Assembly (NCBI GenBank): GCA_030266365.1 | Contig: JAJDHV010000015.1 | Location: 1 to 32,936, forward strand | Source: Synergistaceae bacterium OttesenSCG-928-I11 | GTDB taxonomy: Bacteria > Synergistota > Synergistia > Synergistales > Synergistaceae | Length of the DNA stretch: 32,936 bases | Direction of reading: 5' to 3' | Part shown: piece after piece, positions 1-32,936 of the stretch | Layout: each line of letters starts with the position of its first letter | How positions within the stretch are numbered: position 1 is the first letter of the stretch | Made by a program: the position numbers and the translations under genes | The notes under the pieces: model-generated | Seen by the model: the letters and a program-made list of their open reading frames with translations, nothing else | What the model was told of the DNA's origin: nothing | Database searches by the model: none

Positions 1-1062
1 CCGCATGCCCTTCGGGGTCAGGCGGGCGGATGTCTCGTCTTTGTCGAACAAATCGTTCGGGAATGTTTCGATATCTTTTTTGATCGCGTCCGTAAAATTT
101 TTCCCATATCGCTCGGAAAAATTTCTCCAGTCGATTCCGCGCGCCGTACGAAGCGCGAGAACGGCCGCCTGGCGTACCGCGGGCTCGCCCTCCAGGCGTT
201 CCTCGAAGGCGACCGCATTTCCACCCTGCGCCATCATGCGCGCGTAGTCGGCGAGCAGGGGCGCGTTGCGATACCGCACGCCGCCTTCGTACCCCCACGC
301 CCCCGGGCCGATGCCGATGTAATCGCCGTCAGCCCAGTAGTTCGCGTTATGTCGCGATTCGCGGCCCGGCGTGGCGAAGCTCGCCACCTCGTACTGGAAA
401 TAATTTTTTTTCGGCAGGTACCACTGCGCGTAGCGATACTGGTCATAGCCGTCCGGCAGGGTGAAATTTTTTTCGGCGAAGGGCGTCCCCTTTTCAACCG
501 TGAGCTGGTAGACCGAGATGTGCCCGGGGCGAATGGCGACCGCTTCGTGCAGCGAGCGCGCCCAGTTGCGTACGTTCGAGCCCGGCAGGCCGAACATCAG
601 GTCGAGCGAGACGGCAAACCCCGCGGCGCGAGCTGCAACCACCGCATCCACGGCCGTACGCGCGTCGTGCAACCGGCCCAAGAATTGCAACTCCGCGTCG
701 TCGAAGCTCTGCACGCCCAGGCTGACGCGTGTCACCCGCCAGTCCCGCCAGAGCATGAGCTGCTCGGCAGTGAGCGAGTTCGGGTTCGCCTCCACGGTCA
801 CCTCGGCGTCGTCCGAGAAAAAAAACGCGCCCTCGAGCAGATCGTGCAGCTTTCGCCACACATCGCCCGAGAGCACGGACGGGGTTCCCCCGCCGATGTA
901 CAACGTCTCTATTTTTTTTGCCCGCCGCCCCCGGACGACAAGCTCCCGCTCGACCGCCTCCAGAAACAACGCCTCGTCCCCATCGCGCATCGGCGCGCTC
1001 GAAAACGCGCAGTAGGGACATTTGCGCAGGCAGAAGGGGATGTGGAGGTAGACGGAGGTCAT
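1..1062 (-). CDS. hemW: HemW-like radical SAM protein (3' end cut by window start)
   Basis: Radical SAM protein of the HemW family, related to oxygen-independent coproporphyrinogen III oxidase and in characterised members a heme-binding chaperone. Seen: the product starts MTSVYLHIPFC and carries the CxxxCxxC iron-sulfur motif at Cys11, Cys15 and Cys18. A GGGTPS motif, a GLPG segment and an SRHNANYW motif (His238-Asn239) are typical of HemW. The ATG at 1062-1060 is preceded by GGAGG on the minus strand. About 354 codons are visible and the frame stays open to base 1; family members are near 380 residues, so a short C-terminal piece is missing. hemW commonly lies directly after lepA, but here a plus-strand ATPase gene separates them, so hemW probably needs its own promoter in 1063-1264. 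HemW is preferred over HemN because of the short start and the HNxYW motif. Confidence 0.93.
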   Translation of the reverse strand, partial: MTSVYLHIPFCLRKCPYCAFSSAPMRDGDEALFLEAVERELVVRGRRAKKIETLYIGGGTPSVLSGDVWRKLHDLLEGAFFFSDDAEVTVEANPNSLTAEQLMLWRDWRVTRVSLGVQSFDDAELQFLGRLHDARTAVDAVVAARAAGFAVSLDLMFGLPGSNVRNWARSLHEAVAIRPGHISVYQLTVEKGTPFAEKNFTLPDGYDQYRYAQWYLPKKNYFQYEVASFATPGRESRHNANYWADGDYIGIGPGAWGYEGGVRYRNAPLLADYARMMAQGGNAVAFEERLEGEPAVRQAAVLALRTARGIDWRNFSERYGKNFTDAIKKDIETFPNDLFDKDETSARLTPKGMR

Positions 1063-1221
1063 GGACCTCCACACAAGGCACCGTCGCTTCGAAACGATAT
1101 CGCACGCATATTCTTCTCCCCCTGTCCGTTTGTAAACACCATTATAAAATATTTCGCCGCAATAAAAACGATCGCACTCCCAAAATATGCAACAGCCCCT
1201 ACGCTGGACATTTCTCAAATT

Positions 1222-1256
1222 TCGGATAATATGGAATTACATTCCATATTATCCGA
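1222..1256. repeat. Perfect 16-bp inverted repeat upstream of the ATPase gene
   Basis: The left arm TCGGATAATATGGAAT at 1222-1237 and its exact reverse complement at 1241-1256 flank a 3-base spacer (TAC). The repeat lies in an AT-rich stretch and ends where the ribosome-binding site (GAGGTG) of the ATPase starting at 1265 begins. It could be a protein operator, an RNA hairpin that affects ribosome access, or the trace of an insertion event. No T-tract follows, so a terminator is unlikely. Confidence 0.9.
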
Positions 1257-1264
1257 GGTGCTGC

Positions 1265-2488
1265 ATGATCGAGCGAACGCTATCCGGCGTAATCGAAAAA
1301 ATTTCCAGGTCGTTTCCCGTTTTATTGTTGACCGGACCGAGACAGGTCGGCAAGACGACATTGCTCAAACACATCGCCGGGACGGGGCGTTCGTACGTCA
1401 CGCTCGACGACCTTGAGCAGCGCGCGCTCGCGCGGAACGACCCGGCGCTTTTTTTGCAGGCGCACCCGGCACCGCTCCTCATCGACGAGGTTCAATACGC
1501 GCCTTCGCTCTTTCCCTACATCAAGATCCACGTCGACCGCGGTGGAAACGCGGGCGACTTCTGGCTCACGGGCTCGCAAAAATTTCAGATCATGGCGGGC
1601 GTCACGGAGTCCCTGGCGGGGAGGGTAGCAATCGTCGACCTGCTCGGCCTCTCGGACAGGGAAACCCGCGGAGCGGCGCGCAGCTCCACGCCCTTTCTCC
1701 CCACGAGCGAGTGGGTGGGAAAGGCCAGAGCAACCGCCGGCGAACCTTCGCCACTGCCGCGTGTATTCGAAAAAATCTGGCGTGGTTCGTACCCAAAGAT
1801 CGTCGCCGATCCCGACACGCCATGGGATATTTTTTACCGCTCTTACCTGCAAACGTATATCGAACGCGACGTTAGGGACGTTTTGAGCGTCCGAAACGAC
1901 ATCGCGTTCTACAACTTCGTCCGCGCAACGGCGGCGCGGACCGCGCAGATGCTCAACTATGCAGCCCTCGCGCGCGACGTCGAGATCGACCTTAAAACTG
2001 CGAAATCCTGGCTCTCCGTGCTGCGCGCCTCCGGCCTGGTCGCCCTCGTGGAGCCATACCACAACAACGTGACGAAGCGCGTCGTCAAGACGCCCAAGCT
2101 GTATTTTCTCGACACGGGCCTCTGCTCCTACCTCACCGGCTGGAGCACGCCCGAGACGCTCGAGGCGGGGGCGATGAACGGAGCGATCTTCGAAACCTAC
2201 GTCTTCTGCGAGATTTTAAAGAGTTACTTGCACAACGGCGCGTATCCGTCGATCTATCACTACCGCGATTCGGACCAGAGCGAGATCGACCTGCTCATCG
2301 AGCGAGACGGCGCACTCTACCCGATCGAAATAAAAAAAACGGCGACGCCGTCGCTTAACGCAACGAAGCACTTCGCCGTCCTCAAACATTTAAAAAAAAC
2401 GATCGGACCGGGCGCGGTCGTCTGCTTGCGCGAGACGGACGTCCCCCTGTCGCGCGAGGTCGCTGCGATCCCGGTCGGATACCTGTAG
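1265..2488 (+). CDS. AAA ATPase with DUF4143 and PD-(D/E)XK-like C-terminus
   Basis: 407-residue ATPase of the AAA_14/DUF4143 family, which is widespread, patchy in distribution and mostly of unknown function. Seen: Walker A GPRQVGKT at residues 24-31, Walker B LLIDE ending at Asp74-Glu75, a sensor-like WLTGSQ segment, then a winged-helix-like DUF4143 region from about residue 185 (YIERDVRD, YFLDTGLCSYLTGW). Near the C-terminus EIDLLIE is followed by YPIEIKK, which fits a PD-(D/E)XK nuclease-like core. The ATG at 1265 is chosen because GAGGTG lies just upstream; an earlier in-frame start at 1187 would run through the 16-bp inverted repeat. The gene is convergent with lepA, with 7 bases between stop codons, and splits the usual lepA-hemW pair. 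A late arrival is inferred. A mobile-element, defence or toxin-antitoxin role is possible but unproven. Confidence 0.85.
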   Translation: MIERTLSGVIEKISRSFPVLLLTGPRQVGKTTLLKHIAGTGRSYVTLDDLEQRALARNDPALFLQAHPAPLLIDEVQYAPSLFPYIKIHVDRGGNAGDFWLTGSQKFQIMAGVTESLAGRVAIVDLLGLSDRETRGAARSSTPFLPTSEWVGKARATAGEPSPLPRVFEKIWRGSYPKIVADPDTPWDIFYRSYLQTYIERDVRDVLSVRNDIAFYNFVRATAARTAQMLNYAALARDVEIDLKTAKSWLSVLRASGLVALVEPYHNNVTKRVVKTPKLYFLDTGLCSYLTGWSTPETLEAGAMNGAIFETYVFCEILKSYLHNGAYPSIYHYRDSDQSEIDLLIERDGALYPIEIKKTATPSLNATKHFAVLKHLKKTIGPGAVVCLRETDVPLSREVAAIPVGYL

Positions 2489-2495
2489 CGCCCCG

Positions 2496-4310
2496 CTACT
2501 TCTCCTCCCCCGACACGTCCATGAAGGCCATGAAGGCCTCCTGCGGGATGGCGACGCGGCCGACCTGTTTCATGCGCTTCTTGCCCTCCTTCTGTTTCTC
2601 GAGCAGTTTGCGCTTTCTCGTGATGTCGCCGCCGTAGCACTTGGCGAGGACATCCTTGCGGAGGGCCTTGACGTTCATGCGAACGACGACCTTCTTGCCG
2701 ATGGCGGCCTGGATGGGGACCTCGAAGAGCTGGCGCGGGATGAGCTCTTTCAATTTCGCCGCGACCGCGTGCCCCCTGTGATAGGCGGCATCTCGGTGGC
2801 AGATGAAGCTGAACGCGTCGACCGGCTCCTCCTGAATCAGAATGTCGACCTTGACGAGGTCGGAGACGCGGTAGCCGGTGTGCTCGTAGTCGAGGGACGC
2901 GTATCCGCGCGTCGACGACTTGAGCCGGTCGTGAAAATCGAGAATAAACTCCGCCAGCGGCAGGTCGTAGACGAGGCGCACGCGCTCCGGCGTCAGGTAG
3001 TCCATGCTGACGTAGACGCCGCGCTTCTCCTGACAGAGCTGCATGCAGGCGCCGACGTAGGCCTCCGGGAGGAAGACCGTCGCGCGGATGTACGGCTCCA
3101 GCACTTCCTCTTGCCGCACGACGTCGGAGGGGAAGTCCGACGGGCGGCGCGCCTCGATCATCGTGCCGTCCGTGAGCTTGATCTGGTAGACGACGTTCGG
3201 CGCGGTCGCCACGAGCTCGACGCCGAACTCGCGCCACAATCGTTCCTTGGCGATCTCCATGTGGAGCAGTCCCAGAAATCCGCAGCGGAAGCCGAAGCCG
3301 AGCGCGGCGGAACTCTCCGGCTCGAACGTGATGGCCGAGTCGTTGATCTGCAATTTTTCGAGCGCCTCGCGCAGCGCGTTGATCTCTTCCCTTTCGATCG
3401 GATAGAAACCGCAGAAGACGACGGGCTTGACCTTGCGGTAGCCGGGCAGCGGAGATGGCGTCGGGTTCTTCGCGTCCGTGATCGTGTCGCCGACGTTCGC
3501 GTCGGTGAGGGACTTGATGCCCGCGACGATGTACCCGACCTCGCCGGGGCCGAGGCGCTCGACGGCCTGCATTCCGGGCGAGAAGACCCCCACTTCCTCC
3601 ACTTCGTAAGCATCGCCGGTCGCCATAAACTTGATCTGACGCTTCGCCGTCAGTTCGCCGTCGACGACGCGGACGTAGCTGATGACGCCCTTGTAGTTGT
3701 CGTAGACCGAGTCGAAGATAAGCGCCGCGAGCGGAGCCGCCGCGTCGCCCTCCGGCGGGCGAATGTCCGAGACGATGCGCTCCAGAATCTCCGGCACGCC
3801 GGTGCCGTCCTTCGCGCTCGCCAATATCGCGTTCGACGCGTCGAGACCGATGACCTCTTCGATCTCCTGCATGATGCGCTCCGGTTGTGCCGACGGCAGG
3901 TCGATCTTGTTGAACACGGGGATGAGGTCCAGGTTCTGCTCGACGGCGAGATAGGCGTTTGCCACGGTCTGCGCCTCGACCCCCTGTGCCGCATCGACGA
4001 CAAGAATGGCCCCCTCGCAGGCGGCGAGGCTGCGCGAGACCTCGTAGTTGAAGTCAACGTGTCCCGGCGTGTCGATCAGGTTCAAAATGTACTCCTGCCC
4101 ATCCTTCGCCCGGTAGTTCATGCGCACGGGGACGAGTTTGATCGTGATCCCCCGCTCGCGTTCGAGCTCGAGCATGTCGAGGAGCTGCGACTTCATGTTG
4201 CGGCTCTCGACCGTGTTCGTCGTCTCGATCAGACGGTCCGCCAGCGTCGACTTGCCGTGGTCGACGTGGGCGATGATGCTGAAATTCCGAATTTTTTTCA
4301 TTGCACTCAT
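2496..4310 (-). CDS. lepA: Elongation factor 4 (LepA) GTPase
   Basis: Ribosome-associated translational GTPase, 604 residues, the normal family length. Seen: the G1 loop AHVDHGKST at residues 14-22, switch/G3 DTPGHVD around 80-86, and NKID at 134-137. Later domains include the LepA-type FCGFYPIE and [14 protein letters not shown] segments. The C-terminal region has [25 protein letters not shown] split over the LepA-specific tail. LepA back-translocates or remodels stalled ribosomes in characterised bacteria. The start ATG at 4310-4308 has GAGGTG five bases upstream; a second ATG three codons later is less well placed. Transcription runs toward hemW, but the opposite-strand ATPase gene lies between them. 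Confidence 0.98.
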
Positions 4311-4364
4311 GACGCACCTCGTTAAACGGACGACGCGCGATGGCGATGGCGTCCGACGAGATAT

Positions 4365-4393
4365 TTTATCCGATCGGGAAATAAATGTACAAT
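4365..4393 (+). promoter_or_regulatory. Possible promoter for the propeptide-like gene and protease
   Basis: TTTATC at 4365-4370 and TACAAT at 4388-4393 are 17 bases apart. The -10 is good and the -35 matches only half of the consensus. The position suits the gene starting at 4451, with a leader of about 50 bases. Confidence 0.35.
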
Positions 4394-4450
4394 CCGCTTC
4401 CCGTTGATGTTAAAATTCGATCGCGAACATTTCGCGAGGAGGTGTGAAGG

Positions 4451-4801
4451 ATGAAAAATATTTTTTTGTTTGCAGCCATGATCGTCGTCTGCCTGACGTT
4501 GACGGGCGGAACTCCCGGTTTTTCGGCGGATCGGGTGGAGGGCGAGCTGTTGTTGACCGTCGCACCGCCGACCGACGCCGGACTCGACCGCGACGACTAT
4601 CTCGCGGACATTGCGCGCCTCGCTGACGCCGCCGTCGTCAAGGTGTACGACGCGCTGTCGCTGACGCCGGACGACCCGCTCCTGCTTCTGATCCGCTCGG
4701 AGACACTGAGCACAGACGAGATGGCGGCACGGCTCGACGAAGACGAACGCGTTCTCTCCGCGACGCCGAACGAGATCGTGCGAATCCGCAAAGCAAACTG
4801 A
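4451..4801 (+). CDS. Free-standing subtilase-propeptide-like (I9-type) secreted protein
   Basis: 116-residue protein with a signal peptide (residues 1 to about 26, hydrophobic core then GFSA). The rest aligns by eye with the propeptide of the S8 protease encoded immediately downstream: both have a GE-L-V start, ALS in the middle, LIRSE followed by ST, then D-VL-A-PN-I-R near the end. This protein stops where the mature protease domain would begin. In the I9 family such domains act as intramolecular chaperone and inhibitor of their protease; free-standing versions inhibit in trans in some organisms. Here that role is inferred. AGGAGG lies 8 bases before the ATG, and the stop at 4799-4801 is 17 bases before the protease start, so the two are probably co-translated from one mRNA. 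No catalytic residues are present. It could instead be a decayed duplicate, but the frame and signal peptide are intact. Confidence 0.75.
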   Translation: MKNIFLFAAMIVVCLTLTGGTPGFSADRVEGELLLTVAPPTDAGLDRDDYLADIARLADAAVVKVYDALSLTPDDPLLLLIRSETLSTDEMAARLDEDERVLSATPNEIVRIRKAN

Positions 4802-4818
4802 CCTCCGGGAGGATCATA

Positions 4819-6588
4819 TTGAACATGAAAAAAATTTCGATAAAAAGCCTGCTCCTGCTCTTCGTTTTTTCACTCGTCATCGCATCGCCCGCGTTCGCAG
4901 AGACGGGCCAGTACGTCCCTGGCGAGGCGCTCGTCGTGATCGCGGACCCTGTTGCGGCCCGAAGCGCACGCTCGGCGGAGGACCGTGCGGCGGCACTCGC
5001 CGTATCCGTTCGGGCGCAGGCGGACACGACCTATACCGCCCTCTCCGAGGCGGGCGGCAACGTTTTCGCCCTCATACGCTCCGAGTCGCAGAGCACGGAG
5101 GCGTTGATCGAGGCGCTGAAAAACGACCCCGACGTCCTCGCCGCAAGCCCGAACTGGATCATCCGCGCGCATGCCGCGCCGAACGACCCCAATTACCTGG
5201 ACGGCAAGCTGTGGGGGATGACGCGCATCGGCGCGGAAGCGGCCTGGGACATCACGTCAGGCGATGAGACCGTCTACGTCGCGGTTCTGGACACGGGCAT
5301 CCAGGGCGACCATGAGGACCTCGCCGCGAACGTCGATCTGACACTCGCACGCAACTTCGCAACAAGCGACCCCGCCAAATCGCGCGACGTCGCGGACGGA
5401 GACGGGCACGGCACACATGTATCCGGGACGATCGGTGCGGTCGGGAACAATGCCAAAGGGGTCGTGGGCGTCAACTGGCGCGTCAAACTCATCCCATTGA
5501 AAGTCCTGGGCGACGATGGAAGCGGAAACACCAGCATGTTGCTCTCCGCAGTCAACTATATCGTCGAGCTTCTGCAAAAGGACGGAAATATGAAGATCGC
5601 GGCGGTAAACTTCTCAGGGGGCGGATATCGCAACACCACGCCCGCCAACATTCAAAACAGCGCGGACTGGATCGCGTTCAAGGCGCTCGACTCGCTGAAC
5701 CGCACGGTCATCGTCTTCGCGGCGGGGAACGAGAGTGCCGAAGCCGACGCCCCCCTCACCGCAAACGCGCACGACAGCAAGGGCAACGTCGTCGGCACGC
5801 CGGGCCAGTACAATTACCCGACCGCCTACACTGGGATCGACAATATGATCGTCGTCGGCGCGATCAACCGCGGCGACATTGCAGCGACCTTCACGAACTG
5901 GAGCGGCAGGTCGGTCCACCTCGTCGCCCCCGGCGTCGACATTTACAGCACAACCAAGGAGGGCACCTACATCAGCGAATCCGGCACCTCGATGGCGGCT
6001 CCGCACGTCTCCGGCGCGGTGGCCCTCCTCGCGGCGCAACACCCGGAGTGGAAGGCCCACCAGATCAAAGCCCGCCTCCTGGGGACCGCCGATACGAGCG
6101 TGAACCCGATTTTCGCGACGTCCATCGAGCCACAGTTCGTGCCGGACAGAACCGTCTCCGCGTATGGGCTGCTTCGGATCGACCGGGCGCTCGACACATC
6201 GGTCGCCACGCGCGACGTTCGCGCGACGCAGGCCCGCCTCTCCGTGCCCTCGACCAAGATGCGGGTCGACGAGACGAAGACCGTCACGGCGACGATCCTG
6301 CCGTATAACACGACAAACAAAAATGTGACGTGGAGCAGCTCGGACAACGCAATCGTGACAGTCGACAACCGCGGCGTCATCCGCGCCATCTCGAAGGGAA
6401 CGGCAACGATCACGGCGACGGCGGTGGATGGGAGCGGCGCAATCGGCTCGATCACCATCGAAGCGACCAGCCTCTGGGACGACATCACGGGCGGAGGCGG
6501 TGGCGGTTGCAGCGCGCTCACGGGCGTATTGCCGCTCGTCGCCGCTGCGGCCTTCCTCGCGACGCGGAGACGCGTCCGCGCGAAATAA
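4819..6588 (+). CDS. Secreted S8 subtilisin-like protease with Ig-like domain and C-terminal sorting signal
   Basis: 589-residue secreted serine protease. Order: signal peptide (1 to about 27, PAFA end); I9-like propeptide (about 30-118); catalytic domain with Asp158 in AVLDTG, His197 in DGHGTHVSG, oxyanion Asn304 in AAGNES and Ser391 in SGTSMAAPHVSG; a bacterial Ig-like group 2 domain (about 470-550); and a sorting tail with six glycines, Cys564, a hydrophobic helix and RRR. All triad residues are present. The tail matches the Synergist-type C-terminal signal, so cell-surface anchoring or processing at the Cys is inferred. The start is either TTG at 4819 (GGGAGG six bases upstream) or ATG at 4825 (spacing twelve); the TTG is better spaced. 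The gene follows the propeptide-like gene and ends at a strong terminator (6627-6664). Substrate is unknown; peptide scavenging would suit an amino-acid fermenter. Confidence 0.95.
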   Translation: MNMKKISIKSLLLLFVFSLVIASPAFAETGQYVPGEALVVIADPVAARSARSAEDRAAALAVSVRAQADTTYTALSEAGGNVFALIRSESQSTEALIEALKNDPDVLAASPNWIIRAHAAPNDPNYLDGKLWGMTRIGAEAAWDITSGDETVYVAVLDTGIQGDHEDLAANVDLTLARNFATSDPAKSRDVADGDGHGTHVSGTIGAVGNNAKGVVGVNWRVKLIPLKVLGDDGSGNTSMLLSAVNYIVELLQKDGNMKIAAVNFSGGGYRNTTPANIQNSADWIAFKALDSLNRTVIVFAAGNESAEADAPLTANAHDSKGNVVGTPGQYNYPTAYTGIDNMIVVGAINRGDIAATFTNWSGRSVHLVAPGVDIYSTTKEGTYISESGTSMAAPHVSGAVALLAAQHPEWKAHQIKARLLGTADTSVNPIFATSIEPQFVPDRTVSAYGLLRIDRALDTSVATRDVRATQARLSVPSTKMRVDETKTVTATILPYNTTNKNVTWSSSDNAIVTVDNRGVIRAISKGTATITATAVDGSGAIGSITIEATSLWDDITGGGGGGCSALTGVLPLVAAAAFLATRRRVRAK

Positions 6589-6626
6589 GCGACCCACCTG
6601 AAGAACGAAAAAATTTTCGCGACAAG

Positions 6627-6664
6627 GCCCACGAAGGCGATATACCGCCTTCGTGGGCTTTTTT
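6627..6664 (+). terminator. Rho-independent terminator after the S8 protease gene
   Basis: A perfect 13-bp stem (GCCCACGAAGGCG at 6627-6639 with its complement at 6646-6658) and a six-base loop are followed directly by TTTTTT. It lies 38 bases after the protease stop codon. Confidence 0.95.
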
Positions 6665-6704
6665 GTGCGTGTGTACGAATGTGCAATGTCGCGTATCACG
6701 AGTC

Positions 6705-6713
6705 TGCTATAAT
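6705..6713 (+). promoter_or_regulatory. Extended -10 promoter for the pseudopilin gene
   Basis: TG at 6705-6706, one base, then a perfect TATAAT at 6708-6713. No good -35 is visible, as is usual for extended -10 promoters. It sits after the protease terminator and about 80 bases before the TTG start at 6795. Confidence 0.6.
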
Positions 6714-6794
6714 AGAATCCGCAATTTATCGTGTCCATGGACGCGAAACGGCATATACTATTTGCGGCGTTCATCGCCGGGGAGGCATCGGGAT

Positions 6795-7244
6795 TTGAAA
6801 AACTTGCAAAAAATCGGAACCGTAAAACGCAGCGGCTTCACCCTCGTCGAGATCATGGTCGTCGTCGTCATCATCGGCATGCTCGCGGCCCTCGTGGGCC
6901 CGCGGCTGATGGGGCAGTCCGACGAGGCGAAGATCAAGACGACGCGGGTCCAGATCAAGAACCTCGAACAGACGCTCGAGCTCTTCCACCTCAACAACGG
7001 GTTCTTCCCCACGACCGACCAGGGGCTGATCGCACTGATCGAAAAACCGACCATGCCCCCCGAGCCGCGCAACTATCCGAGCGGCGGCTACCTCAATTCG
7101 AAATCCGTTCCCAAGGACGCCTGGGGGAACGATTTCATCTACCTCTGTCCCGGCGACCAGGGCGACTACGACATCATCTCATACGGCAGGGACGGCCGCG
7201 AGGGCGGAGAGGGCGTAAACGCGGATATCTCGAACTGGGATTGA
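6795..7244 (+). CDS. gspG: Type II secretion major pseudopilin-like protein (GspG family)
   Basis: 149-residue prepilin-like protein. Seen: a short basic leader ending RSG, then FTLVEIM, so prepilin peptidase would cut between Gly14 and Phe15, leaving the +5 Glu (Glu19). A hydrophobic helix follows (VVVVIIGMLAALVGP). The C-terminal part has the GspG-type pattern DAWGND, a DIISYGRDG segment, EGGEG and NADISNW, which in GspG includes calcium ligands. GspG forms the periplasmic pseudopilus of type II secretion. No other secretion gene is in this window, so the partner genes must be elsewhere or this is a related type IV filament subunit. The start is taken as TTG at 6795, with GGGGAGG nine bases upstream; no in-frame ATG gives a sensible leader. 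The deaminase-like gene follows after 51 bases, probably on the same transcript. Confidence 0.88.
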   Translation: MKNLQKIGTVKRSGFTLVEIMVVVVIIGMLAALVGPRLMGQSDEAKIKTTRVQIKNLEQTLELFHLNNGFFPTTDQGLIALIEKPTMPPEPRNYPSGGYLNSKSVPKDAWGNDFIYLCPGDQGDYDIISYGRDGREGGEGVNADISNWD

Positions 7245-7295
7245 CGCGACGGATCCGAAATCCGAGAACCCGCCAAACCGGAAGGAGTCTGACAC

Positions 7296-7856
7296 ATGCA
7301 CGATTCGGAAAAGCTGCAGAAGATGCTGGAGATCATACGGGATGAAATCCTCCCGCTCACGGAAAACGAGGTCTCGAGGGGCAACAATGTCTTCGGCGGC
7401 GCAATCCTCCGCACCGACACGCTCACGTCCGTCATGGTGGGCTCCGACAACCGCGTCGAGAACCCCCTCTTCCACGGGGAGATCGACACGCTGAACCGCT
7501 TCTTCAAGCTCCCGGTCCGCCCAGACCCGGGCGAACTGATCTTCCTCGCGACGCATGACCCCTGCCCCATGTGCGCGGCGGCGATCGCTGTCGCGGGCTT
7601 CAAAGAATTGTGGGTGCTCTTCGGCTACAAAGACATCGCGGAGACGTTCGGCCTGCAAACCGACGCAGAAATATACCGCGAGGTCTTCGGTGTCGAGGGG
7701 GCACGCCCCGAGAACGCGTTCTTCACGAAACACAGCCTCAAAAAAGCCGTCGCCACGTCCCCGGACAAGGAGGCGCTGGGAGAGATTCTGGACGAGATCG
7801 AAAAACGCTACGAGTCGCTGGACGTAAAAGACACGTCCGAAGAACACGCCGACTGA
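7296..7856 (+). CDS. Cytidine/deoxycytidylate deaminase-fold zinc protein
   Basis: 186-residue protein with the zinc site of the cytidine deaminase superfamily. His60 and Glu62 in FHGEIDTL would be the zinc ligand and proton shuttle, and Cys90 and Cys93 in DPCPMCAAAI the other ligands. An FGGAI strand precedes the HxE motif, as in purine/tRNA adenosine deaminases and related nucleoside deaminases. The substrate cannot be told from sequence: a base, nucleoside or modified pterin-like ring are all possible. The C-terminal 60 residues are charged and helical and are not a domain I recognise. The ATG has GAAGGAG eight bases upstream. The gene follows gspG closely and ends at the stem-loop at 7878-7924; a functional link with the pilin is not implied. 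Confidence 0.85.
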   Translation: MHDSEKLQKMLEIIRDEILPLTENEVSRGNNVFGGAILRTDTLTSVMVGSDNRVENPLFHGEIDTLNRFFKLPVRPDPGELIFLATHDPCPMCAAAIAVAGFKELWVLFGYKDIAETFGLQTDAEIYREVFGVEGARPENAFFTKHSLKKAVATSPDKEALGEILDEIEKRYESLDVKDTSEEHAD

Positions 7857-7877
7857 CGAACAAATATCGAAACGACG

Positions 7878-7924
7878 AAAAAGCGGGTGGGGTGCCGATC
7901 GAATCGGCGCCCCACCCGCTTTTT
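7878..7924. terminator. Bidirectional terminator between convergent genes
   Basis: A 17-bp stem with one G-U pair (arms 7883-7899 and 7903-7919), a three-base loop, an A-run on the left and a T-run on the right. It can end transcription of the deaminase-like gene on plus and of the 322-codon gene on minus. Confidence 0.93.
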
Positions 7925-7935
7925 CGTCGCGAGCG

Positions 7936-8904
7936 TTACAGGATCTGCACGTAGACCAGCGTCTGGTTCACAAGCTGATATGCGATCTCGCCGAACGTGA
8001 CGGGGCCGTAAAAACCGCCGAGGTCACGCCCCTCCAACTCTCCGTACAGATAGTTGAGGATGCAGTTACACGAGAAGACGACATCCGAACCGGGCGGGGC
8101 CGAGAGTGCCGCGATGCGGTTTTCAAACTCGCCCGCGTAACTCTCGATGGGCCGCGCGAAACGGTATTCGATACCCCGGAACACCGGCGCGAAGAAGGAG
8201 ACGACGCCGTCGCTGGTCGCTTTCACGGAGATGATGATCCCCGCCCCGGAATAATCGCCCACGATCGGCAACCTCGTGTCGATGCCGTTTTGCGCGATGT
8301 AGTCGGCGAAGGCGACCTCTTCCCCGTCGACCGACGCCTTGCGGGCGGTGAAGCCGTCCTCCGGGAACGTCAGGACCGGCGCATCCGGGTCGACGTCGAA
8401 GATGTTGACGATATTGAGCACCACCATCTTGTCGTCCGGCACGCCGATGTGCAGGGCGACGGCGCTGTCCGTGAAGATTGTGCCGGTCGATCCGTCCACG
8501 ACGATCGGCGTCTGGGATTTGGCCAGATTTTTCCCCGCCACCCAGCCGACGATGTTTTTCATAAAAATGTCCCCGTAATCGGCGGCGTTCTCGGCATATT
8601 CGATGTGCACGGCGCTGTCGAACGGCAGGATCAAAATACTGAACCCGTTGCCCGGCGCGTCCGCGGTCACGCGCGAGATGTCGTCCTTTCCGTAGGCGGC
8701 GAAGCGGCAATGCTCGAACGGAAGCTCGCGCACGTCCAGGCGCTCGCCCGTCGTGACGCCGCCCCCCTCCTCCATGAAGTACTCGGTCGACCCGCCGATC
8801 CACCTGCCCTTCGGCAGTTTGCGCAGCAGGGCCTCGCTGCCCGAGATGTGCAGCAGTGTGCCGCTCTCGATTGCCATTACGGCCTCTTCTAACGTCTTTA
8901 GCAA
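7936..8904 (-). CDS. Uncharacterised 322-residue protein, faintly FIST-like
   Basis: I do not recognise this protein with confidence. It has no signal peptide or membrane segment, so it is probably cytoplasmic. Seen: an N-terminal LPKGRWIGGSTEYFM segment, a glycine-rich EEGGGVTT stretch, and a C-terminal end with FSCNCILNYLYGELEG and VTFGEIAYQLVNQTLVYVQ. The FGEIA and NQTL ending recalls the C-terminal part of FIST sensory domains, which bind small ligands such as amino acids; that is a weak inference. It lies 15 bases after the 74-residue gene at 8920-9144 on the same strand, so the two are very likely one operon. It ends at the bidirectional terminator shared with the deaminase-like gene. 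Confidence 0.8.
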   Translation of the reverse strand: MLKTLEEAVMAIESGTLLHISGSEALLRKLPKGRWIGGSTEYFMEEGGGVTTGERLDVRELPFEHCRFAAYGKDDISRVTADAPGNGFSILILPFDSAVHIEYAENAADYGDIFMKNIVGWVAGKNLAKSQTPIVVDGSTGTIFTDSAVALHIGVPDDKMVVLNIVNIFDVDPDAPVLTFPEDGFTARKASVDGEEVAFADYIAQNGIDTRLPIVGDYSGAGIIISVKATSDGVVSFFAPVFRGIEYRFARPIESYAGEFENRIAALSAPPGSDVVFSCNCILNYLYGELEGRDLGGFYGPVTFGEIAYQLVNQTLVYVQIL

Positions 8905-8919
8905 ATCAACCGCCCCCCG

Positions 8920-9144
8920 CTATATTTTGATCAGGTAATCGTAATCTTTTTGCATGATGATCGCGTACTTCGAAAAAAAATTGTTGAGATCCGCCGTGTA
9001 CTTCGCAATATCAAGGGGCTGTTCGGCATACATTCCCTTGAGGCGCGTGATGATCAGGCTCAAGCCCAACTGCGAGATCTGCATCTGCTTGTCGTAGGTC
9101 AGAACTTTTTTCACCTGGTCTTGGGACAGTGTCAGCGTCGCCAT
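8920..9144 (-). CDS. Small 74-residue hypothetical protein
   Basis: No family recognised. The product (MATLTLSQDQVKKVLTYDKQ at the start, KDYDYLIKI at the end) is soluble and mostly helical in appearance, with no signal peptide. The ATG at 9144-9142 is chosen because GGAGGTG sits nine bases before it; a GTG four codons earlier (9156-9154) overlaps that ribosome-binding site and is unlikely to be used. The gene is followed after 15 bases by the 322-residue protein, which suggests the two act together. Confidence 0.75.
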   Translation of the reverse strand: MATLTLSQDQVKKVLTYDKQMQISQLGLSLIITRLKGMYAEQPLDIAKYTADLNNFFSKYAIIMQKDYDYLIKI

Positions 9145-9169
9145 GTACAAATGCACCTCCGAGTGTTTG

Positions 9170-9211
9170 AAAAAATTTATTTGCGGGGACGCGATACTCG
9201 CGCCCCCGCAA
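9170..9211 (-). terminator. Terminator after the GLUG-repeat protein gene
   Basis: On the minus strand, an 8-bp stem (9204-9211 with 9181-9188), one mismatch, then 4 bp more (9199-9202 with 9190-9193), followed by a T-rich run (reverse complement of 9170-9180). It lies just past the stop codon of the 847-codon gene. Confidence 0.8.
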
Positions 9212-9217
9212 ATCGTC

Positions 9218-11761
9218 TTATCTCCTCCGCTTGACGATCAATGGAAGGAGCGGGAGCAGGCCGAAGATTCCGAACGCGGCGTATCCCGCGTCGCAGCCGA
9301 CGCCGCTGCTGCTGTGGACGGGCAGTTTCTGCGTGTCGCCGACGGTCACGGTCATCGGATCAAGCACCAGCTTGCCCGTGTCGTCGTAGACCGCCACGAA
9401 GTGCGGCCCCTCGGCAAGCGCCTTGCCCCTCGAAATCGAAAGCGCGTTTTCGCCGTCGGGCTTGCCGAAGACGAATTGCGCGAGGCCGTTTGTCACGTCG
9501 TCGCTCACCGTCTCATAGGCGCTCAGCGTCCCACTCGGGTCCCAAACCTCGCCGATGCCGAGCACGAGGTCGTTTTCGCCCTCGTAGATGCTCGCGGTCA
9601 TGATTTTTCCGTCATACGACGGGTCGATGTCCCAACTGCCCTGGTCGTTGCTCAAGACGAACCAGACATCGAGCGTCAGCGTCTCGTCGACCGAGATCGT
9701 TCCTAGGTCGCTCGGGTTGACCGCGCCGTCCAGGATGAGGTTCGCACCGTCACGCAGCTTGAGCTTCTGGTCGTCCGAGAGGCCGTCGTAGACCGTCTGG
9801 AAGTCGGACGGGTTGGACGGGTCGGACAGGTCGCCGTCGGCGGGCGCAGTCACGACGACCTCGATCGCGCGGGCGGTCTGGGCGATGCTGTTCACCTCGA
9901 AGGTGACCGCGACGTCGCGCGACGCGGGTTCGGCGTTCGCAAGCGCCGTCAGGATCAGGACGTCGGGCGACGTCTCGTGCTGCGTCAGCGTGAGGCCGTA
10001 TGCCGAGAGGTCCGCCGTTGTGCCCACGTTGTCCGCGCTCGCCTCCCAGCCCATGGCGGACAGGCGCAGCTCGCGCGTTTCGCCTGGGGCGATCGCGATC
10101 ATATCCGGCATGACGCAAGCCATGTCGCCGCTGATGACACCCGCTGCGTCGACAAAGGCAAGCAGATGCGGACGCGCCTTGCCGTTGATCTCGCTGTGCG
10201 TCCAGACGTCGGTGAAGTCCCAATTTGTGAATTTCGCGGGATCCGTGAACGCCGCCACGTCGAGACTGGCGATCGATACCGACCCGGTCGTGTAACCGAC
10301 GGGCGGCAGGGTCGTGTTGATCGTTGTCGTGCCGAACCAGAAGCAATCCGTTATGGCAGCCGCACTATGGAAAAAGCCGGCAAAACCCCCGGCCAAAGCA
10401 AACTTCTGTGTAAGAGCCTCGACCGTTCCATATGCGTAACTCGTCTCGATCGTAGAGCCGTCGCTGCTACGTCCAGCAAACCCGCCTGCGTATGCGTAGT
10501 CCGCGACAATGTCCGTGTTGTCCGTTTTCTTCGCGAGGGCATTGCCTGTGGCGAAGCAGTTTTTGACGACGCTCTTATTGTCGCCGATAAACCCACCGGC
10601 ATACGGGAATGAAGCGACTTCGCCCACCTCGGCGGACACGTTGCCCGTTGCGAAGCTTTCGCTGATCGTCCCTTTCATAAGAAGCCCAGCGAATCCGCCG
10701 GCGTACGCCTGTACCGTCTCGTTGCCATCGGTCGTCTTGGCGTACACATTACCCGTTGCGGCGCTGCCGAAGATCGCATCGTCGGTTTCGACATGGCCGA
10801 TGAACCCACCGGCGTACACGTCGACTTCATCTGCTCCCGCCGACGTCGCATAAACGTCGCCCTTCGCGAGGCAAAACTCCGCCCCCCCGTTGCTGATGCC
10901 GACCAGGCCGCCCGCACAGGCCGTTTCCTCATCCCCAGAGGACTCCGCATGCACGTCGCCCGTCGCAAAACAGCCGCGGAGCACGCCGTTGTTGGAGCCG
11001 GCCAAACCGCCCGCGTAAACCCTTCCGGTCGAAGAGGCGCGAACCTCTGTCACAGAGAAGCAGCCCGCAATCGTTCCATACGCGCTGCCTCCGATAAGTC
11101 CGCCCGCATACACCTGACTGCGCACGCCGGTCGACTCGACCTCTACACTGCCGGTGACGGAACAGTTCTCCATCGTACCGTAAAAGTTCACCCCGACAAG
11201 CCCACCGACATAGGTGATGCCGCTGGCGGTCGACGCCAGGGAAATCGAAACGTCCCGCAGATGAACGTTCGAAATCACGCCGCCACCGACAGCCTGTGCT
11301 CTGGTAGGAACAAGCAATGCCTCGGGATCGACGACGGCTCCGAAAAACCCGGTTAATCGAGCTTCGCCGCTCATCGCGAGGCCGGATATCGTGTATCCGC
11401 CACCGTCGTAAGCGCCCTTGAAGGAGAGCGACAAAAGATCGCTTCCATTATTTTCCTCCGGTATCGTCCCGATCGGCGTCCACGCTTTCCCGCCGAGGTC
11501 GATGTCGGCGGTCTGCCGGTACGACGCCGCGCCGTACGTGGCGTTGTCCTCGGCAACCATCTTGGCGATCCACGCCAGCTCCGCGCCGGTCGAGATCAGA
11601 TACACGCCGTCGTCATCCAGCTGCGGCTGCGTCGTCGTGCTGCCGTCCCACGGCGTCGCCTCGGCAGCCGTTGCCGCACCTGCCCCAACCATCTGGAAGG
11701 GACAGAGCGAGAACAGGAACGTCAGCAGCAGGTACGCGCAAATTTTTCTGTTTCCTCTCAT
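9218..11761 (-). CDS. Secreted GLUG-repeat surface protein with variant C-terminal sorting signal
   Basis: 847-residue exported protein. A signal peptide covers about residues 1-34. From about 184 to 480 there are nine tandem repeats of a YAGG-hydrophobic-GG start and a CFATG-V end, the GLUG-type pattern that usually folds as a beta-solenoid in adhesins and secreted enzymes. Residues 500-820 contain Ig-like and beta-rich segments without a name I can give. The end, SSGVGC then DAGYAAFGIFGLLPLLPLIV and KRRR, is a variant of the Synergist-type tail: the Cys and the membrane helix remain but the poly-Gly is replaced. Surface attachment and adhesion are inferred. GAAGGAG lies nine bases before the ATG at 11761. 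No enzymatic motif was seen. A terminator follows at 9170-9211. Confidence 0.9.
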   Translation of the reverse strand: MRGNRKICAYLLLTFLFSLCPFQMVGAGAATAAEATPWDGSTTTQPQLDDDGVYLISTGAELAWIAKMVAEDNATYGAASYRQTADIDLGGKAWTPIGTIPEENNGSDLLSLSFKGAYDGGGYTISGLAMSGEARLTGFFGAVVDPEALLVPTRAQAVGGGVISNVHLRDVSISLASTASGITYVGGLVGVNFYGTMENCSVTGSVEVESTGVRSQVYAGGLIGGSAYGTIAGCFSVTEVRASSTGRVYAGGLAGSNNGVLRGCFATGDVHAESSGDEETACAGGLVGISNGGAEFCLAKGDVYATSAGADEVDVYAGGFIGHVETDDAIFGSAATGNVYAKTTDGNETVQAYAGGFAGLLMKGTISESFATGNVSAEVGEVASFPYAGGFIGDNKSVVKNCFATGNALAKKTDNTDIVADYAYAGGFAGRSSDGSTIETSYAYGTVEALTQKFALAGGFAGFFHSAAAITDCFWFGTTTINTTLPPVGYTTGSVSIASLDVAAFTDPAKFTNWDFTDVWTHSEINGKARPHLLAFVDAAGVISGDMACVMPDMIAIAPGETRELRLSAMGWEASADNVGTTADLSAYGLTLTQHETSPDVLILTALANAEPASRDVAVTFEVNSIAQTARAIEVVVTAPADGDLSDPSNPSDFQTVYDGLSDDQKLKLRDGANLILDGAVNPSDLGTISVDETLTLDVWFVLSNDQGSWDIDPSYDGKIMTASIYEGENDLVLGIGEVWDPSGTLSAYETVSDDVTNGLAQFVFGKPDGENALSISRGKALAEGPHFVAVYDDTGKLVLDPMTVTVGDTQKLPVHSSSGVGCDAGYAAFGIFGLLPLLPLIVKRRR
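10322..11212 (-). repeat. Nine tandem GLUG-type repeats within the surface protein gene
   Basis: The encoded segment (residues 184-480) contains nine units of about 28-37 residues starting YVGG, YAGG, CAGG or LAGG and ending in forms of CFATGNV. The DNA copies have diverged, so this is an old protein-level repeat and not a recent DNA amplification. Confidence 0.85.
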
Positions 11762-12145
11762 ATCGTTCCACTCCTTCGAAAAAATTTTCTCGTTGCCTCT
11801 TTATCGCTCGCCAACCCGTCGGCGCGAAACACGCGCCACACTCACCGAACTGCGCCTGAAAAAATTTTTTGTCGAGTCATTCCCCCTTTTCCCGTTTCAA
11901 TAACAATCAGTAATCATTTTCAAATCAAATACTTCGCGTTCGATCACAGGTTACGCCAACACTTCATTAAGTGTACAACTGGCTGTAATCCAAAAGTATG
12001 TGCATGCTCAAGCCAGACACAGCAAGGCGTCGCGAGCAAAAAAACGGGCGACCCCGCAATCAAACAGGGTCGCCGGCGCGCGCAATATACTGATTTTTTT
12101 ATGGGGGAATTTCAGGAGAGTCGAAAGGTACAACTTTTTTTCGCG
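11762..12145. other. 384-base intergenic region
   Basis: It lies between the start of the GLUG-repeat gene and the end of the response regulator gene, both on minus. It holds the regulator's terminator (12038-12074) and an AT-rich stretch (about 11880-12000) that should contain the promoter of the GLUG-repeat gene. A weak candidate is TTGATT with TGTTAT 17 bases on, read on minus. I see no gene here. Confidence 0.6.
12038..12074 (-). terminator. Terminator after the response regulator gene
   Basis: Read on minus: an 8-bp stem GGCGACCC (arms 12067-12074 and 12047-12054) with a 12-base loop, then two bases and TTTTTTT (12044-12038). Confidence 0.75.
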
Positions 12146-12949
12146 TCACATCTTCGCCTGTGCCTTCCGCTCGACGAGGGTCCCCGCCGTGTACTCGGCC
12201 CAGCCGTAGTTGGACATGTACTCGCCGTTGTAGGCGTCGATCGCGGACGCGTTGCCGTTCAGGAAGTCGTAGTAATCGCACGCGATTTTCGAGACGTCGA
12301 CCGCGAGGTTGCCCTGCCAACGCCGGACGACGTCTCCCGCCCCGGTTGCTTTCAGCGCGCGCACCAACTCGGCGATCACCTTCTGCAAGTAGATCTGTCG
12401 GTTGCGGTCGTACTCGCCCTGGCTCCACAGGAGCGTCGCGAGCTCCGCCTTACGGACGGCCGCGCCGCGCCGGTCGACCAGATAGGCCAGCACCTCCTTC
12501 GCCTTCGACAGCTTGAAGACGACGGGCCTGCCCTCCACGAATATCTCGAAGTTGCCGAAGGTCTGCGCCCAAACCCGATGGCGCATGGGCGAGACGGGGT
12601 ATCGCAGGCGGTCCATCTCCCGGCGAACGGCGTCCGCCGAGACGGGTTTGAGGAGGTAGCCGCTCGCCGGCAGCGAGAACGCGTCCAGGGCGTAGTCGGC
12701 ATAGCCGCTCACGAAGACGATGTTGGTCCGGTCGTTGATCTCCTTCAAACACCGGGCGAGCGCCATGCCATCGATGTCCGGCATCCGGATGTCCAGAAAC
12801 GCCACGTCGACGACGTTCTGCCGCGCGTAGGCAAGCGCCCGGTCGACAGACAGAAAAGCGACGACGGAAACCCCGGGCACGGCCTCCTCGATCGCGTCCT
12901 TGAGCATCCGCAAGGCGGGTTTTTCGTCGTCGACGGCCAATATATTCAA
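12146..12949 (-). CDS. Response regulator with SARP-type DNA-binding and BTAD-like domain
   Basis: 267-residue response regulator. Receiver: acidic pair Asp7-Asp8, phosphoacceptor Asp53 in FLDIRMPDIDG, Ser81 in VSGYAD and Lys101 in LLKP. After a linker come an OmpR-like winged helix (about 127-205, WAQTFGNFEIF, KEVLAYLVDRRG) and a C-terminal segment with YNGEYMSNYGWAE, which is the BTAD-like signature of SARP activators. The start is TTG at 12949, with GGGGAG about seven bases upstream; the receiver begins at once, so nothing longer is needed. It lies 122 bases downstream of the kinase at 13072-14415 on the same strand and is its likely partner. LytS-type kinases usually pair with LytTR regulators, so the SARP output is unusual. 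Confidence 0.9.
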   Translation of the reverse strand: MNILAVDDEKPALRMLKDAIEEAVPGVSVVAFLSVDRALAYARQNVVDVAFLDIRMPDIDGMALARCLKEINDRTNIVFVSGYADYALDAFSLPASGYLLKPVSADAVRREMDRLRYPVSPMRHRVWAQTFGNFEIFVEGRPVVFKLSKAKEVLAYLVDRRGAAVRKAELATLLWSQGEYDRNRQIYLQKVIAELVRALKATGAGDVVRRWQGNLAVDVSKIACDYYDFLNGNASAIDAYNGEYMSNYGWAEYTAGTLVERKAQAKM

Positions 12950-13071
12950 CGCAGACTCCCCCTCGGCTCGTTTGTCAGTTCAGGGAAAGCATACCGCAGC
13001 GTGTAAGCCAAAAGTAGGACATGTCGAAAGGACGGCGGAGAGGGCGTGCGCGCGAAATGTTCGAAAAATTT

Positions 13072-14415
13072 TCACGCATCCGGCACGGCGTGCTTCGGGA
13101 TTTCGATGACGACCGTTGTCCCCCTGCCCGGCGCGCTCTCGATCTCCAGCCGCCCATCGCAGAGGTTTTCGATGCGAAAGCGCGCGTTCTCGATGCCGAC
13201 ATGCGGGCGTTCGTCCCGGCCGGGCCCTGTCGGATCGAAGCCGACGCCGTCGTCCGACACGCGAACGCGCCACACGTCCGCCCCCTCCTCCGTGGCGACG
13301 ACGACGGTTCCGCCCTGCGCGCGCACCGTCACCCCGTGCCGGACCGCATTCTCGACGATCGGCTGGACCGTCAGGGGCGGCAGAAAAAAATTTCGCGGGC
13401 CGATGCGATATTCGACCTTGAGCCGATCGTCGAAGCGCCGCGCCTCGAGCGCCAGATAGGTGTCCACGTGGCCGAGCTCCTCCTCGAACGGGATCAGCTT
13501 CTTCTGCGTCATGCCCGAAAGGTTCGCGCGCAGATAGCGGGAAAATTCCACGATCGCGTTCCGCGCCTCCTTCGGGTCGTGTGCGCAGAGATCGCCGACG
13601 ACGGAGAGGGCGTTGTACAGGAAGTGCGGCTGAATCTGGCTGATCATGGCGGCGATCCGTGCGTCCGCCAGTTCGATCTCCTTGTCCTTGAGCTCGATCT
13701 CCCGCTCGCGCAGCCGCCGATCCTGCTGCACGTGCACATTGACGTAGATGATCAGCAGCGAGAGAGTGACTGTAGCGTAGGCCACCATCAGGTCGGGATA
13801 AACGAGCTGAAGAAGCGACGAAAGGAGCAGAAAGACCAGGTACGAGACGAAACCCATGGCGTCGCCCCGGCTGATGGACCGGAAGTAATAGATCACCGAG
13901 AGGCCGATGAAGAACATGATGGCGGTGCCGGTTATCAGGACAGCGTCGTACAGGGGGCCGGCGAGATAACGGTTGTATTCGTCGACGCGATACACGATGC
14001 CGTTCCACTGCGAAACGACGAGGAGCGCGATGCAGCTCAGACAGACGACAGCGACGATATGAACGATCCGGCGTGGGATCGCCCGTTTTTGCGAAAAACT
14101 GCTCACAATATACTCGGCCATGAGAATCAAATTAACGAAGCTGATGCTGAACTCCGAAAAATTGACGACCCGGCTCAGCAGGTTCATGCCGCGCGACGGC
14201 ATGCTGTCCATCGCCGTAAACCACGCCATGGCATCGCACAACAGCATGAGCGTGTGGAGAAGCAGAATCGCCGCGAACAGCCTGTTGTTGCGCGTATGTC
14301 TGTTCCACGAGAGCGACAGGTGCAGCGCGAGCACAAACGTCACAGCCGCGCAAAACAGCTCGAGGACGATATTGGTGACGATATAGCCGGACCCCGGAGC
14401 AAAGAGATTGTTCAT
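13072..14415 (-). CDS. LytS-type membrane sensor histidine kinase
   Basis: 447-residue sensor kinase. The first 230 residues hold about six or seven hydrophobic helices with short loops (a 7TM-like sensor), followed by a charged coiled linker (REREIELKDKEIEL). The His_kinase box QPHFLYNAL carries the phosphoacceptor at about His264. The ATPase domain has VENAVRHGV (N box), DDGVGFDP and HVGIENARFRI. The start is ATG at 14415, with AAAGGA eight bases upstream; an earlier ATG at 14463 has no ribosome-binding site. The gene is divergent from the hybrid kinase at 14624. A possible minus promoter is TTGACG (14470-14465) with a weak -10 near 14445. The stimulus is unknown; the partner is the SARP-type regulator downstream. 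Confidence 0.92.
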   Translation of the reverse strand: MNNLFAPGSGYIVTNIVLELFCAAVTFVLALHLSLSWNRHTRNNRLFAAILLLHTLMLLCDAMAWFTAMDSMPSRGMNLLSRVVNFSEFSISFVNLILMAEYIVSSFSQKRAIPRRIVHIVAVVCLSCIALLVVSQWNGIVYRVDEYNRYLAGPLYDAVLITGTAIMFFIGLSVIYYFRSISRGDAMGFVSYLVFLLLSSLLQLVYPDLMVAYATVTLSLLIIYVNVHVQQDRRLREREIELKDKEIELADARIAAMISQIQPHFLYNALSVVGDLCAHDPKEARNAIVEFSRYLRANLSGMTQKKLIPFEEELGHVDTYLALEARRFDDRLKVEYRIGPRNFFLPPLTVQPIVENAVRHGVTVRAQGGTVVVATEEGADVWRVRVSDDGVGFDPTGPGRDERPHVGIENARFRIENLCDGRLEIESAPGRGTTVVIEIPKHAVPDA

Positions 14416-14537
14416 GCAAAATCCTTTCTCACGAATCGAAATATTTTCCAAAGTGTATCCCAAGCGTCAAAAAAAATCCCGGATATTTTTCGCCGGCGCG
14501 CGCCGCGCGAAAATTTTTTTCACAACGAACGACTTTT

Positions 14538-14566
14538 TTGACCAATCATCCAAAATATGTCATTAT
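14538..14566 (+). promoter_or_regulatory. Promoter for the first hybrid kinase
   Basis: TTGACC at 14538-14543 and CATTAT at 14561-14566 are 17 bases apart. The leader to the ATG at 14624 would be about 50 bases. Confidence 0.6.
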
Positions 14567-14623
14567 TTGCCTGTGAATGTCACTTTCATCTACATGGTGT
14601 GTGGGGACAAGGGGGTATGGCGA

Positions 14624-16885
14624 ATGAAGCAGACGACGAATTTCGAGGGGCTCGACCGAAGCGATGCAGCGGCATCCCCGTACAACGACCTCCTGAAGCA
14701 GGAGGCGCTCGACGCCGCCAGCTCGAAGAACAGTTTCCTCGCAAACATGAGCCATGAAATCCGCACCCCGATGAACGCGATCAAGGGGTTGAGCGAGCTT
14801 CTGATGATGACGCGCCTCGACGACGCGCAGAAACATTACGCCAGCAATATCGTCCGTTCCGCCAACTCTCTTCTGAAAATCATCGACAACATCCTCGACT
14901 TCTCCAGGATCGACGCGGGCAAAATCGAGATTCACGACGCGCCCTACAGCATCGCCGACGCCGTCGCCGAACAGGCGGGCATCGTGAGTGTCGCCGCGAA
15001 GGAGAAGGGACTCGCGTTCGCCGTCGACATCGATCCGTCGCTCCCCTCGTGCCTCAAGGGCGACGACGTCCGCGTAAAGCAGGCGATGAACAACATCCTG
15101 AACAACGCCGTCAAGTACACGAACGAGGGGCACATCGCCTTCACCGTAGGCGGGGTGCGGGAAGGGGCGACGCTGCGCCTCGACTTCACCGTCGCCGACA
15201 CGGGGCTGGGGATCAGGCAGGAGGAGCTCGGCTCCCTCTTCCACGCCTTCGCGCGGGCGGATCTGCACAAGAACCGCTCGATCCTGGGCACCGGCCTGGG
15301 CCTCGCCCTCACAAAGCGCCTGTTGCAGGCGATGGGCGGCGACATCGAAGTGGAGAGCGTGTACGGGGAGGGGAGCGTCTTTCGCTTCTGGATACGACAG
15401 GAGATCGTGGACGAGACCCCGGTGGCGCGCGTGAACGACGCCGCCTCGACCGCCGTCCTCCTCTTTGCGGACGGGGTTCCCGGCGACGCCGCATCCCGCA
15501 TGCTCGAACGGCTCGGCGTCCGCTACACGCACTGTCGCACCGGGGACGAGCTGCTGCGCGCGTTGCCGGGCGACTTCACCCACCTGCTCTACTTCGAGGA
15601 AGCGTCGATGGAACTCGTCAAACGCCTGGCAAAAAACGCGGGGAAAATTCCGGACGCCACGGCGCTCGTCGCCGTGCGCGACATCCGATATGCCATGGAA
15701 CAGAACTACGGCGAACGGCACGTCATCTTCGAACCGCTCATGGCGACAAACCTCGCCGACGCCCTGAACCGCACCGCGGCGACATCCAGCGCGATCCATC
15801 AAGGCACGCCCGAACAGACAGCCGGACACGCCCGAGTGGAGGGTGTGACCGCGCTGCTCGTCGACGACAACGACATCAACCTCCTGGTCGGCGAGGAAAT
15901 TCTCGGGTCGTTCGGCCTCGAGGTCGAATCCGTTTCCTCCGGCATGGAGGCACTGTCGGCATGCGCGGCGCATTCGTACGACATCATCTTTATGGACCAC
16001 ATGATGCCGATCATGGACGGCCTCGAAACGGCGCGCCGAATCCGCGCGCAGAAGGGCCCAAACGAGCGGACCCCAATCGTCGCGCTGACCGCGAACGTCG
16101 CGGGCGACACGAAGGACACGTTCATGCACCAGGGGCTGGACGACTTCATCGGCAAACCGATCGAGATCGCCGAACTGAGCCGCGTGCTCGGGACCTGGCT
16201 GCCGCCGGAAAAATTCGGCCATGCACACCGACGCCATACGCCAAGCACACCTCCCCCGGGAGAGGCGGCGCCGTTCGACCTCGTCACGACGCTCGACGAG
16301 TTCGGCATGTACGCCTCCGACGTCGTAAAGGAGCTTCGCGGGGACAGGGATCTCTATCTCTCGCGCCTGCAAACCGGGATGCTGGTCCTGCCGGACCTCA
16401 CGGACCGCGTGAAAAAACTGCTGGACGCAGAAAACCTCCCCGAGTTCGCGGTCGAGATGGAGGACCTCTCGCGCCTTCTGCGCGACGTCGGCGCGCGCGA
16501 CTGCGCCGGTCGCGCGAAAAAAATTTCGACCGCCGCCGCCGAGGGAAACACCGGCTACGTCCACTCCGACTTCAAACCCCTTATGGGCAACATGTTCATG
16601 CTGGGGAAAAAATTGCAGCGCCTCGTCCCTTTCGTCAAGGGACAGCTCCCCGACCCCACCCCGATGAACGACCCGACCTTCATCGCGAGCCGGCTCGAAA
16701 AAATGGCGTCCGCGCTGCGCGCGAAAGACCCGTGCGGCACGACGGACGCCCTCGAGGAGATCGCGGGCATCTCGCTCGACAAGGACCTCGACGCCGACGT
16801 GAACAAAATTCGCGCGGCACTGGAGGACTCGGACTACGAGGGGGCACAGGCCATCGCGGACCGCCTCGTCTCGGAGAGAACGTAA
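14624..16885 (+). CDS. Soluble hybrid histidine kinase with degenerate Hpt-like domain
   Basis: 753-residue hybrid kinase with no membrane segment. HisKA: His44 in FLANMSHEIRTPMNA. HATPase: NNILNNAVKYTNEG, DTGLGI and GTGLGLALTKRL. Residues about 275-385 look like a receiver-fold domain without its phosphoacceptor. A true receiver follows at about 405-525, with VDDNDIN, Asp458 in FMDHMMP and GKP near its end. The C-terminal 200 residues contain an Hpt-like stretch (EMEDLSRLLRDVGA) in which the expected His is Glu613, so phosphotransfer through it is not expected. The ATG at 14624 has GGGGG eight bases upstream. No sensor domain precedes HisKA (only about 35 residues), so the input is probably a partner protein. 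The gene has its own promoter and ends at the terminator 16903-16945. Confidence 0.9.
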   Translation: MKQTTNFEGLDRSDAAASPYNDLLKQEALDAASSKNSFLANMSHEIRTPMNAIKGLSELLMMTRLDDAQKHYASNIVRSANSLLKIIDNILDFSRIDAGKIEIHDAPYSIADAVAEQAGIVSVAAKEKGLAFAVDIDPSLPSCLKGDDVRVKQAMNNILNNAVKYTNEGHIAFTVGGVREGATLRLDFTVADTGLGIRQEELGSLFHAFARADLHKNRSILGTGLGLALTKRLLQAMGGDIEVESVYGEGSVFRFWIRQEIVDETPVARVNDAASTAVLLFADGVPGDAASRMLERLGVRYTHCRTGDELLRALPGDFTHLLYFEEASMELVKRLAKNAGKIPDATALVAVRDIRYAMEQNYGERHVIFEPLMATNLADALNRTAATSSAIHQGTPEQTAGHARVEGVTALLVDDNDINLLVGEEILGSFGLEVESVSSGMEALSACAAHSYDIIFMDHMMPIMDGLETARRIRAQKGPNERTPIVALTANVAGDTKDTFMHQGLDDFIGKPIEIAELSRVLGTWLPPEKFGHAHRRHTPSTPPPGEAAPFDLVTTLDEFGMYASDVVKELRGDRDLYLSRLQTGMLVLPDLTDRVKKLLDAENLPEFAVEMEDLSRLLRDVGARDCAGRAKKISTAAAEGNTGYVHSDFKPLMGNMFMLGKKLQRLVPFVKGQLPDPTPMNDPTFIASRLEKMASALRAKDPCGTTDALEEIAGISLDKDLDADVNKIRAALEDSDYEGAQAIADRLVSERT

Positions 16886-16902
16886 CGCGCAGCGCACACC
16901 CC

Positions 16903-16945
16903 GAAAAAAATATCGCGCCTCCCGACAGGGGCGCGATATTTTTTT
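16903..16945 (+). terminator. Terminator after the first hybrid kinase
   Basis: A stem TATCGCGCC (16911-16919) with its complement at 16930-16938, preceded by an A-run and followed by a T-run, so it could work in both directions. Confidence 0.92.
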
Positions 16946-17014
16946 CCACGCCCCCCAGCCAACCGAAACATGCGTCGCATCGCCACGGCAGGCATGGCAC
17001 GATTTTAACCAATA

Positions 17015-17043
17015 TTGGCATTTATGAAGGAATACGTTACAAT
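17015..17043 (+). promoter_or_regulatory. Promoter for the second hybrid kinase
   Basis: TTGGCA at 17015-17020 and TACAAT at 17038-17043 with a 17-base spacer. This places the transcript start near 17050 and argues against an upstream TTG start at 17049. Confidence 0.75.
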
Positions 17044-17135
17044 GATCTTTGCATAAAACTTCTATCCTCATTAGAGATGTGCAATATGCCTTGAAGCGAA
17101 TCCGAATCCCGGGCGATGGAAGGTTATACGATACG

Positions 17136-19646
17136 ATGAAGAACGGACCGAGCAAAGACGAGCTTGCGTTCGAACGCCTGAGCGACAAGGGCTTCGAGCG
17201 CATTTTAGACAGGATGAACGCGTTGCTTTACATCTCCGACCCGCTCACCGACGAGTTGTTGTACGTGAGCGCGCGCGCGGCGGAACACTTCGGACTTGAC
17301 GGAGAAAACCGCGTGCGATACTGCTGGCAGTTACTTCCGCGCGAGCAGGAGGGGCGTTGCTCGTTCTGTCCGATTCCCGCCCTCCTGGACAAAACCGAGG
17401 ACAGCGTCGTCTGGGAGGAACACATCGACGCCACGGGAAGAACGTACAAAAATACCGACACCCTCATCGAGTGGGACGACGGCAAACCCGCCCACCTGCA
17501 CTACCGCGAGGACATCACGGATGTCCGCAACGCAGAAGACGCGTTCCGCCGGAGGCTCGCCCAGCAGGAGCTGATGTTCACGCTGTCGCAGAGCTTCATC
17601 TCGGCCGCCCCCATCTCCACCGTCATCCCGAACGCGCTGAAAATGGTCGGCGAGTTCATTCAGGTCAGCAAGGTCATCCTCATGCGATACGACGCGGACA
17701 GCAAAACGCTCGAAGCGGCAAACTACGTCTGGTACAACGAGCAGCAGGACATCTACCGCCCGGACCATGTCTCGATGCCGGTTCTGCCCGGGAGCGTGAC
17801 GTATGAGGCGTTTCTGGCGGGCAACATGCCCTACATCGTGTGCAACGACACCTCCCTCTCCGAGGAATATGCGTACCCCGCGAGCCACGGCTTGAAGTCC
17901 CTGCTCGACATCCCGATCCACGTCGACGGCGAATACTGGGGGTCGCTCAGCTTCGACGAGTGCGCGGCGCAGCGCGACTGGACGGAGAGCGAGATCCAGC
18001 TCGCCCGCCTCATCGGCAACGTCATCGCCGCGGCGATCAGCCGCAACCGCATGGAAGAGCGTCTGATCTGGGCCATGGAGCGCGCGGAGGAGTCGAGCCA
18101 GGCGAAGGGCGAGTTCCTCTCGCGCATGAGCCACGAAATCCGTACCCCGCTGAACGCCGTCATCGGAATGACCAGCATCGGCCGCGCCAGCGACGACGCG
18201 GAGAAAAAAGAGTACTGCCTCGGCAAGATCGAGGAGGCGTCCGTGCACCTCTTGGGCGTCATCAACGACATCCTCGACATGTCGAAGATCGAGGCGAAAA
18301 AATTCGAGCTCTCCTACACCGACTTCAACTTCGAGGCGATGCTGATGCGCGTGGTGGGCGTCATCACGTTCAAGGCAAACGAAAAAAACCAGACGCTGAT
18401 CGTCAACACCGACGAGACGCTGCGACATTCCATCGTCTCCGACGAGCAGCGCCTGTCGCAGGTCATCGCCAACCTCCTCTCGAACGCGGTCAAGTTCACG
18501 CCGGAGGACGGCCTGATCACCCTCGACGTCAAAAAACAGGACGAGTCGAACGGCGTCTGCACCCTCTTGGTCGAAGTCGCGGACAACGGCATCGGCATGA
18601 ACGAGGAGCAGCGAAGCCGACTTTTCAAATCGTTCGAGCAGGCGGACAAGAGCACCTCCCGCAACTTCGGCGGAACGGGCCTGGGGCTCGCGATCAGCAA
18701 GAGCATCGTCGAGATGATGGGCGGAAAAATCTGGGCCGAGTCCGAACCGGGCAACGGCTCGAAATTCTCCTTCACCGTCAAGGCCGAGCGGGGCGCGGAG
18801 TCCTTCTCCCGCCTCGTCGCGCCGGCGGGCTGGGGAAATCTGGACCTCCTCGCCGTCGACGCCTCGCAGGACGTCCTCGCCTACTTCACCGACTTCGCAA
18901 AGCGGGCGCGCATCCGTGTTGCCACGGCACCCGACGGCAAGAGCGCGTGTAAAATCGTGCGGGAACGGCGAGAGGAGGGCGGCGCGTTTCGCATCGCATT
19001 CGTCGACTGGAACGTGCCCGACATGGATGGCTTCGAGCTCGTCCGCGAGATCAAGCGCGCGTTCGGGGACTGCGTTGTCGTCGCGATGGGCTCGGCGTAT
19101 CGCTGGAACGACGTCGAGCACACGGCGTACGAGTCCGGGGTCGACCGCTTCCTCGCAAAACCCCTCTTCCAGTCCCCCATCGTGGACTGCATCAACGAGT
19201 GCCTCGGCACCGGGGAGAAGAAGGAGGAGCGGAAGGAACCGTCCGCGGCGGACGACGCGTCGCGCTATGCGGGCAAGAATATTCTTCTCGCGGAGGACAT
19301 CGAGGTGAACCGCGAGATCGTGATCTCCCTGCTGGAGCACACGGGCGCCGCCATCGACTGCGCGGAGAACGGACGCGAGGCGTTCGAGATGTTCCGCGAA
19401 AAGCAGACGGACTACGACATGATCCTGATGGACATCCACATGCCCGAGATGGACGGCTACGAGGCGACGCGCCGCATCCGCAACCTGGAGACGCCGAAGG
19501 CACGCGCCGTGCCCATCGTCGCCATGACGGCGAACGTCTTCCGCGAGGACATCGAACGCTGCCTCGCGGCGGGCATGAACGAACACATCAGCAAACCGAT
19601 CGACCCGGCGGAACTGTACTCGAAACTGCGCCTCGTCCTGGGATAG
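17136..19646 (+). CDS. Hybrid histidine kinase: PAS-like, GAF, HisKA, HATPase and two receivers
   Basis: 836-residue soluble sensor kinase. Order: a PAS-like domain (about 15-130) with a Cys cluster (CWQLLP, then CSFCP); a GAF domain (about 145-310); HisKA with His333 in RMSHEIRTPLNA; HATPase with NLLSNAVKF, DNGIGM and GTGLGLAISKSI; receiver 1 with Asp624 in FVDWNVPDMDG; receiver 2 with AEDIEVNRE, Asp766 in LMDIHMPEMDG and a SKPIDP segment. Both receivers have their phosphoacceptor, although receiver 1 starts with a less typical acidic pocket (AVDASQD). ATG 17136 is used: GGAAGG lies twelve bases upstream, rather far. The only longer start is TTG at 17049, which coincides with the predicted transcript start. 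There is no DNA-binding output domain and no clear partner regulator in the window. A terminator follows at 19674-19717. Confidence 0.92.
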   Translation: MKNGPSKDELAFERLSDKGFERILDRMNALLYISDPLTDELLYVSARAAEHFGLDGENRVRYCWQLLPREQEGRCSFCPIPALLDKTEDSVVWEEHIDATGRTYKNTDTLIEWDDGKPAHLHYREDITDVRNAEDAFRRRLAQQELMFTLSQSFISAAPISTVIPNALKMVGEFIQVSKVILMRYDADSKTLEAANYVWYNEQQDIYRPDHVSMPVLPGSVTYEAFLAGNMPYIVCNDTSLSEEYAYPASHGLKSLLDIPIHVDGEYWGSLSFDECAAQRDWTESEIQLARLIGNVIAAAISRNRMEERLIWAMERAEESSQAKGEFLSRMSHEIRTPLNAVIGMTSIGRASDDAEKKEYCLGKIEEASVHLLGVINDILDMSKIEAKKFELSYTDFNFEAMLMRVVGVITFKANEKNQTLIVNTDETLRHSIVSDEQRLSQVIANLLSNAVKFTPEDGLITLDVKKQDESNGVCTLLVEVADNGIGMNEEQRSRLFKSFEQADKSTSRNFGGTGLGLAISKSIVEMMGGKIWAESEPGNGSKFSFTVKAERGAESFSRLVAPAGWGNLDLLAVDASQDVLAYFTDFAKRARIRVATAPDGKSACKIVRERREEGGAFRIAFVDWNVPDMDGFELVREIKRAFGDCVVVAMGSAYRWNDVEHTAYESGVDRFLAKPLFQSPIVDCINECLGTGEKKEERKEPSAADDASRYAGKNILLAEDIEVNREIVISLLEHTGAAIDCAENGREAFEMFREKQTDYDMILMDIHMPEMDGYEATRRIRNLETPKARAVPIVAMTANVFREDIERCLAAGMNEHISKPIDPAELYSKLRLVLG

Positions 19647-19673
19647 AACAAGGCGCACCCGACACGAACCGAC

Positions 19674-19717
19674 AAAAAAACGCACCGACGCGAGACGATA
19701 TCGCGTCGGTTTTTTTA
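19674..19717 (+). terminator. Terminator after the second hybrid kinase
   Basis: A 10-bp perfect stem ACCGACGCGA (19684-19693) with 19701-19710, a seven-base loop and a T-run to 19717. A run of seven A precedes it at 19674-19680. Confidence 0.95.
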
Positions 19718-19752
19718 TTGCACGCCGCAAACGGCACGCGACGTCACGATTC

Positions 19753-19781
19753 TTGCAATTGTGAAACGGTGTGCTTATACT
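19753..19781 (+). promoter_or_regulatory. Promoter for the FCD-family regulator
   Basis: TTGCAA at 19753-19758 and TATACT at 19776-19781 are 17 bases apart. The leader would be only about 20 bases before the ATG at 19807. Confidence 0.75.
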
Positions 19782-19806
19782 CTTCGTTCGGAAGGGGGGT
19801 GCGCCG

Positions 19807-20529
19807 ATGCCGCAGAACGACGAACTGGAACTCGAATATCGGATATTCGAACGAATCGCCGAAGAGGACATGCCGATCGGCGCGGTCTCGCTGCACGAGA
19901 TGCTGGAGGAGAACGGATTCTCACTGAGCGTGACGGGCGTGAGTCGCCTGCTGCGCTCGTATCGAAAGGAAGGCTACCTCGAGCGAATCAAGAATCAGGG
20001 ACACATCCTGACATCGCATGGCGAGGAACGGCGCAGATACCTCGCCTCCGAGATGGCGCTGCACGAGACAATGAAGGAGCTGACGGAGACGGAAAACGGC
20101 GACCGCGCGGAAAAAATTCTGGGCATCCTGTCGGCGCGTCGCGCCATCGAGGTGGAAGCCTCCTATCGCGCGGCGCTGAACGCGACGGAAGAGGATATCG
20201 CGAAGATGGACGCGATCATCCGGCGGCAGTATCTGGAAATGGAACGGAACGAGGACTTCAGCGACGAATCGGCGAGTTTCCACCGGGCCGTGCTCGACGC
20301 CGCGAAGGTCCCCCTGCTCGTCACGCTCTACAACTTCATCGGCCTCTCCAACCAGTGGCAGCATTTTTTCGTCGGCACCTTCAAGCTATACAACACCCCA
20401 ACGAATCTCCCGCACGAAGAAATTCTCCGTGCGATCAAAAGCCGCGACGCGGAACAGGCGTCGCGCTGCATGGCGGATCACCTGGACAAAGTCATCCGAA
20501 ACGCGGAGAAACTGATCCTCAAAAAATAA
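19807..20529 (+). CDS. Winged-helix plus FCD ligand-binding transcription regulator
   Basis: 240-residue regulator. The N-terminal 65 residues form a winged helix (IGAVSLHEMLEENGF, then GVSRLLRSYRKEGYLE) that looks more like the NrpR-type winged helix than the usual GntR domain. The remainder is an all-helical FCD domain, seen in LSARRAIEVEASYRAAL, in the metal-site-like pattern with FHRAVLDAA, and in LPHEEILRAI followed by MADHLDKV. FCD domains bind small organic acids or amino-acid-like effectors through a metal. It sits directly upstream of the ThDP-enzyme/TRAP operon on the same strand and is its likely local regulator, with the transported compound as the likely effector (inference). The ATG at 19807 has a strong GAAGGGGGG upstream. 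A 208-base gap with its own promoter separates it from the operon. Confidence 0.85.
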   Translation: MPQNDELELEYRIFERIAEEDMPIGAVSLHEMLEENGFSLSVTGVSRLLRSYRKEGYLERIKNQGHILTSHGEERRRYLASEMALHETMKELTETENGDRAEKILGILSARRAIEVEASYRAALNATEEDIAKMDAIIRRQYLEMERNEDFSDESASFHRAVLDAAKVPLLVTLYNFIGLSNQWQHFFVGTFKLYNTPTNLPHEEILRAIKSRDAEQASRCMADHLDKVIRNAEKLILKK

Positions 20530-20635
20530 AACCGCTTCACACCGCAGCACTCCAAAAACGCGCTGAAAAACCCGAAACGCATCATTATTTTTCAAATACG
20601 CCTCTGCCGGAGAAAATTTTTCTTCCCCCTCATCG

Positions 20636-20663
20636 TTGACAAGGATCGAATTTGTCGTATGAT
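20636..20663 (+). promoter_or_regulatory. Promoter of the ThDP-enzyme/TRAP operon
   Basis: A perfect TTGACA at 20636-20641 and TATGAT at 20658-20663 are 16 bases apart. The small dyad ATGA-TTG-TCAT (20659-20669) overlaps the -10 and could be a repressor site for the adjacent regulator. Confidence 0.75.
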
Positions 20664-20737
20664 TGTCATGCGCCAATTATGAATAACCTTGTGAATATCA
20701 AAACAAATATATCTCCGAACAAAGGGGGACCTGTTCG

Positions 20738-22462
20738 ATGAAAGCAACTGGTGGAAGGTTGATTCTCGAAATGCTCAAGCTTCACGGCGTTCGGCACGTG
20801 TTCGGCCTGCCGGGGGAGACGACGCTCGGGCTCTACCGCGAGTGGGTGAATTTCTCCGGAATCGAGCACATCCTGACGCACGACGAGCGCAGCGCCGCCT
20901 ACATGGCCGAGGCCTATGCGAAGGCGACCGGCCGCGTCGGCGTGAGCGAGGCGCCGAGCCCCGGGGTTTCGCACCCCCTCCCCGGCGTCCTGGAGTCGAA
21001 CGTCGGCTCCGTGCCGACGATCTGCTTCACCTCCGACGTACCCTACAACAACGACAAGCGCAACATGCTCTCCGGCGTCGACCAGAACGAAATTTTCAAG
21101 GGCGCGGTGAAGGAGAGCATCCTGATCACGAAGGCCGCCGACATCCCGCACCTCGTCCGCCGCGCGTTCCGCGTCGCGCTCAGCGACAGGCCGGGCGCGG
21201 TGCACGTCCGCGTGCCGATGGACGTCTACACCCAGGAGGTGGAGGTCCACGACGTCTACGCCGACCCGGCGATGGCGGAGTGGCCGCAGGACCGCCCGCT
21301 CGCCGACTCCGGGCGGATCGACGAGGCAATTCGCCTTCTCCTCTCCGCCGAGCGTCCCGTCATCGTCTGCGGACAGGGGGCGATGGTCTCGGGCGCGGGC
21401 GAAGCGGTCCGCGAACTCGCAGAACTGCTCTCCATCCCGGTCGGCTGCACCATGACGGGCAAGGGCACGATCGCCGAAACGCACCCGCTCTCGATCCGCC
21501 TGATCGGCGCGCGCGGCGGCACCAGCTTTGCGAACCGCTTTCTGGAGGAGGCCGACCTCGTCTTCTTCGTCGGCAGCAACACGGACTCCGCCGGCACCGA
21601 CGCATGGAAGCTCCCCCCCCGCTGCGGCAAGGAGAACCTCAAAATCATCCAGCTCGACATCAGCCGCGTGGAGGCGGGCAACAACTACCATTCGCTCGTC
21701 AACCTCGTCGGCGACGCGCGCGCGACCGTGGCGGAGATCGTGGCGAGGCTTCGTACATCCGGCGCGAAAGGACGCTCGACCTATACGGCCTCCGACGTCG
21801 CCGCTGCGATGGGCGAACTCGAACGCTCCATCGCGCCGTGCGCCGCATCGGACGAAGCGCCCGTCCACCCGATCCGCTTTGTGCGCGAACTCGCCGGATT
21901 CATCCCGGAAAAGTCGATGGTCGTCACGGAACCGAGTATGGCGAGCATTTTCTCCGCCGCCTACATGGTGCAGAAGAACCCCGGTCGCTGGTTCCTCTCC
22001 AACTATTCCATGGGGGCGCTCGGCTATGTCGTCCCCGCCGTGGTCGGCGCGGCGTTCGCGCGCCCGGACCACACGATCGTGGGCGTCGGCGGCGACGGCA
22101 GCTTCCTCTTCAACTGCGGAGAGATGGAGACCTGGGCCCGCTACAACCTCGACGTCAAGTACGTCGTCTTCAACAACAACGTCTTCGGGTGGATTCGCGG
22201 GGAGATCGAGCACGTCTACAACTCCTCCCCGTTCGCCACGAATTTCGGTTACGTCGACTACTGCAAGATCGCCGAGGGGATGGGCGTGAAGTCGTTCCGC
22301 ATCGAGGAACCGTCGCAGATCGCGGGCGTCCTCTCGGAGGCGTTTGCGAAGAGAGGCCCCGTCCTCATCGAGCTGCGCGCGAAATCGCAGGACGTCGAAT
22401 GCCCGCCCGTTCCGCGCTGGATTCCGAACGCGCGCAACAAGGGCATCCCGTTTCACTATTAG
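20738..22462 (+). CDS. Thiamine-diphosphate-dependent enzyme, acetolactate-synthase superfamily
   Basis: 574-residue enzyme with the three-domain ThDP decarboxylase/synthase plan. Seen: VFGLPGETTLGLY, the catalytic Glu50 in THDERSAAYMAEAYAKATG, a central domain with RPVIVCGQGA, and the ThDP-magnesium motif from Gly452-Asp453-Gly454 to Asn479-Asn481. The loop after the catalytic Glu reads PSPGVSHPLPGV where acetolactate synthases have a GPG-TN pattern, so it is probably not acetolactate synthase, sulfoacetaldehyde acetyltransferase or glyoxylate carboligase. By family it should decarboxylate a 2-oxo acid or cleave/form a C-C bond. GGGGGA lies nine bases before the ATG. The next gene starts 18 bases after its stop. 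With the following TRAP genes it probably acts on the imported compound. Confidence 0.88.
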   Translation: MKATGGRLILEMLKLHGVRHVFGLPGETTLGLYREWVNFSGIEHILTHDERSAAYMAEAYAKATGRVGVSEAPSPGVSHPLPGVLESNVGSVPTICFTSDVPYNNDKRNMLSGVDQNEIFKGAVKESILITKAADIPHLVRRAFRVALSDRPGAVHVRVPMDVYTQEVEVHDVYADPAMAEWPQDRPLADSGRIDEAIRLLLSAERPVIVCGQGAMVSGAGEAVRELAELLSIPVGCTMTGKGTIAETHPLSIRLIGARGGTSFANRFLEEADLVFFVGSNTDSAGTDAWKLPPRCGKENLKIIQLDISRVEAGNNYHSLVNLVGDARATVAEIVARLRTSGAKGRSTYTASDVAAAMGELERSIAPCAASDEAPVHPIRFVRELAGFIPEKSMVVTEPSMASIFSAAYMVQKNPGRWFLSNYSMGALGYVVPAVVGAAFARPDHTIVGVGGDGSFLFNCGEMETWARYNLDVKYVVFNNNVFGWIRGEIEHVYNSSPFATNFGYVDYCKIAEGMGVKSFRIEEPSQIAGVLSEAFAKRGPVLIELRAKSQDVECPPVPRWIPNARNKGIPFHY

Positions 22463-22480
22463 AGGAAGGGAGGAAGCGCA

Positions 22481-23002
22481 ATGACGACGAGACAAGGCGA
22501 GCCGGAGACGATGGACCGTGAAGAGGCGAAGCAGAACGTCCTCATCATGGCCGACCGTTTGGCGCGTTTCTATTACTGGGTCACACAGCATCTGATCCGG
22601 GAGCTGGGAGAAGAGAGAGCCGAGCAGTTTTTGAAGGACGTCATGCGCGACTACGGCATCGAAACCGGAGAGATCGCACGGCGCGGCGTGGTCGAGAAGG
22701 GACTCGAACCGACGCTCGACAACTATCGCTACGCTGGCGACCTTCCGACGATCGGGTGGGAGCGGGAGCGCATGGAGTCGACCCCCGAGCTGACCTGGTC
22801 GAAGGTGCACTATTGTCCCTTCGCTGGCGCATGGCAGTCCAGGTACGAGGGCTTCGAGAAGTGGGCGCGCATCTACTGCAACATCGACACGGCCAAGTAC
22901 GAGACCTACGACCCGGACTGCACCTGCGTCTGCGAAAAAAATCTGTTGGACGGCGACGACTACTGCGCCGTCAAGACGTTCCGACCAAAGGGCGACAAAT
23001 AA
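22481..23002 (+). CDS. ATC-hydrolase-family protein (L-2-amino-thiazoline-4-carboxylate hydrolase-like)
   Basis: 173-residue cytoplasmic protein. The segment YCPFAGAWQ, the C-terminal cysteines in DCTCVCEKN and the ending GDDYCAVKTF are features I associate with the L-2-amino-thiazoline-4-carboxylic acid hydrolase family, whose founding member opens the thiazoline ring of L-ATC on the way to cysteine. Most relatives are uncharacterised, so the true substrate is open. The cysteine-rich stretch could bind a metal. The ATG has GGGAGG upstream with good spacing. It lies between the ThDP enzyme and the TAXI receptor in one tight operon, which suggests it works on the same imported molecule or its product. 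Confidence 0.75.
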   Translation: MTTRQGEPETMDREEAKQNVLIMADRLARFYYWVTQHLIRELGEERAEQFLKDVMRDYGIETGEIARRGVVEKGLEPTLDNYRYAGDLPTIGWERERMESTPELTWSKVHYCPFAGAWQSRYEGFEKWARIYCNIDTAKYETYDPDCTCVCEKNLLDGDDYCAVKTFRPKGDK

Positions 23003-23007
23003 AAAAA

Positions 23008-23022
23008 CGGGGCGACGCCCCG
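23008..23022 (+). other. Short intercistronic stem-loop
   Basis: CGGGGC (23008-23013) pairs with GCCCCG (23017-23022) over a GAC loop, between the ATC-hydrolase-like and TAXI genes. An A-run lies on the 5' side and no T-run follows, so it is more likely an mRNA processing or stability element than a terminator. Confidence 0.5.
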
Positions 23023-23048
23023 ATCAAACAAGAGGAGGTTTTTTCGTT

Positions 23049-24050
23049 ATGAAGAAGCGATTCACCGTTCTGTGCGCCATCCTGATGCTGTTCTCGTTCT
23101 GTTCCGTCGTCTTCGCGGGAAGCGCGGCATATGCCGCCGACATGGATCTCAAGATCGGTTCCAACAAGGTCGGCAGCACCTGGTACGTCATCGCGGCCTG
23201 CATCGCCGACGTCGTGAAAAAGGCCTATCCCGACATCCAGATCGACGCCTCCCCCATCGCGGGCGGCATCGGCAACCTCAAGCTCTTCGGACAGCAAAAG
23301 ATGAACATCGCGCTCACGATGGACAACAACAACCTCTGGGCCTGGAAGGGCGAGGTGCTCTTCGACAAGCCGATTACAAACTTCCGCACGCTCGTCGGCG
23401 GCATGGACCAGTTCTACGTCGGCATCGCCGTCCGCAAGGGAAGCGGCATCAAATCCCTCGAGGACGTCCTCGCGAACAAGAGCAAGATCCGCCTGATGAC
23501 GGTGCAGCGCGGCACGACCGGCGAGGCGTCGGCGGCGCACGTCCTCGAGGCGGTCGGCTTCTCCTACGACGACGTCAAGGCGTGGGGCGGCAGCGTCGAG
23601 CACACCGACTTCGAGGCGATCACGAACGCAATCAAGGACGGTCGCTGCGACGTCTTCATCCAGTCCCTCTCCATCGGTCACCCGACGTTCACCGAGCTCG
23701 CCGTGACGGGCAAGATCGACCTCATCACCGTCTCCGACAAGGCGCTCACATACATGGAGAAGTACGGCTACATCCCGACGCCGCTGCCGAAGGAGAGCTT
23801 CAAGGGGCAGGACGCGGAGCTGATGCTCCCCGGCTACCGGACGACGCTCTCCGTCATCGACAGCATGCCGAACGACCTCGCCTACAAGATCACGAGGGCG
23901 GTCTGCGAGAACAAAGAGGCGCTCGTGATGGGACACCAGGCGTTTACGCCCTTCGAGCCCAGCGAGGCCTGCGATCCGAAGTACCTCGGCGGCGTCCCGC
24001 TCCACCCCGGCGCGGAGCAGTATTACAAGGAAAAAGGTTACCTGAAATAA
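23049..24050 (+). CDS. TAXI-family TRAP transporter solute receptor
   Basis: 333-residue periplasmic binding protein. A signal peptide covers residues 1-30 (AAYAA end). The mature part begins DLKIGSNKVGSTWYVIAACIADV, here split as DLKIGSNKVGSTWY then VIAACIADV, the TAXI-type start (IG---GSTWY). Further TAXI features are SPIAGGIGN, VQRGTTGEASAAHVLEAVG and GRCDVFIQSLSIGHP. Such receptors deliver carboxylates or amino-acid-like solutes (glutamate in one studied case) to a TRAP permease driven by a sodium or proton gradient. AGAGGAGG lies about ten bases before the ATG. A strong stem-loop follows the stop codon, which may raise receptor mRNA level over the permease. The ligand is unknown; the neighbouring enzymes point to a 2-oxo acid or sulfur/nitrogen-containing acid (inference). 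Confidence 0.94.
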   Translation: MKKRFTVLCAILMLFSFCSVVFAGSAAYAADMDLKIGSNKVGSTWYVIAACIADVVKKAYPDIQIDASPIAGGIGNLKLFGQQKMNIALTMDNNNLWAWKGEVLFDKPITNFRTLVGGMDQFYVGIAVRKGSGIKSLEDVLANKSKIRLMTVQRGTTGEASAAHVLEAVGFSYDDVKAWGGSVEHTDFEAITNAIKDGRCDVFIQSLSIGHPTFTELAVTGKIDLITVSDKALTYMEKYGYIPTPLPKESFKGQDAELMLPGYRTTLSVIDSMPNDLAYKITRAVCENKEALVMGHQAFTPFEPSEACDPKYLGGVPLHPGAEQYYKEKGYLK

Positions 24051-24064
24051 ACGAGCACCAACGG

Positions 24065-24095
24065 GCGGGGGACGCGCGCTTCGCGCCTCCCCCGC
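24065..24095 (+). other. Strong intercistronic stem-loop after the TAXI receptor gene
   Basis: Arms 24065-24078 and 24082-24095 pair over 14 positions with one mismatch and a CTT loop. There is no T-tract. Stem-loops after binding-protein genes commonly protect the upstream mRNA and leave less of the downstream permease message; that role is inferred. Confidence 0.65.
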
Positions 24096-24119
24096 GTCGT
24101 TACGAAAGGATGCGTTTCC

Positions 24120-25973
24120 ATGGAGGACAAAATTCGTAAGCAACTGGCGTTCGCCGCGGCCTTTCTGTGGCTCGCGGGACAGATTTACATGGTGTTCGCG
24201 GCGGTTCCCGGGATGGTGATCCGCCCCCTGCACGTCGGTTTCTGTCTTCTGCTCGTCTTTATCACAAAGCCCGCCATCAAGGATAAGCCGGGCCTTTCGT
24301 TGTTTCTGGACGGCATCCCCGTCCTCGCGATCGGCGCGTACATGGCGCACGTCCTCATCCACGCCGACCGCATCGTCACGAGGATTCCCTTCGTCGACGA
24401 GCTCACCACTGGCGACCTCTGGCTGTCGCTCATCTTCATCGCGCTGATGCTCGAAGCGGGCAGGCGCGTTCTCGGGTGGTCCATGACGATCATCGCCCTC
24501 ATCTTTATGGGTTACACCTTTTTCGGCAAGAGCCTGCCCGGCATTTTCGCCCACCCCGGCACGGACCTGACGAGCTTCATCGAAAACCAGATGATGACCT
24601 CGGGCGGCATCTTCTCCAGCCCGATCGCGGCATCCTCCGACACGATCTTCTACTTCATGATCTTCGGCGCGTTCCTCGCCGCGACCCCGGCGGGCAAACT
24701 CTTCGTCGCGGTCGCCAAGTACGCGACGCGCAAATCCGTCGGCGGCGCGGGCAAGGCATCCATCATCGCGTCCGGCCTCTTCGGCATGATCAGCGGGAGC
24801 GCCGCCGCGAACGTGGCGTCCGTCGGCGTCATCACCTACCCGATGATGGAGCGGGCGAAGTTCAAGCCCGTCTTCAGCGCGGCGCTGCTCGCCACCGCCG
24901 GAACCGGAGGCCAGCTCATCCCGCCCGTGATGGGCGCGTCCGCCTTCATCATGGCGGACATGATCGGCGTCTCGTACTTCTCCATCGTCGTCTGCGCGAT
25001 CCTCCCCTCGCTCCTCTACGTCGGCTCGCTCTTCTGGGAGGTCCACCTAGAGGCGCACAAACAGGGGATGGAGGTCGAGACGGTCGACACGGCGGAGTTG
25101 GTGCGGACGATCAAGAGCTTCGCGCACCTCGTGCTTCCGATCGTCGTGCTCGTGGCCCTCATCGCGATGGGCCGCTCGCTCATGTACTCGGCGATGGTCT
25201 CGACGGCTTCGCTCATTCTGCTCTGCCAGATCAAGCGAGACACGCGCCTCTCGATCCGCGAGATTCTCAAGATGGCGATCGACGGGACGAGATCCTCCGT
25301 CATCGTAGCGCTCCCCTGCGCCCTTGCAGGCATCGTGATCGGCGAGGTCGTCCTCACCGGCCTCGGCCTCCGCTTCAGCGCCGTCATCGCGTCGCTGTCG
25401 GAGGGCAACCTCCTGCTGGCGCTTCTGCTGTCGACCGTGATGATCATCATCATGGGCATGGGGATGCCGACGAGCGCGGCGTACATCATGAGCGCCGTCC
25501 TTCTGGCCCCCGCGATGCAGAAACTCGGCGTCGCACCCATCGTGGCGCACATGTTCATCTTCTACTTCGCCAACATGTCCATGATCACGCCGCCCGTAGC
25601 GATCGCGTCCTACACGGCGGCGGGCATCGCGAAGACCGGGCTGTGGGAGACGGGGATGGAGGCCGTCCGCCTCGCGCTCATTCTCTTCCTCATCCCCTTC
25701 GTCTTCGTCTACAACCCCGGCCTGCTCACGCTGGCGGCCCCGTTGGACGTGATCTGGGTCTTCTTCACAACGGCGGTCGGCTCGGTGAGTCTCGGCATCG
25801 GCATCATCGGATTCTGGAAGGGAACCATCCCCAAACCGATGCGCGCGATCTTCGTTCTCTCCGCGCTCTGCCTCATCATCCCGGAGACGATCACCGACAT
25901 CGTCGGCCTCGGCACGTTCATCGCCCTGATCCTCTTCCAAAGCAAGAGAGGCATCGCAAGGAAACCGGCGTAA
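24120..25973 (+). CDS. TRAP transporter fused small/large permease (TAXI type)
   Basis: 617-residue polytopic membrane protein with at least fifteen hydrophobic segments, fitting a fused DctQ-like (4 TM) and DctM-like (12 TM) permease as usual for TAXI systems. Seen: FAAVPGMVIRPLHVGF and repeated membrane pairs in the first 170 residues, SGSAAANVASVGVITYPMM, then GTGGQLIPPVMGASAFIMAD and, late, IIMGMGMPTSAAYI with FYFANMSMITPPVAIASY. It works in the inner membrane with the receptor encoded 69 bases upstream. The ATG is preceded by GAAAGGA nine bases away. It is the last gene of the operon; no clear terminator is visible before the thiW promoter at 26017. Confidence 0.95.
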   Translation: MEDKIRKQLAFAAAFLWLAGQIYMVFAAVPGMVIRPLHVGFCLLLVFITKPAIKDKPGLSLFLDGIPVLAIGAYMAHVLIHADRIVTRIPFVDELTTGDLWLSLIFIALMLEAGRRVLGWSMTIIALIFMGYTFFGKSLPGIFAHPGTDLTSFIENQMMTSGGIFSSPIAASSDTIFYFMIFGAFLAATPAGKLFVAVAKYATRKSVGGAGKASIIASGLFGMISGSAAANVASVGVITYPMMERAKFKPVFSAALLATAGTGGQLIPPVMGASAFIMADMIGVSYFSIVVCAILPSLLYVGSLFWEVHLEAHKQGMEVETVDTAELVRTIKSFAHLVLPIVVLVALIAMGRSLMYSAMVSTASLILLCQIKRDTRLSIREILKMAIDGTRSSVIVALPCALAGIVIGEVVLTGLGLRFSAVIASLSEGNLLLALLLSTVMIIIMGMGMPTSAAYIMSAVLLAPAMQKLGVAPIVAHMFIFYFANMSMITPPVAIASYTAAGIAKTGLWETGMEAVRLALILFLIPFVFVYNPGLLTLAAPLDVIWVFFTTAVGSVSLGIGIIGFWKGTIPKPMRAIFVLSALCLIIPETITDIVGLGTFIALILFQSKRGIARKPA

Positions 25974-26016
25974 AAGGCGCGCACAACCGCCGCTTGCAAT
26001 GGGCGGACTGGATCGG

Positions 26017-26045
26017 TTGACAATCGCCATACCGGCGATTATGAT
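26017..26045 (+). promoter_or_regulatory. Promoter of thiW with internal dyad
   Basis: A perfect TTGACA at 26017-26022 and TATGAT at 26040-26045 with a 17-base spacer. The spacer is almost filled by an inverted repeat, AATCGCC (26022-26028) and GGCGATT (26034-26040), which could be an operator in addition to the riboswitch. Confidence 0.85.
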
Positions 26046-26073
26046 CCGGCACAGGAACCCGACAAAAAAATAT

Positions 26074-26170
26074 TCGCTCCGGGGGAGCCATCGGCTGAGA
26101 GGGAGCGTCGCGGAATGCGGCCTCCGACCCCAGAACCTGAACCGGGTCATGCCGGCGTAGGCAGGGAGTG
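26074..26170 (+). promoter_or_regulatory. TPP riboswitch (THI element)
   Basis: The conserved elements appear in order: CTGAGA (26095-26100), ACCC followed by GAACCTGA (ending 26140), and ATGCCGGCGTAGG (starting 26149). CTCC near 26077 pairs with GGAG near 26165 to close P1. The aptamer binds thiamine diphosphate. A terminator stem follows at 26193-26225, so control is by transcription termination of thiW. Confidence 0.97.
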
Positions 26171-26192
26171 GACGGCAGATAACGCAGTCCTT

Positions 26193-26225
26193 CGAGAGCC
26201 CGCTTGCCGGGCTCTCGATTTTTTT
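26193..26225 (+). terminator. Riboswitch expression-platform terminator
   Basis: A perfect 10-bp stem CGAGAGCCCG (26193-26202) with 26208-26217 and a T-run (26219-26225), upstream of the thiW ribosome-binding site. It is expected to form when TPP is bound. Confidence 0.95.
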
Positions 26226-26262
26226 CGGGACACGGATAAAAAATTTTTCAGGAGGTCTTTGC

Positions 26263-26793
26263 ATGCACCCAAAGTTATCGGCACTCTCCGCACTCGAGGG
26301 CAACGCCCGCCTGCGTCGCCTCACGCAGGCGGCGCTCTGCGCCGCCGTTGCGGTCGCGCTCTCCGGGTTTTCATTCCCCGTCGGCCCGTCGCGATGCTAC
26401 CCCGTCCAGCACGCCATGAACGCCGTGGCGGGCGTTCTGCTGGGGCCGTGGTACGCGTGCGCCGCAGCCCTAGTTGCAGCCACGGTGCGCAACCTCATGG
26501 GGACGGGGACGCTCTTGGCCTACCCCGGCAGCGTCTTCGGCGCACTCGCGGTCGGGTGCGCCGCGCGCCTCCTGCCCGAGCGGCACCGGGCACTCGCTGC
26601 CTTCGCCGAACCGCTCGCGACCGCGACAGTCGGCGCGTGGGCGGCGTCGCACATCGCGGGCAACCCCGCGCTCTACCCCATGCTCGCATGGGCGTTTCTC
26701 ACGAGCGCCGGACCGGGCGCCGCCATCGGGCTGTTCGCCCTCAGGGCGCTGCGAATGAGGCGCGCGGACAAAACGACGCCACAGGAACGCTGA
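26263..26793 (+). CDS. thiW: ThiW, substrate-binding (S) component of an ECF thiazole transporter
   Basis: 176-residue integral membrane protein with five to six hydrophobic segments. Diagnostic ThiW patterns are FPVGPSRCYPVQHAMNAVAG and LLGPWY, then RNLMGTGTLLAYPGSVFGA. In the family, ThiW is the S-component that captures the thiazole precursor of thiamine and uses the shared ECF energizing module, encoded elsewhere. The preceding TPP riboswitch fits this role. AGGAGG lies nine bases before the ATG. The gene is followed directly by a terminator, so it is monocistronic; the usual thiM/thiE/thiD partners are not adjacent. The preceding operon encodes a ThDP-dependent enzyme, which makes cofactor supply a natural link. 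Confidence 0.94.
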   Translation: MHPKLSALSALEGNARLRRLTQAALCAAVAVALSGFSFPVGPSRCYPVQHAMNAVAGVLLGPWYACAAALVAATVRNLMGTGTLLAYPGSVFGALAVGCAARLLPERHRALAAFAEPLATATVGAWAASHIAGNPALYPMLAWAFLTSAGPGAAIGLFALRALRMRRADKTTPQER

Positions 26794-26804
26794 ACGCAGC
26801 ACAC

Positions 26805-26853
26805 CAAAAAAAATCGGAGCCGGAACGATTTCGTTCCGGCTCCAATTTTTTTT
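26805..26853. terminator. Bidirectional terminator between thiW and the Ig-like protein gene
   Basis: A 13-bp stem GGAGCCGGAACGA (26816-26828) with 26831-26843, flanked by an A-run (26806-26813) and a T-run (26846-26853). It serves the two convergent genes. Confidence 0.93.
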
Positions 26854-26870
26854 GGCGATTCTTCGTCGTG

Positions 26871-28469
26871 CTAGTCGCGGAACATCCGCACGATAGCGAC
26901 GCCCGCAAGCGCAATCAGCGCAAAGATCCCCGCGCCCGCACTGCACCCGCCGCCACCACCGCCGCTGTAATGCTGCGGACGCTTCTCCAAGACGATCGGG
27001 TCCTCGATCTTGGCGTTCGGGTTACCGTCGTAGATGAAGAGGATGTTGTTCGTGTTGTCGTATTTCACGCCGTACTGATTATTCTCGCCGGCATAAGCAT
27101 CGCACCAGTTGTCAAGCGGCGCAAGCGCGTCGACCATGACCACGAGCGGGCCGAGGCGGAACTCGCCGGTCGTTGTGTCGCGCACCATGTACGTTCCCAT
27201 CCTCCTGGAGAGGACGTCCGAAATCTCGATTGCGTAATTGGCCGTACCCCGTTCGAAGTATTTCATGATCCGGTAGTTGTTGTGGAAATCCGCCACGCTC
27301 GACGAGTTCGCGACCGGCGTCCTGCCGTCAGGGTAGAGCAGATTCGCGAGGTTGAAGGAGAGCATCATCGGGATCATGTTACCCTTGACGGTCGACGGGC
27401 TGAAGTCCGCTTCGAAGCGCATTGCTGCAACGACTCGCGTGTCGAAATCACTGATGTTCAGTCCGTGTGCCGACGTGATCATCGTACGGTTGATATAGTA
27501 GCTTGCCTTCTGCGGGTTGCTGCCGATGAGGTAATAGACGCCCCCCGTCGTGATACCGGAAGCGGTCTTGATCTTATCGGAGGTCAAAGCGCCGGAAAGC
27601 GTGCCGATGTAGCTCTCGTCCACACCGTACAATATCGTCGAACTCTTTTCCTCGTCGAGCGGCTTCCAGTCGCCGGTCTCGATCGGCGCGATCACCATGT
27701 CGTCGGCAATCTCGCCCTTGCCGACAACCGTGATATCACAGGACGCGGTGGCTGTGGTTCCGTTTTCGCCCGTTGCCGTCACGATGATCTTCGCTGTCCC
27801 GGGCTGTGCCACAGTCAGTCGCGCCATGTCGGGGGAAAGACTCTCCTGCACCGGAGTGACGACATCCTGATTTTGCGAGCTCCACACGTATGCCACATTC
27901 GTCGCGTTGTTCGGCGTGGGCGTGGCTGTCAAATAAAGGCCTTCCCTATTCTGGCGAACCGTGAGCTTCGACTCGTTCAGTGAAACACCGGCAAGCTCGA
28001 TTGCCTGCGCGAAGGATATTTCAACGGTCGCATTCGCGCCTACCGTCGTACCTCCGGCATCTTTAAGTTCTGCGGTGATTCTGAACTTATCGCTCAGCTG
28101 CGCGTTTGCAAATTGAATGGTCACCTTTGCACGGCCATTCGTATCGAGCGGCGTGTCCTCACCTGGGTTGAAGGTGTGGGTGGCGTTGGTGGCCCCTGTC
28201 GAGATATTTGCCACACTCCAGATAATTTTTGTGCCCGAATTGGCTGTGGCGTTGTCGGTTGCTGTGTGAGCGGTCAGCTCGACGCTCGGTTTGGTGAGCG
28301 TCAGTGTGATGTTATAGCCCGACCTGTCTCCGCGCAGAGCGGGATTGCCCGCCAAACGGTCGATCTTCCCGAAACTCGCCTCGGACGGGGCAGCATTCAA
28401 CACAAGGCCCCAACATGTCAACGCTGCAAGAAACAAGAAACAAATTCTCGAAACCCTCATCCTAATCAC
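26871..28469 (-). CDS. Secreted Ig-like-domain protein with Synergist-type sorting signal
   Basis: 532-residue exported protein. A signal peptide lies at about residues 1-33 (ICFLFLAALTCW core, PSEA end). Two Ig-like regions follow: one around 45-150, and a Big_2-like one around 155-250 (VSLNESKLTV, VWSSQNQDVV, TAKIIVTATGENGT). The central 280 residues are beta-rich without a family I recognise. The end is six glycines, Cys, a hydrophobic helix and RMFRD, the same tail as the S8 protease. A surface structural or binding role is inferred. GTG at 28469 is chosen because AAAGGGG lies seven bases upstream and the predicted promoter (28513-28541) puts the transcript start near 28506. Alternatives are ATG 28460 (nine bases after the GTG) and ATG 28496, which would leave almost no leader. 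Confidence 0.85.
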   Translation of the reverse strand: MIRMRVSRICFLFLAALTCWGLVLNAAPSEASFGKIDRLAGNPALRGDRSGYNITLTLTKPSVELTAHTATDNATANSGTKIIWSVANISTGATNATHTFNPGEDTPLDTNGRAKVTIQFANAQLSDKFRITAELKDAGGTTVGANATVEISFAQAIELAGVSLNESKLTVRQNREGLYLTATPTPNNATNVAYVWSSQNQDVVTPVQESLSPDMARLTVAQPGTAKIIVTATGENGTTATASCDITVVGKGEIADDMVIAPIETGDWKPLDEEKSSTILYGVDESYIGTLSGALTSDKIKTASGITTGGVYYLIGSNPQKASYYINRTMITSAHGLNISDFDTRVVAAMRFEADFSPSTVKGNMIPMMLSFNLANLLYPDGRTPVANSSSVADFHNNYRIMKYFERGTANYAIEISDVLSRRMGTYMVRDTTTGEFRLGPLVVMVDALAPLDNWCDAYAGENNQYGVKYDNTNNILFIYDGNPNAKIEDPIVLEKRPQHYSGGGGGGCSAGAGIFALIALAGVAIVRMFRD

Positions 28470-28512
28470 AGTAAAACCCCTTTCTTCATCCTCCATATTG
28501 GATTACCTGTAC

Positions 28513-28541
28513 ATTCTAGCTGGCATGGTGCGGAATTGCAA
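28513..28541 (-). promoter_or_regulatory. Promoter for the Ig-like protein gene
   Basis: Read on minus: TTGCAA (28541-28536), a 17-base spacer, and TAGAAT (28518-28513). It lies just after the glpK stop codon, so this gene can be expressed apart from dhaL-glpK. Confidence 0.7.
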
Positions 28542-28575
28542 ATAGGCACAACGATTCATTCTTCGGTCGTTTTAT

Positions 28576-30111
28576 TCAGTCGACCCACCCCTTGGACTTT
28601 TCGATCGCTTTTTTCCAGCGCCGATACCCCGATTCGCGCTTTGCCTCCGAGACGGCGGGTTCAAACCGCGTGTCCTCCGCCCAGTTCGCGCGCAGTTCGT
28701 CCGTGTCGCGCCAGAAACCGGTCGCGAGCCCCGCGGCATATGCCGCGCCGAGCGCCGTCGTCTCGTTCACGACGGGTCGGACAACTGTTCCGCCCAGAAT
28801 ATCCGCCTGCATCTGCATCAGCAGGTTGTTTTTCACCGCGCCGCCGTCGACGCGGAGCTCCGCCAACGAGACGCCGGAGTCGGCCTCCATGGCCCGCGCG
28901 ACGTCGCGCGTCTGGTAGCAGATCGACTCGAGCGTGGCGCGGATGATGTGCTCCTTGCGCGTATAGCGCGTGATGCCGACGATCGCGCCACGCGCCGTCA
29001 TGTCCCAGTACGGCGCGTAGAGTCCCGAGAAGGCGGGGACGAAGCAGACGCCGCCGCTGTCGTCGACCTTGCCCGCCAGATATTCGCTGTCCGGCGATTC
29101 GTCGACGATCCGCAGGTTGTCGCGCAGCCACTGGACCGCCGAGCCCGTGTTCGCGATCGAGCCCTCGAGCGCGTACATGCACTTTCCCTGCTCCAGACTG
29201 TACGCCGCCGTCGTGAGGAGGCCGTTCGTCGACAACGCGGGCGCCTCGCCGATGTTCATCAGCAGGAAACAGCCGGTGCCGTACGTGTTTTTCGCCTCGC
29301 CTACAGCGAAACAGGTCTGGCCGAAGAGTGCCGCCTGCTGGTCGCCGAGATCGCCCGCCACGGGGAGGGCCGCGCCGAAGGGACCGCGCTCGGTCGTCGT
29401 ACCGTAGACGCAAACGGAGGGGCGGATCTCCGGCAGCATCGCCACCGGAATGTCGAGAAAATCCGTCATCGTCTCGTCCCATTCGAGCGTCTCGATGTTC
29501 ATCAGCATCGTGCGCGACGCGTTCGAGACGTCGGTGACGTGCACGCCGCCCTCCGGTCCGCCCGTGAGGTTCCAGATCAGCCATGTGTCGACGTTGCCGA
29601 AGAGCAATTCGCCCCGCGCCGCGCGCTCGCGCGCGCCGGGGACGTTGTCGAGGATCCACTTGATCTTCGTCCCGGAAAAATAGGGGTTGACGAGGAGACC
29701 GGTGATCTCCTTCGCACGGCCCGCACCGGCCTCATTCTGCTCCCAGCCCGGCGTCCTCAGCCACTGCGAGCAGAACTTCTGCGTGCGCATGCACTGCCAG
29801 ACGATGGCGTTGTAGATCGGTCTGCCGGTTGCGCGCTCCCAGACGACGGTCGTCTCGCGCTGGTTCGTGATACCGATCCCCGCGATCTCGTCCGGGGCGA
29901 TGCCGCCACTCCCGAGCGCTCCGCGAATCACCTCCTGCGTGCGCGTCCAGATCTCGAGCGCATCGTGCTCGACCCAGCCCGGCTGGGGAAAAATTTGCGC
30001 GTGCTCCGCCTGCGCGGAGCGAACGGGCCTGCCGCCCCGGTCGAACAGAATGCACCGCGTGTTCGTCGTCCCCTGGTCGATCGCCGCGATATATTTTTTT
30101 TCGCCGCGCAT
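28576..30111 (-). CDS. glpK: Glycerol kinase
   Basis: 511-residue FGGY-family kinase of normal GlpK length, converting glycerol and ATP to sn-glycerol-3-phosphate. Seen: the N-terminal [14 protein letters not shown] nucleotide motif, [15 protein letters not shown], the glycerol-contacting [37 protein letters not shown], and [14 protein letters not shown] with the FGGY signature region after it. The start is ATG 30111-30109, with AAGGA six bases upstream; another ATG two codons earlier overlaps the dhaL stop codon. The dhaL stop lies two bases before this start, so the two are translationally coupled. No glycerol facilitator or glycerol-3-phosphate dehydrogenase gene is in the window. Confidence 0.97.
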
Positions 30112-30113
30112 GG

Positions 30114-30743
30114 TCATCCTTCGAGCGATGCGTCGCGGAAGGAGACGATGAGGTAGAACGACGAGGTCGCGCCCGCGTCCTGACGGCCCAACGAACGCTC
30201 GCCGGCGTAGCTGCTCCGCCCGCGCCTTGCCGTCATGGAAGCCGTTCCCTTCATCCCCTGCTCCGCAGAGAGGACTGCCATGTTCCACGCGATGCCGTCC
30301 CCCTGTTCTGCACAGTTCAGAAGCGCCTCGATCGCCGGGGCGAGCGTGTCGACCATCGTCTTGTCGCCGGGCGCGGCCTTGCCGAGCCGCATGACGCCGT
30401 CCAGCCCCTCTCGCATGGCGCATGCGAACGCCGCGAGCGGTACCTCGCGCTTGCCGGAGAGCTCCTGTGCCAACTTCATGAAGAACGTCCCGTACAGGGG
30501 GCCGGCGGAACCGCCGACGGCGCCCATGAGGGTCATCGCGACGTCGCGATAGAGCGAGCCCAGGTCGGCATAATTCTTTCCGCGAATTTTTTCCGCGGTG
30601 CGTTTCATCCCGCGATTCATGTTGATGCCGTGATCCGCGTCCCCGACCTCGGAGTCGAGGTCGGAGAGATGTTCCTTTCCGTCCTCGATCGATTTCGCCA
30701 GTTTTTCGAGTGCGCTGTGCGCCATCTCAAGAGTGAAGGCCAC
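30114..30743 (-). CDS. dhaL: DhaL-type dihydroxyacetone kinase subunit, without DhaK
   Basis: 209-residue DhaL protein, the nucleotide-binding subunit of dihydroxyacetone kinase. Seen: [18 protein letters not shown] with the Asp/Asp/His magnesium-ADP ligands, [24 protein letters not shown] and, near the end, [21 protein letters not shown]. All nucleotide-site motifs are intact. DhaL normally needs DhaK to bind dihydroxyacetone and DhaM (or ATP exchange) as phosphate donor; neither is here. The start is GTG at 30743, with GGGGGG six bases upstream; ATG 30761 and 30782 lie before or within that site. It is coupled to glpK. A TATAAT-like -10 on minus at 30787-30782 could drive both. Confidence 0.92.
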
Positions 30744-31563
30744 GAAGGTCCCCCCATTCATGCATAAAATCTTCCGACACAATTATAAACGATGAAACGG
30801 CGGCGGCAGCCCCATCAAAAAAAGAGAGACGAATGAAATCAAGCGCGAGCGGAAAGCGTTACGAGTCAAGCACGTCCGTTCAAATACAATCCGCACCGCA
30901 AATTTCTAAAATTTTTCAAAGGAGAGGTCCGCATTTTTCGGCTCTTTAATACGCCGTCCTACCGATAATATTTTGAAACGAAATCGATACCATAATGATA
31001 CGCAATGGAAGTTCGATGAATGTTTTGGCGTTTTATCTCTCATGTGAATGCCATGCTGCTCTTCGCCTCGGGCATGTGGCTTCGAAAGATTCGTGCGGCT
31101 TTTCCAATTCCGTAAAAAAATATAAAGATATTTGAAGATCGATAAAATGCTTCAATAAACAACAAAAAATCACGTGAGAATAATGCACTCGTAAATATAG
31201 ACAAAACGATTATTATTTGTTAAATTAACACTCTAAATTCGACGCATTCTTGCCGAAAGCAAATCGCCGTAAAATGCAAAATGAGTTCGAAATGCCTTGC
31301 TTTTTGTTGGCTTTTCTGCTAATTTTGTATGGTATAACCCTCTGGCGTGCGTATTTCAATTTACTTATCCTTTATATGTTTGCGAAATGCGCTCTCAGAC
31401 AGGGCCGCAAAGGGACATCCGAACAGTTCATACTCGCGAGAGGAGAGAGCGATTTACGGCCGATATAGCAATTCAGTGAGAAGAAGCGGAAGCGATTACG
31501 AATTTGAGCGAAGAATCCGATCAGGCAAAGCAAACAAATGATCGATCACAGGAGGAGAAAGAT
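30744..31563. other. AT-rich 820-base region without a convincing gene
   Basis: It lies between the divergent dhaL and Lrp-type genes. From about 30860 to 31400 the base composition is clearly more AT-rich than anywhere else in the window. Only short overlapping frames occur (around 31250-31540), none with a ribosome-binding site. It holds a possible minus -10 for dhaL (30782-30787) and an extended -10-like TG-G-TATAAC (31330-31338). I see no tRNA, inverted repeat or transposase trace. It may be a regulatory region, a degraded gene or acquired DNA. Confidence 0.6.
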
Positions 31564-32031
31564 ATGCAGGGAGACAAATTGCTGGACGATATCGGCAGGC
31601 AGATTTTGAAGGCGTTGCAGGAGAACGCACGCATCTCCTTCAGCGAATTGGGCAGAAGAGTGGGCTTGTCCTCACCGGCGGTCGCGGAACGCGTCCATCG
31701 CATGGAAGAGGCGGGCTACATCAAAGAGTACCGGGCGATCGTCGATCAGGAGAAGCTCGGCTTCCCGATCACGGCATTCATCCGTGTGACCGCGGGCGTC
31801 GGCAGGCTGAAGGAAGCGGACGACATGGCGCGCACAATCCCCGAGGTCATCGAGGGGCACCACCTCACGGGGACGGACGGGTTCATCCTCAAGGTCGTCG
31901 TCGCGTCGGTCGGACACCTCGAGGAGATCATCAACCAGATGGGCAACTACGGACAGACCACGACGTCGATCGTCCTCTCGAGCCCCGTATCCTCGCGCGT
32001 ATTGGCGCCGTATTTCCCGGTAAACAGTTAG
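31564..32031 (+). CDS. Lrp/AsnC-family transcription regulator
   Basis: 155-residue regulator of normal Lrp/AsnC size. The N-terminal winged helix reads LDDIGRQILKALQENARISF then SELGRRVGLSSPAVAERVHRM (residues about 6-50), followed by YIKEYRAIVDQEKLGF, the typical linker. The C-terminal half is the ligand-binding RAM domain (HHLTGTDGFILKVVVAS, LEEIINQMGNYGQT). Lrp-type proteins respond to amino acids and often control their transport and breakdown. The ATG at 31564 is chosen because GGAGGAG lies seven bases upstream; a longer reading from 31504 adds a charged, unlikely extension. The large AT-rich upstream region could hold its binding sites. A terminator separates it from gyrA. Confidence 0.95.
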   Translation: MQGDKLLDDIGRQILKALQENARISFSELGRRVGLSSPAVAERVHRMEEAGYIKEYRAIVDQEKLGFPITAFIRVTAGVGRLKEADDMARTIPEVIEGHHLTGTDGFILKVVVASVGHLEEIINQMGNYGQTTTSIVLSSPVSSRVLAPYFPVNS

Positions 32032-32094
32032 AAAATCGCGACTCGAATCTCGCAAAAAGCACCATCTTGGTGTAAAATAAACCAAGAGATCCCC

Positions 32095-32128
32095 CAAGCG
32101 GCGGAACTGCTCCGCCGCTTGTTTTTTT
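32095..32128 (+). terminator. Terminator after the Lrp-type gene
   Basis: A perfect 11-bp stem CAAGCGGCGGA (32095-32105) with 32111-32121, a five-base loop and TTTTTTT (32122-32128). Confidence 0.95.
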
Positions 32129-32168
32129 GCGCGGGTGCGACGCACGAACATTGGCCGGAGGTAATGGA

Positions 32169-32936
32169 ATGGATCACGACAGCAGACAGCAAAACCTCTT
32201 CGAGAAGATCATGCCACTCTCGATCGAGGAGGAGATCAAGCAGAGCTATCTCGACTACGCAATGAGCGTCATCGTCGGGCGCGCCATCCCCGACGCGAGA
32301 GACGGCCTCAAACCGGTCCAGCGGAGAATCCTCTACGCGATGCTCGAACTGGGCCTACGACACAACCAGTCATACAAGAAGTCCGCGCGCGTCGTCGGCG
32401 AGACGATGGGTAAATACCACCCACATGGAGACAGCGCGATCTACGGCACGATGGCGCGCATGGCGCAGAATTTCAGCATGCGCTACCCGCTCGTCGACGG
32501 CCAGGGCAACTTCGGCTCGATCGACGGCGACGCGCCCGCCGCGATGCGCTATACCGAGGCGCGCCTCGACTCGATCGGCGAGGAGATGCTCACGAGCATC
32601 GACGAGGAGACGGTCGATTGGATGCCGAACTTCGACGAGTCGCTCATGGAGCCGTTGCTGTTGCCCTCGAGCGTCCCGAATCTGCTGGTCAACGGATCCT
32701 CCGGCATCGCGGTCGGCATGGCGTCGAACCTGCCGCCGCACAATTTACGGGAGATCGTCGACGCGTGCTGCGCAATGATGGAAACCCCCGACATCGAACT
32801 CGCCGATCTGATGCGGATCGTGCCGGGACCGGACTTCCCGACCGGCGGCATCATCCTCGGCCGCGACGGCATTGCCGACGCGTACGCGACCGGCCGCGGC
32901 CGCATCGTCGTGCGCGGCAGGGCGGAGATCGAGGAG
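32169..32936 (+). CDS. gyrA: DNA gyrase subunit A (3' part beyond the window)
   Basis: The first 256 codons of GyrA, the breakage-reunion subunit of DNA gyrase. Seen: [37 protein letters not shown], the quinolone-region segment [19 protein letters not shown], and the catalytic Tyr128 in [10 protein letters not shown] (equivalent to Tyr122 of E. coli by a constant offset of six). The GSIDGD stretch favours GyrA over ParC. Ser89 corresponds to E. coli Ser83, but Gly93 stands where E. coli has Asp87. The ATG at 32169 has GGAGGT seven bases upstream; an out-of-frame ATG at 32164 is not used. gyrB is not adjacent in the visible part. Confidence 0.96.

Follow-up and report, generated by a model that had tools for sequence, protein, structure and literature searches.

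Across the Synergistota, a subtilase propeptide-like domain recurs as a separate, apparently exported protein, in most cases encoded beside the gene of an S8 protease. We analysed one such pair in a 32,936-nucleotide stretch of Synergistaceae bacterium OttesenSCG-928-I11 (contig JAJDHV010000015.1; referred to here as the window). The small protein, P0001, probably acts in trans in the periplasm as a product-mimic inhibitor that guards the cell from its own surface-bound subtilase, P0002, a function that we propose by analogy and from the anatomy of the two proteins. Since the pairing recurs across the phylum, P0001 is probably a dedicated inhibitor of a surface protease in the cell envelope. 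Homology, the predicted fold, the recurrent linkage, purifying selection among relatives, an asymmetry in sorting tails and one fused gene (L068) speak for inhibition; six of 40 small genes standing apart from any S8 gene and the silence of the Synergist-CTERM model on P0002 speak against it. For the phylum as a whole, we see about even chances that Synergistota repeatedly detached a subtilase propeptide and conserved it as a periplasmic inhibitor, with one surface-sorted S8 protease, or a tandem group of them, under guard in each lineage, which would make these proteins a bacterial counterpart, of several independent origins, to the eukaryotic stand-alone inhibitors.

The gene pair and its products

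The two genes lie in tandem on the forward strand, 17 bp apart, each with its own Shine-Dalgarno sequence that can be read directly. The gene for P0001 (116 aa) runs from an ATG at 4451 to the end of its stop codon at 4801, with AGGAGG at 4437..4442, 8 nt ahead of the ATG. The gene for P0002 (589 aa) occupies 4819..6588 including the stop, starting at TTG 4819 or ATG 4825, and its GGGAGG (4807..4812) falls within the intergenic gap. There is no terminator in this 17-bp gap, and an intrinsic terminator lies 3′ of the protease gene (6626..6659, forward strand; a 14-bp stem and a U run, −29.6 kcal/mol, z −6.6). We infer that the pair forms a two-gene operon and is co-transcribed. The gene on its 5′ side is encoded on the opposite strand and is, judging from its translation, lepA.

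P0002 consists of a signal peptide, a propeptide, an S8 catalytic domain, a Big_2 domain and a C-terminal tail. The propeptide (residues 28-118, 4900..5172) is supported by a structure model and passes the PF22148 (Fervidolysin_NPro-like) model with 24.2 bits against a cut-off of 21. The catalytic domain (5179..6108; PF00082, E=8.7e-50) has an intact Asp/His/Ser triad in the motifs VAVLDTG, HGTHV and GTSMAAP, and is followed by the Ig-like Big_2 domain (6226..6438; Pfam E=3.6e-13) and by a Synergist-CTERM-like sorting tail of the form GGGGGGC-hydrophobic-RRRVRAK (6490..6585), an anatomy shared with the complete partner proteases of related loci. We place the propeptide/mature junction after H118, between IIRAH and AAPNDP, from the propeptide register and from the PNDP motif, which, going by the start of thermitase, we take to mark the expected mature start. 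The protease thus keeps a full propeptide of its own, as the preliminary description of this DNA had stated.

P0001 has a predicted type I signal peptide (4451..4528, MKN...GFSA, no lipobox) with a 12-residue hydrophobic stretch scoring 3.2 on the Kyte-Doolittle scale and a modelled helix at residues 3-18. It is followed by the propeptide-like domain (4529..4777), which runs into the C-terminal tail NEIVRIRKAN (4769..4798) that is delimited by alignments and holds N107 and R113. The claim of a separate exported protein therefore agrees with the sequence, and the product is of propeptide length, with a signal peptide and without a catalytic domain, as in stand-alone propeptide mimics.

BLASTP of P0001 against P0002 gave one strong match, between residues 21-115 and propeptide residues 23-120 (35% identity, E=1e-9). 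With the signal peptides removed, the two sequences scored 101 against 28.7 ± 5.3 for 5000 shuffles, none of which reached that value (z=13.7). Sequence comparison thus confirms homology of the mature part of P0001 with the P0002 propeptide from end to end, and bears out the description of the two as paralogous domains. The motifs named earlier (GE.L, ALS, LIRSE.ST and VL.A.PN.I.R) align in order, and the common end point holds in that P0001 stops 3 residues beyond the position matching the predicted junction. Aligned with hhalign, 27 free-standing proteins matched 20 S8 propeptides with E=5.6e-41; since these alignments include signal peptides, the mature-part shuffle test gives the cleaner number. 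Within its own genome, a 55.6%-complete assembly, P0001 matched only itself, P0002 and a second S8 protease.

The label 'I9-type' had to be given up, since neither P0001 nor the P0002 propeptide passes Pfam I9 by sequence. At E≤0.1, I9 (PF05922 / MEROPS I9) matched neither P0001 nor 26 relatives, and it matched 3 of 20 Synergistota S8 propeptides (best E=5.6e-4), while PF22148 matched 14 of these 20. PF22148 did not match P0001 and found 5 of 27 free-standing relatives at the same threshold (best 0.0053). No propeptide model of Pfam or NCBIfam was passed by P0001, and neither collection gave an informative match. A PDB sequence search, with P0001 alone and with its alignment as queries, returned nothing significant.

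The AlphaFold2 model of P0001, built from 21 aligned sequences, has a mean pLDDT of 85.7, with about 86-97 in the core of the propeptide-like domain (blocks of ten). Its elements follow the order strand 27-37, helix 47-57, strand 61-66, strand 77-82, helix 88-95 and strand 101-109, which recurs in the modelled P0002 propeptide with one short additional helix. As the earlier reading anticipated, AlphaFold2 and Foldseek point to the ferredoxin-like propeptide fold, two helices on a four-stranded sheet. Among the PDB matches listed by Foldseek were the subtilase prodomains 8gkq/8gko (Aspergillus alkaline protease) and 9fic (PC1/3 prodomain; TM 0.69 by target length), together with many unrelated ferredoxin-like folds; E-values were modest for all of them because this fold is common. 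The modelled fold is as expected, but would not by itself prove membership of the family. Against a viral fold library the model gave nothing notable.

Recurrence and origins of the free-standing genes

Both P0001, searched against 151 genomes, and its alignment, searched against 188 Synergistota genomes, produced many matches in short open frames. Picking genes by frame length, irrespective of their neighbours, we counted at least 40 free-standing propeptide-like genes in 36 Synergistota genomes. This lower bound excludes L122, a protease interrupted by a frameshift or a break in the assembly, and L118:5706 and L040:6240, whose ORFs are cut at contig ends. Those carriers that have names in the genome collection are Synergistaceae of the ruminant gut, some of them under the name Fretibacterium. 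In 34 of the 40 cases (the window and 33 of 39 relatives) the free-standing gene has an S8 gene on its own strand at a distance of no more than 450 bp; L051, L118 and L127 are here counted as linked on the S8 part remaining at a contig end, L118 on a propeptide alone. That relatives would adjoin S8 genes was thus found for most of them; the window's genome holds three S8 genes, and chance neighbours would then amount to roughly one percent. The protease gene is downstream in 16 of the linked cases, as in the window, and upstream in 18. Part of this linkage could stem from an origin of the small genes by tandem duplication, which counts against the inhibitor reading.

Some loci depart from the simple pair. 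Several proteases accompany a free-standing gene in L039, L059 and L115; in L115, two tandem free-standing genes with 91% identity (5535-5894 and 5897-6259, reverse strand) stand before three S8 proteases. In L068 a free-standing-type domain with a signal-peptide-like stretch is fused in frame behind the protease, which could result from loss of a stop codon or from misassembly. L062 contains a 1275-aa ORF (7444-11268, reverse strand) with the order propeptide, S8 domain, hydrophobic tail, signal peptide, propeptide and S8 domain, the arrangement expected if the stop between two tandem protease genes had disappeared; L068 looks similar, with a protease and a free-standing propeptide as the joined parts.

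For six of the 40 genes (L038, L043, L046, L058, L119 and L126) no S8 gene was found nearby. These relatives, and the predicted export of P0001, would suit a secreted protein that inhibits the subtilases of other organisms, whether competitors or a host, and not the neighbouring protease. We nevertheless regard such a role as very unlikely in view of the strong S8 linkage and the fused case L068, and the sole propeptide studied in PMC10580911 was selective for its own protease.

In a tree of 103 domains the free-standing forms are scattered among the fused ones. Parsimony requires at least 11 changes, 7 of them forced by supported branches; both counts are approximate because the tree rests on 107 columns and the contig-end fragment L118:5706 is labelled free-standing. 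By this tree, free-standing copies appear to have originated several times. Lineages that span several species comprise about 16 rumen-type sequences, seven sequences in the window's family, L039/L059/L115, and L033/L040/L116/L117/L118/L120. L034 is a recent offshoot of the propeptides of its neighbour proteases; P0001 has a long, poorly placed branch and is without a close ortholog, and its grouping with its own family's lineage is not rejected (AU p=0.33). L065 carries a very divergent free-standing propeptide gene (6991-7461, reverse strand) that adjoins an S8 gene, on a branch of about 3 changes per site.

The preliminary description had also proposed a duplicated domain. The paralogy stands, whereas a fresh tandem copy of the neighbour's propeptide is not supported, since P0001 (on its long branch) and the P0002 propeptide do not pair in the tree.

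The several origins, the closeness of L034 to its neighbours' propeptides and the length of the P0001 branch would fit a functionless relic left by the decay of a tandem protease gene, an explanation that we consider highly improbable. Among relatives, dN/dS is 0.06-0.31 where measurable; the ratios are rough because many dS values exceed 1. These values point to purifying selection in four free-standing lineages that are independent of one another, with dN/dS up to 0.31, which argues against decay. The signal peptide, ribosome-binding site and predicted fold of P0001 are likewise intact, and its codon positions look coding-like, with GC fractions of 0.66/0.42/0.78 that resemble those of neighbouring genes. 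The S8 linkage, too, persists across changes of gene order: in a single lineage, L035, L036 and L037 have the protease upstream and L042 and L063 have it downstream, so the linkage survived rearrangement.

Known propeptide mimics and protease partners

Stand-alone mimics of subtilase propeptides are known from eukaryotes: POIA1, yeast proteinase B inhibitor 2, Arabidopsis SPI-1, Toxoplasma MIC5 (TgMIC5) and SUB1-ProM (PMC6993865). The closest in arrangement is SUB1-ProM of Plasmodium, a stand-alone propeptide encoded beside subtilase genes that is a potent and selective inhibitor; it agrees with P0001 in orientation and in the fold predicted for the latter, and has an Asn at the second helix-cap position (PMC6993865). 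It differs in being eukaryotic and in that its inhibition has been demonstrated. POIA1, yeast inhibitor 2, SPI-1 and MIC5 are also small, separate proteins that share the subtilase propeptide fold, but they too are eukaryotic, and P0001 lacks a Pfam I9 match. To our knowledge, none of these four is operonic with its protease.

The bacterial parallel that we know of, SpeB-Spi, concerns a cysteine protease. In Streptococcus pyogenes, Spi is a propeptide analogue whose gene adjoins that of SpeB, is co-transcribed with it and is thought to protect the producer; SpeB belongs to the unrelated C10 family, unlike the S8 protease P0002 (PMC2873492). Staphostatins and Bacteroides Bfi, the latter predicted at the periplasm and membranes, are similarly small inhibitors encoded within tens of bp of a secreted protease gene, but they are lipocalin-like, not propeptide-derived, and target cysteine proteases (PMC2873492). 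In Myxococcus xanthus, the subtilisin-like protease PopC is kept back before secretion by its own dedicated partner, PopD; unlike P0002, PopC has no signal peptide, and no homology to propeptides is described for PopD (PMC6434023).

In the literature searched, which covered few subscription journals, we found neither a bacterial stand-alone S8 propeptide nor such a pair, nor any work on surface proteases of gut or rumen Synergistota, for which the pairs would provide candidate inhibitor pairs. Convergent evolution has been discussed as a possibility for stand-alone subtilase propeptide mimics (PMC6993865). The detached propeptides described here are recognisable relatives of the propeptides of their own phylum's proteases, and because such relatives exist at stages from recent (L034) to old, the path from protease part to separate regulator is traceable by sequence.

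C-terminal tails and a proposed model of periplasmic inhibition

N107 of P0001 is the sole invariant column among 27 aligned free-standing sequences. In a weak ungapped alignment it falls at position 71 of the subtilisin E propeptide, one of two helix-capping positions; the direct profile match to this propeptide was not significant and served for register only. A weak profile alignment puts the P1-equivalent six residues after the invariant Asn, at Tyr77 in subtilisin, H118 in P0002 and R113 in P0001. This register is weakly supported by the sequences; at H118 it agrees with the mature start expected from the PNDP motif. R113 counts against inhibition, as Arg at P1 is unusual for subtilisins. 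The helix-cap equivalent in SUB1-ProM is also Asn (PMC6993865).

Asn-tail lengths were taken from a MAFFT alignment or, for loci added later, directly from the sequences. In every free-standing relative counted the tail extends to the P1-equivalent (N+6) or beyond it, and in 8 of 40 it ends exactly there, six of these with Phe or Tyr. Many tails overrun P1, P0001 by 3 residues and others by 10 or more; these would need trimming or a binding mode other than that of a product, which also weighs against the inhibitor reading. One free-standing lineage has long extra C-terminal tails, 22-63 residues past the Asn and Lys/Pro-rich in L046 (L046:5673-6401 and L045:5950-6381, forward strand; L066:4686-5084, reverse strand), and going by their sequences these would not fit a simple product mimic.

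Propeptides inhibit tightly, with their C-terminal tail bound in the active site in the manner of a product, and in POIA1 and yeast inhibitor 2 (YIB2) the tail matters for inhibition, with replacement of the last six residues altering potency (PMC10580911). The subtilase propeptides of mesophilic bacteria serve both as obligate chaperones and as inhibitors (PMC10580911), and the main rival reading is accordingly that P0001 is a second folding helper, a trans chaperone that raises the yield of active protease and inhibits only as a side effect. The small gene stands first in the window operon, and some loci (L039, L059, L115) have one helper among several proteases, as such a role would allow. 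However, P0002 and the partner proteases retain complete propeptides, which would be available in cis and locally concentrated; in 18 of 34 pairs the protease gene comes before the small gene; and the putative active-site tail is kept in all free-standing relatives counted. We therefore consider a folding role unlikely.

The proteins of a pair also differ at their C-termini. In complete partner proteases the C-terminus is made up of a Ser/Gly-rich stretch, a Cys, a hydrophobic stretch and a basic tail, whereas the free-standing small proteins examined carry no C-terminal sorting tail; a simple hydrophobicity test found a signal peptide in 41 of 42 of their frames. In Vibrio cholerae, a tail similar to these (GlyGly-CTERM), a rhombosortase and type II secretion put the protease VesB on the cell surface (PMC6219818). 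A sorting tail on the proteases and not on the small proteins suggests a periplasmic guard for a surface protease.

In the inhibition model, whose binding, inhibition and location we infer, P0001 and P0002 would each reach the periplasm by their own signal peptide, and P0002 would fold and process itself using its own propeptide. P0001, made from the shared mRNA, would then bind the mature catalytic domain in the manner of a propeptide, its β-sheet sitting on two surface helices of the protease with the invariant Asn in helix-capping position; the C-terminal tail of P0001 would occupy the S4-S1 cleft as a product mimic. The processed protease would stay inactive in the periplasm until its C-terminal tail sorted it to the surface, and P0001, without such a tail, would remain behind.

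The Synergist-CTERM model TIGR04564 (cut-off 22.5) is passed by the partner proteases of L042 (41.4 bits) and L065 (23.9 bits) and gives no score on P0002, though its tail has the partners' anatomy. Gly-rich/Cys/hydrophobic/basic tails of this kind occur on three window proteins (6490-6585, forward strand; 9221-9502 and 26874-27101, reverse strand), and the other two score 9.9 and 13.7 bits. Because all three fall below the cut-off or score nothing, TIGR04564 seems to miss many likely cases. Directly after the protease gene and its terminator lies gspG, encoding the type II secretion major pseudopilin (6804-7241, forward strand; E=6e-53), whose product is possibly part of the export route for tailed proteins.
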